Source: Chthoniobacteraceae bacterium (lineage in GTDB: Bacteria; Verrucomicrobiota; Verrucomicrobiia; Chthoniobacterales; Chthoniobacteraceae). From it: a stretch of 64,000 nucleotides of DNA. Of the stretch, positions 1 to 64,000 are shown one piece after another. Each line of letters opens with the position of its first letter. The first letter of the stretch is position 1. The position numbers and the translations under genes were made by a program. Below the pieces are notes generated by a model. The model was not told the DNA's origin and did not search any database. It saw only the letters and a program-made list of their open reading frames with translations. The stretch covers positions 1 to 64,000 of the forward strand of contig CANIWM010000003.1 of the NCBI GenBank assembly GCA_947471505.1, written 5' to 3'.

Positions 1-145
1 CCTAAAAACGGCAGTTGAACGGATTTTCAGAGAAAAATGAGCCTTGGACGGGTGAGTGATTTTCAACTGCTCCGCAGTTGGCAATTTCCAGAGTAAAATA
101 CCCTATTTTTCGGCCTCAAAAACGGGGTCAACTGCCGTTTTTAGG
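1..145. repeat. Nested inverted-repeat element
   Basis: Bases 1-18 and 128-145 are perfect 18-base inverted repeats (cctaaaaacggcagttga and its complement). A smaller palindrome lies between them at 64-80 (caactgc, three bases, gcagttg). The halves 11-70 and 74-135 are also diverged direct copies, both beginning gcagttg and sharing an ATTT-cagag-aaaat core. The element lies downstream of the glycosyltransferase gene, which ends at 175. It could be a REP- or MITE-like non-autonomous element, and it may extend past the left edge. No gene is supported here. Confidence 0.6.
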
Positions 146-174
146 TTCAAAATCCCGCGCCCCTATTTGTTCAG

Positions 175-771
175 CTACGCGCTCCCGCTCCCGCCGATCT
201 CCCCACTGCTATCGCCAACCGGCTCACTGCCGCTCCCACCAGTCGTGCCGCCGCCCCCCTTCGCCGTCGCAAAATCCACCGCATTCGTGACGTGATACTG
301 AAACCGAGAAAACGCCCGCCGATGCACCGCATAAGCATGAGTCCAATTCACATTCCCCGCCCGCATCACCGCCGACCGGCCCGACAGCGCCACCGGCTCC
401 CGCAAATGCTCCCCGCCGAGATAAAGCTGCCCCCAATCTTCCGGCAACTCCGCCATCACCCGCCCCAACCGCTCGCACGCATCCGCGCGAAAAGTGGCAT
501 CATCCTCGATCACAAAATACGACTCCACGCCATCCATCGCCGCATCCTGCGCCATCCGCACATGCGAGCAAAAACACCCCCAAGCCCCTTCGCCCGCCCG
601 AAACCAAATCGGCGGCGGACAAACACTCCCCGCCACCGCCCGCACCCAAGTCACCCGCGCCAAATCCACAATCCCCACCTCCCGCAAATGCCCCTCCAAA
701 ACCGCCCGCCGCTCCTCCGCGCCGGGAAGCGTGAGGATGAAAACTTTCTCGAAGGTGTCAGTGAGTGTCAT
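175..771 (-). CDS. GT25-family-like glycosyltransferase, short
   Basis: This 198-residue protein resembles glycosyltransferase family 25 (LPS-type) enzymes. It starts with a strand-rich segment (KVFILTLPGAEERR), followed by a G-x-x-x-S-H segment around residue 68 and an acidic E-D-D motif at 89-91, usually the metal and nucleotide-sugar site. A W-T-H-A-Y-A-V motif lies near 143-149. From about residue 171 the sequence turns into a Gly/Ser/Thr-rich tail with no family resemblance, so the C-terminus may be truncated or frameshifted. I chose the ATG at 771; an upstream ATG at 801 would add ten residues encoded by a degenerate intergenic repeat. The acceptor and sugar cannot be told. Confidence 0.65.
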   Translation of the reverse strand: MTLTDTFEKVFILTLPGAEERRAVLEGHLREVGIVDLARVTWVRAVAGSVCPPPIWFRAGEGAWGCFCSHVRMAQDAAMDGVESYFVIEDDATFRADACERLGRVMAELPEDWGQLYLGGEHLREPVALSGRSAVMRAGNVNWTHAYAVHRRAFSRFQYHVTNAVDFATAKGGGGTTGGSGSEPVGDSSGEIGGSGSA

Positions 772-805
772 ATTCAGCGTCCAACGCCCAACATCCAACA
801 TTCAC
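772..805. repeat. Degenerate CCAAC-rich intergenic repeat
   Basis: The + strand here reads as short reiterations of ccaac/ccaaca (cgtccaacgcccaacatcc and onward). From memory, similar strings, which translate as N-I-Q-x-P-T repeats, are dispersed between genes in many Verrucomicrobiota and Planctomycetota genomes. It sits immediately upstream of the chosen glycosyltransferase start. This is a similarity impression, not a search result. Confidence 0.4.
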
Positions 806-863
806 TCGCACGGTGGCAACAAAGGAAGATGTCGAACTCCGCGCCCTTCACCCCGTGCAGCAG

Positions 864-932
864 CATGTTCGCGTCCGTCTTCTCGATGGGCGTGCCGGTG
901 AAGTCGATGAACGACGCGTTCGGCAAGAACCG
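864..932 (-). pseudogene. Remnant of type I restriction subunit HsdR
   Basis: Read on the minus strand from 929 to 864, this stretch encodes F-L-P-N-A-S-F-I-D-F-T-G-T-P-I-E-K-T-D-A and then N-M. It closely matches the conserved helicase motif III region of HsdR motor subunits of type I restriction enzymes (usually PNASFIGFTGTPIEKTD). HsdR proteins are about 1,000 residues, but only about 22 are recognisable. Downstream the same frame runs on with no family resemblance to a stop near 785; upstream it runs into the DUF262 gene in another frame. No start or other HsdR motif is visible, so it is a relic. Confidence 0.6.
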
Positions 933-937
933 AGTAA

Positions 938-1996
938 CTAAATACCGCAGTAGGCGCGAAGAATACTGAGACGCTCCTTTATCGAACTCGCGTCGTTCGT
1001 TCCCTGCTGAGAAAGCCTGTCGAATTCAAGAAACTCGAATTGGGCCTTCGTAATGTCGGCAGCCGCAAGCTCCCGATTTTCTTGGCGAACATCCTGGAAT
1101 TTCAGGAACACGGAACGCGATAGCTTGCTGAGTTTGCCGACTTGGTTTGCTTCGCGGAAAAGGAGGAAATAAATCGGAACCGCCGATTGAGCGATGAGCA
1201 GGGTGTCCTTGTCGACAAAGACCTGCGCCATGTCTTTTAGCGTCTTTGAAACCGCAGCCTTTAGACGAGCGACCTCAGACGAATTCCCGTCGTAATTGTC
1301 CCGCACAAACCGATCAAGAAACGGCTTCTTCGTGTCCACTACCTTGCCCTCGCCAAAACATTTCTCCAAGAAAAGCAACCGGACGGCACCTTCGCGGTGT
1401 TGATAACGGCTATTCTTGAATCGGACTTTCTTAGTGAAAAAAGTGTTCTTGGAAACCTCGGTAACAGTGCGAGCCATCTCACCGCCAAATGCGTTCCGCT
1501 TTTCGGCTGCGTTCAAAGGAACGGCTTCGTTGAGCCTGGAGAACATCTCTTCGATCAGCTCTAAATCATCTGTCTCAACGCAAATGACTGGGAGATTGAA
1601 CGAATCAAACCGCTGCTTGATACGCGGATATTTTTTCGCCAAGTCATTCGCGTTCAGCCCTCGGACATCGACTGTTTCATCAAGCAAATATTCGAAGTCA
1701 TCAGCCAATTCGAACTGGCCTTCCATGAAGTCGAAAATCGCTTCTAGCCGCTGCCGACCATCGATGACCGCATACGCCTTCCCCGTCTTCTGAACGGTCG
1801 CCCTGTCCAACTTGTGGAAGTAGAGCTTTGGGATGTCGTAGCGGTTGAGAATGGAATCGATTAGCAACTGGCGCTTCTCTTTCGACCAGATTTCGCCCTG
1901 TCGTTGGTATTCTGGGTCCATGACAATCTGATCACGGTCTGCAAATAGGCTGAGAATGTTGCTGTGTTGAAGAGGATTTGTGTCGATGTAGCTCAT
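938..1996 (-). CDS. DUF262 family protein (GmrSD N-domain-like)
   Basis: This 352-residue protein carries the DUF262 (ParB/Srx-fold) domain found in GmrSD type IV restriction enzymes and related defence proteins. Visible motifs are Y-Q-R-x-x-x-I-W with L-I-D-S-I-L at 30-50, the signature I-D-G-R-Q-R at 78-83, and F-S-R-L-N-E near 150. No C-terminal DUF1524 HNH nuclease motif is seen, so any cleavage activity would have to come from this domain or a partner. Its start overlaps the stop of the FRG-domain gene by four bases (ATGA at 1993-1996), so the two are probably co-translated. Base composition is lower in G+C than the flanks (26 of 60 bases in 1561-1620), which suggests transfer. The exact function is unknown. 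Confidence 0.8.
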   Translation of the reverse strand: MSYIDTNPLQHSNILSLFADRDQIVMDPEYQRQGEIWSKEKRQLLIDSILNRYDIPKLYFHKLDRATVQKTGKAYAVIDGRQRLEAIFDFMEGQFELADDFEYLLDETVDVRGLNANDLAKKYPRIKQRFDSFNLPVICVETDDLELIEEMFSRLNEAVPLNAAEKRNAFGGEMARTVTEVSKNTFFTKKVRFKNSRYQHREGAVRLLFLEKCFGEGKVVDTKKPFLDRFVRDNYDGNSSEVARLKAAVSKTLKDMAQVFVDKDTLLIAQSAVPIYFLLFREANQVGKLSKLSRSVFLKFQDVRQENRELAAADITKAQFEFLEFDRLSQQGTNDASSIKERLSILRAYCGI

Positions 1997-2727
1997 GAGA
2001 GTGCCTCCCGGATGTTGTCGCCGATACTGGCCAGTTCAGGAAAGACCTGAAACTTGGTAAAGCCAAGGAGCCGCAGATCCTCCTTAATTTTCCCTTTCGC
2101 TGCGGCGGGAATCGAATAGTTCGCGACATGCTTCTTATTTCCGATTTCCTCAATCGGAGTCTTGGTGCTGTGGCTGATGGTAAAAGCGCCAAGCTGCGCC
2201 TGAATGCGGTCGTTGTTGCGGGTGGCGATCACGGCGACGGGAAGGATGCCTGTGAGATTGCCTTTCTCGACAGCGATGGTGGCGTAGTTTTTAAGAGAGT
2301 CGTCCTCAAACGATGGGATATACTTCGCCTCATCTGGTTTTGCGGTGGTCTGCTTGTTGAGCTCTATCGGCTTCAGAACCCACAGCGTTCCGTCGGCGTT
2401 GGGATGCTCAGTTACCGCGAAATATAGGCCAACCAGTGGGCTTTCAGTCCAGTCCAAGAGCCGAGTAGGGACTCCGTAGTGTTGCATAACAAATAGCCAG
2501 TCGAAGTCGGTCTTCGGTGACTGCTCAACCAGTAGATTCGCGTTCTGCCGAAACTTGTTGATCAAATCATTCTCAGACGCTGGTTTTTTGAGGCGATGCA
2601 GGCCCGGCACCAATTTCCAAGCTTGCTTGCTGTGTCCCCGAAACCAAACGGGGTCCGTGTAGCTCTTGAGGTCTTCTCGGAGGGCCACGACAAGGTCTGT
2701 CAAAGACTTGATTGTTCTATTCTTCAT
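1993..2727 (-). CDS. FRG-domain protein
   Basis: This 244-residue protein contains an FRG domain, named after its conserved F-R-G triplet, here W-F-R-G-H-S around residues 28-33. The second hallmark is M-Q-H-Y-G-V-P-T-R-L-L-D-W-T at 81-94, followed by S-P-L-V-G-L-Y-F-A to 104. FRG domains have no firmly assigned biochemistry; they are common in mobile and defence-related loci. It is the first gene of a two-gene unit with the DUF262 protein, overlapping it by four bases, so the two probably act together. The ATG at 2727 gives a typical lysine-rich N-terminus. The gene shares the lower G+C of its partner. Confidence 0.8.
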   Translation of the reverse strand: MKNRTIKSLTDLVVALREDLKSYTDPVWFRGHSKQAWKLVPGLHRLKKPASENDLINKFRQNANLLVEQSPKTDFDWLFVMQHYGVPTRLLDWTESPLVGLYFAVTEHPNADGTLWVLKPIELNKQTTAKPDEAKYIPSFEDDSLKNYATIAVEKGNLTGILPVAVIATRNNDRIQAQLGAFTISHSTKTPIEEIGNKKHVANYSIPAAAKGKIKEDLRLLGFTKFQVFPELASIGDNIREALS

Positions 2728-2947
2728 TGGTCTTTCGTGCAGGAGCGGTGTTTGACGGGGTCATTGAAGCATCAGTCGGGTTGGTAAGGGTAAGGATTGG
2801 ACGCCTGCGACCCCACTGGCAAGCACAGAAGCGGGCGCAGGCCTGGGTTCACCGGAAAAAGGACGCCCAAGCCCTGTGAGGGCGGCATCCGAAACGAGCA
2901 AAACGGAAAGGCATGAGCGAATCATCTGTCCGTCCCTCGGCCTTGCT

Positions 2948-3511
2948 TCAGTGAATCCACTTGCTGTTATAAAAGTCACGCAGGCTTTTGCGTTCATGGT
3001 CATTCGCCTTGCTGGACGAGGCCCACTCCATCCACGCAGTGCGATAGCAGCCCTTGCGTGCGGCATCGCTCTCGATAGTGCCCCAGCTTGTCTCCACACC
3101 TGCGGGCATATCGTAGGTGAAGGTTCGCTCGATGAGGCGATTGCCCACGGGGCCTCCATATTCGCGCCCTAGGATGCGATGCCCCTCCGGCACTTCCTTG
3201 CCGATACTGTACATCATATTCCCCTGTTCGTAACGATACCCGCGAAACTCGCGATGCGTGAGCTTTTCCCAGTCTAGGACGGTAAAAGTATGCCGTCCCG
3301 AGGGAATGGAAGTGACCACAGTGCGGTCAATGGGCGGAAGTCGGATGCCGTCCACCGCCACGAGTTGCCTGGCCCCCGTCCGCGGGGAGAGCGTGATCTT
3401 TGCCGCATCGCGGCCCGCGTGTGGGAGGAAGCGTATCGTAGGTGGCCCCACACAACCTATGAGCAAGAGCATCGTGAGGAGGAGAGCGCAGGAGCGTGTG
3501 ATGGTTTTCAT
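2948..3511 (-). CDS. Predicted lipoprotein, unknown function
   Basis: The protein is 187 residues long from the ATG at 3511. It begins with a lipoprotein signal peptide (M-K-T-I-T-R-S, then a leucine-rich core) ending in the lipobox L-I-G-C, with Cys20 as the predicted lipidation site. The mature part has no domain I recognise; a short segment near P-S-G-R-H-T-F-T-V resembles the PEGA-like turns of surface proteins. A start at 3571 would add 20 residues ahead of the signal peptide and is less likely. It is presumably anchored in the outer or inner membrane. The 220 bases between it and the FRG gene (2728-2947) hold no gene I can support. Confidence 0.7.
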   Translation of the reverse strand: MKTITRSCALLLTMLLLIGCVGPPTIRFLPHAGRDAAKITLSPRTGARQLVAVDGIRLPPIDRTVVTSIPSGRHTFTVLDWEKLTHREFRGYRYEQGNMMYSIGKEVPEGHRILGREYGGPVGNRLIERTFTYDMPAGVETSWGTIESDAARKGCYRTAWMEWASSSKANDHERKSLRDFYNSKWIH

Positions 3512-3567
3512 CGTGTGGGAAGAAACGGGGACAGAAGAAATGGGGACGGACAGATTATTCAGCGAGT

Positions 3568-3885
3568 TCATGGCTTGGGCGGTTCCTCGCGGAGGATGCA
3601 GCTTTCCTCGTGCGCGGCTTCACGCTCCGCGGCGAGGGCGCGGCGGGTGGCGCGGATTTCGGAGAGGATTTCGTTTTCCGGCTGGGCGTCAATTTTCTCC
3701 CAATCTGGCAGGGGCAATTCCAGGGGCGGCTGGCCTTCAAAGGAGACGACGGGATGACCGGCGGCTTCCCATCGGGCCTGGCCGGCTCGGCGGATGTCGC
3801 CGAAGCGCGCGAGGTCGCCGCCGCAGTCGCGCATGAGTGTGTGGCGTGTGGCCCAAATCTCGGTGAGGATTTCGTTCGGTTTCAT
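3568..3885 (-). CDS. Small protein with duplicated NEIL-x-EI motif
   Basis: This 105-residue protein contains two copies of a motif: N-E-I-L-T-E-I-W-A-T-R at 4-14 and N-E-I-L-S-E-I-R-A-T-R at 71-81. The segment between (C-G-G-D-L-A-R-F-G-D-I) matches a family of small proteins I recall next to PIN toxin genes in Verrucomicrobiota. Its start codon at 3885 lies just after the PIN gene stop (3891), so the two are probably co-transcribed. The whole protein looks like one such small protein followed by a truncated second copy. It may be an antitoxin or accessory protein; this rests only on position. Confidence 0.6.
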   Translation of the reverse strand: MKPNEILTEIWATRHTLMRDCGGDLARFGDIRRAGQARWEAAGHPVVSFEGQPPLELPLPDWEKIDAQPENEILSEIRATRRALAAEREAAHEESCILREEPPKP

Positions 3886-3890
3886 GGCGC

Positions 3891-4364
3891 TTATGTTTCC
3901 ATCAATGCCGCAGGAGTGCAAATCTGAGGACATTCAAATCCCGCCTCGCTGCAGACGGTCTCGACCCGGCGGCGATGGAAGGGGTTGGCGATGTGCTTGC
4001 AGTTCCATGTGAGAAGGAAGTTCATCGCGTGAACTGCGGCGAGGGCGATGTGGGTCGCGTCGGGCGCGGATGAGTGCGGGATGATGTCGCGGGCGAGGAT
4101 TCGCTCGGCGAGGCGATCGACTGTGAGGGTCTGGTCGAGTTGCGGGATGCCGGCAAGTATCTTGTGGCGCGCGTCTGCCATCGTGCGTTCTCCCGATGCC
4201 GACTCGTCGAGGACGAGTTCTGAGGTGAAAAGCTCGTATCCCCCGCGCTTTTCGTCCCACCAACGGAGGGTGGTTTCCTGATCGGCGGCGAGCCGGGCAT
4301 CACGGCTGCGGCGCGCGACGAGGTAGCTGGGGATGGTGGTTTCGATGTAGAGGCGCGGTTTCAT
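3891..4364 (-). CDS. PIN-domain protein, VapC-like toxin
   Basis: This 157-residue protein is a PIN-domain ribonuclease of the type found in toxin-antitoxin modules. The first acidic strand is L-Y-I-E-T-T-I-P-S-Y-L near residue 5, with Glu8 in the place usually held by Asp. A second acidic group is S-E-L-V-L-D-E near 48-54, followed by P-D-A-T-H-I-A-L-A and the C-terminal strand F-L-L-T-W-N-C-K-H-I. PIN toxins cleave RNA using these acidic residues and a metal. It sits between a 49-codon ORF upstream and the duplicated-motif protein downstream, all on one strand. Which neighbour is the antitoxin is unclear. Confidence 0.75.
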   Translation of the reverse strand: MKPRLYIETTIPSYLVARRSRDARLAADQETTLRWWDEKRGGYELFTSELVLDESASGERTMADARHKILAGIPQLDQTLTVDRLAERILARDIIPHSSAPDATHIALAAVHAMNFLLTWNCKHIANPFHRRRVETVCSEAGFECPQICTPAALMET

Positions 4365-4373
4365 CGGGTTACG

Positions 4374-4523
4374 TCATTTCCAGATCGCTTTCGCTTTCCC
4401 GCTTTCGACGAGCGCCTGCTCGGTCACGGGGAGCTTTTGCAGGAAGTCGAGGCCGGTCTTTGCCTCGATGGCGGCGAAGGTCCGACGTCCAATGATTCCA
4501 CGCGATGGTGACTGTGGGTGCAT
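4374..4523 (-). CDS. Small ORF upstream of PIN gene, possible antitoxin or gene remnant
   Basis: A 49-codon reading frame runs from the ATG at 4523 to the TGA at 4374-4376, ten bases before the PIN gene. It reads R-R-T-F-A-A-I-E-A-K-T-G-L near residues 13-25 and ends G-K-A-K-A-I-W-K, which has the character of a real protein: amphipathic, with normal codon use. Its place directly upstream of a PIN gene is that of a VapB-type antitoxin, but it lacks a recognisable DNA-binding domain. It could also be the C-terminal scrap of a longer antitoxin. Confidence 0.4.
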   Translation of the reverse strand: MHPQSPSRGIIGRRTFAAIEAKTGLDFLQKLPVTEQALVESGKAKAIWK

Positions 4524-4628
4524 GGGGTGCTAGGGGAGCGGGCTTGGCGGCGGATGGCGAGGCGATTTTTCCACGAAGCACGCGAATGGGTGCGATTAAA
4601 AGTGGAATGCAACAGGAACGGCACCAAA

Positions 4629-4755
4629 AGGGCGAAAGCCCTCAAGGAGGGGGAACGTCCCGTTCCCCTGTGGCGCAAAGCGCCGCTCTGAAGCTGCGAG
4701 CAACCGGGAACCACTTCGTGGTTCAGGGGAACGAGACGTTCCCCCTCCTTGGGGC
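4629..4755. repeat. Large compound palindrome (REP/MITE-like)
   Basis: The arms 4639-4670 and 4724-4755 pair at 29 of 32 positions. Each arm is itself a hairpin: gggaacg, three bases, cgttccc at 4651-4667 and again at 4727-4743. The centre carries two more hairpins, ggcgc-aaa-gcgcc (4672-4684) and gaaccac-ttc-gtggttc (4708-4724). A further GAAA tetraloop stem (agggc/gccct, 4629-4642) leads in. No coding capacity is supported between 4524 and 4828, so this element is the main content of that 305-base gap. It may be a non-autonomous transposable element or a structured transcript. Confidence 0.7.
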
Positions 4756-4828
4756 TGATCCCGTCCGGGCGCCTCCGTTTGCCGCTTTTAGATTCGGAAA
4801 AAGTGAGCGGCTTATTTCGTTTCACGTT

Positions 4829-5116
4829 TTACGTCGCGGGCAGGCGGTCGAGGCGCAGGAGGCAGACGCCGAAGTCGAGGGCGGGTTGGCCGGGGACTTG
4901 GTATTCGGGGGCGATGCCGTAGAGTTTGGGGCGGTCGTTGGTGACGATTCCGGCGCGGCGCAGGACGGTGATGTGTTTGCTGATGTTGGTGGCGGGGACG
5001 TTCAGTCGCTGGGATAGTTCGACGACTTGCAGCGGGCCGGCTTCGACGATGGCGGCGAGCATCCGCCAGCGGGTGAGGTCGGAGAGGGCGGTGAGGAGGG
5101 CGGGCATCGGGATCAT
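4829..5116 (-). CDS. ArsR-type winged-helix regulator
   Basis: This 95-residue protein is a compact winged helix-turn-helix regulator of the ArsR type. L-L-T-A-L-S-D-L-T-R-W-R-M-L is helix 1, V-V-E-L-S-Q-R-L-N-V-P-A-T-N-I-S-K-H is the DNA-reading helix-turn-helix (about 32-49), and L-R-R-A-G-I-V leads into the wing. No metal-binding cysteine pair is present, so it is unlikely to sense arsenic-type metals. A start at the second Met (5107) is possible. It is divergent from the DUF1080 gene at 5270 and could share the intervening 150 bases as a regulatory region. Confidence 0.75.
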   Translation of the reverse strand: MIPMPALLTALSDLTRWRMLAAIVEAGPLQVVELSQRLNVPATNISKHITVLRRAGIVTNDRPKLYGIAPEYQVPGQPALDFGVCLLRLDRLPAT

Positions 5117-5269
5117 GGTGGTCAGGAGTCAGGTGACATGAAAACGAAAAGACTACACGGTAAACGCCCGCAAAGTTTTCCATTTTTTTGCCTGCCCCGT
5201 TTCCCAATCATCACTTCTGCCCAAAAAGACATTGCCCTCGCTCGAACCCGCTGTTACCCGCGCGGTTCC

Positions 5270-6100
5270 ATGAAATACTTCACCATCCTCTCTACTATGA
5301 TCCTATCCGCCTCAGCATTCGCACAGGACAAGCCTGCCGAAAAGCCCGCCGAGCCTGTGAAAGACACGCTCGGATATCAGACGACGCCCATGATTCCGGG
5401 CTCCAAATGGCACGTCCATGACGGACTCCGCCCGCAGCCGCGCATCGTCACGCCCGGCGAATACAGCACGCAGGAGAAAGTCGGCACTGCGCCGAGCGAT
5501 GCAGTCGTGCTCTTTGACGGCAAAGATTTGAGCCAGTGGAAAAGCGGGGACGGCGAGGCGAAGTGGAAGGTGGAGAACGGCTACTTCGAGTGTGTGCCGA
5601 AGACGGGTACGCTCGGCACGAAGGGCCAGTGGGGGCCGGACGTGCAGGTGCATATCGAATGGATGGCTCCGCCGCCAGTCGGGAAGGGGCAAGGACGCGG
5701 GAACAGCGGCCTCTTTTTCCACGGGCGCTACGAGATTCAAGTGCTGGATTGTTTCGACAATCCGACTTACCCGGATGGTCAGGCGACGGCCATTTATGGC
5801 CAGACGCCGCCGCTCGTGAATGCAACGCGCCCGCCGCAGACGTGGAATACGTATGATGTCGTTTTCAACGGCCCGCGCTTCGACGCCGAGGGCAAGGTGT
5901 TGAAGCCCGCTTACGTGACCATTTTCCACAACGGCGTGCTGACGCAAAACCACACGGAACTGACCGGCTCAACGCCACATCAGCAAGTCGGCAAATACAC
6001 GAAGCATGGCGAGAAAACGGACATCACGCTGCAAGACCACGGGAATACGATGCGCTTCCGCAACGTGTGGATCCGTGAGTTGAAGCCGTCCGGCGAGTAG
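5270..6100 (+). CDS. Secreted DUF1080 (3-keto-disaccharide hydrolase-like) protein
   Basis: This 276-residue protein starts at the ATG at 5270, with a signal peptide cut after about residue 18 (S-A-S-A-F-A). The rest is a DUF1080 domain: V-V-L-F-D-G-K-D-L-S-Q-W-K opens it, G-N-S-G-L-F-F-H-G-R-Y-E-I-Q lies in the middle, and I-T-L-Q-D-H-G-N-T-M-R-F-R-N closes it. This jelly-roll, concanavalin-like fold acts as a 3-keto-disaccharide hydrolase in some members and is very abundant in Verrucomicrobiota and Planctomycetota. The likely role is periplasmic carbohydrate breakdown; the substrate is unknown. A paralogue is at 17243. The long in-frame extension upstream of 5270 is probably not translated. 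Confidence 0.85.
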   Translation: MKYFTILSTMILSASAFAQDKPAEKPAEPVKDTLGYQTTPMIPGSKWHVHDGLRPQPRIVTPGEYSTQEKVGTAPSDAVVLFDGKDLSQWKSGDGEAKWKVENGYFECVPKTGTLGTKGQWGPDVQVHIEWMAPPPVGKGQGRGNSGLFFHGRYEIQVLDCFDNPTYPDGQATAIYGQTPPLVNATRPPQTWNTYDVVFNGPRFDAEGKVLKPAYVTIFHNGVLTQNHTELTGSTPHQQVGKYTKHGEKTDITLQDHGNTMRFRNVWIRELKPSGE

Positions 6101-6170
6101 TCCCGCTGCGACAATTTGAACGGGCCGTGCTGTGCGTGGAAACGCGTGGCACGGCCTTTCGTTTGCTCTG

Positions 6171-6524
6171 CTACTTCTTGTTGCGCGGCTTCTTCGTGGC
6201 GCGTTGGGCGGCGGCGATTCCTTTCTCGGCCCAGTGGCAAAGGAGCGGGGAGGAATCGAGAGCCTCGGTGGGGACGGTGTGGTAGGCCATGACGGCTCGC
6301 TTTCCGCCACTGGCCTCATAGGTGAATGGGGCCAGCCCGAGTGAGGTGAACTCGGGGCGGGTGGTGTCGTCCACTTTCACGAAAAATGTCTCGAAGGCGA
6401 CGAGGGCGAACATTTTTCCGCCGCGGTAGATTCCCCAGCCGCCAAACATGCCGCGCGCGGAGACGTCGCCGAGCGGGTGGAGCAGGTCGAGCAGGTGGGT
6501 GACGAATTCGCTCTGGCGGGCCAT
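6171..6524 (-). CDS. TfoX N-terminal domain protein
   Basis: This 117-residue protein is a stand-alone TfoX N-terminal domain. The hallmark segments are R-G-M-F-G-G-W-G-I-Y near residue 24-33, then F-A-L-V-A-F-E-T-F-F-V-K-V-D, and the hydrophobic end of the fold (F-T-Y-E-A-S-G). TfoX proteins are linked to competence regulation in gammaproteobacteria, but single-domain members elsewhere have no settled role. A lysine/arginine-rich tail ends it. Its start overlaps the stop of the histidine kinase gene by one base (TAATG), so the pair is co-translated; a functional link is possible but not shown. Confidence 0.8.
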   Translation of the reverse strand: MARQSEFVTHLLDLLHPLGDVSARGMFGGWGIYRGGKMFALVAFETFFVKVDDTTRPEFTSLGLAPFTYEASGGKRAVMAYHTVPTEALDSSPLLCHWAEKGIAAAQRATKKPRNKK

Positions 6525-8842
6525 TATTTGCGGAGGAGTTTTTTGACCAAGTTTGTGAGCTGGTCGGGGCTGTAAGGTTTTTGCAGGAAGACGCGGCGAT
6601 CCGTTTCCTCGAAGTTCGGGGCGGTGAGCTCTTGGCTATATCCGCTCGCGTAGATGATGGGGAGCTGGGGTCGCTCGGCGCTGAGCCGCTGGGCGAGCTC
6701 GCGCCCGGTGATGCCGTTGGGCATGACCATGTCGGTGATGAGCATGTCGATATCGTCTTTGAGCTGCGACCAGATGCTCAGCGCCGTGGGGCCGTCTTCA
6801 GCTTCGAGGACGCAGTAGCCCGCGCGTTCGAGGATGATTTTGGCGAGTTCACGGACGACGGCTTCGTCTTCGACGATGAGGATGGTCTGGAGTTTTGGGG
6901 CTTCGATTTTTGCGGACTGGGTGCGCGAGGTGCGGACACTTTCGGGCGGTTTTTCGGAAGTGGGGAGGTGGACGTGAAAGGTGGTGCCTTTGGCGAGGAC
7001 GCTCTCGACGTTGATCCAGCCGCGATGTTGGCGGACGATGCCGTGGACGACGGCGAGGCCGAGGCCGGTGCCTTTACCGACTTCTTTGGTGGTGAAGAAA
7101 GGCTCGAAGATGCGGGGAAGGTTGTCGTGCCGGATACCGCTGCCGGTGTCGGTCACGCTGATTTGGACTGCGGGGCCGGGCCGGGCTTCGGGGTTCTCGC
7201 GGGCAGCTTCGGCGGTGACTTCGATGAGGTCTGTGGCGATGGTGAGGCTGCCGCCGCGCGGCATCGCGTCGCGGGCGTTGATGGCGAGATTGGTGATGAC
7301 TTGGTCGAGCATCGCGGGGTCGGCTTCGACGGTAGGGAGTCCTTCGGCGAGGCGGATGTTAAAGTGGATGTGTTCCCCGATGACGCGTTGGAGCAACTCG
7401 ACGGAGATTTGCACGACTTCGTTGATCCGCAGCGGGCGCGGGAAAATGGCCTGCTGCCGACTGAAGGTGAGGAGTTGGCGGGTAAGCGATGCGGCGCGCA
7501 GTGCGGCATCTTCGACACGCTCAAGGTCAGCACGGGCGTCGCTCGGGATGTCGTCTCGGGAGAGGAGGAGTCCGGTGTGACCGGTGACGATGGTGAGGAT
7601 GTTATTAAAGTCGTGGGCGACGCCTGCGGCGAGTTGGCCCACCGCGTTTAGACGCTGGGACTGCTGGACGTGTTTTTCGAGGTGGATGCGGTCGGTGATG
7701 TCCTGCATGAGGGAGAAGACACTCACGACTTTCCCGCGCTCATCGACGAGCGGCGTGTTGAACCATTCGCAGGTGATGACCTGCCCGTTTTTGGTCATGT
7801 TTTCGTTGATGCTGTGGGTGCCACCTCGGTTGACGAGGAGATCTTCGAAAATTCGATCGACGTGATCGCGGGCTGAGGGAGCGACGATCTCGTCGAACAT
7901 GGAATGTCCCAAGGCTTCTCCATTGGAAAAGCCGAAGATCTTTTCGGCCCTCGGGTTCCATGCAAGCACTTTGGCGTTCACATCCCACTCGATAAAGCCG
8001 ATGGGCATCTGCCGAATCGTGAGCTGCATCCGCTCGTCGGTATCGCGGAAGCGGGCTTCGACTTCGGCGCGCTTGGACATGTCGGTACGGAGAAGGGAAA
8101 ATGCCGCCCCGCCGATGGCGATGATGGCGAGGAGAAATGCGGTCCCGATCATCGCATCACGCCGTGCCGCAGCGATGGCTGTGTACCAAAGGCTCGATGG
8201 GTAGTCCACACCGACGACGGCGTCTATTTTTCCCGATGAGTTGCGGATGGGGGCCCACGAGCCGACCCAGGAGCCCCAGCGATCTACGACGATGTCGGCG
8301 TTGAAGCACGCTTCTCCGGCGAGCGCCCGTTCGAGCCCGGCGTCGTGTTCTTCGAAGACTTCGCCGATGGGAGTCCGCTCTTCGCGTTCGCCGGAGAAGC
8401 GCCCGTCGCCGTCGTAATCGGTCGGCGGGTCGGCGATGACGACGATCTTGTTCGGCGCGACCCTGCGCATCGTGTAGATATCGGAGGCGGTCGGGTTGGC
8501 GATACGCCAATCGGAGAGCGCCTTGCAGATGGTGAGGTAAGTAGGGTCGTCTTCCTTCGTTTCGAGCGTCACCTTCTCGTGCCCCAGACGCTCAAGCTCG
8601 AGAGCGTAGGTGCGGGCCATGATGATCATGGATTCCTCCTGCTGCTTCGAGATTTTTACGCCGGATTGCGCGGTAGCCCAACCGCCAGCGAACAGCGTGA
8701 CGACGCAGAGACACCACCAGACCGGGTGCAGCTTCACGCCATGGCGGGACTTCAGCACACGGGCGAGGCCGAGGAGAATGACTCCTATGGCGGCGGAGAA
8801 AATGATGTAGTCGATTTGGTTGGGCACGCTCGTGGCGCGCAC
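6524..8842 (-). CDS. Hybrid sensor histidine kinase with PAS and receiver domains
   Basis: The protein is 772 residues. Two N-terminal membrane segments (about 10-28 and 41-58) precede an extracytoplasmic sensor region to about 228, which contains D-Y-D-G-D-G-R-F-S-G-E, resembling a calcium-binding loop. A third membrane segment lies at 231-250. A PAS domain (about 265-385) follows. The dimerisation helix carries the phosphoacceptor His410 (V-A-H-D-F-N-N-I-L), then the ATPase with Asn522, D-T-G-S-G at 565-569 and G-T-G-L-G-L at 591-596. A receiver domain with phosphoacceptor Asp704 ends it. His410 would pass phosphate to Asp704 and possibly onward. No partner regulator is adjacent, and the signal is unknown. 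Confidence 0.9.
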   Translation of the reverse strand: MRATSVPNQIDYIIFSAAIGVILLGLARVLKSRHGVKLHPVWWCLCVVTLFAGGWATAQSGVKISKQQEESMIIMARTYALELERLGHEKVTLETKEDDPTYLTICKALSDWRIANPTASDIYTMRRVAPNKIVVIADPPTDYDGDGRFSGEREERTPIGEVFEEHDAGLERALAGEACFNADIVVDRWGSWVGSWAPIRNSSGKIDAVVGVDYPSSLWYTAIAAARRDAMIGTAFLLAIIAIGGAAFSLLRTDMSKRAEVEARFRDTDERMQLTIRQMPIGFIEWDVNAKVLAWNPRAEKIFGFSNGEALGHSMFDEIVAPSARDHVDRIFEDLLVNRGGTHSINENMTKNGQVITCEWFNTPLVDERGKVVSVFSLMQDITDRIHLEKHVQQSQRLNAVGQLAAGVAHDFNNILTIVTGHTGLLLSRDDIPSDARADLERVEDAALRAASLTRQLLTFSRQQAIFPRPLRINEVVQISVELLQRVIGEHIHFNIRLAEGLPTVEADPAMLDQVITNLAINARDAMPRGGSLTIATDLIEVTAEAARENPEARPGPAVQISVTDTGSGIRHDNLPRIFEPFFTTKEVGKGTGLGLAVVHGIVRQHRGWINVESVLAKGTTFHVHLPTSEKPPESVRTSRTQSAKIEAPKLQTILIVEDEAVVRELAKIILERAGYCVLEAEDGPTALSIWSQLKDDIDMLITDMVMPNGITGRELAQRLSAERPQLPIIYASGYSQELTAPNFEETDRRVFLQKPYSPDQLTNLVKKLLRK

Positions 8843-8983
8843 TTAAAGCACAACGTGCGCCGATGGAGAAGCGGGGCTTTCAAGAATGTATTCCGAGCGT
8901 CCTCTCCGCCCGCGAATGAGTAATCACCAAAGAAAACGCGGCACAGTGGGTCTTCGTTGCATGAACTCAATTGCAGGGCGAAA

Positions 8984-9005
8984 CAACGGCAACATTAAGC
9001 CGTTG
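8984..9005. promoter_or_regulatory. Small hairpin upstream of tatA
   Basis: A seven-base inverted repeat (caacggc, eight bases, gccgttg) lies 48 bases ahead of the tatA start, in the 210-base gap between the divergent kinase and tatA genes. An AT-rich stretch (tatttataa, near 9027-9036) between it and the gene could be a -10 region. Nothing identifies a specific regulator. Confidence 0.3.
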
Positions 9006-9052
9006 CAGCCCGCGCATTTGGTGCTATTTATAACCGTCTTCTTTTTCTAAAT

Positions 9053-9328
9053 ATGAACATTCAGCTTTTTCCAACGCTCGCCTTTCTCACTCCCCAAACA
9101 ACCATGTTTCTGTTCGCCATCGTCGTAATGATGTTCGGCGCGAAGAAGCTGCCTGAACTCGCACGCGGCATGGGACTCGCAATCAAAGAGTTCACCAAGG
9201 CGAAAAACGAGATCAGCGATGAGATCATGCGCGAGCCAGCGCCCACGCCACCACAGCCCGCGAAGCAGATAGACGCCGAGGTCGCCAAGGCACCCGCGCC
9301 TCAAGCGCAGACCGATACACACGTGTAG
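9053..9328 (+). CDS. tatA: Sec-independent translocase TatA/TatE
   Basis: This 91-residue protein is a TatA-family component of the twin-arginine translocase, which forms the pore for folded proteins in the cytoplasmic membrane. A single membrane helix (about 17-28, T-M-F-L-F-A-I-V-V-M-M-F) leads into the conserved F-G-A-K-K-L-P-E-L-A-R-G-M-G hinge and an amphipathic helix, then a Pro/Ala-rich tail. TatC is not in the window. It is a single-gene unit closed by a strong terminator at 9353-9385. A Tat substrate, the metallophosphoesterase, is encoded 1.7 kb away. Confidence 0.9.
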   Translation: MNIQLFPTLAFLTPQTTMFLFAIVVMMFGAKKLPELARGMGLAIKEFTKAKNEISDEIMREPAPTPPQPAKQIDAEVAKAPAPQAQTDTHV

Positions 9329-9352
9329 CCTCAATATACGATATTTCTCAGC

Positions 9353-9385
9353 CAAACAGGCTCGCCACGCTGGCGAGCCTGTTTG
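9353..9385 (+). terminator. Rho-independent terminator after tatA
   Basis: A perfect 15-base stem (caaacaggctcgcca and its complement) with a three-base loop cgc is followed by a pyrimidine-rich tract (ctttcttcc). It lies 25 bases after the tatA stop and ahead of the next start at 9401. The stem is symmetrical, so it may act on both strands. Confidence 0.85.
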
Positions 9386-9400
9386 CTTTCTTCCACGAAC

Positions 9401-10282
9401 ATGCGTCCCGTTTTCCTCATCCTCGCCCTCCTCTGTGCCTGCGCCAGCGCAGCGGAGAAAGGGATCGTCTTCTGCACCTACAACCTCCGGAACTGGGTCG
9501 GTGACGACCAGCTTTCCACAAAAGGCACGCTAGCCAAGCCGAAGTCTGAGGAAGAAAAAGAAGCCGTCCTCCGCGTCCTTCGTGACATCCATCCCGACAT
9601 CGTCGGCGTCTGCGAGATGGGCTCGCCTGCACAGTTCGAGGACTTCCTTGCTCGTGTAAAACCGCTCGGTTTGGAACACGCGGAGTATGTGGAAGCAGCG
9701 GACCCAGACCGTCACCTCGCGCTCGTCAGTCGCTTCCCCATCGCTGCTCGCGATTCGCAGGCGGACCTTCGATTCATGATGAACGGCGTGGAGCAGATCA
9801 TGCGGCGCGGGATACTCGACGTGACGATCCAAATTACCCCTGATTACCAGCTCCGCTGCGTCGGCGTGCATCTCAAGTCCAAGCTCCCCAGCGCCATCGG
9901 CGAAGCCCTCGTCCGCCGCCACGAAGCCGCAAAACTCCGCACGCATCTCGACGCCATCTTCAAAGCCACGCCCACCGCAAATCTCCTCTGCTACGGCGAC
10001 TTCAACGACACGCGCAATGAGCCTGCCTTCCACGAAATCACCGGTAGTCGCGAGTCCGCAGGCTACCTCGACGACGTTCCTGCAAATGACGAGCTTGGCG
10101 ACCGCTGGACGCACTACTGGCGCGAAGCCGACGCGTATTCCCGCATTGATTTCCTCCTCGCCAGCAAAGGGCTGCTGCGCGAAGTGCAAAAGGACAGCGG
10201 GCGCGTGAACCGCTCTCCATCATGGAACCAAGCCAGCGACCACCGCGCCGTATCCGTCACTATTTTGCCGGTGAATCGGTAG
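9401..10282 (+). CDS. Secreted endonuclease/exonuclease/phosphatase family protein
   Basis: The protein is 293 residues from the ATG at 9401, which begins a signal peptide (R-P-V-F-L-I-L-A-L-L-C-A-C-A-S-A-A). The mature part is an EEP-superfamily metal-dependent phosphodiesterase. Visible motifs are T-Y-N-L-R-N-W near the start, G-V-C-E-M with the metal-binding Glu, G-V-H-L-K-S-K, Y-G-D-F-N-D-T-R with the catalytic Asp/Asn pair, R-I-D-F-L-L, and the terminal S-D-H-R-A-V. Family members cleave phosphodiester bonds in nucleic acids, lipids or inositol phosphates; the substrate cannot be told. It stands alone between the tatA terminator and a convergent gene. Confidence 0.85.
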   Translation: MRPVFLILALLCACASAAEKGIVFCTYNLRNWVGDDQLSTKGTLAKPKSEEEKEAVLRVLRDIHPDIVGVCEMGSPAQFEDFLARVKPLGLEHAEYVEAADPDRHLALVSRFPIAARDSQADLRFMMNGVEQIMRRGILDVTIQITPDYQLRCVGVHLKSKLPSAIGEALVRRHEAAKLRTHLDAIFKATPTANLLCYGDFNDTRNEPAFHEITGSRESAGYLDDVPANDELGDRWTHYWREADAYSRIDFLLASKGLLREVQKDSGRVNRSPSWNQASDHRAVSVTILPVNR

Positions 10283-10291
10283 CGTTCTAGC

Positions 10292-10978
10292 TTACCCTCG
10301 CCGCCGCTCCAGCATGGTGAGCATGATGAACGAAAGCAGCAGATTCATCGTCTCGCGTGGAGTCGCTTCTGAGATTTGTTCGATGCGGAATTTCCCCTGC
10401 AAAAATGCAGGCAACTTGTGCATCCGCAACACGCCCAGGCCATCGCCTCGTGTAGCGATGTATCGCGGGTGAAATAGATAAAGGGTGAGCAGCCCGAGGA
10501 TCGGAATCTGCCCCACGAGTCCGTCCATAAACTTCGCAAATGGGTTCTCCTCTCGGATGGAGAAATCGGGCGTCGAATCGCCGGGATTAAACACATCGTA
10601 GTGAGCACGCCAAAGTGAGCGCCAACCTTTGCGCCCGGTCGCGCCGATTGCGCCACCCCATACGTCGGTAAAACTGTAGCGAGCCGACCAGTCTATAATG
10701 CGGTCCGCACGGATGTCGGCGAGTTTGGTCTTCCGCGTCGCGTCGGTGAAAATCTCGACGTGCTCCTTCAGGCGGAAAATCTTTTGCCGGACGTGAAGCA
10801 CCGAGCGCCCCGTGGCATCCACGACGTCCATCCGTGGTGCAAACGTGAGCACGCGAAACGTGAACTTCAGCGGATACACCAAGTTTTCTAGGTATGGCGA
10901 AAGTTGGTCGCCGGATGCTGGCTCCGAGTGCAGCGGGGCTCGTGGAGGTGCGTAGGGATTAAACTCGGATTCGTTCAT
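10292..10978 (-). CDS. LURP-one/scramblase-like fold protein with hydrophobic C-terminus
   Basis: This 228-residue protein has a proline-rich start and a central region of alternating strands: M-D-V-V-D-A-T-G-R-S-V-L-H-V-R-Q-K, F-R-L-K-E-H-V-E-I-F, and W-R-S-L-W-R-A-H-Y-D-V-F. This pattern resembles the tubby/LURP-one/scramblase-like beta barrel. A hydrophobic segment (I-P-I-L-G-L-L-T-L-Y-L-F) and a second near the end (M-N-L-L-L-S-F-I-M-L-T-M-L) suggest membrane association. The specific role is unknown. It converges with the EEP gene, the stops being ten bases apart. Confidence 0.65.
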   Translation of the reverse strand: MNESEFNPYAPPRAPLHSEPASGDQLSPYLENLVYPLKFTFRVLTFAPRMDVVDATGRSVLHVRQKIFRLKEHVEIFTDATRKTKLADIRADRIIDWSARYSFTDVWGGAIGATGRKGWRSLWRAHYDVFNPGDSTPDFSIREENPFAKFMDGLVGQIPILGLLTLYLFHPRYIATRGDGLGVLRMHKLPAFLQGKFRIEQISEATPRETMNLLLSFIMLTMLERRRG

Positions 10979-11035
10979 AGGGACGCAGATTGCACACCAA
11001 TTTACCTCGCTCGCAATGGCCGATTGCGAAGCTCA

Positions 11036-11878
11036 TTAAATTTCCTTTGGGGCGGCAGGTTGGGTCACTTCGGGCGCTTTGAACTCCACGAACTTCCGCT
11101 CCAGCGTGCCGTCCGCTTTTGCTTCGCATACGAACCATCCTTTCAGCGGAGACTTGTCGTGATTCCCCCGCACGCGGGCGCAGCAGCGATTTGTCGTCAT
11201 CAACCCGTGGCCAGCCGGAGTCTGGCTCGCACCATGCCAGTGCCCGCTCAACACTCCGCAGAGATTCAGCTTCAGCAGTCGCTCCACGACGGCGGGCGCG
11301 TTCACTGGGACATGCGTCACCTTCTCCCCAAGTGGGAAGTGTGTGAAACAGACCGTCGGTTTAGCGGCATCGAGCTTAGGCAGCTCCGCATCCATCCACG
11401 CCAGCGTCTCGGCACCGATAGTCGTCTTGTCGAAGTTCGTGCCCATCGTCGTATCGAGCGCCACGAACTGCCATCCCGCGTGCTCGAAGCGGTAGTTCAG
11501 CTTGCCGGGAAACTCCGCGTCGTAACCCGCGCGCGACTGCTCTTTGTCGGTGTAATCGTGGTTGCCGGGCACCGTATGAATCGGCACTCCGAGTCCGCCG
11601 AAAATTTCCTTCACCGCCGCGACGGCTGCTTGTTCGCCCGTATTCGCGAGGTCGCCGCAAAGTAAACAGAATGCAGCATCCGGCGCGCTGGCCTTCATCT
11701 GTGCGACCATCGCCGTGAACCACTCGCGGCACGGCCCTTTATCGTAGTGCAGGTCGTTCGCCGCGATAAATCGAAAGCCCTTCGCATCCTCCGCCAGCAG
11801 CGGCACCGCAGCAGCGCCGACGGCGAGCGTGGTGATAAAATCGCGACGAGTGATTTGCGGTGGTTGCCAGAAGTTCAT
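11036..11878 (-). CDS. Tat-exported calcineurin-like metallophosphoesterase
   Basis: This 280-residue protein starts with a twin-arginine signal (T-R-R-D-F-I-T-T-L at 10-18, then a hydrophobic core), so it is exported folded. The metallophosphoesterase metal ligands are all visible: N-D-L-H-Y-D, G-D-L-A-N-T-G, G-N-H-D-Y, F-T-H-F-P and G-H-W-H-G. These bind a two-metal centre that hydrolyses phosphomono- or diesters. The C-terminal 60 residues form a family-typical extension (R-C-C-A-R-V-R-G-N-H-D-K). It acts in the periplasm; the substrate is unknown. It is divergent from the methyltransferase at 11957. Confidence 0.88.
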   Translation of the reverse strand: MNFWQPPQITRRDFITTLAVGAAAVPLLAEDAKGFRFIAANDLHYDKGPCREWFTAMVAQMKASAPDAAFCLLCGDLANTGEQAAVAAVKEIFGGLGVPIHTVPGNHDYTDKEQSRAGYDAEFPGKLNYRFEHAGWQFVALDTTMGTNFDKTTIGAETLAWMDAELPKLDAAKPTVCFTHFPLGEKVTHVPVNAPAVVERLLKLNLCGVLSGHWHGASQTPAGHGLMTTNRCCARVRGNHDKSPLKGWFVCEAKADGTLERKFVEFKAPEVTQPAAPKEI

Positions 11879-11956
11879 GTGCTCGGTGTCGCCGATCTAC
11901 AGGCGCGCGCAAGTCATTTGTCTTCGTTTCCCCTCAAACGCGAGACACACACAACC

Positions 11957-12763
11957 ATGCTCACTAAACTTTTCGCGTACCTGTGCCGCTTCCCCGTGCT
12001 CAAGCGCCTGCTCTGGCGGCGCTGGTATCAATTTCTTGCGCGCCGCTTTGCCATCCCGGAGTGGCAGACGATGAATTACGGGTTCTCCGCGCTGCCCGTC
12101 GCCGCGCCCGTCGCGCTCGATCCCGCCGAAGAAGGCGAACGCTACGGCCTCCAGCTCTACCACGCCGTCTGCGCCGGGCATCCGCTGGCGAAAATGAACG
12201 TCCTCGAAGTCGGCTGCGGACGCGGCGGCGGCGCGGCATTTCTCCACCGCTCGGGCGAGCCCGCTGCGATGACGGGCCTCGACTTCTCCGCCGAAGCCAT
12301 CGCGCTTTGCCTCAAGCGATACGCCCGCGATGGTCTCACGTTCCTCACGGGCGATGCGGAGAAACTTCCCTTTGCCGACGCCACGTTTGACATCGTCGTG
12401 AACGTTGAATCCTCGCATTGCTACGGCTCGATGCCCGCTTTTCTCAGCGAAGTGCAGCGCGTTCTGAAGCCCGGCGGATACTTCCTCTGCGCCGATTTTC
12501 GCGACCACGATAAAGTACAGACTTGGCGCGAGCAGCTCGCTGCCAGTGGGCTGAAAATGGTCGTCGAAAAGGAAATCACCGCAAACGTCCTCGCCGCGCT
12601 CGATGCCGATAACGACCGCAAGCTCGCCCTCATGCGGAAGATTCTCCCGCCGCGTTTGTTCGGCGCATTTAGCGACTTCGCAGCCGTGAAGGGCTCGCTC
12701 GTCTATGAGCACTTCCGCAGCGGGGAGATGCGCTACTTCCGCTTCGAGTTGGTGAAGGAGTGA
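11957..12763 (+). CDS. SAM-dependent methyltransferase
   Basis: This 268-residue protein is a class I (Rossmann-fold) methyltransferase. N-V-L-E-V-G-C-G-R-G-G-G near residues 77-88 is the SAM-binding motif I, T-G-L-D-F-S is the acidic loop after strand 2, G-D-A-E-K-L-P-F-A-D-A-T-F-D is motif II, and L-K-P-G-G-Y is motif III. A 70-residue N-terminal part has an arginine-rich amphipathic stretch that could bind membrane, as in lipid or polyketide methyltransferases. I chose the ATG at 11957; longer in-frame readings lack coding character. The acceptor substrate is unknown. Confidence 0.85.
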   Translation: MLTKLFAYLCRFPVLKRLLWRRWYQFLARRFAIPEWQTMNYGFSALPVAAPVALDPAEEGERYGLQLYHAVCAGHPLAKMNVLEVGCGRGGGAAFLHRSGEPAAMTGLDFSAEAIALCLKRYARDGLTFLTGDAEKLPFADATFDIVVNVESSHCYGSMPAFLSEVQRVLKPGGYFLCADFRDHDKVQTWREQLAASGLKMVVEKEITANVLAALDADNDRKLALMRKILPPRLFGAFSDFAAVKGSLVYEHFRSGEMRYFRFELVKE

Positions 12764-12805
12764 CCTCAACTGCTAGGGGCACCGAAGCTGCTTGAAGGGC
12801 AGCCA

Positions 12806-13351
12806 ATGTTTCGTAAGCCCATCACCACTGGATTTTCGCTTGTCGAGCTGCTCGTTAGCGTGCTGCTCATCGCGACGCTGTATGCCGTGGTGCTTGGTCC
12901 ATCGACGGCGCAGGTCCAGGCCAGGCATTTCGCAGCATGTGCGGAAAACTTACGGAAGATACACCTCGCCCTTGGCATCTACGCCAACGACCACGATAAC
13001 GCGTATCCTTCGGTTCCAGGCGCGACTTCCTCTGAGCAGCCGCTAAGTCTGCTGGTGCCAAAATGCACGACCGATACGAGTTTCTTCACCTGCCCGGCTA
13101 CCGGGCACACCCCGTTGCGGCAGGGGCAAGCGTTTTCCGGTCGGCGGATATCTTACGCCTACGCCACAGGTCTTTCTCGGAACGATCCGCCAGGCACTCC
13201 GTTGGCTTGCGACACGCGCACGGGCGACAACCACAAGAAGTCCGGAGGGAACGTGCTATTTATCGACGGCCACGTGGAGCAAGTCGCGCCCACGCCGCCG
13301 CGCGACCTTGCGCTCCCAGCACACGCCGTCTGGCTCGACTCGAAGCAATAA
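12806..13351 (+). CDS. Pseudopilin-like protein with type IV prepilin signal
   Basis: This 181-residue protein has a class III prepilin signal: a short basic leader to Gly9, then F-S-L-V-E-L-L-V-S-V-L-L-I with Glu at mature position 5. Prepilin peptidase would cut at Gly-Phe and N-methylate the Phe. The C-terminal part has H-F-A-A-C-A-E-N-L-R-K-I and G-N-V-L-F-I-D-G-H-V-E, typical of the many H-X9-DG-type pseudopilins of Verrucomicrobiota and Planctomycetota. These are often unlinked to a type II secretion cluster, as here. Its stop overlaps the next start by one base (TAATG at 13349-13353). Confidence 0.88.
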   Translation: MFRKPITTGFSLVELLVSVLLIATLYAVVLGPSTAQVQARHFAACAENLRKIHLALGIYANDHDNAYPSVPGATSSEQPLSLLVPKCTTDTSFFTCPATGHTPLRQGQAFSGRRISYAYATGLSRNDPPGTPLACDTRTGDNHKKSGGNVLFIDGHVEQVAPTPPRDLALPAHAVWLDSKQ

Positions 13352-15486
13352 TGCAGACGTCCGTTTTCACACCGAAAGTAGCGACCGAACCGAAGAGTCG
13401 GAAAACGAAAGGTTTGCTCTTCCTTTTCGCGGTGATGCTCTTGGGCGCCCTTGGCGGGGCGGGTTGGTGGTGGTTTTTCGGCAGCAAACCACGCGCGGTT
13501 TTCTCCCACCCCATCGCGGCGAACAGTCTTGGGAAGTCAGAATGCTGGCGCGTCAGCGACGATGAGATCTCGTTCTTTGCCGGGGGGAAATTCACGCTGC
13601 TTGACTTGAAGCGACGAGAAGAACGCTGGAGCGTGCCAGTGCCTCTGGCATTGGCGGTGGATTCCGTATGGCAGGAATCCGTGGCGAAGCGATTTCTGAA
13701 GCTACAACAGAGGGCAGCCGAACTCGCCGAGCAGCGCGGAAAACTGAAAGGGAATAGTGAAGTGAAGGCGTTCAATCTCGAGGCCGCCAAGTATGCTGCG
13801 GAGCTCGCGAGCGCGAGGGCGGATGCCACCCGGATGACCGCGCAACCACGACCCGTAATCAACGCCGAAGGGACTCCAAAAAAGTCGGAATACGTCTTTG
13901 GCGGCGACCGTGCGATGGCGGATAAACTCAACCCCACACAACCAGAAGACGAGACGCTCCGGCTCGCACGAATGGCGAAACGGAAAGAACAAATCGCGCG
14001 ACAGCGGACAAGTCTCAATGCCCTTCGCACGAGAGCAGACACGCGCCTAAAACTTCAGCAACTTCGCGACGATGAAGGGAAACTCCAAGCGCTCGAACAG
14101 GAACAAAAAGCCGACGAAGCAGCCATCGCAAAAAAACTGGAAATCGCAAAGTCGCCAGCACCGAACATTACGCGGAAGCCCGACTACGATAGCGGCTATG
14201 GCAATAGTGATAGTCCGAAATTTGCGGTCCTTGGCGAACGACTACTACTCGCGGAAGGGGCGCGTGTGATCGCGTATGAACGCTCCAGCGGCGTGGTAAA
14301 GGCAAACATGCAGATGCCCGGCCCGGTGCTGCGAATGCTCGAAACCGACGACGCCGTTTTCATCGTGGCACACGCTGGCCCGACGATCCGGTATGTCGCA
14401 AAGGTCCTACCGAGTGGAGCGACGCAGACTTTTTACGCGCAAGTAGCGCTGGAGAAACCGTTGTTCGAAAATCGGGAGGGGCTCTATGAACCCGTAATTT
14501 CAGAATCGCGAAACGAGTTCTTCGGTGGCGGAACGCTGGCGATGGCCGAGATCCGACTGGTCACCAAAAATATCGAGGCGAGGCAGGCCATAAAACCCGG
14601 CGCTGAAATTGCGGCAGAACATGCAGTGCAAGCGTCCGCAGGCGGTGGAATGGCGGAGGCGCTTTCGATCATGAAAGTTGTGGAAAACGATAAACTCCGC
14701 GCGGATAGCGGCGGCGTGGAGCGAGTCGATACGAGCACTTACCGTGTATCCGTTGGACGTCCCTTCGCGAGCGGTGCGTCGATTTGGATCGGCGAGTTCG
14801 CGGGCCGAGTGCAATGCTTCTCCACGGCGAGCCTGAGTCTCATCACGGGTGGGACGAAGCTCGTCGCGCTGGATCCAAACAACGCAAAACTGTGGGAGGC
14901 GACGCTCGCCGCGCCTGCTGTGTTGGGCGACGACTTTCAATGGGATTCCGCAAGCGCCGATCCGTGTTTCGAGCAGGGAGACCGGCTCTATTTTTTCGAC
15001 CGCGCAGTGCTCACCGCGTTTAGTAAAGCGACGGGAGAAGTCCTTTGGCGGCTCCCGAGCGTGGGCATTCGGAAAGTCGTCACCGACGGCGCGGGCAACC
15101 TTTACGTCCACTCCGCCAACCTCCCCGCAGAGAGCCTCACATATCTTTCCGAGATGAACTCCTGCACCGAGCCTGTGCTGATGAAAGTGAACCCAGCAAA
15201 CGGCGAAATTCTATGGATCGGCGAGAAATACGAAGACGTGTGGGCATCTGGCAAAGACGTCTATTCCAAACGGACAGGAAAGCACGGCTCAGACATCGAG
15301 AAGGCCGTATTCACCCCCGGCGCAGCGACTGCGCGAGTGAAGATTTACAAGCTGAGCACGAGCACCGGAATGCCGCGCTGGGAGTGGTTTCAAACACGCC
15401 ACCCCGAGCACATCATCGCCGCAGGAAAGACGGTCGCAATCCTATACGCGGACGAGCTTCAGGTAATCCACAGCACAGCCTTGTAG
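13351..15486 (+). CDS. Membrane-anchored coiled-coil protein with PQQ-like beta-propeller
   Basis: The protein is 711 residues from the ATG at 13351. One membrane segment (about 22-43, L-L-F-L-F-A-V-M-L-L) follows a short basic N-terminus. A charged, Lys/Glu/Ala-rich stretch (about 100-265) looks coiled-coil. The C-terminal half has PQQ-like propeller repeats, such as A-L-D-P-N-N-A-K-L-W-E, F-S-K-A-T-G-E-V-L-W-R-L-P and V-N-P-A-N-G-E-I-L-W-I-G, the last built around G-x-x-x-W. It is translationally coupled to the pseudopilin gene, so the two products may act together at the cell surface. No enzyme motif is evident. Confidence 0.7.
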   Translation: MQTSVFTPKVATEPKSRKTKGLLFLFAVMLLGALGGAGWWWFFGSKPRAVFSHPIAANSLGKSECWRVSDDEISFFAGGKFTLLDLKRREERWSVPVPLALAVDSVWQESVAKRFLKLQQRAAELAEQRGKLKGNSEVKAFNLEAAKYAAELASARADATRMTAQPRPVINAEGTPKKSEYVFGGDRAMADKLNPTQPEDETLRLARMAKRKEQIARQRTSLNALRTRADTRLKLQQLRDDEGKLQALEQEQKADEAAIAKKLEIAKSPAPNITRKPDYDSGYGNSDSPKFAVLGERLLLAEGARVIAYERSSGVVKANMQMPGPVLRMLETDDAVFIVAHAGPTIRYVAKVLPSGATQTFYAQVALEKPLFENREGLYEPVISESRNEFFGGGTLAMAEIRLVTKNIEARQAIKPGAEIAAEHAVQASAGGGMAEALSIMKVVENDKLRADSGGVERVDTSTYRVSVGRPFASGASIWIGEFAGRVQCFSTASLSLITGGTKLVALDPNNAKLWEATLAAPAVLGDDFQWDSASADPCFEQGDRLYFFDRAVLTAFSKATGEVLWRLPSVGIRKVVTDGAGNLYVHSANLPAESLTYLSEMNSCTEPVLMKVNPANGEILWIGEKYEDVWASGKDVYSKRTGKHGSDIEKAVFTPGAATARVKIYKLSTSTGMPRWEWFQTRHPEHIIAAGKTVAILYADELQVIHSTAL

Positions 15487-15527
15487 TGGGCTTGCCTGCT
15501 GCCGCCTCGCCCCTACTGTCGGTAGGC

Positions 15528-16811
15528 ATGTGCTTTAAAAACGGATTCCTTCCTGTCGCTATCGCTTGTACGGCTGCCCATGCTGCGGATCGCCCGTTGA
15601 TGCGCGATTTCATCGGGCTGAATGTCCACACCGTTCAGTTTAAGCCCGCGCTTTATGCGCCTGTCACTAAGGTGCTGCGCAATTATCACCCAATGCGATG
15701 GGATGTGGGCGAGGATACGTCTGCGCCGCTCGCATTTCCCTTCGCGAAGAATCGCGTGAACTGGGAGACGCTCTACGGCGACTGGCAAAAGGCGGGCTAC
15801 AAGACGCACGCCAGCATCCTCTTCGACGACATCGATCAGAAGGACTGGAAGGACATTGAGGCTGATGCGCGCACCTACGGCGAGGCTTTCGCAAAGAGCT
15901 TTGGCGGGCTCTTGGATGCTGCGGAGATCGGCAACGAGCCGGGGAAATACGACGATGAGACGTACCGTCGTCTTTTCACCGCGATGGCCAAGGGGATGCG
16001 TGCGGGGAAGCCCGAACTGCGCATCGCCACTTGCGCCGCGAACCTCGGGAAAAGCGGGCGCTACTCGAAGAGCATGGACCTTTTTGCCGCCATGCCGGAG
16101 CTGTGGGACATCATCAATATCCACACCTACGCCGAGGCCGAGCCGTGGCCGACTTGGCGGCGCAGCTACCCCGAAGACCCAAAAACAAAGTGGGTGGAAA
16201 ACATCGGCCACGTCGTGAAATGGCGCGATGAGAACGCGAAGGGCAAGGAGCTTTGGCTCACCGAGTTTGGCTACGACGCTGGGACGAAGCCGCCACCGCC
16301 GACGGGCGATTTTTCCAAATGGATGAGCAGTACCGAGGAGCAGCAGGCGATGTGGACGGTGCGCTCGTTCCTTCTCCTGCCGAGGCTCGGCGTGGATCGC
16401 GCACACCTCTATTTTTTCAACGACTCGGACGAGGCTAAGCTGCACGCTGCCAGCGGCATCACGCGCAACTTCCAGCCCAAGCCCGTCTTTCACGCCCTCG
16501 CGTGGTTGCAGCGCTCGCTGGGCGACTACCGCTTTACACGAGTGGACCGCGAGGCCCCGCCGGGGGAATGTTACTCCTACGAATTCACCCACGGCAGCGA
16601 CGCGAAAAAGCGCGTGCTCGCAGCGTGGCTCCCGGCTGGGGAGAACAGGACCGTCCGGCTCTTCGTGGATACGGCAAAGGTCATCCGTGCGGAACGGATG
16701 CCCCTCAGCGCAGGCGAGGCGGAGCGCGTGGCGACGAAGACGGAGATCGAAGGATACGTCGCCGTAGAAGTCGGCGAGCACCCCGTTTTCATCTGGCTGG
16801 AGGGAACGTGA
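15528..16811 (+). CDS. Secreted glycoside hydrolase-like TIM-barrel protein
   Basis: The protein is 427 residues from the ATG at 15528, which begins a signal peptide (G-F-L-P-V-A-I-A-C-T-A-A-H-A-A). The rest resembles a clan A glycosidase barrel, of the GH39/GH5 sort. A-E-I-G-N-E-P-G carries the likely acid/base Glu after an Asn, and L-W-L-T-E-F-G-Y carries the likely nucleophile Glu. D-I-I-N-I-H-T-Y fits the strand 5 region. A small beta-rich C-terminal domain follows (R-V-L-A-A-W-L-P). The substrate is unknown, but it fits the carbohydrate-degrading character of the neighbouring DUF1080 genes. Confidence 0.7.
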   Translation: MCFKNGFLPVAIACTAAHAADRPLMRDFIGLNVHTVQFKPALYAPVTKVLRNYHPMRWDVGEDTSAPLAFPFAKNRVNWETLYGDWQKAGYKTHASILFDDIDQKDWKDIEADARTYGEAFAKSFGGLLDAAEIGNEPGKYDDETYRRLFTAMAKGMRAGKPELRIATCAANLGKSGRYSKSMDLFAAMPELWDIINIHTYAEAEPWPTWRRSYPEDPKTKWVENIGHVVKWRDENAKGKELWLTEFGYDAGTKPPPPTGDFSKWMSSTEEQQAMWTVRSFLLLPRLGVDRAHLYFFNDSDEAKLHAASGITRNFQPKPVFHALAWLQRSLGDYRFTRVDREAPPGECYSYEFTHGSDAKKRVLAAWLPAGENRTVRLFVDTAKVIRAERMPLSAGEAERVATKTEIEGYVAVEVGEHPVFIWLEGT

Positions 16812-16945
16812 AACTGCGTTGGACAAAATGGGGATGTGACTGCTATATGACATCTTAGTATGAAAAAGCGTTCCTCGTTACTCCATCTATCCAAGCAGGC
16901 TGATCCAAAGGCGGCACTGCTTTCACATACCTCCGCGTAACGTCC

Positions 16946-17197
16946 ATGCCCCGCCGCTCCATCCGCGCATACTGCCCGCGCTGCCGCCACCAGCAGCCCT
17001 TCTTGCCAGCGAAATTCCGCTTTGGGCTGCACTTCGCGCTGACGATTTTGACTTTGGGCCTCTGGCTCATCAGCGCGTTGGCCGCTGTGATTCGGAAATG
17101 GATATGGCCTTGGCGCTGCGAGCATTGCGGCTGGCACCAGCCCGACTTTCGCTCCCCCGCAGAACGCGAAGCCGCGAAGAAGAAAACGGGGAAGTAA
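16946..17197 (+). CDS. Small membrane protein with split zinc ribbon
   Basis: This 83-residue protein has C-P-R-C near residue 10 and C-E-H-C near residue 57, which together would make a four-cysteine zinc site. Between them a hydrophobic stretch (F-A-L-T-I-L-T-L-G-L-W-L-I-S-A-L) is long enough for one membrane helix, which would then place the knuckles on opposite sides unless it is a hairpin. The C-terminus is basic (A-A-K-K-K-T-G-K). It resembles small uncharacterised zinc-ribbon proteins seen in this phylum. The function is unknown. It stands alone ahead of the DUF1080 gene. Confidence 0.65.
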   Translation: MPRRSIRAYCPRCRHQQPFLPAKFRFGLHFALTILTLGLWLISALAAVIRKWIWPWRCEHCGWHQPDFRSPAEREAAKKKTGK

Positions 17198-17242
17198 TTT
17201 AGCTTCCCCAGAACTCCCGCCCACTGGTAAAGCCTGCCACTT

Positions 17243-17941
17243 ATGAAATTCGCTTACCTTCTTCCACTCATCGCCCTTGTCGCACCCGCCTTCGCTGCGG
17301 AGAATGAACTTACCACCGACGAGAAAGCCGCCGGTTGGCAACTCCTCTTCGACGGCAAGGACGCCGCGGCGAATTTCCGTGGATACAAAAAGGACAAACT
17401 CCCCGATGGCTGGGTCGTCAAAGACGGTGCGATCGTCCGCGAAAAAGGCGGCGGCGACATCATCACCAAAGAGCAATACGAGAGCTTCGAGTTGAGCATC
17501 GACTGGAAGATCAGCCCCGGCGGCAACAGCGGCGTGATGTTCAAAGTGCTGGAAACCAACGGCCCCAGCTACCAGACGGGCCCAGAGTGCCAAGTGCAGG
17601 ATAACGTCGGCGGTCACGACCCGCAAAAAGCCGGGTGGATGTATGCCCTTTACTCAGCAAAGGTGGACACCACCAAGCCCGTCGGCGAATGGAACCGCTT
17701 CGTCCTCAAGTGCCAGAAAACGGCAACCGGAACCTTCAAGTGCGAGCATCTCATGAACGGCACCCCTTACGTCTCCTACGAGATCGGCTCCGAGGACTGG
17801 AAAGCCCAAGTTGCCAAGTCGAAGTTTGCCAAGATGGAAGGCTTCGGCACCTCCGCAAAAGGCCACATCTGCCTGCAAGACCACGGCAACGAAGTCGCCT
17901 TCCGCAACATCAAGGTCCGCGTCCTCGAAGCTGCGAAATAA
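17243..17941 (+). CDS. Secreted DUF1080 (3-keto-disaccharide hydrolase-like) protein
   Basis: This 232-residue protein has a signal peptide (K-F-A-Y-L-L-P-L-I-A-L-V-A-P-A-F-A) and a single DUF1080 domain. It shows W-Q-L-L-F-D-G-K-D at the start, G-G-N-S-G-V-M-F-K-V near the middle, G-P-E-C-Q-V-Q-D-N as the family's Glu/Gln-rich strand, and I-C-L-Q-D-H-G-N-E-V-A-F-R-N at the end. It is a shorter paralogue of the protein at 5270, close to the usual single-domain length. The likely role is periplasmic handling of oxidised disaccharides or related glycans. Confidence 0.88.
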   Translation: MKFAYLLPLIALVAPAFAAENELTTDEKAAGWQLLFDGKDAAANFRGYKKDKLPDGWVVKDGAIVREKGGGDIITKEQYESFELSIDWKISPGGNSGVMFKVLETNGPSYQTGPECQVQDNVGGHDPQKAGWMYALYSAKVDTTKPVGEWNRFVLKCQKTATGTFKCEHLMNGTPYVSYEIGSEDWKAQVAKSKFAKMEGFGTSAKGHICLQDHGNEVAFRNIKVRVLEAAK

Positions 17942-18100
17942 CGAGCGGAGCAACGGTTTCGAAAGCAGAGGCTAAAGAAAAAATGCGCTGCGCCGAAGCA
18001 CGCCCAACAGGGTGTCGTAGAAAAAAAAACCGCTCGGACTCGAAATCGCACTTGCCACAAATGGAGCGCGTGATATTCACACCGCCCCGCCGAAACAATT

Positions 18101-18184
18101 GCTCGGGTGGTGAAATGGCAGACACGTACGTTTGAGGGGCGTATGCCGTAAGGCGTGGGGGTTCAAGTCCCCCCCCGAGCACCA
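18101..18184 (+). tRNA. tRNA-Leu (anticodon GAG)
   Basis: This 84-base sequence folds as a class II tRNA. The acceptor arms gctcggg and cccgagc pair perfectly, and the discriminator A is followed by an encoded CCA. The anticodon stem tacgt/gcgta encloses the loop ttgaggg, giving anticodon GAG for CUC and CUU leucine codons. The long variable arm (tgccgtaaggcg region) and the T-arm ggggg-ttcaagt-ccccc fit tRNA-Leu. No repeated 3' end that would mark an integrated element was seen in the bases that follow. The 160 bases before it hold no gene. Confidence 0.95.
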
Positions 18185-18241
18185 CCCTCAGTTTTTCCCC
18201 TCACGGCTTGACCTGTCCGCTTTCAGCGCACACGGAAAGGC

Positions 18242-18946
18242 ATGTCCGCAAAAACCAGACAGTGGATCGCCGCCGCGCTCATCCTCATTACACTCGTCCT
18301 CCTTTATCCCGGCCTCACGCAGAACGCGCTCACGATCCGGGGAGTGCTCGACGCTGGCGGCGTCGCTACGCTCGTCGAGCGCACCGTCGCGGCACAGATG
18401 CCCGCAGACCAGCTCGCACAAATCCGCCCCTACCTCAGCCCCTCGCGCTTCGGGACAATGAACGACGAGCAGTTCAGCCAGACCGTCGGCCTCGTCCTCG
18501 GTGCCATTGCTAAAGCGAAAATCTCCGGTGCGGAGCAAGTCATCGGCACGACCACCGTCTATGAGCAAAAGCAGACCATCGCCGTCACCGTCCGCTTTCT
18601 TTTTGAAAACAAGAGCTACCTCGCAGCGACGCTCATCTTTCTCTTCAGCATCTGCATCCCTATCGGCAAAGCGCTGCTGTTCTTCGTCGCGCTCTTCGCT
18701 TCGCCGAGCGTTTCGGGCGCGATCCTCCGCTTCATCAATGGCATCGGCAAATGGTCCATGGCCGACGTCTTCCTCGTCGCCATCTACACCGCATACCTCG
18801 CCGCGCGGTCATCGGAGGGTGTCGGGCAGGCGATTCGTTTTGTGACGGAATATGGCCCCGGCTTTTATTGGTTTTCCGCCTACTGTGTCTTCTCGCTCGC
18901 AGCCCAGCAGTTCGCCACCGCGCTGCTACGAGAGCGTTGTGAGTAG
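18242..18946 (+). CDS. Paraquat-inducible protein A-like membrane protein
   Basis: This 234-residue inner-membrane protein shows PqiA-family features. The N-terminal membrane helix ends in L-Y-P-G-L-T, a middle helix carries P-I-G-K-A-L-L-F, and the diagnostic G-K-W-S-M-A-D-V-F-L-V-A-I segment starts a third helix. A fourth helix lies near the end (Y-W-F-S-A-Y-C-V-F-S-L-A). PqiA proteins work with MCE-type PqiB lipid transport proteins in E. coli, but no MCE gene is present here. A loop of about 90 residues between the first two helices is larger than usual. Confidence 0.75.
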   Translation: MSAKTRQWIAAALILITLVLLYPGLTQNALTIRGVLDAGGVATLVERTVAAQMPADQLAQIRPYLSPSRFGTMNDEQFSQTVGLVLGAIAKAKISGAEQVIGTTTVYEQKQTIAVTVRFLFENKSYLAATLIFLFSICIPIGKALLFFVALFASPSVSGAILRFINGIGKWSMADVFLVAIYTAYLAARSSEGVGQAIRFVTEYGPGFYWFSAYCVFSLAAQQFATALLRERCE

Positions 18947-18951
18947 GCGTT

Positions 18952-20730
18952 TCACCAGCCCGAGCGCGCGGTCAGCTTCCAGCGTTTCCACAGCAGCCAC
19001 GCTGCCGCTGCGCCGAGGAGCGTCAGCACGGTGCTTTGCAATCCAAACGGCAAAATCGGCGGTCGAGCGGGAGTGATGACGTTGACCGTACACTCCACGC
19101 TCTCCCCCGCCACGATGCGGTAAGTCTGCATCGTTAGTGGTGAGAGCCCGCCGATCTCGCAGTGTACCACCGCGCCAACCTGCTGAAACTTCGCCGCCAC
19201 ATCGCGCCATGTGATTACGGGGCTACCAGCGCTTACGGACAAGATGCGCTGCTGCACTTTCAGCCCCGGCTTTAGCGTGCTCGTCCACTCGATGGTGGCC
19301 GACTTTGGAGTCACTGCGCTCACTTTGCCGAGCATACCGGGCACCTCGGCGGCAGTCCCCACATCGGCGAGAGACACAGCGGTGCGTTCTTCCTCAACAC
19401 GCGCGGGTGCCGGTGCAACGCGCGGCTTTTCCGCGACGGGCGGCGACGGTGGAGCGGTGGCCGCCGCAGCGCTTGCTTGCGCGGTGAGTGGGAGATCGAT
19501 CTGCACGCCGTTACCGGTGATGGAGAGCTTCCCTTCGAGTGCCCCCGGCGTCTCCGCTCTGCACAGAACGGCGATGCTCGCGGTGCTTTTCGGTTTCAGC
19601 GCGATCGAAGTCGGGTCCGTGCGAAACGCCCCTCCTGTTGTGAATGCGAGCGCGATCGCCGTGCCGCCCGCATTTTCCACCGTGATGTTGCTCTGCGCCA
19701 CTCGGTCCACCGTCACGGCGGAAAAAGCCACCGTCTTCTCCCGGCAACTCACCAGCGCACCGAGGGCCGGCGCGATCACCGGCAACTCCCCAGTCCACGA
19801 GCCTGCGGTAAATTGCAGCTTGTCCTGAATGCTCCCGGTCTCCCCCGGTTCCGCAAACACCGATAGACTTTTGGTCTCGCGCGCCGGAATCGTCACGCTC
19901 GACTCGGTCAGCAATTTTCCCGCGTGCTTGATACCCACCATCACCGGCTCGGCACCCTCATTCGTCAGCCGGACCTGCGCCGAGCGCGTCGTCGCGCCAG
20001 GCATCGCCTTCAGTTCCAGCAGTGCGGGCGCGAAAGTGATGGGCGGCAGCACCGATACACTCAACGTAGTGCTCACCCGTTGGCCGGGGCCGTAAGTCAC
20101 ATCACCCTTCTGCTGCCCCACCATTGGCGCGGAAAATGACACGGCAAACTCGGTTGAGCTCCCTCCCGCGAGCCGGAACTTCGTCGGACCCTCGATCTTC
20201 CACGGAGCAGGCACACTCAGCTCCCCCACCGAGAACCCACCGCCCGCATTCTTGATCGTGATCTTCACTTTACTGCTCTCTCCGGCCCTCACCGCCTCCA
20301 TATCCAGAGCCCCCGGCACGACGAGACGCGGTGCCAGTCCCGCAGCCTCTGCGATTCGTATCACCACCGCCGCCGCCGCCGACACTCCATCCGCTGTGCG
20401 CACGGCATACGTAAACTGATCCTCTGTCGCCGCAGTCTGCTCCGGCGCAAAATAAGTCACTGCCGCAGTCTTATCACCCGTGATTTGAACCGCCGAGACC
20501 TTCCCGTGCTTCGGCCCCGAGCGGATGAGAAACTCCATATGTTCTTCGCCAGTGCCAAACACCGCCAACGGCACCACTACTTGCTGCCCTTGATCCACAG
20601 TCAGCTTGCGCGGCACTGGCGGTGGCGGCGCTTTCGCGGTTCCCGTCTTGGCCTCGGCAAACGACGACGTTCCCGCCCACAGCGAGGCCAGAACACACAC
20701 ACGGAGAAAGATCGTCAGCAAAGTTTTCAC
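18952..20730 (-). CDS. Secreted multi-domain Ig-like surface protein
   Basis: This 592-residue protein has a signal peptide (L-L-T-I-F-L-R-V-C-V-L-A-S-L-W-A) and a C-terminal membrane helix (V-L-T-L-L-G-A-A-A-A-W-L-L) followed by basic residues. Between them are three or four beta-sandwich repeats of the DUF1573/choice-of-anchor type, e.g. I-T-I-K-N-A-G-G-G-F, V-R-L-T-N-E-G-A-E-P and I-T-V-E-N-A-G-G-T-A. A Pro/Ala-rich linker and a fibronectin-like part (A-T-I-E-W-T-S-T-L-K) follow. It is probably surface anchored with an adhesive or scaffold role. It converges with pqiA, the stops being about six bases apart. Confidence 0.65.
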   Translation of the reverse strand: MKTLLTIFLRVCVLASLWAGTSSFAEAKTGTAKAPPPPVPRKLTVDQGQQVVVPLAVFGTGEEHMEFLIRSGPKHGKVSAVQITGDKTAAVTYFAPEQTAATEDQFTYAVRTADGVSAAAAVVIRIAEAAGLAPRLVVPGALDMEAVRAGESSKVKITIKNAGGGFSVGELSVPAPWKIEGPTKFRLAGGSSTEFAVSFSAPMVGQQKGDVTYGPGQRVSTTLSVSVLPPITFAPALLELKAMPGATTRSAQVRLTNEGAEPVMVGIKHAGKLLTESSVTIPARETKSLSVFAEPGETGSIQDKLQFTAGSWTGELPVIAPALGALVSCREKTVAFSAVTVDRVAQSNITVENAGGTAIALAFTTGGAFRTDPTSIALKPKSTASIAVLCRAETPGALEGKLSITGNGVQIDLPLTAQASAAAATAPPSPPVAEKPRVAPAPARVEEERTAVSLADVGTAAEVPGMLGKVSAVTPKSATIEWTSTLKPGLKVQQRILSVSAGSPVITWRDVAAKFQQVGAVVHCEIGGLSPLTMQTYRIVAGESVECTVNVITPARPPILPFGLQSTVLTLLGAAAAWLLWKRWKLTARSGW

Positions 20731-20793
20731 AGAAGCCGGAGCGTTTTAGCGGACCAAGCCAGCGGGGGAAGCGGGAAAACCAGCCCTCCCTTA

Positions 20794-21219
20794 CTAAAAG
20801 AGACTCAAGTAATACCCGAACCCACTCGGCTTTCGCCGCACAGTCCCCGTCACATCCATCTCAAAATACTGCGCCGTCTGGCCATCCGGCGGCGGCCCGC
20901 CATGCACTGTCGGCTCCACCCGCACATACCGTGGCCACACAAGGCCCCGAGCGCAGACGCTCGAAAGCTCCACGTCCTGTCGCGCCTCCAGTTCCCTAGC
21001 AGTCGCTTCGAGCTGCTCCCGAGAGCGCGTCGGCCCGTGGACCGGTGGCAACACGCCTCGCGTATATTCCGCAACTAACGCCGCTCGAATTTGCGCGAGT
21101 TGGAACTCCGTGAGCCGGTGCGAACGCCCATTTCTCACCGCAAACAAAACAACGATCAGCACCGCCGCAGACCACGAGCTGCGCTGGCCCCATCGAATGT
21201 CGAATCCGTAAATGTTCAC
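20794..21219 (-). CDS. Hypothetical protein with N-terminal membrane segment
   Basis: This 141-residue protein has a hydrophobic stretch near residues 15-28 (W-S-A-A-V-L-I-V-V-L-F-A-V) and then a helical region (F-Q-L-A-Q-I-R-A-A-L-V-A-E-Y). The C-terminal half is beta-like, ending with F-E-M-D-V-T-G-T-V and an aromatic tail. I do not recognise the family. It looks like a membrane-anchored periplasmic protein. It is divergent from kdpA, with 108 bases between the starts that may hold both promoters. Confidence 0.5.
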   Translation of the reverse strand: MNIYGFDIRWGQRSSWSAAVLIVVLFAVRNGRSHRLTEFQLAQIRAALVAEYTRGVLPPVHGPTRSREQLEATARELEARQDVELSSVCARGLVWPRYVRVEPTVHGGPPPDGQTAQYFEMDVTGTVRRKPSGFGYYLSLF

Positions 21220-21327
21220 CGGAAGCTAACCCGCAAGAACCGCGCCCTGAGCCTTTATGGATTCTTTACGCCCAGAGCCCGGCTCTTGATTACCCACTTC
21301 GCAGACGAGGAGCGATGATGCGCAGCA

Positions 21328-23007
21328 ATGAAACCACATGACTGGCTGCAACTCACACTCTTCCTCGCCGCACTCGTGCTGCTCACTCCGCTGCTCGGGC
21401 GCTTCATGGCCCGTGTATTTTCCGGCGAGCCGCACCTTTTAACAAAGCCGCTCGGCTGGCTGGAGCGGCTCATCTACCGAGCGAGCGGCGTGGATGGAAC
21501 TCGCGAGATGTCGTGGCGCGGATACGCGGCGGCGCTAATTGCATTTAACATCGCGGGGTGCGTGCTGCTCGCAGTCATCCAGATGACTCAGGCTTGGCTG
21601 CCGCTGAACCCTACGGGCTTGCCGAATGTGCCGCTCGACCTCGCGGTAAATACGGCGGTGTCGTTCATGACCAACACGAACTGGCAGGCGTATTCCGGCG
21701 AGGCGACGATGAGCTACTTCACGCAAATGGCCGGGCTCGCGGTGCATAATTTCACCAGCGCCGCCACGGGCATCGCCGTCGCGCTGGCGCTCACTCGCGG
21801 GCTTGCGCGCCGCACGTCGGCGACCATCGGGAACTTCTGGGCCGACCTCACGCGCTCCACACTCTACGTGCTGCTCCCGCTCTCGCTCATCTTCGCGGTA
21901 GTGCTCGTGCAGCAAGGCGTGGTGCAGACTTTCGCGCCATACGTCACGGCGACGACGCTAGAAGGCGCGGAGCAAGTCATCCCGCTCGGCCCAACCGCGT
22001 CGCAGATCGCCATCAAGCAACTTGGCACGAATGGCGGCGGGTTTTTCGGCGTGAACTCCGCACATCCTTTTGAGAATCCTACACCGTTTTCCAACTTCCT
22101 CACCATGCTCGCCATCTTCGTCATCCCGAGTGCGCTCGTGAATATGTATGGCCGTCTCGTGGGCAACCAACGCCAAGGCTGGAGCATCTGGGCGGCGATG
22201 ATGGCGCTCTTCCTCATCGGCCTCGGGACGATGTGCTGGGCGGAGTTCCAGCCGAATCTTCCCGCCGCGATGGAGGGAAAAGAGACGCGCTTCGGAGTCT
22301 TTAACAGCGTCCTCTTTGCAACCGTGACGACCGACGCCTCGTGCGGCGCAGTGAACGCCATGCACGACTCCCTCTCGCCGCTCGCGGGCCTCGTCGCGAT
22401 GGTGAATATGATGCTCGGCGAAGTCGTCTTCGGCGGCGTGGGCGCGGGGCTCTACGGGATGCTGATGTTCGTCCTGCTCACGGTCTTCATCGCTGGCCTC
22501 ATGGTTGGGCGCACGCCGGAGTATCTCGGCAAAAAGATCGAGGCAGCAGAGATCAAATGGGCCGTCGTCGCCGTGCTAGCTCCCTGCGTCTGCATCCTCA
22601 TCGGCACCGCCGTCTCGCTTGCCAACCCGGTCGGCACCGCGACGCTGAACAACGCCGGTCCCCACGGCCTCAGCGAAGTCCTTTACGCGTGGACCTCCGC
22701 CGCTGCGAACAACGGCAGCGCCTTCGCTGGCATCGGCGTGAATAATCCATTTTACAACTACGGACTCACCCTCGCGATGTTCGTCGGGCGGTTCGCAGTC
22801 ATCATTCCCGCCCTCGCCATCGCGGGCAGCCTCGCGGCGAAAAAGACCGCGCCTGCGTCTAGCGGCACGTTCCCGACAACAGGCGCGACGTTCACGCTCT
22901 TACTCATCGCCGTCGTGGTGATCGTCGGCGCACTCACGTTCCTCCCCGCCCTCACACTCGGTCCCATCGTCGAGCACCTCCTTCTGCAAGCCGGACGCAC
23001 ATTCTGA
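21328..23007 (+). CDS. kdpA: Potassium-transporting ATPase, subunit A
   Basis: This 559-residue membrane protein is KdpA, the potassium-selective channel-like subunit of the KdpFABC pump. Selectivity-filter-type segments are visible: [39 protein letters not shown], and [10 protein letters not shown]. Length is normal. A GAGGAG Shine-Dalgarno lies about 14 bases ahead of the ATG; an eight-codon reading frame starting at 21315 overlaps the kdpA start and may couple translation. No kdpF is recognisable upstream. It leads the operon kdpA-kdpB-ORF-kdpC-kdpD-kdpE. Confidence 0.97.
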
Positions 23008-23038
23008 ACACTGAACTACTGACCCACTGACTACTTCC

Positions 23039-25106
23039 ATGAAACCGCAATCCAGCATCTTCAATCCCACCTTAATCCGCCCCGCGCTCCTCGACTCGCT
23101 CCGCAAGCTCGACCCACGCGTGCAATGGCGCAACCCAGTCATGTTCATCGTGTGGCTCGGCAGCGTCGCCACCACCATCATCGCCGTGCAGCAGCCCACG
23201 GGCTTTCACATCCAGCTCACACTCTGGCTGTGGTTCACCTTGCTCTTTGCAAACTTCGCCGAGGCCATCGCCGAAGGGCGCGGCAAAGCCCAAGCCGCCA
23301 CACTCCGCGCCATGCGCACCACCACGACCGCACGCCGCATCCGCGACGGACGCGAAGAGCGCGTGCCCGCTGAATAAAGGCGACACCGTCGTGTGCGAAA
23401 GCGGCGACGCCATCCCGTCCGACGGCGAAGTCATCGAAGGGATCGCCAGAGTGGATGAGAGCGCCATCACGGGCGAAAGCGCACCCGTCATCCGCGAGAG
23501 CGGCGGCGACCGCAGCGCCGTCACCGGAGGCACGCGCGTGCTCAGCGACCGCATCGTCGTCCGCATCACCAGCGAGCAAGGGAACACATTTATTGACCGC
23601 ATGATCTCGATGGTCGAAGGCGCACGCCGGCAAAAAACGCCGAACGAAATCGCGCTCGGCATCTTGCTCGTTTCGCTCACCGCCGTCTTCCTCCTCGCCG
23701 TCTTCACGCTGCCCGCTTTCGCCCACTACAGCGAGCGCGCAGCCGAGCAGAGCGGCGTGGTGAATGTCTCACTGCCCGTGCTCGTCGCCCTCATCGTGTG
23801 CCTTATTCCCACGACTATCGGCGGCCTTCTCAGTGCCATCGGCATCAGCGGCATTGACCGCCTCGTCCGCCGCAACGTCCTTGCCACCTCGGGCCGCGCC
23901 GTCGAAGCCGCAGGCGACATTGATGTGCTGCTGCTCGACAAGACCGGCACCATCACCATGGGCAACCGCATGGCCGTCGCCTTCCACCCCGCACCGGGCG
24001 TCTCCGAAAGCGACCTCGCCGGAGCTGCTCAACTCGCATCCCTCGCCGACGAGACGCCCGAAGGCCGCAGCGTCTTCGTGCTGGCGAAGGAAAAGTTCAA
24101 CATCCGAGCCCGCGAAATGAACGAGCTGAGCGCCACCTTCATCCCCTTCACCGCGCAGACCCGCATGAGTGGCGTGGATGTCCCGGCGCACGAGGGCAGG
24201 CAGGCTACGAGCGTCCGTAAAGGAGCCGCACAAGCCGTGCAGGCATACATCGAATCCCTCGGTGGCACCTACCCGCCCGCCGTCGCCAAAGCCGTGGAAG
24301 AAATCTCCCGGCGCGGCGCGACCCCGCTCGTCGTCTCCGCTGATGAATGTGCGCTCGGCGTCATCGAGTTGAAGGACATCGTCAAAGGCGGCATCCGCGA
24401 GCGTTTCGCGCAGCTCCGCAAAATGGGCATCCGCACCGTCATGATCACCGGCGACAACGCCCTCACCGCCGGAGCCATCGCCGCCGAAGCAGGCGTAGAT
24501 GACTTCATGGCCCAAGCCGCCCCCGAAGATAAACTCCAGCGCATCCGCGAAGAACAAGCCGCCGGACGCCTCGTCGCCATGACCGGCGACGGCACCAACG
24601 ACGCCCCCGCCCTCGCCCAAGCCGACGTCGGCGTCGCCATGAACACCGGCACCCAAGCCGCCCGCGAAGCCGGCAACATGGTGGACCTCGACAGCAACCC
24701 CACGAAGCTCATCGAGATCGTCGAAATCGGGAAGCAACTCCTCATGACACGCGGCGCACTCACCACGTTCAGCATCGCCAACGACGTAGCCAAATACTTT
24801 GCCATCCTGCCCGCGATGTTCCTTGGCCTCTACGCCGTCAGCGGCTCAACCGTCGGCCCGCTCGCCGCGCTCAACGTCATGCGCCTTCACAGCCCGCAGA
24901 GCGCCATCCTGAGCGCCGTCATATTCAATGCGCTCATCATCATCGCGCTGATCCCGTTTGCCCTAGCTGGCGTGAAGTATCGCGCCGAAGGAGCCGCCGC
25001 AGTCCTCCGCCGAAATGTCCTCATCTACGGCGTCGGCGGAGTCGTCGCGCCGTTCGTCGGCATCAAGCTCATCGACATCATCCTCGTCGCACTCCGCCTC
25101 GCATGA
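23039..25106 (+). pseudogene. kdpB: Potassium-transporting ATPase subunit B, frameshifted
   Basis: KdpB is the P-type ATPase that hydrolyses ATP in the pump. Here the first 112 residues (23039-23377) end R-V-P-A-E and a stop. The remaining ~580 residues resume in the +1 frame at L-N-K-G-D-T-V, with codons starting at 23370. The second part is intact: T-G-E-S-A-P, the phosphorylation motif [16 protein letters not shown], and [11 protein letters not shown]. coli KdpB (from memory) reads V-P-A-D-Q-L-R-K-G-D here, so eight bases seem missing. The rest of the operon shows no decay, so a recent mutation, a sequencing error or recoding are all possible. Confidence 0.93.
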
Positions 25107-25109
25107 ACC

Positions 25110-25310
25110 ATGACTGCCTCGCTGCTATTCCAAACATTGCTGCGCCGCTCCGTTGCGCTCATGCGCTGGACGGAGGTTCGCAACCCACCGCCGCCAACGG
25201 ATACGTTCGATGGCGACGACGAGCCGGACTCAGACCCGGAGCAGCCGTTCTGGGCTTACTTTATTGAAAATCCGCGTCCGACTTCGACCGACCGCAACAA
25301 CACAAACTGA
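25110..25310 (+). CDS. Small acidic ORF between kdpB and kdpC
   Basis: This 66-codon frame starts three bases after the kdpB stop and ends six bases before kdpC. It begins with a slightly hydrophobic helix-like stretch (T-A-S-L-L-F-Q-T-L-L-R-R) and continues with a Pro- and Asp-rich part (D-G-D-D-E-P-D-S-D-P-E). It does not resemble KdpF, which is about 29 residues and wholly membrane-embedded. The tight fit in the operon favours translation. The function is unknown. Confidence 0.45.
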   Translation: MTASLLFQTLLRRSVALMRWTEVRNPPPPTDTFDGDDEPDSDPEQPFWAYFIENPRPTSTDRNNTN

Positions 25311-25316
25311 AACCTT

Positions 25317-25853
25317 ATGAAAACCATCATCCAATCCATCCGCGCACTCCTCGTCTTCACCGTGCTGACTGGTGCGCTCTATCCGCTCGTCATCACGCTC
25401 GCCGCCTACGCATTTCCGGCAAAGGCAAACGGCTCGCTGATCACCGTTGACGGGAAAACGGTCGGCTCCACGCTGTTCGCGCAGAAGACCGAAGGCCCGC
25501 GCTATTTCTGGCCACGTCCAAGCGGCGCGGAGTTCGCCACCGTGGCCAGCGGAGCGAGCAACAAAGGCCCCACTAGCGCCGACCTTGTTAAAGCAATCGC
25601 CGAGCGCCGCGCCAAGTTCGGAGCCGACGCGCCTGCGGAAATGATCGCCGCCAGCGGCAGCGGACTCGACCCGCATATCTCGCCGGAGGCCGCACAGCAG
25701 CAGGTCGCCCGCGTCGCTTCCGAGCGGAAGATTCCCGCCGAGAAAGTCACCGCGCTCGTCGCCCAACACACCGAAGCGCCGCAGTTCGGAATCTTCGGCG
25801 AGCCCCGCGTGAATGTTTTAACTCTCAATCTCGCGCTCGACGCCATACGGTGA
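25317..25853 (+). CDS. kdpC: Potassium-transporting ATPase, subunit C
   Basis: This 178-residue protein is KdpC, the single-span subunit that stabilises the KdpFABC complex. One membrane helix (A-L-L-V-F-T-V-L-T-G-A-L-Y-P-L-V) is followed by the periplasmic domain. Conserved marks are Y-F-W-P-R-P-S, S-G-S-G-L-D-P-H-I-S-P-E-A-A and L-V-A-Q-H-T-E, and the C-terminal V-N-V-L-T-L-N-L-A-L-D. Length is normal. It is four bases ahead of kdpD. Confidence 0.95.
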   Translation: MKTIIQSIRALLVFTVLTGALYPLVITLAAYAFPAKANGSLITVDGKTVGSTLFAQKTEGPRYFWPRPSGAEFATVASGASNKGPTSADLVKAIAERRAKFGADAPAEMIAASGSGLDPHISPEAAQQQVARVASERKIPAEKVTALVAQHTEAPQFGIFGEPRVNVLTLNLALDAIR

Positions 25854-25857
25854 CGGA

Positions 25858-28470
25858 GTGACCGACGAACGGCCCAATCCTGACGAATTGCTCGCTTCCA
25901 TCGAAAAGGAGCGAGATGCCGCCAAGCGTGGAAAGCTGAAGGTTTTCCTCGGGATGTGCCCCGGCGTGGGCAAGACGTTTGCCATGCTTGAGGAGGCGCG
26001 GCGTCGGCATGGCGCGGGTGTCGAAGTCGTGGTCGGCGTGGTGGAAACACATGGGCGTGCCGAGACTGCGGCGCTGCTCGAAGGGCTCGCCATCGTCCCT
26101 CGGGCAAAGGTCGAGTATCGCGGCACGGAGCTGGAGGAGATGGACCTCGACGCCATCCTCCTATGGCATCCGCAGCTCGTCATCGTCGATGAACTCGCGC
26201 ACACGAACGCGCCCGGCTCGCGCCACCCGAAGCGCTATCAGGACGTGCTGGAGCTGCTCGACGCGGGGCTCGATGTCCTCACGACTCTCAACGTCCAACA
26301 CGTCGAGAGTCGCGCGGAAGCAGTGGCACAAATCACCGGCGTCTCCGTCCGCGAGACGGTACCGGATTCCCTCCTCGATCTGGCAGACGAGATCGCGCTC
26401 ATCGATTTGCCAGCCGAGCACCTCCGCGAGCGACTCGCCGCTGGGAAGGTCTATCTCGGCGAGCGCGCCGCAGCGGCAGCGGCGAACTTTTTCAAAGAGA
26501 GCAATCTCTCCGCTCTGCGCGAGATGGCACTGCGGCTCACGGCGGAGCATGTGGACCGTGGATTGCGCGTGATGCTCCGCTCGCAGCGCGACGGAGAGCC
26601 TTGGAAAAACGCCGCGCGCTTCATGGTGGCGGTCGGCCCGAGCCCGCACTCCGAGGCGCTCATCCGCTGGACGCGCAGGGCGGCAGGGGCCGTGGAAGCA
26701 CCGTGGATCGCGGCGTCGGTAGAGCTTCCTCGCGGGCTCGACGCCGCTGGGCAGGCGAGGCTATCGCGCAATCTCACACTCGCCCGGCGGCTGGGTGCGG
26801 AAGTCATGACCACGCCCGGCGCAGCCGTCGGCCCGGCGCTGCTGGCTTTGGCGCGCAAACATCAAGTCACGCAGCTCATTCTCGGAAAACCCTCCGGCGG
26901 CGCGTGGCGGACGCTGCTCGCCGGGTCGCCGACCGATTGGCTCATTCGCAACAGCGGCAACATAGACGTGCATCTCATCCGCACGGGAGAAGACGAGCCG
27001 CCGCCGCTGCGACTACCCACGCCCGGCGGCTCCCCCGGCGAGTATCTCGCCGTCGCCGGGATTGCGTCTGCCATCACTGTACTGGGGCTCTCGCTTCTAA
27101 GCGTCACGGGTTACTGGACTATCGCACTCCTTTACCTGCTCGGCGTTTTGCTCGCGGCGCTGCGGCTCTCGCGCTGGCCCACGCTCGTGCTGGCGACGAC
27201 TTCCGCGCTGCTGTGGGACTTTCTCTTCATCCCGCCGCGCTTCACCTTCTACATCAGTCAGGCGCACGACATGTTTATGCTTGGGATGTTCTTCGTCGTG
27301 GCGATTGCCATCGGTGAACTCACCTCGCGACTTCGCGAGCGGGAAGGCGCAGAGCGGCGGCGAGAGAGGCGCGTGTTCGTGCTCTACCGGGTCACATGCG
27401 CAGTGGCGCAAGCCGCAGATACCGGCAGTGCGTTGGCTGCAGCGGCGGGAGAATTACGCGCAGCGTTTGGCGCGGAGTGCGCGTTCTTTGTGCGCGATGC
27501 AAATGGCGACTTCAGCGGCCTCCCCCATCCCGCCAGCACGCTCGCTGTGGATGAGAAAGAGGAGAGCGTCGCTGCGTGGGCCTACCAAAAACACCAGCCC
27601 GCAGGACAGCACACCGACACGCTGCCCGACGCGGCGGCGCTGCACATCCCCATGCTCACCGGCGACCGAGCCGAGGGAGTCCTCGCACTACGCATTGCCG
27701 AAGCTCCGCCGCCAGAAGAGCGCGACTTGCTTGATGCCTGCGCTGCGCAGCTCGCGGTCTTCCTTGAGCGCGAGCGTGCCCTCGCTGCCGGGCATCGCGC
27801 TCGGTTGCTGGAGGAAAGCGAACGGCTTCAGCGGGCGCTCTTCGACAGCGTTTCGCACGAGCTGAAGACGCCCATCGCTGCGATCGCCGCCGCGCTCGAC
27901 CAGCCTGCTCCGGATAATTTGGAAATCCGCCGTGCAAACGACCGCCTCTGCCGCACCGTGGATATGCTTCTCGATGCGACGCGGCTCGACAGCGGCCTCA
28001 TACAGCCGCGCTTCGAGTGGTGCGATGCGCCCGATGTGCTCGTGGATGCACGCACTCGCGCCGGGCTCGGGCCGGAAAGCATCGCCTTCGATATTCCGTC
28101 CGACCTTTCCCATTTCCACACCGACCCCGGCATCATCTCGCAGGCTCTCGCCATTCTTTTCCACAACGCCTCCACCCACGGCGACGCGCACGAAAAGCCC
28201 ATCTGCCGCGTCTCCGCCGACCCGCAGCACATCTGCTTTGAAATCAACGACCGTGGCCCCGGCCTCCCCCACGGCGCGGAGGAGCGCATCTTCGCACGCT
28301 TCCAGCGCGGCGGCGACGCCGCGCCCGGTGGCTTGGGCCTCGGCCTCAGCATCGCTCGGCGGCTCGCCCTCGCGCTCGGCGGCACACTCACTGCGGAAAA
28401 TCGCCCCGCTGGCGGCGCACGCTTCCTCTTGCGGATTCCGACCGGCGGGGAGATGAAACTGCCCGCATGA
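25858..28470 (+). CDS. kdpD: Osmosensitive K+ channel histidine kinase
   Basis: This 870-residue kinase starts at GTG 25858, four bases after kdpC. The N-terminal KdpD domain has a Walker A motif (G-M-C-P-G-V-G-K-T) and V-D-E-L-A-H-T-N. A universal-stress-like domain (about 255-375) follows, then four membrane segments of the DUF4118 type (about 400-485) and a GAF-like region (about 510-640). The dimerisation helix carries the phosphoacceptor His667 (S-V-S-H-E-L-K-T-P), and the ATPase part shows N-D-R-G-P-G-L and G-G-L-G-L-G-L-S. It senses low potassium or high osmolarity and phosphorylates KdpE, which switches on the kdp genes. Length is normal. Confidence 0.96.
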   Translation: MTDERPNPDELLASIEKERDAAKRGKLKVFLGMCPGVGKTFAMLEEARRRHGAGVEVVVGVVETHGRAETAALLEGLAIVPRAKVEYRGTELEEMDLDAILLWHPQLVIVDELAHTNAPGSRHPKRYQDVLELLDAGLDVLTTLNVQHVESRAEAVAQITGVSVRETVPDSLLDLADEIALIDLPAEHLRERLAAGKVYLGERAAAAAANFFKESNLSALREMALRLTAEHVDRGLRVMLRSQRDGEPWKNAARFMVAVGPSPHSEALIRWTRRAAGAVEAPWIAASVELPRGLDAAGQARLSRNLTLARRLGAEVMTTPGAAVGPALLALARKHQVTQLILGKPSGGAWRTLLAGSPTDWLIRNSGNIDVHLIRTGEDEPPPLRLPTPGGSPGEYLAVAGIASAITVLGLSLLSVTGYWTIALLYLLGVLLAALRLSRWPTLVLATTSALLWDFLFIPPRFTFYISQAHDMFMLGMFFVVAIAIGELTSRLREREGAERRRERRVFVLYRVTCAVAQAADTGSALAAAAGELRAAFGAECAFFVRDANGDFSGLPHPASTLAVDEKEESVAAWAYQKHQPAGQHTDTLPDAAALHIPMLTGDRAEGVLALRIAEAPPPEERDLLDACAAQLAVFLERERALAAGHRARLLEESERLQRALFDSVSHELKTPIAAIAAALDQPAPDNLEIRRANDRLCRTVDMLLDATRLDSGLIQPRFEWCDAPDVLVDARTRAGLGPESIAFDIPSDLSHFHTDPGIISQALAILFHNASTHGDAHEKPICRVSADPQHICFEINDRGPGLPHGAEERIFARFQRGGDAAPGGLGLGLSIARRLALALGGTLTAENRPAGGARFLLRIPTGGEMKLPA

Positions 28471-29159
28471 ACACCTCGCCCGTCGCGCTCGTCATCGATG
28501 ACGAACTCCAAATCCGCCGCCTCCTCCGCGTCGCGCTCGAAGCCGCCGGGTATGCAGTCCACGAAGCCGCCACCGGACAGGAAGGGTTGCAGACTGCCGC
28601 TTTCCGCCGCCCCGATGTCGTGCTCCTCGACCTCGGCCTGCCGGAACTCAGCGGCCACGAAGTCCTCCGCCGCCTCCGCGAGTGGAGCGAGGTGCCCGTC
28701 GTCATCCTCACCGTGCGCGACGATGAGGAGGAAAAAGTCGCAGCCCTCGACGCAGGCGCAGATGATTTTGTGACGAAGCCCTTTTCCACCCCCGAACTCC
28801 TCGCCCGCCTCCGCGCCGCCCAGCGCCGCGCGCGCCCCGGCGAAGAAAACGCCGTCTTCGCCACCGGGAAGCTCGTCGTGGATCTCTCCGCGCGGACCGT
28901 TCACCTCCGCGATGAAGAAGTCCACCTCACCGCGACGGAATACGCCCTCCTCCGGCTCTTCATCCGCCACGCCGGGCGCGTCCTCACCCACAAATATATC
29001 CTCCGCGAAGTATGGGGCCCGAAGGCCGAGGAGCAGCGCCAATACCTCCGCGTCCACATCGCCAACCTCCGCAAAAAAATCGAACCTAACCTGAACGCCT
29101 CCCTCATCCGCACCGAGCCTGGCATCGGTTACCGTCTGATTGCTCCATCGAGCCACTGA
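28467..29159 (+). CDS. kdpE: kdp operon response regulator
   Basis: This 230-residue OmpR-type regulator overlaps the kdpD stop by four bases (ATGA). Its receiver domain has D-D-E near residue 11, the phosphoacceptor Asp55 (V-V-L-L-D-L-G-L-P), and the conserved K-P near 105. The C-terminal winged helix includes T-A-T-E-Y-A-L-L-R-L-F and the end H-I-A-N-L-R-K-K-I, with R-T-E-P-G-I-G-Y-R-L. On phosphorylation by KdpD it would activate transcription from a promoter ahead of kdpA; no binding site was identified by eye. It ends the operon. Confidence 0.95.
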   Translation: MNTSPVALVIDDELQIRRLLRVALEAAGYAVHEAATGQEGLQTAAFRRPDVVLLDLGLPELSGHEVLRRLREWSEVPVVILTVRDDEEEKVAALDAGADDFVTKPFSTPELLARLRAAQRRARPGEENAVFATGKLVVDLSARTVHLRDEEVHLTATEYALLRLFIRHAGRVLTHKYILREVWGPKAEEQRQYLRVHIANLRKKIEPNLNASLIRTEPGIGYRLIAPSSH

Positions 29160-29251
29160 ACAGCCGCCTATCTTAGAAAAGGCAGTGTTTCCGTAGAGCA
29201 TTAGCGGGATGATGCCTTGAGTCCGTTCCGCTTTGCGGCGTAGCGTGGGGC

Positions 29252-29899
29252 GTGAAGACTGTGCTTTCCATTTTGCGGGCGCATTTCCGGGAGCATAACC
29301 GGAGCGTCCTGTTTGCGTCCGGGGCGACGCTGCTCTTTGCGCTGATCGGGTGGGCGTTTGTGTATGGGGTGTTCTATTGGTTCACGGTGGCGTTTTTGTC
29401 GGTGAAGGAGGGACTTCAGTTTCAGGGGACGGAGCATTTTAACCGGAACTTCCTTTCCTCCGTCGGGGTGCTTTACGTGGCGACGTTGGTGGACCGTTGG
29501 GTCTTCCGGTATTCGCCGGAGGCTGTGGACCGCCGCCCTTTCTCCGAGACGCTGCTGGATGTCGCGCTGTTCTTGCCTCGGATGACGTTGTCGGTATTTG
29601 AGAATTTCGGCGTGTGGATCTATCTCTCGGATCGGCAACTGGGGAGCGCAGCGCGGCTGGTGGAGGTGATCCGGGAGCGTGGGCGATTTGCGCTGCAAGA
29701 AGTGCCCATCCTCATCCCCACTGAGCGGGAACGGGAGCAGATCGTGGCGGCGCTTCGCGTGGCTCAAGTGATCGATATTCGCCCTGCCGACGGGATCGCG
29801 TGGCTTTACATCGGGAGTCTCGCACCGGGTGAGCTTACGCCCGCTCTGACGATGAAAGGGAGCGGTGAGCAAGGAACTGCGGAGCGGATTCGGGATTGA
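29252..29899 (+). CDS. Membrane protein of unknown function
   Basis: This 215-residue protein starts at GTG 29252 (V-K-T-V-L-S-I-L-R-A-H-F). An N-terminal hydrophobic helix (about 22-48, L-F-A-S-G-A-T-L-L-F-A-L-I-G-W-A) and a second moderately hydrophobic region near 68-85 suggest membrane insertion. The C-terminal part is soluble (E-V-P-I-L-I-P-T-E-R-E-R-E-Q). I do not recognise the family. It is followed closely by the DNA polymerase III delta' gene and may be co-transcribed. Confidence 0.6.
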   Translation: MKTVLSILRAHFREHNRSVLFASGATLLFALIGWAFVYGVFYWFTVAFLSVKEGLQFQGTEHFNRNFLSSVGVLYVATLVDRWVFRYSPEAVDRRPFSETLLDVALFLPRMTLSVFENFGVWIYLSDRQLGSAARLVEVIRERGRFALQEVPILIPTEREREQIVAALRVAQVIDIRPADGIAWLYIGSLAPGELTPALTMKGSGEQGTAERIRD

Positions 29900-29938
29900 T
29901 TCGCGCTCGCCCACCGTCCATCCACTATCGGCAAAATC

Positions 29939-30910
29939 ATGGCTTTCACCGCCGACGAAGCATTTACACTCCTGACAAAAGCGAGCGCCAACGGGCGGCT
30001 CGCGCACGCTTACCTGATCACTGGCCCCGAGGGCAGCGGGACGCGCGAAGTCGCGATGCGCCTCGCGGCGAAACTGCTCGGCTGCAAGGAGTCGGAGGTC
30101 GCCCGCCAGCCGGATGCGCACATCATTTCGCCCGAGTCGTGCTCCCGAGCCATCACCGTGGAGCAACTCCGGGATATCGAGAGCCAGCTTTACAAACGCG
30201 CGGAGAAAGGCGGGGCGAAGGTCGCTATTATTCTCGATGCCGATCGGATGACTCGTAGCGCATCCAATGCCTTCCTGAAGACGCTCGAAGAGCCGCCGCC
30301 GAGTACCCATATCCTGCTCGTCTCCTCCCAGCCCGACGAATTGCTGGAGACGATCCTCTCGCGCTGCATCGAGGTGCCGCTGCGCCCCACGAAGCGCCAG
30401 GAGCCAAGCGAGCGGCAGGTGCGGCTGATGGAGGCGCTGTGCGATTTTTCGGCAAGGACTGCGCCGGATATGCAGCAAGCGTTTGTCTTGGCCCGCGAGT
30501 TTCAGTCGCTACTCGCGGAGGCAAAACTGGAGATCAATGAGACGAACGAGGCAGCCTTCAAAGAGGAGGTAAAACGCTACAAGCAGACGACGGATGTCAG
30601 CGGTTCGTGGGTGGAGTCGCGCGAGGATTACTTCAAGGCGCTCACGGAGGCACGCTACCGCTACGAGCGCGCCGCGCTGGTCGCCACGCTGGAGGGATGG
30701 TGGGGCGATATTTTGCGCCAGCAGCAAGCGGTGTCGCATCTGGACCACCCGGCGTATTCCGCGCAGACGGGCGCCATCGCGGGACGTACGTCCACGCAAG
30801 AAGCCTTGCGGCGCGCCGAGGCGATCGCTGGGCTGCGCGAGAATTTTGGACGCAACGTGCAGGAAGCCCTCGCGATCGAAGTCGCCTTTCTGGAGGCGTT
30901 CGCGGCCTGA
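29939..30910 (+). CDS. holB: DNA polymerase III, delta' subunit
   Basis: This 323-residue protein is the delta' clamp-loader subunit. It has an AAA+ N-terminal domain with a degenerate Walker A (G-P-E-G-S-G-T-R, lacking the Lys), as expected because delta' does not use ATP. The sensor region I-I-L-D-A-D-R-M-T and the conserved L-K-T-L-E-E-P-P-P-S-T-H-I-L-L-V-S with I-L-S-R-C are present. The C-terminal helical collar domain is divergent. The usual cysteine zinc module between the Walker motifs is missing. Its role is to help load the beta clamp on DNA during replication. Confidence 0.85.
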   Translation: MAFTADEAFTLLTKASANGRLAHAYLITGPEGSGTREVAMRLAAKLLGCKESEVARQPDAHIISPESCSRAITVEQLRDIESQLYKRAEKGGAKVAIILDADRMTRSASNAFLKTLEEPPPSTHILLVSSQPDELLETILSRCIEVPLRPTKRQEPSERQVRLMEALCDFSARTAPDMQQAFVLAREFQSLLAEAKLEINETNEAAFKEEVKRYKQTTDVSGSWVESREDYFKALTEARYRYERAALVATLEGWWGDILRQQQAVSHLDHPAYSAQTGAIAGRTSTQEALRRAEAIAGLRENFGRNVQEALAIEVAFLEAFAA

Positions 30911-30920
30911 TTTTACTACT

Positions 30921-31355
30921 ATGGGAGAAGCATTCATCATCGCAATCGTCGTGCTGTTCGGCCTCGGATTGCCGGCGACAGTCGTAGCATTAAACGTTGT
31001 CTCTCTCATGCCTCGCGGACGTCGCGGGCTGAACGTGAAGTGTTCGGTGGCGGCGCTGCTCTTCGGCCTCAGCCTCACGGTCGGCTTCGGCACGTTTCCG
31101 CTCTTTAGGATCGGCAACGACTATGTGAAATTTACCATCCTCAGCACCGCTGCCGCATTGTGTACCCTCAGCGCGGTGATTGCGCTTTGGGGGATGTATG
31201 AAATTCGCCGTCGTCCAGGCCGCTGGGCGCGTGGATGGAAGCGGGGCATCTGGGCCTTTTGGCTGAGCCTTTTCGTTCTCGCGGCGTACTCCGGCTTTTA
31301 CTACCTCGCGACACACGACGAGCTTTTCGGCAAGGTTTACCGTTTCCTTACGTAG
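30921..31355 (+). CDS. Four-helix membrane protein of unknown function
   Basis: This 144-residue protein starts at the ATG at 30921, ten bases after the holB stop. Four hydrophobic segments are visible: I-I-A-I-V-V-L-F-G-L-G-L near the start, A-A-L-L-F-G-L-S-L-T-V-G-F, I-L-S-T-A-A-A-L-C-T-L-S-A-V, and F-W-L-S-L-F-V-L-A-A-Y-S-G. A basic loop (R-R-R-P-G-R-W-A-R-G-W-K-R) precedes the last. No family is recognised. It ends just before the convergent dnaJ-like gene. Confidence 0.6.
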   Translation: MGEAFIIAIVVLFGLGLPATVVALNVVSLMPRGRRGLNVKCSVAALLFGLSLTVGFGTFPLFRIGNDYVKFTILSTAAALCTLSAVIALWGMYEIRRRPGRWARGWKRGIWAFWLSLFVLAAYSGFYYLATHDELFGKVYRFLT

Positions 31356-31361
31356 CGGGCG

Positions 31362-32252
31362 CTACGCTTTCGCTAACTCCTCCCACAGGCGCCGCTGTTC
31401 GGCAGTGAGCGTCGTGGGGATGACGATGCGGGCTTCTGCAAAGAAATCGCCACGCGCTCCCGCTGCGCCGCTCGGGAGGCCTCGGCCTTTCAGCCGAAAC
31501 TTCTGGCGGGGCTGCGTGCCCGCAGGGATTTTCAATTTGATCGATCCGTCGGGCGTCACGACTTCCACTTCCCCGCCCAGCACGGCTGCCGCGACGGCGA
31601 CTGGGAACTCGCGGATGAGGTCTGCACCTTCCACCCGATAGTCTGCATGGGGCGCGAGGGCGATGAGGAGAAAAAGGTCGCCAGCCTCGCCTCCGACGCC
31701 TGCTCCGCCTTGGCCCGGGAGTCGGATGCGCTGCCCCGCGCGTACGCCGACAGGGATGGTGACGGTGATGGTTTCGTTGCGCCCGTCGCGCGGAATGCTG
31801 AACGATTTCTTCCCGCCCTTCAGCGCCTCTTCGATGGTCACGGGGAGTTCGTATTCGAGGTCGTCGCCACGCCTTTTTGGAGCTTGCCGGTTGAATCCGC
31901 TGAAAGGATTGCGCCCACGCTGCGGCTGCGCTCCTCCTCCACCGAAGAATGCCTCGAAGAAGTCACTGAAGCCCGCTCCGCCCTGAAAGTCTGCACCGCC
32001 GCCGCGCTGCGGGCCAGGGCGACCGGCCTTATCCCAATCCGGGCCGAGGTTGTCGTAGCGTTGGCGCTTGTCCTTGTCGCTAAGCACCTCGTTGGCTTCG
32101 TTGATTTCTTTGAATTTCCCCTCCGCCGCCTTTTTGTCTTTTGCGACGTCGGGATGGAATTGACGAGCGAGCTTCCTGAAAGCCTTGCGGATATCGTCCT
32201 GCGAGGCCGTCTTGGGCACGCCGAGTATCGCGTAGTAGTCCTTGAATTGCAC
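31362..32252 (-). CDS. DnaJ-type co-chaperone (CbpA-like)
   Basis: This 296-residue protein has an N-terminal J domain with the H-P-D triad at 33-35 (Q-F-H-P-D-V), which stimulates the DnaK ATPase. A Gly/Phe-rich linker follows (about 75-125), then two beta-rich substrate-binding domains without the cysteine zinc repeats, as in CbpA rather than DnaJ. The segments [10 protein letters not shown] and P-G-Q-G-G-A-G are typical. It acts with DnaK in protein folding and stress. It is downstream of the AsmA-like gene on the same strand, 51 bases away. Confidence 0.9.
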
Positions 32253-32303
32253 GGCGTGGATAAAGCGGAAGTCGGCGCGGACGGCAAGCGCGCCGCTGCA
32301 TAC

Positions 32304-33707
32304 TTACTTCCCAAACAGTAAATCCACCGCGCCGCTCACGCCTTTCCTCGCCGCGTCCACGGCGGTATCCACGTTCTTTTTCACCCCATTATCGAGGATG
32401 CCCTTTGCCGTATCGCCGACCTTTTGGATCGCTGCGGATTCCGCCGCTGCGACGAGCCGCGAGCTGAGGTCTTCCTTTACCGCCGAAGTCGGCCCCGTGA
32501 TGCGCATTTTCGTCCACGCATAGCCATCGCGATTGACCGTAAATACATGCTCCTGCGAGCCTGGGAGCCATTGCAGCGGAGCTGTGGTGATACCGATGTC
32601 GAACGTCCCGTCCACTTGATCGTTGATGATGGTGAATGCGCCCCGGACGGCGAGGAGTTGCTTCGACTCCATGACGAATTTCGAGACGGTGATCTTGTTG
32701 GTCTGCGCCTGGAACTCCGCGCTCAACTCATCCAGCCGCATCCGGCGAAACTGGTCGGTTTTTGTAAAGTCCGCGATCTTCGCGAGCACCGGCAGCGCCT
32801 CGATTTGCCCGCCTTCTAGCCGCACCGTGCCAGAGATTTGTCCCGGCGTGGTGTCGCCATCCCGCGTCGAAAATGCATAGCGCACATCGCCCGCCAACCG
32901 CCCGTGGAGCCGCGCCCGCCAGTCGTCCGGCAGGAAGGGCGTGACGTTCACGCCTTTCAGCACGAATTGCAGGTCCGCCTTATCCTGCGGGCGGAGCTCA
33001 CCTGATGCGACGATCTCGCCGCCATCATGCCGAGCCACGAGTTCTTGGAGGAAAAAAGCGGGCTCATTATACATCGCGCGGATTTTGGTGACTTCGATGG
33101 AAGGAATCCCGAGCTGGTCGATGCGCCCTCCGCTCCCCTCAAACATCCAGCCATTCTCGCGCGGCGTCATTTTTACTGCGAGGTTCACGAGCCCGCCGCC
33201 GCGCCACTTCAGCCGCGTGTCGCGCACTGCGATATTAAGCACGTCGGAGTGCCGGTGCTTGCCCTTCGGCGGGATGGACATCTCCGTTCGCAGGTCGTCG
33301 AAATCTGCGTCGAAACGCTGCACCTCGACGTTGTCCACGAATCCCTTTCGGTCGCCGAACAAAACCTGCCACAGCGAAGGCAAGCGAAAGTCTCCGCGCA
33401 CATTATCGATCTTCACAGAATGGAATCCCGCATCTGGGCCACCGAGTGCCGTGAGCCCCTCGGAGTAAAACTGATCACCCTCAAAACGGATGGGTGAAAT
33501 CTCCACGCGCCCACGAATATCCTGCCCCGCGTTGCCCTCGATCATTTTCCGGAATTTGTCTGAGCGCAGGTAGGACATCGCCCACGACTTCGCGAAAAAA
33601 AACGCCACTGCAATCCCCAGCACGAGCAAGGTGGCGAGCACACCGAGCACCTTCAGCCAAAGGCGCGACGACGGGCGGCTAGAAATTGAGCGTTGGCGAC
33701 GAGACAT
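32304..33707 (-). CDS. AsmA-like membrane-anchored protein
   Basis: This 467-residue protein starts at the ATG at 33707 (M-S-R-R-Q-R-S). A single membrane helix (about 20-40, V-L-G-V-L-A-T-L-L-V-L-G-I-A-V-A-F-F-F-A) is followed by a long periplasmic part of beta strands resembling the AsmA/DUF748 family. C-terminal segments such as L-R-L-D-E-L-S-A-E-F and D-G-T-F-D-I-G-I fit that family, whose larger members act in outer-membrane lipid transport. A start at 33782 would add 25 residues. It is divergent from the dcw cluster. Confidence 0.75.
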   Translation of the reverse strand: MSRRQRSISSRPSSRLWLKVLGVLATLLVLGIAVAFFFAKSWAMSYLRSDKFRKMIEGNAGQDIRGRVEISPIRFEGDQFYSEGLTALGGPDAGFHSVKIDNVRGDFRLPSLWQVLFGDRKGFVDNVEVQRFDADFDDLRTEMSIPPKGKHRHSDVLNIAVRDTRLKWRGGGLVNLAVKMTPRENGWMFEGSGGRIDQLGIPSIEVTKIRAMYNEPAFFLQELVARHDGGEIVASGELRPQDKADLQFVLKGVNVTPFLPDDWRARLHGRLAGDVRYAFSTRDGDTTPGQISGTVRLEGGQIEALPVLAKIADFTKTDQFRRMRLDELSAEFQAQTNKITVSKFVMESKQLLAVRGAFTIINDQVDGTFDIGITTAPLQWLPGSQEHVFTVNRDGYAWTKMRITGPTSAVKEDLSSRLVAAAESAAIQKVGDTAKGILDNGVKKNVDTAVDAARKGVSGAVDLLFGK

Positions 33708-34010
33708 GCGTCCCCGTTTAGCGGAAGCGCGGACGATGTCCACTTCTCGAACGATGTGATTCGCGACCGGGGTACCGAGCATTACGAGAAAATCCCTGCT
33801 CGCATCGGCTCACACGCTGTGATAAATAGACTGCGCCAATGGCAGTAAACGTCACATTTTCAACGGGATCGCACGGAGCGGTCATCGTCGCGCGATGCAC
33901 GCTCGGATACGGAGTGTCTGCGCGTTTATTTGGGCGGTGGCGGACGGGTGGAAAAGAAACCGGTGTTTTTTCTGAAAAAGACCCTCCGTAGTTCTTGACA
34001 TCAAGGGGCA
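33708..34010. other. Intergenic region upstream of the dcw cluster
   Basis: This 300-base stretch separates the AsmA-like gene from mraZ and has no supported gene. It contains AT-rich patches such as gtgataaatagac (33820-33832) and gcgtttatttggg (33921-33933) that could belong to promoters of either side. The sequence ttgaca at 33995-34000 is a canonical -35 hexamer just ahead of the MraZ boxes. Confidence 0.5.
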
Positions 34011-34011
34011 T

Positions 34012-34040
34012 TTAGTGGCACTTAGTGGACACTTAGTTGG
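34012..34040 (+). promoter_or_regulatory. MraZ operator: three GTGG-type repeats
   Basis: Three direct copies, ttagtgg at 34012-34018, ttagtgg at 34022-34028 and ttagttgg at 34033-34040, are spaced by 10 and 11 bases, one helical turn. This matches the known MraZ operator design (repeats with a GTGG core spaced one helical turn apart) that autoregulates dcw operons. They begin 12 bases after a ttgaca -35 hexamer, so bound MraZ would cover the -10 region. The mraZ start is 28 bases beyond. Confidence 0.75.
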
Positions 34041-34067
34041 ACTTCTCCAAAAGTCTGCTTTTTGCCC

Positions 34068-34517
34068 ATGCCCGAAACCACACAAACCGAGACGCCTGTT
34101 TTCACGCGCGAGTACCGCAACGCGGTAGATGCGCAGTGGCGCGTCACCGTGCCCTCTGCGTGGCGGTTTGCGGACCGTGCGGAGTTTTACATCCGGCGGC
34201 GGGCGGACCATCTGGAGGTCTTCCCGCGTAGCGAATTGGACCGCTTCCTTGCTTGGGCGAATGCACTGCCCGGCCGGGACCGTGTGGATGCCTTGGAGGA
34301 ATGGGGCAACACCACGGAGCAGGTGAAGATCGACAGCGCAGGACGCCTCACGCTGCCGCTGAAGTGGGCGAAAGAAGTCGGCCTCGATGTGAAGCAAAAC
34401 GCTGTCCTTCTCGGCGCGATTGTGAATTTCAAAATCTGGAACGAGACCCAGTACGACACGGTAGCCGCAGAGCGCCGCGTGCGTGGTAAAACTCTGCTGG
34501 AGAAATACGACGGATGA
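34068..34517 (+). CDS. mraZ: Transcriptional regulator MraZ
   Basis: The protein is 149 residues from the ATG at 34068, close to the family length. It has two AbrB-like SpoVT halves: F-T-R-E-Y-R-N-A-V-D-A-Q-W-R-V-T-V-P-S-A-W-R in the first, and V-K-I-D-S-A-G-R-L-T-L-P near residue 85 in the second. The usual D-x-K-G-R of the first half is altered to D-A-Q-W-R. MraZ binds the repeats upstream and represses or tunes the dcw operon. Its last four bases overlap the rsmH start (ATGA). Confidence 0.9.
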   Translation: MPETTQTETPVFTREYRNAVDAQWRVTVPSAWRFADRAEFYIRRRADHLEVFPRSELDRFLAWANALPGRDRVDALEEWGNTTEQVKIDSAGRLTLPLKWAKEVGLDVKQNAVLLGAIVNFKIWNETQYDTVAAERRVRGKTLLEKYDG

Positions 34518-35515
34518 TCTTCGACACCGCCCATCCGCTCTCCGCAACCATCGAACCGGAGGAATTCTTTATGCCCGCCGACCCACATTCGCACGGCTAC
34601 CACCTGCCCGTCTTGCTCAGCGAAGTCGTAGAGCACGTCGCGCCCGCGCCGGGCAAAATCGTAGCCGACTGCACGCTCGGCGGCGGCGGCCACAGCGAGG
34701 CGCTCCTGCAAGCTGGCGCACGTGTCATCGGCATAGACCAAGACCCGGAGGCTCTCCTGCACGCGAGTCAGCGCCTTGCCTGCTACGGGGATCTCTTTAC
34801 GCCCGTCCAGGCCAGCTACCACGAAATCGAGAGCGTGCTGCAAACGCTCGGGATTGCTCATGTGGATGCCATTCTCGCAGACCTCGGCGTCAGCTCGCAC
34901 CAACTCGACACACCGGAGCGCGGATTCTCCTTCCAACGCGATGGGGCTCTCGACATGAGGATGTCGCCGCTCAACCCCATCACCGCTGCCGACCTCGTGA
35001 ACACCGCCAGCGAGGAGCAGCTCTCCATTATTTTTCGCGACCTCGGCGATGAACCCGCCGCCCGTCGCGTCGCCGCACGCATCGTCCGCGAGCGCGCGAA
35101 CACTCCATTTACCCACACGTTGCAGCTCGCCGAGTTCATCTCGACGGTTATCCCGAAACGCAGCCGCATCCATCCTGCGACTCGCGTTTTCCAAGCACTG
35201 CGAATCGCTGTAAATCGTGAGCTCGAAGTACTGGAAGCTGGGCTCGATGCCTTCACCCGCGCCATCGCTCCCGGTGGGCGCATCGCTTTGATCACCTTCC
35301 ACAGCGGCGAGGACCGACGAGTAAAACACTTCTTCAAGGATCGCGCCGTCGAATTCATCGATCGCCCCGAGTGGCCATCGCAGCGCAAAAACCCACTCTA
35401 CCAATTCCGTCTCATTACCAACCGCGCCGTCGTGGCCGGTGAACTCGAACAACGCACCAACCCGAGAAGCCGATCCGCGAAACTCCGCGTCGCCGAGCGT
35501 CTCGCGCATAACTAA
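34514..35515 (+). CDS. rsmH: 16S rRNA m4C1402 methyltransferase RsmH (MraW)
   Basis: This 333-residue methyltransferase modifies C1402 of 16S rRNA. The family marks are H-L-P-V-L-L-S-E-V-V, D-C-T-L-G-G-G-G-H-S-E-A-L-L (SAM site), G-I-D-Q-D-P-E-A-L, A-D-L-G-V-S-S-H-Q-L-D, G-F-S-F-Q-R-D-G-A-L-D-M-R-M, and the C-terminal F-H-S-G-E-D-R-R-V-K. A second ATG at residue 20 (34571) fits the usual family start and may be the true one. It overlaps mraZ by four bases and is six bases before ftsL. Confidence 0.95.
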   Translation: MIFDTAHPLSATIEPEEFFMPADPHSHGYHLPVLLSEVVEHVAPAPGKIVADCTLGGGGHSEALLQAGARVIGIDQDPEALLHASQRLACYGDLFTPVQASYHEIESVLQTLGIAHVDAILADLGVSSHQLDTPERGFSFQRDGALDMRMSPLNPITAADLVNTASEEQLSIIFRDLGDEPAARRVAARIVRERANTPFTHTLQLAEFISTVIPKRSRIHPATRVFQALRIAVNRELEVLEAGLDAFTRAIAPGGRIALITFHSGEDRRVKHFFKDRAVEFIDRPEWPSQRKNPLYQFRLITNRAVVAGELEQRTNPRSRSAKLRVAERLAHN

Positions 35516-35521
35516 ACCACT

Positions 35522-35932
35522 ATGTCGAACCGCTATAATAAAACCAAACAATCGCTGCCGATCGCTGCTTGGATTATCGGAATTTGCGTGGCTGGCTGCA
35601 TCGTCGGCTTCGGCGTCAGATTCCTGATGGTGAAGTACACCGTTCACCAAGGCGGCAAGGAGATCAAAAAGATGGAACTCCGCCTCGCTCAGCTAAACAC
35701 CAGCAATGAGCACTTAAGGTCCACCATCGATAAGCTCACCGCACACGACGAGCTGAAAAAGAAGCGCGCCGTTGGCTTCATCAAACTACGCGACATCTCG
35801 GACGAACGGGACGTGATCCACGAGCACCGCAACGACAAGCGCGTCGCATGGAAAGACGGCGTCTCCTACATCGCCAGTCGCGAAACCACGCCCGACAAGA
35901 AGTCCGTAGCTGAAGCGGGAGGCAATCGCTGA
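35522..35932 (+). CDS. ftsL: FtsL-like division protein
   Basis: This 136-residue protein has the expected layout for FtsL: short basic N-terminus, one membrane helix (about 14-36, A-A-W-I-I-G-I-C-V-A-G-C-I-V-G-F) and a coiled-coil stretch (K-E-I-K-K-M-E-L-R-L-A-Q-L-N). It is assigned mainly by its place between rsmH and ftsI. FtsL joins FtsB and FtsQ in the divisome and activates the FtsW-FtsI synthase. The 60-residue tail after the coiled coil is longer than in most FtsL. Its stop overlaps the ftsI start by one base. Confidence 0.7.
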   Translation: MSNRYNKTKQSLPIAAWIIGICVAGCIVGFGVRFLMVKYTVHQGGKEIKKMELRLAQLNTSNEHLRSTIDKLTAHDELKKKRAVGFIKLRDISDERDVIHEHRNDKRVAWKDGVSYIASRETTPDKKSVAEAGGNR

Positions 35933-37905
35933 TGTCCCTTCAGACGCGAGCAATGGTTGCGTGCGGGTGCTTCGGCCTCGTATTCACCGGCCTATCGGGC
36001 CGGCTCGTCCAGCTCGCGCTCGACGCAAATACAAAGCTCACAGACAAAGCCACCAAAGCGTACGAGGGGAGCGAAGAAATCTTCGCCCGCCGTGGAGAAA
36101 TCCGCGACGCAAACGGCGTGGTCCTCGCTCGCAACGTGCCGCTGAAAAACGTCATCGCCGACACCTCGCTTCTTTATGAGCTAGAGCCGAAGGACAAAAG
36201 TGGCGTGCAAAAGGTGAAGTTCGACGATCGAGATCGCGTTGCTTCCGTGCTGGCAAAGTCTCTGGGCCTCAAGTTCGAAGATATTCGCCCGAAGTTTGAG
36301 GGCAAAGTGGATGCGGCGTCTGGCGACCTGAAGTTCAACCGCTACGTCGTTATCAAAAAGAAGGTCAGCGAAGACGACGCCAGCGCGCTGGAGAAGGCGT
36401 TGATCCAGTCTAAGATCGAGCGTGTCCGCGCCCTCACCGGGAAGGACAAATGGAGCCCCGATAAACTCAAAACCCTTGAAGCCGCCAAGACCCTCGCCGA
36501 AGCCAACGTGCGCGGCGTAGTCTTCAAGCAAGACTTCGAGCGAATGTACCCCGAAGGTAACCTCCTCGCACACGTCGTCGGCTTCTACGGCTACATCCCG
36601 AAATACGACGAAAGCGGCAAGGAGACACAAGACGGCGAATTTGGAGGAGTCGAAGGCATCGAGCGTTCGATGGATAACATCCTCACCGGACTAGAAGGGC
36701 GGCGCTTTTTCCAAAAGGACGCCAACGGCAGAGAGATCGTCGCCACGCGAGGCTCCGACCGCGCACCGAAACACGGCGCACACATTCGCCTGACGATCGA
36801 CCTTGGCATCCAGCAAATCGTCGAAGAGGAACTCGAAGCAGCCTGCAAACGACTCAAACCCAAGCGCGCCTGCGTGCTGATGATGGACCCCTTCACAGGC
36901 GACATCATGGCGATGGCCAACCGTCCCGTTTACAACCCCAACTTCCCCAAAAAAGCGACGCCGGACGAAAAGCTCAACTTCGCAGTCTCCGGCGCTTATG
37001 AGCCCGGCTCGACCTTCAAAACCATCACGGCAGCGGGCGCGATCAATCGTGGCAAGGTATCTATTGATACCAAGATATTCTGCGAGAACGGGATGATGAA
37101 ATACCCCGGCGGCATCCTTAGGGATCACCATGCCTACGGCGACCTCGCGGTGGAAATGATCATCGCAAAATCCTCCAACATCGGTGCAGTAAAACTAGGG
37201 CGTGGATTCGAGCCAGAAGACTTCTACACGCTCATTCGCAGCTTTGGATTTGGCGCGCGTACAGGCATCGCGCTTCCGGGTGAGACTCGTGGAATGCTAG
37301 CTCCAGTGTCGAAGTGGACTCCATCCTCCATGTATCATATTCCCATGGGGCATGAGGTAGCAGCCAGCCCGCTCCAAGTTGTCACTGCGACCTGCGCAAT
37401 CGCCAACGGAGGAAACCTCGTGCTGCCTCAAATCATTCGCGACATTTCGGATGATGGCGGCAATATCCTGACCCAGTACAAATCCCAATTCTCCCGCAAG
37501 GAAGTTATCAAAACTAAAGTCGCAAAAGACGTCAGCGGAGCGTTGGAAAAAGTAACCCTCGTTGGAACAGGCGGCAACGCACGAGTCCCGGGATTTCGGG
37601 TCGCGGGCAAAACGGGAACAGCCCAAATTTTCAACCACGAGACAAAGGCGTATTCCACACAAGATCACATTTGCTCCTTCGTCGGCTACATGCCCGCCGA
37701 GGCTCCGCGTTTCTGCATGATCGTTATCGTGGACGACAGCGCCGTCATCAACGGCGAGGCAGACAGCGGTGGTCTGGTTGCCGCCCCCGTCTTCTCGGTA
37801 ATCGCCGAACGGGTCGCGGCGCATATCGGATTAAAGCCAGACCCATCCTTGGTTGCAGAGTTACTGGCCTTTCGTAAACAACGCGCATCGGAGGGCAGGC
37901 GATGA
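35932..37905 (+). CDS. ftsI: Division transpeptidase FtsI (PBP3)
   Basis: This 657-residue class B penicillin-binding protein makes septal peptidoglycan crosslinks. After the N-terminal membrane helix (V-A-C-G-C-F-G-L-V-F-T-G) comes the pedestal domain with R-G-E-I-R-D-A-N-G. The transpeptidase has all three catalytic motifs: S-T-F-K with nucleophile Ser360, S-S-N at 414-416, and K-T-G at 560-562. No PASTA domain follows. It overlaps murE by four bases (ATGA). Confidence 0.93.
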   Translation: MSLQTRAMVACGCFGLVFTGLSGRLVQLALDANTKLTDKATKAYEGSEEIFARRGEIRDANGVVLARNVPLKNVIADTSLLYELEPKDKSGVQKVKFDDRDRVASVLAKSLGLKFEDIRPKFEGKVDAASGDLKFNRYVVIKKKVSEDDASALEKALIQSKIERVRALTGKDKWSPDKLKTLEAAKTLAEANVRGVVFKQDFERMYPEGNLLAHVVGFYGYIPKYDESGKETQDGEFGGVEGIERSMDNILTGLEGRRFFQKDANGREIVATRGSDRAPKHGAHIRLTIDLGIQQIVEEELEAACKRLKPKRACVLMMDPFTGDIMAMANRPVYNPNFPKKATPDEKLNFAVSGAYEPGSTFKTITAAGAINRGKVSIDTKIFCENGMMKYPGGILRDHHAYGDLAVEMIIAKSSNIGAVKLGRGFEPEDFYTLIRSFGFGARTGIALPGETRGMLAPVSKWTPSSMYHIPMGHEVAASPLQVVTATCAIANGGNLVLPQIIRDISDDGGNILTQYKSQFSRKEVIKTKVAKDVSGALEKVTLVGTGGNARVPGFRVAGKTGTAQIFNHETKAYSTQDHICSFVGYMPAEAPRFCMIVIVDDSAVINGEADSGGLVAAPVFSVIAERVAAHIGLKPDPSLVAELLAFRKQRASEGRR

Positions 37906-39431
37906 AGCTCGAAATCCTGCTCAAAGCCATCTCTCCGCTCGCCGTCACTGGCGCGCAAGACCGCGACGTGACTGCGATCTGCTACGACTCTCGGCATGTC
38001 GTCGAAGGCTCGCTCTTCGTCGCGCTGTCGGGGGAGAAAGTGGACGGCTCGCAGTTCATAGACGCCGCATTTGACAAAGGCGCGGTCGCCATCATCAGCG
38101 ACAAGCCCGGTCTCGCCACACGCGCGACGCACATCCAAGTGCGCAATCCACGGCAGGCTCTAGCCGATCTCTCCGCCGTCTTTTTCCGCAATCCGTCGCA
38201 CCATTTGAAAGTCGCAGCCGTTACAGGGACGAACGGGAAAACGACGACGACCTTCATGCTCAAGCACATCTGCGACACCGAGTTGATGCGTTGCGGCCTC
38301 ATGGGAACCGTGCGCTACGTCATCGGCGATCGCGAGTTGCCCGCGACGCGCACGACGCCCGAGAGTGCCGACGTTCAGGAGCTTCTGTGGCAGATGCGCT
38401 CCGCTGGCTGCAAGGCTTGCGCGATGGAAGCCAGCTCCCATGCGATGATTCAGGACCGCCTTCGTGGCGTGGAGTTCGACGTGGCGGCGTTCACAAATTT
38501 GACGCAAGATCATCTCGATTTCCACAAGACGATGGACGCCTATTTCGACGCAAAGGCGCTCCTTTTTGAAGGACTCGCTGTGCAGAAAAAAAAGAAGGGT
38601 CATGCCGTGATCAATCTCGATGACCGTTTCGGATCGCGTCTCATTGATCGCATCGGCAAGACCGTAGAGTTCACCACCTACGGACAAGGCGCGAACGCGC
38701 AATTCCGCGCCAGCGACATCCTCATGACGTTTGAGGGCACGCAATATCAGCTCGGCGCGCTGGGCAAAAGCTACCTCGTGAAAATGCCGTTCATCGGCGC
38801 GTTTAACGTCTATAACAGCCTCGCCGCAATCGCCAGCGCCTCCGCGATGGGCGTGCCTGTTCGCAACGCGGTGAAGGCGCTCGCCAATGCGCCTGCCGTT
38901 CCTGGTCGCCTCCAAGCCGTGAAGGGGAAAAAACCGTTCCGCGTTTTTGTGGATTACGCCCACTCTGATGACGCGCTGATCAACGTCATCCGCACACTCC
39001 GTGAACTTCGGCCCGCGCGCATCATCGTGCTCTTTGGTTGCGGTGGAAATCGCGACCGCGCCAAGCGCCCCAAAATGGCGGCAGCCGTGGATGCGGACGC
39101 CGATTTTGCAATCGTCACCAGCGACAACCCCCGCAAGGAAGACCCGCTCGCGATCATCGAAGACATCAAGCCCGGCTTCCGTCGCCTGGTCCCGGAAATC
39201 GTCGTGGACCGCAAAGAAGCCATCTACCGCGTAATCGCAATGGCAGAGCCTCGCGACATCGTGCTTCTGGCTGGAAAAGGCCACGAGGCTTACCAAGAAT
39301 TTGCAGACACCACGCTGCCCTTCGACGACGCCGCCATCGCTGCCAGCGCCATGTTAGACCGCCGCGAAAGCGTAACGCGCCGCGACCCTCGCAACCGCTG
39401 GAACGACGACAACAGGGAGGCTTACGACTAA
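37902..39431 (+). CDS. murE: UDP-MurNAc-Ala-Glu ligase MurE (meso-DAP adding)
   Basis: This 509-residue Mur ligase adds the third stem residue to UDP-MurNAc-Ala-Glu. The ATP motif G-T-N-G-K-T-T-T is near residue 110 and A-T-R-T-T-P-E-S is the family marker downstream of it. The C-terminal motif S-D-N-P-R-K-E-D-P is the D-N-P-R signature that selects meso-diaminopimelate, so the cell wall is probably of the DAP type. It overlaps ftsI by four bases and the murF start by one. Confidence 0.95.
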   Translation: MKLEILLKAISPLAVTGAQDRDVTAICYDSRHVVEGSLFVALSGEKVDGSQFIDAAFDKGAVAIISDKPGLATRATHIQVRNPRQALADLSAVFFRNPSHHLKVAAVTGTNGKTTTTFMLKHICDTELMRCGLMGTVRYVIGDRELPATRTTPESADVQELLWQMRSAGCKACAMEASSHAMIQDRLRGVEFDVAAFTNLTQDHLDFHKTMDAYFDAKALLFEGLAVQKKKKGHAVINLDDRFGSRLIDRIGKTVEFTTYGQGANAQFRASDILMTFEGTQYQLGALGKSYLVKMPFIGAFNVYNSLAAIASASAMGVPVRNAVKALANAPAVPGRLQAVKGKKPFRVFVDYAHSDDALINVIRTLRELRPARIIVLFGCGGNRDRAKRPKMAAAVDADADFAIVTSDNPRKEDPLAIIEDIKPGFRRLVPEIVVDRKEAIYRVIAMAEPRDIVLLAGKGHEAYQEFADTTLPFDDAAIAASAMLDRRESVTRRDPRNRWNDDNREAYD

Positions 39432-40801
39432 TGGACGCGACGCCTCTCAGCCAAGTTGCACGCTGGTCCGGAGGACGCCTGCTCGCAGGGAGCGCCGACG
39501 CGCTCGTCGCGAACATCTGCACGGACTCTCGCAGGCTAAAACGCGGCGACCTTTTCGTGGCGTTGCGTGGGGATATTTTCGACGGACACAAGTTCCTCGC
39601 TGAAGCTGCAAAGCTCGGCGCAGTGGGCGCGATTGTGGAAGTTTGGCCGAGCGGGCTCCCGGCAGACTTCGCCATCATCGAAGTGCTCGACACGCTCAAA
39701 GCGCTGCAAGAACTCAGCCGCCACTATCGCGCAAGTTTGCCCGTTCGCGTCATAGGGATCACTGGCAGTAACGGAAAGACTTCGACCAAAGATTTCACTG
39801 CGGCTGTGCTCGGGCGAAAGTTCAAAACCGCGAAGACTTCCGGCAATCTGAATAACCACATCGGCGTCCCACTTACGCTGCTCTCTCTCAGCGGGGAACA
39901 CCAAATCGCCGTCGTCGAAATGGGCATGAATCATCCCGGCGAGATTGCCCCGCTTGCTGCACTGGCACAACCCGACGCGGCCATCGTGACGAACGTCGGC
40001 ACCGCCCACATCGAATACATGGGCTCGCGCGAAGCCATCGCGCAGGAGAAGGGCGAACTCGCCGTAGCCGTGGGTCAAAAAGGAACCGTCATTCTTAATG
40101 CAGACGATGAGTTTTCGCCCGCCATCTCCGCGCGTTGCAGCGCCCGAGTCGTCACGGCGGGCATCAGCACAGGCGACGTCCGCGCGACGGACCTGCAATC
40201 AATTTCATCCGGGATCAAATTCCAAATCCATGCCACTGGGCGGTGCTTGGACGCGGAGCTCCCGGTGCCCGGCGAACACATGGTGAGGAATGCACTCCTC
40301 GCCTGTGCCGCCGGGCTCGAATTTGGCGTGAGCCTCGACGAATGCGTCGCAGGCTTGCGCGAACCCGGCCTGAGTAAAGGCCGCCTTCAGCAAAAACAAA
40401 TCGCGGGCCTCACAGTTCTTGATGACACGTATAACGGAAACCCTGACAGTATGATCGCGGGCCTCGCGACGCTCGCACAACTCCCCGGAGAAGGCCGCCG
40501 CATCGCCGTCCTCGGGCGCATGGGCGAGCTTGGCAGCGAGAGCGAACCCGGCCACCGCCGCGTCGGCGTCGCCGCTGGCGCGCTTGGCCTCGCGTGCGTA
40601 ATCACCGTCGGCGACGAAGCCCGCTGGATTGCAGATTCCGCGCAAGGCGTGGGCGAGATCATCACTGTCGCCGATACCGCCGCTGCCGCCGTCGCGCTGC
40701 GTTCGTTCGCAAAAGCAGGCGACGTCGTTTTAGTAAAAGGCAGCCGCTCCGCGCAGATGGAGCGCGTCATTTCCGAGCTAGAAAAAGGAGGCGCGCTCTA
40801 A
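39431..40801 (+). CDS. murF: UDP-MurNAc-tripeptide D-Ala-D-Ala ligase MurF
   Basis: This 456-residue ligase adds D-Ala-D-Ala to complete UDP-MurNAc-pentapeptide. The ATP-binding motif G-I-T-G-S-N-G-K-T-S-T-K is near residues 112-123, followed by N-L-N-N-H-I-G-V-P and V-E-M-G-M-N-H-P-G-E-I, both MurF markers. D-D-T-Y-N-G-N-P-D-S near residue 335 is the C-terminal family signature. The true start at 39431 overlaps the murE stop (TAATG); in-frame sequence ahead of it is the murE gene. It ends one base before mraY. Confidence 0.95.
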   Translation: MDATPLSQVARWSGGRLLAGSADALVANICTDSRRLKRGDLFVALRGDIFDGHKFLAEAAKLGAVGAIVEVWPSGLPADFAIIEVLDTLKALQELSRHYRASLPVRVIGITGSNGKTSTKDFTAAVLGRKFKTAKTSGNLNNHIGVPLTLLSLSGEHQIAVVEMGMNHPGEIAPLAALAQPDAAIVTNVGTAHIEYMGSREAIAQEKGELAVAVGQKGTVILNADDEFSPAISARCSARVVTAGISTGDVRATDLQSISSGIKFQIHATGRCLDAELPVPGEHMVRNALLACAAGLEFGVSLDECVAGLREPGLSKGRLQQKQIAGLTVLDDTYNGNPDSMIAGLATLAQLPGEGRRIAVLGRMGELGSESEPGHRRVGVAAGALGLACVITVGDEARWIADSAQGVGEIITVADTAAAAVALRSFAKAGDVVLVKGSRSAQMERVISELEKGGAL

Positions 40802-41938
40802 ATGCTCTACTACCTCGAAAGACTGAGCGAAGGCGCGACAAGTGATTTTTTGAAAGCGTTCAACGTGTTCCAATACATCACGTTCCGCAGCGTATTCGCC
40901 GCGCTCACGGCCTTCGTGTTGTCGCTTCTTTTCGGCAACTACACGATTCGCAAGCTGCTCTCGCTCAAGTTCGGCCAGCCGATTCGCACCGCCGACGAGG
41001 TGAACAAACTCGCCGACCTCCACGGCAAAAAAGCGGGCACTCCGACGATGGGCGGGATCCTCCTGCTCGGCTCCACGGTGATCTCCACGCTGCTTTGGGC
41101 GAAGTCCGACAACACATTCGTCTGGCTCGTCCTCGCATCCATGCTCGCGGCTGGCGGGTTGGGCTTCGCCGACGATTACCTGAAGGTTTCCAAGAGGAAC
41201 TCTGCCGGAGTCCGCGAGCGCACAAAGCTCATCGTCCAGCTCTTCATCGCGATTGGAGTAACGTGGTTTTTTCTCAGCGACCCGCAGCTCCAAATCCAAG
41301 CTCAAGCGCTCTACGTGCCGTTCTATAAAAAGATGATCGTCGCGAACATGGGTCCCTATATCACGTTCCTATTCATCTCGGGAATCATCATGGGAACGTC
41401 GAACGCAGTGAACCTCACCGACGGCCTCGACGGCCTCGCGAGCGGCTGCACACTCACGGTTACATTTGCCTATGCCGTGCTCGCCTACATCGCGGGCAAC
41501 TTTAACTATGCAGGCTACCTTCAAGTGCCGTTCTACCCGCAAGCGGGCGAGCTCGCCGTCTTCTGCATGGCGCTCGCCGGAGCCTCGCTGGGCTTCCTAT
41601 GGTGGAACGCGCATCCGGCAAAAATGTTCATGGGAGATACCGGATCGTTGGCGATTGGCGGCGCGATTGGCGTCGTTGCGATTTGTGTAAAACAGGAGCT
41701 CTTGCTGATGATCATCGGTTTCGTCTTCGTCGTCGAAGCGACCTCAGTGCTCATCCAGCGATTCTATTTCAAATACTCGCGGCGCAAGTTTGGTGAAGGT
41801 CGCCGCATTTTCAAAATGGCACCGCTCCATCATCATTTTGAGCTGAGCGGCTGGAAAGAAACCGCCGTCGTCACACGTTTTTGGATCGTCAGCTTCGTCT
41901 GCGCGCTTCTCGGCCTCGCAACGCTAAAACTTCGATGA
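40802..41938 (+). CDS. mraY: Phospho-MurNAc-pentapeptide transferase MraY
   Basis: This 378-residue membrane enzyme transfers phospho-MurNAc-pentapeptide to undecaprenyl phosphate, giving lipid I. Conserved cytoplasmic motifs are present: K-A-G-T-P-T-M-G-G, F-A-D-D-Y-L-K-V with the two catalytic Asp, N-A-V-N-L-T-D-G-L-D-G-L-A, and M-A-P-L-H-H-H-F-E near the end. About ten hydrophobic helices are visible. It overlaps murD by four bases. Confidence 0.97.
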   Translation: MLYYLERLSEGATSDFLKAFNVFQYITFRSVFAALTAFVLSLLFGNYTIRKLLSLKFGQPIRTADEVNKLADLHGKKAGTPTMGGILLLGSTVISTLLWAKSDNTFVWLVLASMLAAGGLGFADDYLKVSKRNSAGVRERTKLIVQLFIAIGVTWFFLSDPQLQIQAQALYVPFYKKMIVANMGPYITFLFISGIIMGTSNAVNLTDGLDGLASGCTLTVTFAYAVLAYIAGNFNYAGYLQVPFYPQAGELAVFCMALAGASLGFLWWNAHPAKMFMGDTGSLAIGGAIGVVAICVKQELLLMIIGFVFVVEATSVLIQRFYFKYSRRKFGEGRRIFKMAPLHHHFELSGWKETAVVTRFWIVSFVCALLGLATLKLR

Positions 41939-43281
41939 ACTACGCAGGACTCCATATCGCCGTCCTCGGCGCAGGTGAAAGCGGCGAAAGCGCCGCCAAG
42001 CTCCTGCGCGCCCTTGACGCCCGTGTGACGGTCCTCGACAGCGGAATCGCCGAGATGCTCGCGCCAAAAATCGAACGCCTCGCCGCGCTTGGAATCACCT
42101 TCCTCTCCGGCCCATCGGCGGAAACGGACACCACCATCTACGATCTCGGAATCCTCAGCCCCGGAATTGATCCCATCGTGCCGCTGGTCAAAAATTTCCG
42201 CGCAAAGAACATCGAACTGATCGGTGAACTCGAACTCGCGGATCGCGCTTGCGGGAGGCCCGTCGTGGGAATTACCGGCACCAATGGCAAGACGACGACC
42301 ACGCAACTCGTCGAGACGATGCTCAACGCCGTGGGCGTAAAAACGGTCGCGTGCGGCAACATTTCGCCTGCGTTTTCCGCGAAGGCGATTGAGGGGCGTT
42401 TGCTCGACGTGATGACGGTGGAACTCAGCAGCTTTCAGCTCGAAGAGATTCGTCAGTTCCGCCCTCGGGTCGCTGTCTGGCTGGGCTTCGCCTCGGATCA
42501 CCTCGACCGCTACCCCGACATGGAGAGCTACTTCGCCGCGAAGCTCCGCATCTTTGAGAACCAGACCGCTGAAGACTTCGCAGTGGTGAATCTCCGCGAT
42601 AAACTGCCCGCGCTGCAAGCAAAGCGCATCACGTTCAGCGCCTACGAATCGGGCGGCGACTTCGAGCTTCGCGACGGCGTAATTTTCTTCCGTGGCAGCG
42701 CCGTTCTCGCGATGGCGGATACGCAACTGCGGGGCTCGCACAACACGGAAAATCTCATGGCATCGCTCGGCGTCGGAGTGGCGCTAGGGCTCGACATTAC
42801 CAAGCTCGCCGCTCCGCTATGCGCCTACCGGGCACTACCGCACCGCTGCGAACTCATCCGCGTCGTGGATGGTGTGGACTATGTGAACGATTCAAAAGCG
42901 ACGAACCTCGACTCCCTAGAAAAAGCTCTCGCTGGCGAGAGTCGTCCCGTCGTTTTGATCGCAGGCGGCAAAGACAAAGGCTTCGAGTTCGACAGCGTCG
43001 CTCAAGTCGTCGCGGACAAATGCCGATGCGCGATTCTGATCGGCGAAATGGCCGAACGCATTGAGCGGATGTGGGCGCCAAAAGTCCGCTGCATCAACGT
43101 CGGGCGCTCGCTGGAGCGTGCCATCTCTACCGCACAGTCGCAGGCTCGAAGCGGCGATATCGTTCTCTTTAGTCCCGGGACATCCTCGTTCGACATGTTC
43201 ATAAATTACGCCGATCGAGGGAATCAATTTCGTCAGATAGTTCAACAACTCAAACCAACAACAACGCCAGTCCAGCCATGA
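41935..43281 (+). CDS. murD: UDP-MurNAc-Ala D-Glu ligase MurD
   Basis: This 448-residue ligase adds D-glutamate to UDP-MurNAc-L-Ala. The N-terminal Rossmann motif is V-L-G-A-G-E-S-G-E-S-A, the ATP motif is G-I-T-G-T-N-G-K-T-T-T near residue 112, and the C-terminal domain carries L-P-H-R-C-E, D-S-K-A-T-N-L-D-S and L-I-A-G-G-K-D-K-G. The chosen ATG at 41935 overlaps the mraY stop (ATGA). The stop overlaps the LysM gene by four bases. Confidence 0.96.
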   Translation: MNYAGLHIAVLGAGESGESAAKLLRALDARVTVLDSGIAEMLAPKIERLAALGITFLSGPSAETDTTIYDLGILSPGIDPIVPLVKNFRAKNIELIGELELADRACGRPVVGITGTNGKTTTTQLVETMLNAVGVKTVACGNISPAFSAKAIEGRLLDVMTVELSSFQLEEIRQFRPRVAVWLGFASDHLDRYPDMESYFAAKLRIFENQTAEDFAVVNLRDKLPALQAKRITFSAYESGGDFELRDGVIFFRGSAVLAMADTQLRGSHNTENLMASLGVGVALGLDITKLAAPLCAYRALPHRCELIRVVDGVDYVNDSKATNLDSLEKALAGESRPVVLIAGGKDKGFEFDSVAQVVADKCRCAILIGEMAERIERMWAPKVRCINVGRSLERAISTAQSQARSGDIVLFSPGTSSFDMFINYADRGNQFRQIVQQLKPTTTPVQP

Positions 43282-44057
43282 AAAATCCGCTCCGCAAGTT
43301 CCGGAAAATCTTCGCGAAACCGAAGAAAATGAACGCCACCGCAGTACGCAACGCAGCTGCATCCACCTACGACGAGGAAACCGATGATACGAAGCTTTCG
43401 GGAGCTTTCGTTATCGTCCTGATCCTCCACATCGTCGCAGTCGTCGGGATCGTCGCGTTTACCAAAATCAAAGATAACCGTAAGAACAACGAGGCATCAT
43501 CTGCGCTTGCTCCAGCGAAGGACAAAAAGTCGGCCGCGGTCCCTTCCGCCCCCGCCGGGCTTGGAGGATCTAAGGCCCCTCAAGTTGCGCCCGATGTGCC
43601 ACAGATCAACGTGCCCGTCGTGGAAAATCATCCTCCGAAAACGCCGCCGAGCGCTGGCGGGCAAATCCACATCGTGAAGCAGGGAGACACGTACACCAAG
43701 CTTGCGATGGCTTACGGAACTACGGTCGCCGAGTTGACTCGCCTGAACGGAAGCCGTCCGACTGATCCGCTGACAATTGGACAAACGTTGACCTTACCGG
43801 ACAAGAACTCGTTGCCGCCACTTCCGGTGATGCCAGAACGCCAAAACGAGACCGTGAAAAACAGTCCGCCCAAGCCCGCTACGCCGACCGTTCCAACCGT
43901 AAGAACGGGAAGTTACACCGTTAAGAAGGGCGACAGTTTGATTAAAATCGCGCGCGACAATGGCATGACCTTCGAAGAACTCACGAAGCTGAACAAGAGC
44001 GTGGACGCGAAGACGCTCAAGCCCGGACAGGTGGTGAAAATCCAAACAAGGAAGTAA
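43278..44057 (+). CDS. Membrane-anchored protein with two LysM domains
   Basis: This 259-residue protein has a basic cytoplasmic N-terminus (about 40 residues), one membrane helix at 42-62, a Pro/Ala-rich linker, then LysM domains at 129-173 (I-H-I-V-K-Q-G-D-T-Y-T-K-L-A) and 212-257 (S-Y-T-V-K-K-G-D-S-L-I-K-I-A). LysM modules bind N-acetylglucosamine chains of peptidoglycan. No catalytic domain is present. It overlaps murD by four bases and is three bases before ftsW, so it is made together with the lipid II and septum machinery. A role in septal wall binding or division is likely but inferred. Confidence 0.88.
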   Translation: MKNPLRKFRKIFAKPKKMNATAVRNAAASTYDEETDDTKLSGAFVIVLILHIVAVVGIVAFTKIKDNRKNNEASSALAPAKDKKSAAVPSAPAGLGGSKAPQVAPDVPQINVPVVENHPPKTPPSAGGQIHIVKQGDTYTKLAMAYGTTVAELTRLNGSRPTDPLTIGQTLTLPDKNSLPPLPVMPERQNETVKNSPPKPATPTVPTVRTGSYTVKKGDSLIKIARDNGMTFEELTKLNKSVDAKTLKPGQVVKIQTRK

Positions 44058-44060
44058 CCA

Positions 44061-45281
44061 ATGAGGCTCTTGTTCCAACGTCTGCGGGAGTATATCCGTC
44101 GCAACTATGTGATGTTTTGCATCTTCACATTAGTGGTGTCTGTCGTGATGTTGGTATCCATCGGAGTCCTCATGCTGACGAGCACCGGAGCGTATGCACA
44201 GGAGGCAAAAGGCGACCCGGCGTATTTTCTAAAGCGGCAACTATTCTGGCTGGGCGTCGGTGCAGTGATGGCGGCCATCGCGGCGGTAATTGACTACCGA
44301 AAAATCGAGAAATACCGCTGGTGGATTTACGGAATCGCGGCGCTCCTTTTGACTCTCTGTTTCATGCCGGTGGTCGGCAAGAAAATCAATGGAGCGCGCC
44401 GCTGGATAGGGATCGGAGCACAAACGGCGCAACCGTCCGAAGTCGCGAAGATGGCAGCAATCATCATAGTTGCGTGGTGGTATTCGCGAAAAGAGATGCT
44501 GACAAAAAACCTGAAGGTGCCGCGCTCGAAGGAGTTCAAACAAGGATTCTTGTTTCCATTGGGTATCGTCCTGGGACTCGTAGCGCTCATCGTCCCCGAG
44601 GTGGACTTGGGCTCGTCTTGTTTGATTGGCGGAACCGCCCTCGTGATGATGTACGTCGCAGGTGCTTGTATCTGGCATCTGGGCCTTTTGGTTGTCGGCG
44701 GATTTAGTGCGTTGGCGTTGGCAATTAAGCTGATGGACGAAAGAACCGGCCGCTTTCTTGCGTTCCTCGATCCTGATAAATATCCGAAGGATGCTTATCA
44801 GCAGTTGCAGGGTTTGGTGGCTTTCGCATCTGGGTCTATGGACGGACGCGGCTTGGGCGAAGGAATGCAGAAATTTTTCTACCTTCCCTATGCACACACG
44901 GACTTCATCTTCCCAATGGTCGGGGAAGAACTAGGGCTTCGTTGGACCCTCATTATCGTAGTTTCATTTCTGACTCTCCTTTTGACGGGAGCCGTTGTCG
45001 CAATGAAATCGAGGGACCACTTCGGAAAACTTCTTGGCTTTGGCATTGTATCGCTGCTCGCACTGCAAGCCGCACTCAACATGGGCGTGACGACGATGTT
45101 GCTGCCGAACAAGGGGCTGCCGCTGCCGTTTATCAGCTACGGTGGCTCGAACCTCGCGTTTTGCCTCGGCGGTATCGGCCTGCTCATCAGTATCTATCGC
45201 CGCGGTTACGGCGAGGAGCACGACCCAGACGGCGTGCAATTGCGCGCCAAAATACTGACGCGGCCTACGCCGAGAATATGA
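44061..45281 (+). CDS. ftsW: Septal peptidoglycan glycosyltransferase FtsW
   Basis: This 406-residue SEDS-family membrane protein polymerises lipid II at the septum together with FtsI. The family marks are N-G-A-R-R-W-I-G, P-S-E-V-A-K, P-E-V-D-L-G-S-S, the long loop after helix 7 (F-F-Y-L-P-Y-A-H-T-D-F-I-F-P-M-V-G-E-E-L-G), and L-P-F-I-S-Y-G-G-S-N-L-A. The Asp in E-V-D-L-G-S aligns with the catalytic Asp of SEDS enzymes. The N-terminus is extended by a basic cytoplasmic stretch (R-L-R-E-Y-I-R-R-N-Y). Confidence 0.95.
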   Translation: MRLLFQRLREYIRRNYVMFCIFTLVVSVVMLVSIGVLMLTSTGAYAQEAKGDPAYFLKRQLFWLGVGAVMAAIAAVIDYRKIEKYRWWIYGIAALLLTLCFMPVVGKKINGARRWIGIGAQTAQPSEVAKMAAIIIVAWWYSRKEMLTKNLKVPRSKEFKQGFLFPLGIVLGLVALIVPEVDLGSSCLIGGTALVMMYVAGACIWHLGLLVVGGFSALALAIKLMDERTGRFLAFLDPDKYPKDAYQQLQGLVAFASGSMDGRGLGEGMQKFFYLPYAHTDFIFPMVGEELGLRWTLIIVVSFLTLLLTGAVVAMKSRDHFGKLLGFGIVSLLALQAALNMGVTTMLLPNKGLPLPFISYGGSNLAFCLGGIGLLISIYRRGYGEEHDPDGVQLRAKILTRPTPRI

Positions 45282-45315
45282 CTTTTTCCTAGCAGCAATA
45301 AACCAAACACAGCCC

Positions 45316-45504
45316 ATGAAAAAACCCGCACAAACCGCCGGACTCCTGAAAAAAGACCCGGAAGCCAAGGAATCCACCGTACACCCGACCGTGCGTTGGT
45401 GGCCTATCCACACGCCTCGACTTCTCGGCCAGCCATTCGAAAATCCAGTGCCACGTATTCCGACGGCAAACAGCCCGCTCTCGCCGCGCGAAGGCGAGGC
45501 GTAG
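45316..45504 (+). CDS. Small basic ORF between ftsW and murG
   Basis: This 62-codon frame fills most of the gap between ftsW and murG, starting 34 bases after ftsW and stopping ten bases before the murG GTG. It is rich in Pro, Lys and Arg (K-K-P-A-Q-T-A-G-L-L-K-K-D, T-P-R-L-L-G-Q-P-F) and has no membrane segment. I recognise no family. The tight fit in an otherwise compact operon supports translation; it could be lineage specific. Confidence 0.45.
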   Translation: MKKPAQTAGLLKKDPEAKESTVHPTVRWWPIHTPRLLGQPFENPVPRIPTANSPLSPREGEA

Positions 45505-45514
45505 AACCACCGCA

Positions 45515-46615
45515 GTGTCCACGAATCGCGCATTGAACTTCGTCATCGCCGCTGGCGGAACTGGCGGGCATTTGTTTCCCGGTATTGCCGTGGGAGAGGT
45601 GCTCGTTGCGCGTGGGCATAAAGTGATGCTTTTGATTTCTGAAAAGGAGATTGATGCTGTGGCGACGAAAGGCTGCGTGAATTTCCGGATCGAGAAAGTC
45701 GTGGGAGAGGGATTGCAGTCGAAGTCGCCGCTCGCCCTGTTGCGGTTCTGGATGAAGCTTCGCGCGGCTAAAAAACGCTGCGCGGCGCTTTATGCGGAGT
45801 GGAATCCGAGCGCGGTTTTGGGCATGGGCGGCTTCACTTGCTTTGCCCCGATTTTAGTCGGAAGGAAGCGGAAAGTGCCGACGTTTGTCCATGAGTCGAA
45901 TGCGATTCCCGGACGCGCAAATAAGTTGAACGCGCGCTACGTCACTCGTGTATTGTTGGGCTTTGAGGAATGCCGTTCCCATTTCCCGAAGGCAGCGTGC
46001 GAGGTCGTCGGGACGCCGATTCGCAGTGCGCTGAACCAGCCAGTGAACAAAAGCGATGCGCGTGCGGCGTTTGGGCTCTCGCGAGGAAAGACGACGCTGC
46101 TCGTGATGGGCGGGAGCCAAGGCGCGAGTGGGATTAACAAGCGCGTCGTGGATGCGATGCCTGCGCTGGCAGAGCGGTTGCAGGTGATTCATCTCACCGG
46201 CAAAGGCGACGAGACTTCCACGCGCGAGGCTTACGCGAAAGCGGGCGTGCAAGCGCATGTCGCGGCGTTTCATCACGCGATGCAGGAGGCTTACGGTGCG
46301 GCGGATATTGCGATTGCACGGAGTGGAGCGGCGAGCCTCACGGAGCTTTCGCACTTCAGCCTCGCTTCGATTTTAATCCCGTACCCGTTTGCGGCGGACG
46401 ATCACCAGACGGCGAATGCGCTGATTTTCCACAAGGCGGGCGCGGGTGTGCTGATACGGGAAGGAGATGCCTCCGCGACGGCTCTAGGACAGGCTCTCAC
46501 AGATATTCTCGACTCGCCGACACGGCTCGATGAGATGTCGCGGAAGGCGCACGCTCTCGCGCCCACAAACGCTGCGGAGGCTGTAGCGGACACCATTTTG
46601 AAACACTGCGCATGA
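45515..46615 (+). CDS. murG: UDP-GlcNAc transferase MurG
   Basis: This 366-residue GT28 enzyme adds GlcNAc to lipid I, giving lipid II. The start is a GTG at 45515. The first motif is A-A-G-G-T-G-G-H-L-F-P-G, the family's glycine-rich loop. G-M-G-G-F-T-C-F-A-P, H-E-S-N-A-I-P-G, M-G-G-S-Q-G-A-S and the UDP-binding A-R-S-G-A-A-S-L-T-E-L follow in the expected order. Length is normal. It overlaps the murC-murB gene by four bases. Confidence 0.95.
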   Translation: MSTNRALNFVIAAGGTGGHLFPGIAVGEVLVARGHKVMLLISEKEIDAVATKGCVNFRIEKVVGEGLQSKSPLALLRFWMKLRAAKKRCAALYAEWNPSAVLGMGGFTCFAPILVGRKRKVPTFVHESNAIPGRANKLNARYVTRVLLGFEECRSHFPKAACEVVGTPIRSALNQPVNKSDARAAFGLSRGKTTLLVMGGSQGASGINKRVVDAMPALAERLQVIHLTGKGDETSTREAYAKAGVQAHVAAFHHAMQEAYGAADIAIARSGAASLTELSHFSLASILIPYPFAADDHQTANALIFHKAGAGVLIREGDASATALGQALTDILDSPTRLDEMSRKAHALAPTNAAEAVADTILKHCA

Positions 46616-48921
46616 CGATGGACGGCTCACAACTCGCACAGTTTCTCACGGCGGAAGCTCGCCGCATCCACCTCATCGGGGTGGCGGGCTCGGGCATGAG
46701 CGGGATTGCGGGGCTTTGTATTTCGCTCGGGCATCGCGTGAGTGGGAGCGACAAGGCGACGACTATCGAGACGGCGCGGTTGCAGACGCTCGGGCTGGAT
46801 TTTTCCTCGCTTGCGAACCCGGCGAAAGTCGGCGAGGCAGAGCTGGTAATTTACTCTTCGGCGATTAAGCCGGGGCACGCGGACTTTGACGCAGCGGTGA
46901 AACTCGGCATCCCGATGGTGCGGCGGGCGGATGCGCTGGCGGCGATCATGCGGCAGAAAAAAGGCATCGTCATCGCGGGGATGCACGGAAAGACGACGAC
47001 GAGTTCGATGGCGGCTCACGTCTTGCGAGTCGGTGGGGTGAAGCCGTCGCATTATGTCGGCGCGGAGATTCCCATTCTTGGCGTGAACGCGCATTGGGAC
47101 CCGGCGGGCGAGTATTTTGTGGCGGAGGCGGATGAGAGCGACGGCACGATTGTCGGCTACCATCCCGAGCACGCGATCATCCTCAATATCGAGGAAGAGC
47201 ATCTTGATTTTTACAAAGACCTTGCGGCGATTGAGGCAGCGTTTGAGCGGCTTCTCGCGAACACCAAGGGAAAAGTCTTCTACTGCGCCGACGACCCGAA
47301 TGCGACTCGTCTAGTCACCACCAAACACCACCGGACGATCGCATTCGGGGAGTCGCGCGCAGCGAATTATCGGTTCGAGGCCGTCCACACGAAGGACTTC
47401 CAATCGCACTTCGTCGTCACTCGCGCGGGCGAGCCGCTCGGCGCGATCACGCTGAACGTTCCGGGCCGTCACAACATTAGCAACGCGACGGCGGTGATCG
47501 CGCTGGCGACGGAGCTGGGCGTTCCGTTTTCAAAAATCGCGGAGGCGCTGGAGTCGTTTCGCGGGGCGAAGCGGCGGTTTGAGATCACGTATCGAAGCGA
47601 GCGGTTCATGTGCGTGGACGATTACGGGCATCACCCGACGGAAATCCGCGCGACGCTGGCAAGCGCACGGCAGACGGGACGGAAGCGCATCGTGGCAATG
47701 TTTCAGCCACACCGCTACACACGCACGCAGGCGCTGAAGGAAGAATTTGGGCGTGCATTTGAGGACGCGGATGTGCTCGTGGTGGCGGATGTTTATGCGG
47801 CCAGCGAGCAGCCGATTGCGGGCGTGAGTGGGCAGACGATTATTGATGCGATTGCGCAGCAAACGGGGCAGGAGCGCTGCACTTTCCAGGCACGTCGCGA
47901 GCAAATTACGTATGACATCGGGCGCATCTTGGAGCCGGGTGATTTGGTTATCTCGCTGGGTGCGGGGAATATCCACGAGCAAGGCGCTGCGCTGGCGAGG
48001 GATGTGGCAGTGTTGGATGACCTGCACGGCGTCATGGGCGCGGGAGTCATCAAGCTCTACGAGCCGCTGGCAAAGCACACGACGATGCGCATCGGCGGGC
48101 CTGCACAGTTTTGGGCGGAGCCGGAAACGGAAGAAGGATTTGCGAAACTCGTGCGGTTTTGCACCCGGAAAAATCTCCCGCTTTTTGTGATGGGACGCGG
48201 TTCGAACTTGCTCATCCGCGACGGTGGGATTCGCGGTGTGGTGGCGTATCTTGCGCGCGGGGAGTTTAAGCGGCTGGAGGTTCACGAAGGGCTCATCACG
48301 GCGGGCGTCGGGGTGAAGCAGCGCGAGTTGGCGATTGCGGCGCGCGATGCGCAAATCGGCGGGTTCGAGTGGTTTGAAGGTATCCCCGGCAATGTCGGCG
48401 GTGCGCTGCGGATGAACGCGGGCGCGATGGGCGGCGAGACATTTCGGCAAGTCGTGAGCGTGCGTTTTGTGGATGCGAACGGCGAGTTTCACACGCGCAC
48501 TCCGGCGGAGATGGATGTGCAGTATCGCGAGGTTGGGACGTTGAAGACGAACTACGCTGTGAGCGCGATTTTCCGAGGGACGCCGGGCGAGCCGGAAGAG
48601 ATTGCGCGTAAGCTGGAGGAGAGCCAGCAGAAGCGTCGGACCTCGCAGCCGCGCGAGTCGAGCGCGGGGTGTATTTTCAAAAACCCCGGCCCGACGCCAG
48701 CGGGGAAACTCATTGATGAGTTGGGGTTAAAAGGCACACGGGTCGGCGGCGCGAAAGTCTCGGAAGTGCATGGCAATTTTATCGTGAACGACAAAGGCGC
48801 GACGGCTGCCGACGTGCTGGAACTCATCGCCCTCATCAAAGCCAAGGCCAAGACAGAGCGCGGGCTGGAGCTTCACACGGAGGTGCAAATCATCGGCGAA
48901 GAAAAATGTATTCATGGCTGA
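46612..48921 (+). CDS. murC/murB: MurC-MurB fusion protein
   Basis: This 769-residue protein joins two enzymes. Residues 1 to about 472 are MurC, the UDP-MurNAc L-alanine ligase: G-V-A-G-S-G-M-S-G-I-A, the ATP motif M-H-G-K-T-T-T with Lys127, and D-D-Y-G-H-H-P-T-E. From about 478 to the end is MurB, the FAD-dependent UDP-GlcNAc-enolpyruvate reductase: H-T-T-M-R-I-G-G-P, G-R-G-S-N-L-L-I-R-D-G-G, G-I-P-G-N-V-G-G-A-L-R-M-N-A-G, and S-A-G-C-I-F-K-N-P. In the last, Cys687 is where E. coli MurB has its catalytic Ser. MurC and MurB act on consecutive steps, and fusions are known in Verrucomicrobiota. Confidence 0.96.
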   Translation: MTMDGSQLAQFLTAEARRIHLIGVAGSGMSGIAGLCISLGHRVSGSDKATTIETARLQTLGLDFSSLANPAKVGEAELVIYSSAIKPGHADFDAAVKLGIPMVRRADALAAIMRQKKGIVIAGMHGKTTTSSMAAHVLRVGGVKPSHYVGAEIPILGVNAHWDPAGEYFVAEADESDGTIVGYHPEHAIILNIEEEHLDFYKDLAAIEAAFERLLANTKGKVFYCADDPNATRLVTTKHHRTIAFGESRAANYRFEAVHTKDFQSHFVVTRAGEPLGAITLNVPGRHNISNATAVIALATELGVPFSKIAEALESFRGAKRRFEITYRSERFMCVDDYGHHPTEIRATLASARQTGRKRIVAMFQPHRYTRTQALKEEFGRAFEDADVLVVADVYAASEQPIAGVSGQTIIDAIAQQTGQERCTFQARREQITYDIGRILEPGDLVISLGAGNIHEQGAALARDVAVLDDLHGVMGAGVIKLYEPLAKHTTMRIGGPAQFWAEPETEEGFAKLVRFCTRKNLPLFVMGRGSNLLIRDGGIRGVVAYLARGEFKRLEVHEGLITAGVGVKQRELAIAARDAQIGGFEWFEGIPGNVGGALRMNAGAMGGETFRQVVSVRFVDANGEFHTRTPAEMDVQYREVGTLKTNYAVSAIFRGTPGEPEEIARKLEESQQKRRTSQPRESSAGCIFKNPGPTPAGKLIDELGLKGTRVGGAKVSEVHGNFIVNDKGATAADVLELIALIKAKAKTERGLELHTEVQIIGEEKCIHG

Positions 48922-48954
48922 AAGATTTCCGACTTACGCACGTATAGTCGGTGT

Positions 48955-49887
48955 ATGGAAAACTCATCAATGACACTCGAACTCACCAACCGCAAAGTCG
49001 CCGTCCTCATGGGCGGGCCAGGCTCCGAACGCCAAGTCTCGCTGAAATCCGGCGAGGGTGTCATCGGCGCTTTGCGGTCGCTCGGTGCTATCGTGACGGC
49101 GGTAGATGTGACGGATGCGACTTTTGTCCTGCCGCCGGATACGGAGCTGGCGTTCAACGTGATCCACGGGACGTTCGGCGAGGACGGGCAAGTGCAGCGC
49201 GAACTGGAACGCCGCAAAGTCGCCTACACGGGCGAAGGAGTGGTGGGGAGCGAGTTGGCTATTGATAAGATCGCGACGAAGCAGCGGCTCATCGAGCGCG
49301 GAGTACCGACTGCGCAGTTTGAGATTCTCCACGACGGCGCGCGTCCGACGCTGGCGCTGCCCTTTGTATTGAAGGCACCGAAAGAAGGCAGCAGCGTGGG
49401 CATCTTCATCGTGAAGGACGCCAGCGAACTGGAGCAATCGCTCGCGGATGCTTGGAAGTTCGGGCGCGAGCTGCTGGTGGAGCAATACATCGCCGGGCGC
49501 GAACTCACCGTGGGTGTCGTCGGTGACTTGGCGCTACCGGTCATTGAGATCGTGGCGAAGAAAGATTTTTACAACTTCGAGAACAAGTACACTTGGCTGA
49601 ACCCAAACGCCGCCGGAGCCGACCATTACTGTCCCGCGCAGCTATCGCCCGAAGTGACGGCGCGTGTGCAGGCGGTAGGAATTGCTGCGCATCGTGCGCT
49701 CGATCTTGAAGTCTATAGCCGAGTTGATATTTTGCTCACGGATGCGGGCGAGCCGTTCGTTTTGGAGGTGAACACGATTCCAGGAATGACGCCGTCCTCG
49801 CTTTTGCCCGAGGCCGCAGCGGCTGTGGGTATCACCTATCCCGAGCTTTGCCGCCGCATCGCAGAACTTTCGTTAGCCAGATTCTAG
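48955..49887 (+). CDS. ddl: D-alanine-D-alanine ligase
   Basis: This 310-residue ATP-grasp enzyme makes the D-Ala-D-Ala used by MurF. Visible motifs are L-M-G-G-P-G-S-E-R-Q-V-S-L, N-V-I-H-G-T-F-G-E-D-G, Y-T-G-E-G-V-V-G-S-E-L-A-I-D-K, P-F-V-L-K-A-P-K-E-G-S-S-V-G, and V-L-E-V-N-T-I-P-G-M-T-P-S-S-L at the C-terminus. The start may be the ATG at 48955 or the in-frame ATG at 48970; neither has a strong ribosome site. It lies 33 bases after murC-murB. Confidence 0.95.
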   Translation: MENSSMTLELTNRKVAVLMGGPGSERQVSLKSGEGVIGALRSLGAIVTAVDVTDATFVLPPDTELAFNVIHGTFGEDGQVQRELERRKVAYTGEGVVGSELAIDKIATKQRLIERGVPTAQFEILHDGARPTLALPFVLKAPKEGSSVGIFIVKDASELEQSLADAWKFGRELLVEQYIAGRELTVGVVGDLALPVIEIVAKKDFYNFENKYTWLNPNAAGADHYCPAQLSPEVTARVQAVGIAAHRALDLEVYSRVDILLTDAGEPFVLEVNTIPGMTPSSLLPEAAAAVGITYPELCRRIAELSLARF

Positions 49888-49897
49888 AAAACAGACC

Positions 49898-50965
49898 ATG
49901 AGCCGCCGTAGCACACGCAACACACGAATGACCGCAGCCCGTCAGCGGAAGAGACAATTCTTCACAGACGTTAACGCGCGGGGAGGCCGAGAGCGATGGG
50001 CTTTCCTCTCAAAATGGTGCGGTCTTTTTCTCCGCACGAGCTTCATCGTGGCCTTATTGTGCGGTCTGTATTTCGGCGCTACTCGTGGATGGAATTCGTT
50101 GTTCTGGCGTAACCCAGATTACGCGCTGAAAGACATCAACGTGACAAACCACGGGTCTTCGCTGACTCGCGACCAGATCATCGCAGCAGCCGGTGTAAAG
50201 CTTGGGCAGAACATCCTCGCTTACAGTCTTCCAGAGATCAAAGCGGCGCTGCGGAAGTTGCCGCAGATCGGCTCTGGCGAGGACGATGTGAAGGTGCTCC
50301 GCTACTTGCCGAACAGAATAGAAATCGACGTTACGGAACGGAAACCTGTCGCGTGGATCACAGCGAGGGCGAGCGAAAATCATCTCACCGCATCGAAGAG
50401 CTACCTCGTGGACGAAGGCGGAGCGTGGTTCCGTCCCAAGCAAGTGCTTCACGAGTATGAGACGTTGCCCGTCATCATCGGTGTCGTGACGGAGAATCTC
50501 GAGCCGGGCAAGCCCATCCAAACTGCGGAACTAAATGCCGCGCTTGAGCTTATCCAGAAAAACACGACCAAGCCGCACTTCCAGGCCCGCAGCCTTGATA
50601 TTACCAAGGGATATTGCGTGATCGTGAAGGATCAAAGCGGGACTCAGATTACGTTTGGACTAGAAGATATCGATAACCAGCTTGTGCGCCTCGACGCGGC
50701 GCGAAAAGCGGAACTCGATCTATCTCAGCAAATGGCGACGGTGAACGTGATGCTCACGCGCAATATCCCCATCACATGGGTGCCGCCACTTCCGCCGGAG
50801 GAGTCTGATTTTCCGCCGAAGCCCACCGATACAGCCAAGCCGACGACCAAGGACTTGAAGGTGAAGCAAGTGAAGAAGCCTGAGACGAAGCCGTTACCCA
50901 AAAAGGAGCCGAAGAAGACCAATCCCGACAACGGACTCTACAAACCCTTTCCCCTCCGCGCATAA
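49898..50965 (+). CDS. ftsQ: Cell division protein FtsQ
   Basis: This 355-residue protein has a long basic cytoplasmic start (about 50 residues), one membrane helix (S-F-I-V-A-L-L-C-G-L-Y-F-G-A), and a POTRA domain (A-L-K-D-I-N-V-T-N-H-G-S-S-L-T-R-D-Q-I). The FtsQ beta domain follows (P-N-R-I-E-I-D-V-T-E-R-K-P-V-A-W). A Pro/Lys-rich C-terminal tail of about 60 residues (from residue 295) is longer than usual. FtsQ connects early and late divisome proteins. It overlaps ftsA by one base (TAATG). Confidence 0.9.
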   Translation: MSRRSTRNTRMTAARQRKRQFFTDVNARGGRERWAFLSKWCGLFLRTSFIVALLCGLYFGATRGWNSLFWRNPDYALKDINVTNHGSSLTRDQIIAAAGVKLGQNILAYSLPEIKAALRKLPQIGSGEDDVKVLRYLPNRIEIDVTERKPVAWITARASENHLTASKSYLVDEGGAWFRPKQVLHEYETLPVIIGVVTENLEPGKPIQTAELNAALELIQKNTTKPHFQARSLDITKGYCVIVKDQSGTQITFGLEDIDNQLVRLDAARKAELDLSQQMATVNVMLTRNIPITWVPPLPPEESDFPPKPTDTAKPTTKDLKVKQVKKPETKPLPKKEPKKTNPDNGLYKPFPLRA

Positions 50966-52176
50966 TGGCACGAGAAGAAATAGTCGTGGGGCTGGACATC
51001 GGCACATCGAAAGTCTGTGTCGTCGTCGGGGAGCTACAGAAAGATAGCTCCATCAAAATCATCGGCGTCGGGGAAGCCGCATCGCGAGGGGTTCGCAAGG
51101 GAGAGATCGTCGATTTCGACATCTGCGGGAAGTGCATCCGCGAGGCGATCGTCGAAGCGCAGGAAAAGAGCGATGTGAACATCAAGAACGTCTATCTCGG
51201 CGTTACGGGTGCCCACATGGAGAGCGTGAACAGTCGCGGCTCTTATATGCTGCCGGAGGAGCGCGATGAGATTTCTAACGAGGATATCGAAGCGGTACAA
51301 AATAATGCCCGCGATATTCCGGTGTCCGTCCATAACACGCTCCTTCACACAATTCTGCAGCACTACTGCATCGACTCGCAGGATGGCGTGTTGAACCCCT
51401 TGGGGATGTTCGGGCGCAAGCTCGAGGCTGATTGCCACATTATCCACGGAATCACGAGTCGGATCAAAAATACGACTCGTTGCGTGAAAGAGCTTAAGCT
51501 CGAAGTGGAGGACTTCGTGTTTAATCCGTTCGCGTCTGCTCAGGTCGTCCTCGACCATCAACAAAAGCTTGCGGGAGCTTTGGCCATCGACATGGGCGGA
51601 GGAACGACGGGATATATGGCCTATATCAATGGCGCGGTGAGATATAGCGGCGTGCTTGGACTCGGCGGGGATCACGTCACCAACGATCTTTCGCTTGGAC
51701 TACGCATCCCGATGGCCAAAGCCGAAAAACTCAAGATCGAGCATGGCTGCGCGACCATCGGTAACAGCGAACCTGGCGATGTAATCTCCCTGCGCGATGA
51801 ACATGGATTTGCAGGCAAGAAAATCGAACGGGAAACATTGAATACCATTATTCGTCTGCGGGTCCGCGAGACTCTGGAACTATTGAAAGAGCGGCTCATG
51901 AAGGGCAATGCGCTCAATATGCTCGGCGGCGGAATCGTGCTCACCGGAGGGGGCTCCTTGATGCGCGGGGTGAAGCACCTCGCAGAGGAAGTTTTCCCAG
52001 ACATACCAGTGCAGTTGACCCGTGCGCAGAACATGACGGGCAATATCTCCGCGTTTGAAAACCCAAGATATTCCACCGCTATGGGGCTCGTGAAATACGC
52101 GCAAGCGACCATTGAGCTAGAGCACAAGGGCTTCTTCGGAAGCCTCTTCGACTGGATCGTTTCGGGCCGAAAGTAG
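50965..52176 (+). CDS. ftsA: Cell division protein FtsA
   Basis: This 403-residue actin-like protein tethers FtsZ to the membrane. The phosphate loops V-G-L-D-I-G-T-S-K-V and I-D-M-G-G-G-T-T-G are present. The adenosine motif is G-G-I-V-L-T-G-G-G-S-L-M. The 1C domain lies around residues 80-165. The C-terminal end L-F-D-W-I-V-S-G-R-K could be the membrane-binding amphipathic helix. It lies 17 bases before ftsZ. Confidence 0.95.
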   Translation: MAREEIVVGLDIGTSKVCVVVGELQKDSSIKIIGVGEAASRGVRKGEIVDFDICGKCIREAIVEAQEKSDVNIKNVYLGVTGAHMESVNSRGSYMLPEERDEISNEDIEAVQNNARDIPVSVHNTLLHTILQHYCIDSQDGVLNPLGMFGRKLEADCHIIHGITSRIKNTTRCVKELKLEVEDFVFNPFASAQVVLDHQQKLAGALAIDMGGGTTGYMAYINGAVRYSGVLGLGGDHVTNDLSLGLRIPMAKAEKLKIEHGCATIGNSEPGDVISLRDEHGFAGKKIERETLNTIIRLRVRETLELLKERLMKGNALNMLGGGIVLTGGGSLMRGVKHLAEEVFPDIPVQLTRAQNMTGNISAFENPRYSTAMGLVKYAQATIELEHKGFFGSLFDWIVSGRK

Positions 52177-52193
52177 CAGCCACTTTTCTTAAT

Positions 52194-53426
52194 ATGATCG
52201 AATTTCCACGGGCTAAAAAGCAGCGCACTCCAAATATCCGCGTCATCGGCCTTGGCGGCGCTGGATCTCGAGTCATGGAACGTCTCATCGTCGAGCATCT
52301 CGACGGAGTGAGTTTCGTCGCCATGAATACCGACGCCGAACTGCTTGCTGAATCCAACGCCGACGAACGCATACAACTTGGGGCGAGCGGCACCGGCGCG
52401 GGCGGCGATCCGGACGCCGGATATGCTGCGACAGAAGAATCGGCATCCGTCCTCAGCGAATCGTTCGAAGGGGCAGGGCTCGTCTTCCTCTGTGCAGGCC
52501 TCGGTGGTGGCACAGGAAGCGGCGGTGCACCACTGATCGCCAACATCGCGCGGCGATGCGGAGCGGTCGTAGTTGCGGTCGTCTCTCTGCCATTCGCCTT
52601 TGAGCAAGGCCGCACTGAGCAGGCGCAGACAGCGCTCTCGCAGCTTGTGCAGCAGGCCCAAATCGTCCTCTGTTTTGAAAATGACCGTATGGCGGAATTT
52701 GCTGCGGCTACCGGCCCGGCACACCAAGCATTTGCGATGGCAGACACCATCCTCTGCCAAGCGGTTCGGTCGCTGACATCCTTGGTGAGTGGAGAAGGGC
52801 TACTGCACGTAGGCCTCGACGAACTTGCGACCGTCCTCCGTCGAACGGATGCGCGGTGCTTGTTTGGACATGGGGAGAGCGACACTGAGACGCGGGCCAC
52901 CGACGCCGTTGAGCGAGCCCTTCGCAGCCCACTCATGAATCGCGGCGAAGCGCTCAAAGACGCCCGCGATATCGTCATTCACATCACTGCCGGACCGGAA
53001 CTTTCCGTTGCTGAGCTGAGCGTGCTCATGGATCAACTCCAACGCCACACAGGGGGAGACACACGGTTCCATCTCGGAATCGCATCGGATTTACGGATGG
53101 GAAAAAAGCTCGGCGTCACTCTCATCGCTGCGCTCGGCACAGACGCGCCGGAGGCTGCGCTGCAGCAGAAGCGGAAACTGCCGCGCCCGCTCCCCGTTCC
53201 CGTGCTGCCTCTATTTGAGAGTGCGCCGGATTCGGAGCCGTTGAGCGAAAGCGACGAACCAGAACCTACGCAGGCGACGGTGGCCGCGCAAAAAAAGGGA
53301 AAAGTTGAGCAGATGCAGTTTGAGCCGGTAAACCGCGGACGCTTCGAGAAAAGCGAGCCCACCATTGTTGATGGGCAAGACCTCGACGTGCCAACATTTC
53401 TACGCAAAGGACTGCGGCTACACTAA
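52194..53426 (+). CDS. ftsZ: Divergent cell division GTPase FtsZ
   Basis: This 410-residue tubulin homologue ends the dcw cluster. The GTP-binding signature G-G-G-T-G-S-G is intact at 104-110, as are F-E at 136-137, N163 (F-E-N-D-R) and Asp184. The T7 loop, however, reads L-H-V-G-L-D-E-L-A-T-V (204-214) where FtsZ normally has N-x-D-F-A-D-V: Asn is His205, the first catalytic Asp is Gly207, and the second is Glu210. This loop normally triggers GTP hydrolysis in the next subunit. The C-terminal peptide L-D-V-P-T-F-L-R-K-G, which binds FtsA, is conserved at the very end. Its last bases overlap the convergent xerD stop. Confidence 0.92.
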   Translation: MIEFPRAKKQRTPNIRVIGLGGAGSRVMERLIVEHLDGVSFVAMNTDAELLAESNADERIQLGASGTGAGGDPDAGYAATEESASVLSESFEGAGLVFLCAGLGGGTGSGGAPLIANIARRCGAVVVAVVSLPFAFEQGRTEQAQTALSQLVQQAQIVLCFENDRMAEFAAATGPAHQAFAMADTILCQAVRSLTSLVSGEGLLHVGLDELATVLRRTDARCLFGHGESDTETRATDAVERALRSPLMNRGEALKDARDIVIHITAGPELSVAELSVLMDQLQRHTGGDTRFHLGIASDLRMGKKLGVTLIAALGTDAPEAALQQKRKLPRPLPVPVLPLFESAPDSEPLSESDEPEPTQATVAAQKKGKVEQMQFEPVNRGRFEKSEPTIVDGQDLDVPTFLRKGLRLH

Positions 53427-54349
53427 CCGCGTGGATGGAATTTTCGATGCACCGCTTTAAGGCGGCTGTGTTCGACGTGCGTGTAAATTTCGGTTGTGGA
53501 GATGTCGGCGTGCCCAAGTAGCTCTTGGATAATCCGTAGGTCTGCGCCGCCTGAGAGCAAGTGCGTGGCGAAGCTGTGCCGCATGAGATGGGGGAACACG
53601 GTCTGGTCCAGCCCGGCACGGGCCGCGTGGCCTTTGACGATTTGCCAGAGCCGGGCGGTGGTCATGCCTTTCCCGTGGTGCGTCAGGAAGACGTGGCTGC
53701 CAGTTCGTTTGCTTACGAGGTTTGGCCGTTCCTTTTCTAAATAGGTGTGGATAGCGGCAATGGCTTTGCTGCCGATGGGCACGAGGCGCGTCTTGTTGCC
53801 TTTGCCGGTGACACGGATGACGCGGTGATCGAGGTCCATATTCTCGAGGCGCGCCCCGACGAGTTCGCCAGCGCGAAGCCCGCTGGCATAAAGCAGCTCG
53901 ATCATCGCTTTATCGCGTAGGCCAAGCGGCTGTGTGGTATCAGGCGCAGCGAGCAATCGCTCGACGTCCGCTTCATTCAGCGTCTCCGGGAGAAAACGCT
54001 CGATGCGTGGAAGTGGCAGGACTTCCGCTGGGTCGTGCGGGATTCGCGTGCGGGCGGCGAGCCAGCGGAAGAAGATTTTCAGCGCCACGACTTCGAGTTT
54101 GATGCTGGCAGCGGCAAGGCCGATGCGTTTGCGCTCGGTGAAAAATTCCTGGATGTCCGAGAGCGTGACGGCGCCGGATTCCGTGAGCTGTTTCGTCTTC
54201 TCACCCCATTGGCAAAAGGTTTCGAGAGAGCGGCGCGTGGAAAGTTGATAGTTGTCCGAAAGTCCGCGCTCGGTGGCGAGGTGCATGATGAAGTCTTCGA
54301 TGTCGGCGCGCACGTCCGACTCCATACTGGCTTCCGTGAGCGATGCCAA
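53423..54349 (-). CDS. xerD: Tyrosine recombinase XerD-like
   Basis: This 308-residue recombinase resolves chromosome dimers at dif sites, normally with XerC and FtsK. The N-terminal SAM-like DNA-binding domain covers about 10-105. The catalytic residues are all visible: Arg159 (G-L-R-A-G-E-L), Lys183 or 186, His254 and Arg257 (H-L-M-R-H-S-F-A-T-H-L-L), His280, and nucleophile Tyr289 (T-E-I-Y-T-H-V). It is close to the family length. It converges with ftsZ with a four-base overlap. I saw no dif-like site nearby. Confidence 0.92.
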   Translation of the reverse strand: MASLTEASMESDVRADIEDFIMHLATERGLSDNYQLSTRRSLETFCQWGEKTKQLTESGAVTLSDIQEFFTERKRIGLAAASIKLEVVALKIFFRWLAARTRIPHDPAEVLPLPRIERFLPETLNEADVERLLAAPDTTQPLGLRDKAMIELLYASGLRAGELVGARLENMDLDHRVIRVTGKGNKTRLVPIGSKAIAAIHTYLEKERPNLVSKRTGSHVFLTHHGKGMTTARLWQIVKGHAARAGLDQTVFPHLMRHSFATHLLSGGADLRIIQELLGHADISTTEIYTHVEHSRLKAVHRKFHPRG

Positions 54350-54367
54350 GCGGTAGTGGGTGATCCA

Positions 54368-56209
54368 TTACTCCGGCACGAGGCGCACTTCGCGAAGGTC
54401 CATCACCGCGCCGCCCGGTTTCGTCTTTGGCTTCACGGTGAGGGTGTGTTTTCCCGCAGGGAGTTGCACGGTGCCGAGGTCGCGGCGGATCATTTGCTGG
54501 AAGTGGCCGGTCTCCACGATTTTCGTGAGGAACTTTTGCTCGCCGATGGCAAACTCGACTTCCGCGCCGCCGCTGCCTTTTCCGCAGCCTTGCAGGATGT
54601 CGAGGGTGAAGGTGCCTGCTGTGGGAACGTCGAACGTCCACTCTGCCCAGTCTGCCGGGTTCACCCAAAAGCCGAGGACGTTTTTGTAGCTCAGTTCCTC
54701 GTAGTGCATCTTTTCGGCGTGGACGGTGGCGGCGCGGGCGTGGAGGGAGATGATGCCGGTGGCGGGCGTCACGTCGGGCTTGTGGCCTTTCGCGGCGGCG
54801 TTCATCGCGGTGCGCCAAGCTTGCCACGCGGGGCCGTCTGCGGCGGCGGTGGGGCCGCCTTTTTTCGTGGAGGGGTCGAAGTCAATATAGAGCGCCTTGT
54901 GCTTGGCGGCGTCGAACTCGGGGTTCGGCATGGGCATCTGGGCACCGACGCTCGTGCGCCAATCGGCGAGTTTCTTTTGCAAGTCGGCGGCGACCTTTGC
55001 TTGCTCGGTGGCGAGGTTCGTTGCCTCGCCGAGGTCGGTGCTGAGGTCGAAGAGTTCCACGCTGCCATCCTCGTATTGCTCCACGAGTTTCCACTTCCCT
55101 TCGCGGACTGCACCTGCCGGGCGACCGCCTTGGTTTGTGTAGTTTGGGAAATGCCAAAAGAGCGCGCGCTGCGGCATGGGTTCGCTGCGGAGGAGCTTGG
55201 TGATGTCCGCGCCGTCGAGCGGGCCGACGGTCTTTGCGGGGTCCACGCCCGCCGCACGGAGGAGCGTCGGCACGAGGTCCGTGAGGACGACGGGCTCGGC
55301 GCATTCGCTGCCGGGGCGCGTGGTGCCGGGCCAGCGGATGATGAGCGGCTCGCGCAGCCCGCCTTCATAGACGTAGCCTTTGCCTGCGCGGAATGGCGTG
55401 TTGTGCGTGGCGGGGGTGCCGGGGAACTCTAGGCAGTGCAGCCCGCCGTTGTCGGAGGTGAAAATGAAGATGGTTTTTTCTGCGAGGCCGAGGGCTTCGA
55501 CCTTCGCCATGAGCCGCCCCACGGTGTCGTCGAGCGTCTCGATCATCGCTGCGTATTCGGGGTGATAGGCTTTGGCATTTGCCGCGATGAGGTCCGGCTT
55601 TGCGCCGAGCGGGATGTGTGGGGTGTTGTGCGGCACGTAGCAGAAAAACGGGCGCGCTTTGTTTGCCTCGATGAACTTCTCCGCCGCTGCCGTGATGGCG
55701 TATTCGCCCTTCCCGCCCTCGTCGGCAGAGGGCTTCGTATTGCCCGGCGGCATGAGCACTTCGTCAAAGCCCTGCTGCTTCGGCGAATGCGCCGCGCCGC
55801 CGAGATGCCACTTGCCGAAGAGCCCCGTCGCATAGCCCGCGTCGTGCAGTAGCTCGGCGATCGTCACTTCCTCCAGCGGGAGTTGGCCCTCGATCCGGGG
55901 TTGCTTCAGTTTTTGCGAAGGCGCGTCGGCGCGGCCCGGCAGGAAGTTCGTGAGATGAAGCCGTGCAGGGCATTTGCCCGTCATCAGCGCGGCCCGCGAC
56001 GGCGAGCAGATCGGCTGCGCGGTGTAGGCGGAAGTGAAGCGCATTCCTTGCGTGGCGAGCTTGTCGAGATTCGGCGTGCGGTGGTCTTTTCGCCCGTAGC
56101 AGCCGAGGTCGTTGACGCCGAGGTCGTCGGCGAAAATGAGCACGATGTTCGGCTTATCCGCGGCATGGAGCGCGAAGGCGAGAGTGAGTAGAGCGAGCAA
56201 GAAACGCAT
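54368..56209 (-). CDS. Secreted sulfatase with C-terminal carbohydrate-binding-like domain
   Basis: This 613-residue protein has a signal peptide (F-L-L-A-L-L-T-L-A-F-A-L-H-A-A). The sulfatase domain has metal ligands D-D at 28-29 and the motif C-S-P-S-R with Cys68, which anaerobic- or FGE-type maturation converts to formylglycine. G-K-W-H-L-G and T-S-D-N-G-G are also present. From about residue 490 a separate beta-rich domain begins (S-L-H-A-R-A-A-T-V), resembling the DUF5077/CBM6 sandwich; it ends with T-V-K-P-K-T-K-P. The enzyme would desulfate external polysaccharides; the substrate is unknown. No maturase gene is nearby. Confidence 0.92.
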   Translation of the reverse strand: MRFLLALLTLAFALHAADKPNIVLIFADDLGVNDLGCYGRKDHRTPNLDKLATQGMRFTSAYTAQPICSPSRAALMTGKCPARLHLTNFLPGRADAPSQKLKQPRIEGQLPLEEVTIAELLHDAGYATGLFGKWHLGGAAHSPKQQGFDEVLMPPGNTKPSADEGGKGEYAITAAAEKFIEANKARPFFCYVPHNTPHIPLGAKPDLIAANAKAYHPEYAAMIETLDDTVGRLMAKVEALGLAEKTIFIFTSDNGGLHCLEFPGTPATHNTPFRAGKGYVYEGGLREPLIIRWPGTTRPGSECAEPVVLTDLVPTLLRAAGVDPAKTVGPLDGADITKLLRSEPMPQRALFWHFPNYTNQGGRPAGAVREGKWKLVEQYEDGSVELFDLSTDLGEATNLATEQAKVAADLQKKLADWRTSVGAQMPMPNPEFDAAKHKALYIDFDPSTKKGGPTAAADGPAWQAWRTAMNAAAKGHKPDVTPATGIISLHARAATVHAEKMHYEELSYKNVLGFWVNPADWAEWTFDVPTAGTFTLDILQGCGKGSGGAEVEFAIGEQKFLTKIVETGHFQQMIRRDLGTVQLPAGKHTLTVKPKTKPGGAVMDLREVRLVPE

Positions 56210-56346
56210 CGGCGCACCGTGTCGGCGATTGGCCGCGATGCGAAGTCAAAAGAAGCGTCGCCTTTCGCTCTACAGGCAGCCGGTTCCGCTAATGTAACGC
56301 CTTTTTCCTTGGCGGCATCGCGCGGGGGCGTGTTTAGTCGCTGCCT

Positions 56347-57435
56347 ATGGCGAGTCTCTATGGTCATGCGTTCCGCATCTCAACTTTTGGCGAATCACAC
56401 GGCGGCGCGGTCGGGGTGGTGGTGGATGGTTGCCCGCCGCGCATCGCGTTGACGGAGGCCGACATCCAAGTGGACCTCGACCGTCGGCGGCCCGGCCAGA
56501 GCGAGATCGTGACTCCGCGCGACGAGGCCGATGCGTGCAAGATTGTGAGCGGGACATTCGAGGGGCAGACCATCGGCACACCCATCGCGGTGATCGTGTA
56601 TAACAAGGACGCGCGGCCCGATTCTTACCGGGAAATGGAGTCCGCTTTCCGCCCGTCGCACGCGGATTACACGTATGAGGCGAAGTTTGGTATTCGCAAC
56701 TGGCAGGGTGGGGGACGTGCCTCGGCGCGCGAGACGATTGGGCGCGTGGCGGCGGCGGTGATCGCGAAGAAAGTGCTCCAGCAACTCGCGCCCGAGTTGG
56801 AGATTGTCGCTTATGTAAAAAGTATCCATTCGCTGACGGCTGCCGTTGATCCAGCCACGGTGCGCTTCGACGACGTGGAGGCCAATATTGTGCGCTGCCC
56901 AGACGCGTCGATGGCCGTGAAGATGATCGATTTCATAAAGGAAGTGCGCTCCGAGGGCGACAGCGTCGGCGGGGTGATCGAGTGCGTCGTGCGCGGCGTG
57001 CCGCCCGGCTGGGGCGAGCCCGTCTTCGATAAACTAGAAGCCGAACTCGCGAAGGCGATGCTCTCGCTCCCAGCCACGAAGGGCTTTGAAATCGGCAGCG
57101 GCTTCGGAGGCACGCTCATGCGCGGCAGCGAGCACAACGACGCCTTCGAGATGCGCGACGGCAAGGTGCGCACACGGACGAATCTCAGTGGCGGCATCCA
57201 AGGTGGAATCAGCAATGGCGAGCCCATCTTTTTCCGCGTCGCCTTCAAGCCTACGGCCACCATTTTCCGCGAGCAGGACACTGTCACCACCACCGGAGAA
57301 AATACTAAATTGAAAGCACGCGGGCGGCACGATGCCTGCGTCCTTCCTCGTGCCGTGCCGATGGTCGAGGCGATGGTTGCACTCGTCTTGTGCGACCACG
57401 CGCTGCGCCATCGCGGACAATGCGGCGATTTTTAG
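56347..57435 (+). CDS. aroC: Chorismate synthase
   Basis: This 362-residue FMN enzyme makes chorismate from EPSP in the shikimate pathway. All signatures are visible: G-E-S-H-G-G-A-V-G, the [10 protein letters not shown] region, [24 protein letters not shown], and near the C-terminus [16 protein letters not shown]. Length is normal. The next gene starts four bases later, so the two are likely co-transcribed. Confidence 0.97.
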
Positions 57436-57438
57436 ACC

Positions 57439-58335
57439 ATGATTGAATTCAGCGCCGATACTCTCAAGTTCGCCTATCTCGGCGGTAGTGGGATCGTCGC
57501 GGGGTTCCTTACTTGGAATGGCTGGCGTAAAGGCGTCGCCCGGCAGGGCATGACGCTCCTCGCCATCGCCAGCGCGTATGCCGCTGGGTTTTTCGGGCGT
57601 AAGACGGCGGCACCGTTATTTAGCTTTCTGGGCTACCCGGAGATCGTCACGGAAATCATCGGCGCAGTTGCCGCCGGGATGCTCACCTACATCGCCGTAA
57701 ACGCTGTGAGCCGGATGCTTTTCAAAAAGGACAAGAGCACGCCGGAGCCAAAACAATCTGTCCGTTTTGGCGTCATGGGCGCGCTCCTCGGATTTGTATT
57801 TGCGATGTTTCTCTTCGTCGTCAGCTACTACGCCGTCCGCATGATGGGCACCATCGCCGCCTCCAAAGTGCAGAGCGTCAACGCTGAACTAGAAGCCTCC
57901 AAACACCAGCCAAAGACCGCCCACGCCTACGTGCCCCAAGAAGACCCGCCCGCATTTATCAAAGGACTCGCTAAGCTCAACGGCGCGCTCAACGAAGGGC
58001 AAACGGGCGAGTTCTTCCACAAAGTGGACCGCGTCCCGCCCAACGTCTATGCGATGCTCTTCAAACTAGGCATCATGGTATCGAGCGAAGAATCCCTCGA
58101 TCGCTTCCTCGGCTACCCCGGCGTCGCCGCGCTGGCTCGCCACCCCAAGCTCGCCATACTCAAAAGCGACGCCACCGTTTCCGAACTCCTCGCGAGCAAG
58201 AGCTACCTCAAACTGCTGCGTAACGAAAAGATCGTCGCCCTCGCGAACGACCAAGAGTTCGCACAGGAGATCAAAGCGATGGACTTCGAGAAAGCGCTCG
58301 ACCATGCCATCAAAGGTGGCCCAGTTGCCCCGTAG
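57439..58335 (+). CDS. CvpA-like membrane protein
   Basis: This 298-residue protein has four hydrophobic segments in its first 145 residues, the second ending G-W-R-K-G-V-A-R-Q and the third with A-A-G-M-L-T-Y-I-A-V-N. Both fit the CvpA family, named for a colicin V production protein in E. coli. The remaining 150 residues are helical and soluble (V-P-P-N-V-Y-A-M-L-F, L-A-R-H-P-K-L-A-I-L). Its start is four bases after aroC. The function of CvpA proteins is poorly known; a link to envelope stress has been proposed elsewhere. Confidence 0.7.
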   Translation: MIEFSADTLKFAYLGGSGIVAGFLTWNGWRKGVARQGMTLLAIASAYAAGFFGRKTAAPLFSFLGYPEIVTEIIGAVAAGMLTYIAVNAVSRMLFKKDKSTPEPKQSVRFGVMGALLGFVFAMFLFVVSYYAVRMMGTIAASKVQSVNAELEASKHQPKTAHAYVPQEDPPAFIKGLAKLNGALNEGQTGEFFHKVDRVPPNVYAMLFKLGIMVSSEESLDRFLGYPGVAALARHPKLAILKSDATVSELLASKSYLKLLRNEKIVALANDQEFAQEIKAMDFEKALDHAIKGGPVAP

Positions 58336-58363
58336 CGCTGTTCCTTTGCGGTCGTTTACCCCG

Positions 58364-59209
58364 TTATCCTCGATGGCGGGAGCGGTATTCGCTCGGGGGC
58401 CAGCCGACCCATTTTTTGAAAGTAGTCGAGAAGACGAAGGCGTTGCGGTAGCCGATGGTGTGGGCGATCGTTTCAATTTTTTCGTCGGTTTCGACGAGGA
58501 GTTTGGCTGCGTGTTGCATTCGTAGGTAAATGACTTGGTGCATGGGGGTGCGGCCCATTTCACGCCTACAGAGTCGGCGGAGGTGTTCGTTGCTGGTGTG
58601 GCAGATCGCGGTGAGGCGCTCAAGGGTCCAGTCTTCGCCGAGGCGCGCTGCGACTTGTTCCCATAGGCTCGCGAGGCGGTCGTCCATCTGCCAAGGGCGG
58701 GCGAAGCTGGTGACGTAGTAGTGGATGACGGTGACCCAGTGGGTGAGGGACGAGGGGGCGGTGCGGCTCTGGACTTCGTGCCAGAGCCCGAGGACGGCGT
58801 GACGGAGCGGCTCGGGGTCGAATTTGGCGAGGGCGGGAGAGCTGCTGGACATGACGGGCTTTTGGTCTGGCGGTTGTTGGTAGCGGACCCAGACGATGTC
58901 CCAAGTTTTCCCGGGGTCTGCGTGAAAGGCGAGGAGGACGTGGGGTGGGGCGATAGCAGCCCAACCGGTGGAGAGCTTTTGCCAGCGGCCATCGAGGAGG
59001 ATGCGCCCGCTGCCGCCAAAGCACGCCAACATGTATGTCCCGGAAAGATCGAGCCGGATCATCTCGAATGGAGCGGCGGCGTTTGCGACGGCGACGTGTG
59101 CGATGTGGTGGTTGGCGAGAGCGGGGCATTCGCCAGAGGGGACTTTGCGAAGACGGGTGGCAGCACCGAGGATGGTGGTTTCAGCAAGTGGACGTTCGAT
59201 GCGCGGCAT
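58364..59209 (-). CDS. AraC-family transcriptional regulator
   Basis: The protein is 281 residues from the ATG at 59209. The N-terminal half is a cupin-like sensor domain (I-R-L-D-L-S-G-T-Y-M-L, then G-W-A-A-I-A-P-P-H-V-L-L-A-F). The C-terminal half has the two AraC helix-turn-helix motifs: L-T-A-I-C-H-T-S-N-E-H-L-R-R-L-C-R, then I-E-T-I-A-H-T-I-G-Y-R-N-A-F-V-F-S-T-T-F-K-K. It is probably a sugar-responsive activator. A longer reading to 59299 is possible but less likely. It is divergent from ftsK. Confidence 0.85.
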   Translation of the reverse strand: MPRIERPLAETTILGAATRLRKVPSGECPALANHHIAHVAVANAAAPFEMIRLDLSGTYMLACFGGSGRILLDGRWQKLSTGWAAIAPPHVLLAFHADPGKTWDIVWVRYQQPPDQKPVMSSSSPALAKFDPEPLRHAVLGLWHEVQSRTAPSSLTHWVTVIHYYVTSFARPWQMDDRLASLWEQVAARLGEDWTLERLTAICHTSNEHLRRLCRREMGRTPMHQVIYLRMQHAAKLLVETDEKIETIAHTIGYRNAFVFSTTFKKWVGWPPSEYRSRHRG

Positions 59210-59345
59210 GGGCTGGATGGTAATAGGGACCCGGAGCGAAGGGGAATGCCGAATGATGATGTGGCAGGGGTTCCGTAATTTTTTCTGCAACTCGCGCATT
59301 GCACTTTGGGCGGTGGGGCGCTATTTGCGTCACCCGCATAAACAA

Positions 59346-61934
59346 ATGGCGAACGCACGCCGGCAGGAACTCCGCTCATCAGTCCAAGAAATCGTCGGCC
59401 TCAGCTTACTTGTGCTTGGGGTCTTACTTTTTCTCGCTCTTATTTCATATACACCCCGCGACGTGCCGTCGTGGTTTCCGGGGTCGTTCACGGACCGTCC
59501 CAATAAGACGACGCAGAACTTCGTGGGGGCTTTTGGAGCGATGCTGGCGTGTACGAGTTATTTGACGCTGGGTGCTGCGAGTTACCTTCTCGCGGTGGCG
59601 CTGATTGCTTATGGGCTGACGGCGGTGCTGGGGAGGATGATGGGGTTTGCGCTGCGGCCTGTGTGGACGGCGGGGTTTGTGATTAGTGGGGCGTGCTTGG
59701 TGCATGTGCTGGGGTGGTCGTTGATCGACCGGGAGAGTATGAAGGTGCCGAGCGAGGGCGGGGTGATCGGGGAAATGGTGGGAGGGAAGGTGTTTTTTAA
59801 TGTCTTCGGAGCGTCGTCCATTTTGGTCCTGCTGTTCATTTATGTGATCTGTTTAATCTTGATGACGGGCCTGCGACCTTTCGCGGTGTTTCGGCAGGCG
59901 CTGGCGTTTCCGGGGCAGATGATTGACCGTTATCGGGAGTGGCAATATGAGCGAGCAGACGAGCAGCGCCGAATGGATATTGCGGAGCGTCACTTGACCA
60001 AGGAGCGTAAGCGGCTTGAGCGTGTGCTGGCCAAGAAGGGTGTGGCAGTGGTGGAGGAGGAGGAGGACGATGAGGACGAAATCCCTGCGGGCCGTTATGA
60101 GCAGACGGAGCTGCTGCCGACGGAGGCTGTCGAGGCGATGCGACCTGCGCCGAAGATTTTCGATTCCGCAGTGCCGGTGCCGGTGACGAAGCGGGAGAAG
60201 AAGAAGGAGGGGCACCAACTGCTGAGCGCGATCCATAGCGAGAACTACGAGTTTCCATCGCTCGATTTGCTGGACTCGCCGGACCTCGGCGACCGGCAGA
60301 TTGCGAATCACGAGGAACTGTTGGGGATTCAAAGGCTGATCATCGAGACGCTGTCGGAGTTTGGAATCACGGTGACGGGCGGGGACATCACGAAGGGACC
60401 GACGATCACGCGCTATGAAGTGTATCCTGCGAAGGGTGTTCGGGTGGACCGGATCGCCAGCTACGAGCGCGACATTGCACGGGCGACGCGGGCGGAGCGC
60501 ATCAACATCCTTGCGCCGATTCCGGGCAAGGACACGGTGGGCATCGAGATCGCGAACTCGAAGAAGCAGAAGGTGACGCTGCGGGAGTTGCTGGAGAGCG
60601 AGGAGTTCATCAATGCGAAAGGGCGCATCCCTATCGCGCTGGGCAAGGATGTGTACGGGCACACGATCATCGCAGACCTTGCAGCCATGCCGCACGGGCT
60701 GGTGGCGGGGACGACGGGCTCGGGTAAGAGCGTGTGCATTAACGCCATCCTCGCGAGCATCCTCTACCGCTTCTCGCCGGAAGATTTGCGGCTGATCATG
60801 ATCGACCCGAAGGTGGTCGAGATGCAGATTTACAACACGCTGCCGCATCTCGTGGTGCCTGTCGTTACGGACCCGAAGAAGACGCTCCTGGCGCTGAAGT
60901 GGGCGGTGAACGAGATGGAGAAAAGATACGCGATTTTCGCCAAGGTGGGCGTGCGAAATATCGGGGGCTTTAACGCGCGACCCAAGCCGAGGTCGCAGCG
61001 CGAGCTGGACGAACTCGCCGACGCAAAGGAAGCGGCAAGAGACGCCGAGCCGCTGATCGTGCAAGACCCGAACGCGGACCCGGAAGCGGCGAGCAGCACG
61101 GATATTCTCGGGAAATCATTCGGCGAAGAGCTGGAGCGCGAGCCCGTGTTGAATGCGGACGCTGAGATGTATGGCACGCCGACCGGCGAAGTCGCGGAAC
61201 ATGAGCTGGACCGTGCGGAGCAGGCGGAACTCGGCATCACCGTGACACGAGATGACGGCATCTCGGTCCCGGAGAAGATGCCCTTTATCGTCGTCATCGT
61301 GGACGAGCTGGCAGACCTCATGCAGACGGCGCCGGCGGATGTGGAAATGCTCATCGCCCGCATTACTCAAAAAGCGCGGGCGGCAGGCATCCACATGATC
61401 ATCGCCACGCAGACGCCGCGCGCGGATGTGATAACGGGAGTCATCAAAGCAAACGTGCCGTGCCGCATTGCGTTCCAAGTGGCGTCGCCGCTGGATAGCC
61501 GCGTGATTTTGGACGAGAACGGCGCAGAGCGTCTGCTGGGTATGGGCGATCTTCTCTATCGCCCGCCGGGAACGTCGAAGCTTCTGCGCTGCCAAGGCGT
61601 GCTGGTGACGGATGAGGAGGTGCATCGCATCGTGGACTTCGTGAGCAAGCAGAGTGAGCAGGCGTTCGAGGCTGACATCCACTCGAAGCTGGAGTCCATG
61701 GGCGAAGGCGACGAGGAAGAGGAGGTGAACGACGAGGACGAAGAACTTGTGCAGAAATGCCTCGAAGTGATGCAGCAAGAGCAGAAGGCGAGCACGTCGC
61801 TCTTTCAGCGCCGACTGCGGCTCGGCTACACGCGGGCGGCGCGCATTTTGGACATCCTAGAAGCACGCGGCTACGTTGGCCCCGGCGAAGGAGCGAAGCC
61901 GCGCGAGATCCTGCGGATGCCCGACGAAATTTGA
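59346..61934 (+). CDS. ftsK: DNA translocase FtsK
   Basis: This 862-residue protein is FtsK/SpoIIIE, which pumps DNA through the closing septum and activates XerCD. Four membrane helices lie in the first 190 residues. A charged linker follows, with an acidic run (E-E-E-E-D-D-E-D-E) near residue 240. The motor has Walker A G-T-T-G-S-G-K-S at 455-462 and Walker B with V-D-E-L-A-D-L-M near 650. A roughly 100-residue acidic insert (about 545-643) between R-N-I-G-G-F-N-A-R and M-P-F-I-V-V-I is unusual. The C-terminal winged helix (R-R-L-R-L-G-Y-T-R-A-A-R-I) is the gamma domain that reads polarity sites. The true start is at 59346. It overlaps the next gene by one base pair group (TGATG). Confidence 0.93.
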   Translation: MANARRQELRSSVQEIVGLSLLVLGVLLFLALISYTPRDVPSWFPGSFTDRPNKTTQNFVGAFGAMLACTSYLTLGAASYLLAVALIAYGLTAVLGRMMGFALRPVWTAGFVISGACLVHVLGWSLIDRESMKVPSEGGVIGEMVGGKVFFNVFGASSILVLLFIYVICLILMTGLRPFAVFRQALAFPGQMIDRYREWQYERADEQRRMDIAERHLTKERKRLERVLAKKGVAVVEEEEDDEDEIPAGRYEQTELLPTEAVEAMRPAPKIFDSAVPVPVTKREKKKEGHQLLSAIHSENYEFPSLDLLDSPDLGDRQIANHEELLGIQRLIIETLSEFGITVTGGDITKGPTITRYEVYPAKGVRVDRIASYERDIARATRAERINILAPIPGKDTVGIEIANSKKQKVTLRELLESEEFINAKGRIPIALGKDVYGHTIIADLAAMPHGLVAGTTGSGKSVCINAILASILYRFSPEDLRLIMIDPKVVEMQIYNTLPHLVVPVVTDPKKTLLALKWAVNEMEKRYAIFAKVGVRNIGGFNARPKPRSQRELDELADAKEAARDAEPLIVQDPNADPEAASSTDILGKSFGEELEREPVLNADAEMYGTPTGEVAEHELDRAEQAELGITVTRDDGISVPEKMPFIVVIVDELADLMQTAPADVEMLIARITQKARAAGIHMIIATQTPRADVITGVIKANVPCRIAFQVASPLDSRVILDENGAERLLGMGDLLYRPPGTSKLLRCQGVLVTDEEVHRIVDFVSKQSEQAFEADIHSKLESMGEGDEEEEVNDEDEELVQKCLEVMQQEQKASTSLFQRRLRLGYTRAARILDILEARGYVGPGEGAKPREILRMPDEI

Positions 61935-63076
61935 TGAATTCTATATTTGGAAAACAGCTCCGGCGTGCGAGGGAGTCTCGCGGTATCTCGTTGGAAGAAG
62001 CAGTCCATGCTACGCGAATGCGTGCATCAATGATCGAGGCGCTCGAAGCGGGCGACTTGGGGGCATTCCCGAACCCGGCCTATGCCAAGAGCTTTCTGTT
62101 GCTCTATGGGAAATATCTGAGCCTCGACGTGAAAGCCGTAGCGGCCGAGATCGACACCGCGATGCAAGTCACCGTGGACGATTACCAATACCTTTCGCAC
62201 ACCAAGGAAACGACGCGAGACCCGGCTCGGCGCAGCGATTTTGCAAGGCCACACAGTCTGCCTTCGTGGACGCCGGTGCTCGCACTTGGCGGCACGACGG
62301 CGGTGGTGGTATTTGCCTTCATGGTGTGGCTGAATATGAGTCGTATCGGCGGAGGCCCCAGCGTCCCGCCGCCCAAGCCGGGCACGGACACAGAGGCCAT
62401 TGAGCCCGCCACCGCAGGCACTCTGCCGGAGAAAGTGAACGTCGAACTCCCTGCCCGACACAGCTTAGTAGCTCCGGCTGCGCCCGTGCAGTCTGATCCG
62501 CCCGCCGTCGTGCAGGCCAATCCGCAGCCCGAGCCCGCACCGCATGTGCCGACTGCGGTCGTTGCTTCTGGCCAAGCCCCGCTGCCTGTTTACCCGAAGA
62601 TCGCGCCGCCGCCCCTCCCCGCTTCGCGGCCCTCCGTCACGAAAGAGCCGCCAAGCATCGGAGTGGGGCCGGTCACGCAGATTGACGGTATCGAAGTCCG
62701 CACGGCCAAAGTGATCTCGCCCGTAGCGCGGCTTGCATCGAATGACGCAGCGCTTCTTTCCCAAGTCGAAAGCGCGCCGCAGACGCCGCCACCGCTCGTC
62801 GGGCTCGAGCCCATTGAGGAGTCCGATGGCGACGATAGCCCGCTCGCGAACGATCCGAACACCGTTGAAATTGAATCCATTAAAAAGACGTGGATCGTCA
62901 TCCGCAGTGCTCCGGGGGCCATCCCGATTTTTGAAGATTTTCTTTACCCGAGCGTCCGGCCCATGCGTCTGCCTGCCGGGAGGTACGTCATCGAAGTCCG
63001 CGACGATGAGGCCGTGGAAATCCGCAAAGCTGGCCACCCCATCGCCTACACCACCGGCGGGTTGAAGCTCGAGTAG
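61934..63076 (+). CDS. RodZ-like cytoskeletal membrane protein
   Basis: The protein is 380 residues from the ATG at 61934, overlapping the ftsK stop. The N-terminal helix-turn-helix of the RodZ type (G-K-Q-L-R-R-A-R-E-S-R-G-I-S-L-E-E-A, then Y-A-K-S-F-L-L-L-Y-G-K-Y-L) is followed by one membrane helix (about 118-138, L-A-L-G-G-T-T-A-V-V-V-F-A-F-M-V). A Pro-rich periplasmic linker of about 150 residues leads to a beta-rich C-terminal part with W-I-V-I-R-S-A-P-G. RodZ links MreB to the wall and sets rod shape; the family fit is good, but the periplasmic domain is divergent. Confidence 0.75.
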   Translation: MNSIFGKQLRRARESRGISLEEAVHATRMRASMIEALEAGDLGAFPNPAYAKSFLLLYGKYLSLDVKAVAAEIDTAMQVTVDDYQYLSHTKETTRDPARRSDFARPHSLPSWTPVLALGGTTAVVVFAFMVWLNMSRIGGGPSVPPPKPGTDTEAIEPATAGTLPEKVNVELPARHSLVAPAAPVQSDPPAVVQANPQPEPAPHVPTAVVASGQAPLPVYPKIAPPPLPASRPSVTKEPPSIGVGPVTQIDGIEVRTAKVISPVARLASNDAALLSQVESAPQTPPPLVGLEPIEESDGDDSPLANDPNTVEIESIKKTWIVIRSAPGAIPIFEDFLYPSVRPMRLPAGRYVIEVRDDEAVEIRKAGHPIAYTTGGLKLE

Positions 63077-63077
63077 C

Positions 63078-64000
63078 GTGCGCGTCCTTTTCCTCAACCA
63101 ATACTTCCCGCCCGACCCCGCGCCGACCGGTATCCTTTTCCGCGAACTGGCGGACGACCTCGCCAGCCACGGACACAGTGTCGATTTCGTAGATGCCGGG
63201 CTCGACTACCGCGCCGTGCAGAAGAAAGGCGGGCGGATGAAGCGCGAGCTTGCCTCGCTCTGGCGGATGCTCCGCGAGGGGAAAGCCCGGCAGCGCGCTG
63301 ACGTCGTCATCTCCGGCACTTCGCCGCCGCTCCTCGCCGTCATCGCCGCCCGCGTCGCTCGTGCTCATCGCGCCCGGCATTTCCACTGGGCGATGGACGT
63401 GTATCCCGAGATTGCCGTCGCACTCGGCGAAATAAAGAGCGGCTCGCTCATCGCCAAAGGAACCGCTTGGGCCAGCGGACGCGCCTATCGCCGCGCCGCG
63501 AAAATCGTCGCCCTCGACGCCGATATGGCCGCGCTTTTCAAAGGGCACGGTGTGCAGGCAGAAATCATCCGCCCGTGGGTCTTCAAAAGCGTCCTCGCCC
63601 GAATCACCCCGCCCGAGCCGCCCGCTGGCGAGTGGACGTGGATTTACTCCGGCAACCTCGGGCGCGCTCACGAGTGGGAGACACTCCTCAACGCGCAAGC
63701 CCTGCTCGAAGCGCGCGGGTGCGACGTAACGCTTCTTTTTCAAGGCGGCGGCCCGAGCTGGCCCCTCGCCCAAGCCCGCGCACAGCAGCTCGGCCTGCGC
63801 CGTTGCCGCTGGAGCGACTACGTCCCTGAAGACGAAATCCGCACGTCTCTCCTCGCCCGGCACGCGCTCGTCGTCACCCAGCTCCCCGCCGTGCAAGGCC
63901 AGCTCTGGCCGAGCAAACTGGGCCTCGTCATGACGCTCCCGCGCCCCATCCTTTTCGTCGGCCCGCTCCACGGAGCCATCGCCCAGGAACTGAGCCAATT
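63078..64000 (+). CDS. Family 4 glycosyltransferase, cut by window edge
   Basis: An open frame runs from the GTG at 63078 to the end of the window (307 codons, no stop), starting one base after the RodZ-like stop. It begins R-V-L-F-L-N-Q-Y-F-P-P-D-P-A-P-T-G, the N-terminal fold of GT-B glycosyltransferases of family 4 (WbuB-like). H-W-A-M-D-V-Y-P-E-I-A-V and Y-S-G-N-L-G-R-A-H-E-W-E are typical of such enzymes, which transfer sugars to lipid-linked or exported polysaccharides. The C-terminal UDP-binding E-x7-E motif is beyond the edge or not yet reached. Donor and acceptor are unknown. Confidence 0.85.
   Translation, partial: MRVLFLNQYFPPDPAPTGILFRELADDLASHGHSVDFVDAGLDYRAVQKKGGRMKRELASLWRMLREGKARQRADVVISGTSPPLLAVIAARVARAHRARHFHWAMDVYPEIAVALGEIKSGSLIAKGTAWASGRAYRRAAKIVALDADMAALFKGHGVQAEIIRPWVFKSVLARITPPEPPAGEWTWIYSGNLGRAHEWETLLNAQALLEARGCDVTLLFQGGGPSWPLAQARAQQLGLRRCRWSDYVPEDEIRTSLLARHALVVTQLPAVQGQLWPSKLGLVMTLPRPILFVGPLHGAIAQELSQ

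Follow-up and report, generated by a model that had tools for sequence, protein, structure and literature searches.

A nested palindrome in a Chthoniobacteraceae genome: a probable decayed composite of a REPIN-like repeat and an ISKra4-like MITE shell

The locus and its nested palindrome

The window analysed here is a stretch of 64,000 nucleotides from a Chthoniobacteraceae bacterium (contig CANIWM010000003.1 of assembly GCA_947471505.1, positions 1 to 64,000). It contains a nested palindrome (4629-4755) that sits between two minus-strand frames, one of which (3891-4364) has no match in Pfam and the other of which (4829-5116) encodes an ArsR/MarR-type regulator (Pfam). The gap was given as 305 bases in the preliminary description, but it measures 464 bases between the frames taken as genes (ends 4364 and 4829); two mechanical frames that span it (4424-4825 on the minus strand and 4505-5017 on the plus strand) were not accepted as genes. 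Elsewhere in the window, adjacent overlapping minus-strand frames (938-1996 and 1993-2727) match the Pfam domains GmrSD_N and FRG, both of which are associated with possible defence loci. The features of the window copy are as follows:

4588-4607, plus strand: left terminal inverted repeat of a MITE shell (GGGTGCGATTAAAAGTGGAA), from a pattern search, with 1 mismatch to the consensus end
4608-4642, plus strand: left spacer of the family A shell, common to other A shells, with a GGGC-GAAA-GCCC hairpin at 4630-4641
4643-4751, plus strand: REPIN-like core of family A, two inverted REPs flanking a loop (bounds from core-only copies)
4646-4668, plus strand: left REP, with its GGAG foot at 4646-4649 and hairpin at 4650-4668 (direct reading)
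4672-4684, plus strand: inner hairpin 1, GGCGC-AAA-GCGCC (direct reading)
4708-4724, plus strand: inner hairpin 2, GAACCAC-TTC-GTGGTTC (direct reading)
4726-4748, minus strand: right REP, inverted, with its hairpin at 4726-4744 and foot CTCC at 4745-4748 (direct reading)
4752-4790, plus strand: right spacer of the family A shell, common to its siblings (end approximate)

No right terminal inverted repeat (TIR) was found for the window copy at up to 5 mismatches, the expected end being eroded or deleted. The palindrome itself is built as had been described. Its best ungapped pair of 32-base arms is identical at 29 of 32 positions (4640-4671 against 4723-4754), and 4643-4670 matches the reverse complement of 4724-4751 at 27 of 28. 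The arms are themselves hairpins, GGGGAACG-TCC-CGTTCCCC at 4650-4668 and GGGGAACG-AGA-CGTTCCCC at 4726-4744, and both the two hairpins of the centre and the leading GAAA tetraloop stem are present. When the fold was predicted, the 181-base palindrome region reached -105.3 kcal/mol as compared with -71.2 (sd 4.8) for shuffled sequences (z -7.1), and none of the 200 shuffles folded as well.

The second copies that had been called for do exist. Window positions 4600-4780, searched against the organism's own genome (G000; a draft assembly of 6.07 Mb in 153 contigs), match it 48 times at E<=0.001 when both strands are counted, and 15 of these matches, the window copy among them, align over at least 130 bases; a half-site pattern was found at 48 places as against 2 for a backward control. 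In family A, to which these copies belong, each arm joins a GGAG foot to the hairpin that comes after it; the two arms stand in inverse orientation on either side of a loop containing two more hairpins. The window core is thus an inverted REP doublet that can fold into a hairpin, as in a REPIN, and its copies are dispersed, with an extragenic position established for the window copy alone. In diverged core-only copies both sides of the stem are altered jointly (AACG..CGTT to GGCCG..CGGCC). The foot is GGAG as against the GTAG-type foot of REPs; families C and N, which lie at RAYT-type genes, likewise have GGAG, which may count as a REP foot. Three A copies (L018, L020 and L023) have flanks with common TTTATTT / GGTATTA-like stretches, which may mark where a different repeat ends. 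By resemblance, the core of family A can be called REPIN-like, and for this core the earlier REPIN-like reading held; what that reading missed was that the core is usually enclosed in an ISKra4-like MITE shell with 9-bp target duplications.

Shell ends, target duplications and ISKra4-like relatives

Many A copies, when read with their flanks, were found to terminate in a 20-bp sequence, GGGTGTGATTAAAAGTGGAA, and its complement. This shell end occurs at 135 sites at up to 3/18 mismatches, compared with 3 for the backward pattern. A set of 42 two-ended sibling shells (30 in G000 and 12 in the same-genus genome G006, taken from examined loci rather than from whole genomes) was assembled, each a short non-coding element with terminal inverted repeats; the window copy retains the left repeat only. 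A 9-bp target duplication is exact at 14/42 shells and matches at 8/9 or better at 20/42, and the count becomes 22/42 with two exact 8-bp cases included; shuffled flank pairings gave none at 8/9 or better, and the longest exact duplication is 9. By family, duplications accompany 2/9 A, 3/3 B, 7/11 C, 1/6 D, 3/3 E, 2/3 F, 0/2 G and 3/3 H shells, and 1/2 of the unclassed ones, so that A, the family of the window copy, shows a weak signal, as do D and G. As the window copy is without its right TIR, the duplication evidence comes from sibling shells. Exact duplications were found at the REPIN-bearing shells L006 (AAGTTAAAG) and L058 (GGTCCGGCC), and at C3:77,379-77,663 a C shell lies within an A shell, with the duplication GCCGATGCC. 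A variant shell with the ends GGGTGTGATTAATTCTACTT holds two more D copies, whose flank bases match at 9/9 and 7/9, and at L251 the duplication is 7/9. Clustered within 2.5 kb of G000 (C3:75,344-77,815; L161, L194) are an F shell, the A shell with the inserted C shell and a TIR-less B repeat. In G006, a shell with an exact 9-bp duplication (L120 1321-1520) has an interior unlike all eight cargo families described below.

The ends are narrowly distributed. At up to 1 mismatch the 20-mer end was found in 2 of the 57 genomes searched (G000 and G006); a collection of named contigs, from which G000 is possibly absent, yielded the exact 20-mer in 19 stretches, all from one Prosthecobacter debontii MAG whose contig numbers and positions equal those of G006, and the TIR had 0 matches in viral contigs. 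Nearly the same ends bound a 284-bp MITE (L329 1237-1520) in G029, a member of another genus in the same family, with an exact duplication (CACGGAGGA) and other nested palindromes in its interior. Four contig ends of G029 (L335, L341, L344 and L350) likewise hold MITEs of this kind, with other palindromes nested between closely similar ends. No pair of occupied and empty orthologous sites was obtained between G000 and G006 (12 and 36 shells, in the available stretches); the one clean orthologous pair has the shell in both genomes (L008 and L130/L172), and the partial matches L157 and L106 were excluded from this comparison as they stop before the shell borders.

From GGG ends together with a 9-bp duplication we presumed the ISKra4 family, with the ends of IS21, IS481 and IS1595 as other candidates. 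Matches of ISKra4-like type were found in 8 of 54 genomes searched (own included), none at the curated cut-off. The NCBIfam ISKra4 model detected just two remnants in G000, both of which have a shell end past their C-terminal side, at 81 and 46 bp. Both ends are present at 3 of 20 ISKra4-like loci, two of them (L218 and L225) in G024, from the same family, and one (L219) in the same-genus genome G004. L218 measures 1,441 bp, has ends 17/20 identical to those of the shell and is bordered by an exact 9-bp duplication (AAATGCGGA); the flanks of L225 and L219 show poor duplications (1/9 and 4/9). A full-length partner with nearly the same ends is thus present in a relative, as L218, and remnants of such a partner lie beside shell ends in the own genome. 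Two ISKra4-like transposases score 190.6 and 188.2 bits, below the NCBIfam ISKra4 cut-off of 205, for which reason we use the name 'ISKra4-like'; their next best model is ISLre2, at 70.4 and 62.5. No intact ISKra4-like gene was found with this model in the draft assemblies of G000 and G006. The shells are possibly stranded at present, or else the drafts lack the gene. In the listed part of the 135 TIR sites, read by eye, no pair of ends 0.7-3.5 kb apart that would mark an autonomous element was seen in G000; the one pair at such a distance (2.3 kb, on C3) consists of separate shells. At 12 unpaired TIR sites (G000, G006) the inward side was read for frame lengths.

Cargo families and copies inside and outside shells

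The shell interiors are diverse. With probes drawn from the 42 shells themselves, 40/42 interiors match one of eight cargo families (A-H) and two are unclassed; at least seven distinct interiors occur between the same two ends. The cargo begins with GGAG in A and C, with GTAG in B, D, E and G, with AATAG in F and with neither in H. Among nine Y1 transposase matches in G000, the loci C97 and C1:181829 have two C and two D repeats at their flanks, whilst three F repeats flank the gene at the C2 locus, the protein of which is IS200, above the cut-off. A further RAYT-type gene, at C100 (L163 1-1445), is flanked by family N: a tandem of four copies lies upstream and a single copy downstream. The best match of the C97, C1 and C100 proteins is REP_Tyr_transpos, at 75.5, 65.4 and 63.7 bits as against a cut-off of 80, and the RAYT-like protein of C97 had 0 matches among PDB sequences. 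Family A is absent from all nine Y1 loci of the G000 draft, so that any link of A to RAYTs would be by way of its sister families. The proposal that a REP-associated transposase should be found accordingly applies to C and D, whose repeats do flank RAYT-type genes, but not to A, which flanks none. That the cargo of C and D consists of REPINs is well supported.

A census of copies was carried out with probes for C and D taken from the RAYT flanks and for A from the window; TIRs were counted at up to 5/20 mismatches within 175 bp, and a few are weak. At least one inward TIR accompanies 12/20 A, 19/25 C (18/24 before copy C80 was added) and 24/35 D copies of at least 80 bp, compared with 0 of the 96 places tested for a backward TIR and 0/20 for the contrast family N. 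REPIN copies also occur outside shells: 8/20 A copies of at least 80 bp have no TIR. The A census comprises 21 places, 20 of them of at least 80 bp, with matches of 23-47 bp and more diverged half-sites omitted; the 20 N places are 15 single matches of at least 80 bp, 3 joined pairs and 2 of 42-43 bp. Copies flanking RAYT genes (two C, two D and five N at C100) were omitted, as were further short N matches, and several census copies touch contig edges. In three of the searches 40 each of the 61, 66 and 53 initial candidates were scored, and the lists drawn from them may fall short of the full number. Single family C REPs (26-55 bp) have a TIR in 0/13 cases, and 2/3 of the D pieces shorter than 80 bp have one weak TIR. 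A survey of 461,966 bases in contig order covered C2 completely, together with 180 kb of C1, 20 kb of C4 and a 124-kb part of C3 that includes the window. It showed a TIR at 7/9 REPIN places, the C2 locus aside, a figure that leans towards shells since its probes came from shells.

When 37 D copies were placed on a tree, the label 'in shell' had to change 6 times as against a shuffled mean of 11.0, and well-supported branches force at least 3 changes between inside and outside. The label is therefore clustered, which indicates that shells explain part of the spread, with several entries or losses. The D copies of the variant shell are near-identical sisters on this tree.

A composite element and its alternatives

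Taken together, these observations make it highly probable that the window copy is a decayed composite, in which a REPIN-like REP doublet lies in a MITE shell with ISKra4-like ends. The anatomy of the shell, its duplications and its insertion sequence partner are well supported, and the whole suggests that hairpin repeats are carried within the ends of a second mini-transposon and can spread by more than one route. On this reading, the shell ends would once have been used in trans by an ISKra4-like transposase, which moved any palindrome between them; RAYTs would have mobilised these repeats too, along a single-strand pathway of their own, giving two vehicles. As one end of the window copy is eroded, it should no longer serve as a substrate for the shell route.

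Three other explanations were weighed against this composite. The element could be a plain REPIN moved by a RAYT alone, with the flanking terminal repeats a coincidence or an unrelated neighbour. Family N, with no TIR at any of its 20 places, behaves in this way, and so might the eight A copies without a TIR and five core-only A copies which, on our reading, have no shell spacers; we nevertheless consider this improbable, as 12 of the 20 A copies have a TIR where the backward control has none, and as the exact 9-bp duplications at L006 and L058 border the whole REPIN-bearing shells and not the REPIN. We find it just as improbable that the element is a plain MITE with inner palindromes of its own, unrelated to REPINs or RAYTs. 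The H shells and the two unclassed shells show no REP foot and no RAYT was found for family A, but C and D palindromes adjoin RAYT-type genes and exist elsewhere without TIRs, and a single pair of ends is common to at least seven interiors. Less probable still is that selection maintains a functional structured RNA, or a terminator of transcription, at this site. Such a role is favoured by the very stable predicted fold, beyond which the folded-RNA alternative of the preliminary description found no support, and would suit a position between two minus-strand frames; against it, a search of the window for known RNA families gave 0 Rfam matches at gathering score, and the copies are many, dispersed and variable in integrity, the window copy being minus one end.

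The composite nature of the element sets it beside several known systems. It resembles REPINs as defined in the abstract of PMC3116915, in having two inverted REPs with a loop, many dispersed copies and sister families at RAYT-type genes, and differs in that many A, C and D copies lie inside the ends of a second transposon with 9-bp duplications; a cognate RAYT is the usual companion of a REPIN but is outside the definition in that abstract. In the available text of PMC3733652, GTAG REPs, RAYTs and 'TIRtrons' are described and the verrucomicrobium O. terrae is reported to be rich in GTAG repeats beyond expectation; the likeness lies in tagged palindromes adjoining tyrosine transposases, but in 'TIRtrons' terminal repeats flank a tyrosine transposase gene, whereas here DDE-type ends enclose REPINs. 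Prokaryotic Mutator-like elements have inverted repeats of 18-39 bp and duplications of 8 or 9 bp, according to the accessible part of PMC3942029, and their ISKra4 group (p-MULT 4) is matched in repeat length, duplication size and the related transposase in relatives; the shells differ in being non-coding with REPIN cargo, and the insertion sequences score below the NCBIfam cut-off. The same source mentions the eukaryotic Pack-MULEs, which are similarly non-autonomous Mutator-superfamily elements with foreign pieces between their ends, but the cargo here is itself a mobile repeat and not a gene fragment, and capture is a candidate process. No printed description of REPINs within MITE ends was found among the papers listed, subscription papers and preprints aside, and none is given in the accessible portions of PMC3733652, PMC3116915, PMC2817692, PMC3686654, PMC3942029 and PMC8049555; on this literature, two known kinds of element appear to be combined in a manner for which no description was found.

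REPINs may have entered the shells through RAYT insertion into an empty MITE or through Pack-MULE-like capture. It is conceivable, and we hold the idea tentatively, that these are a bacterial counterpart of Pack-MULEs, in which REPINs from several unrelated families have repeatedly become enclosed by Mutator-superfamily (ISKra4-like) ends. Repeated entry is what is pointed to by the eight cargo families, by the two TIR variants that both occur with family D, by the at least 3 forced changes on the D tree, by a tandem of A and B within one shell (L008) and by the same-ended MITE of G029. REPINs are described as being duplicated by single-copy, vertically inherited RAYTs (PMC8049555, in its accessible text); were the counterpart real, such normally RAYT-bound repeats would gain a second, double-strand vehicle across the genome and possibly between strains. 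Should DDE-type MITE shells also carry REPINs, the copy number and spread of these repeats would not have to track what RAYTs do, and a second route would have to be built into models of how REPINs persist, for which the families with shell ends (A, C and D) and family N without them offer a natural comparison in one genome. The G006 orthologue of the L008 shell holds A plus a stub of B only, which we read as a deletion between short repeats.
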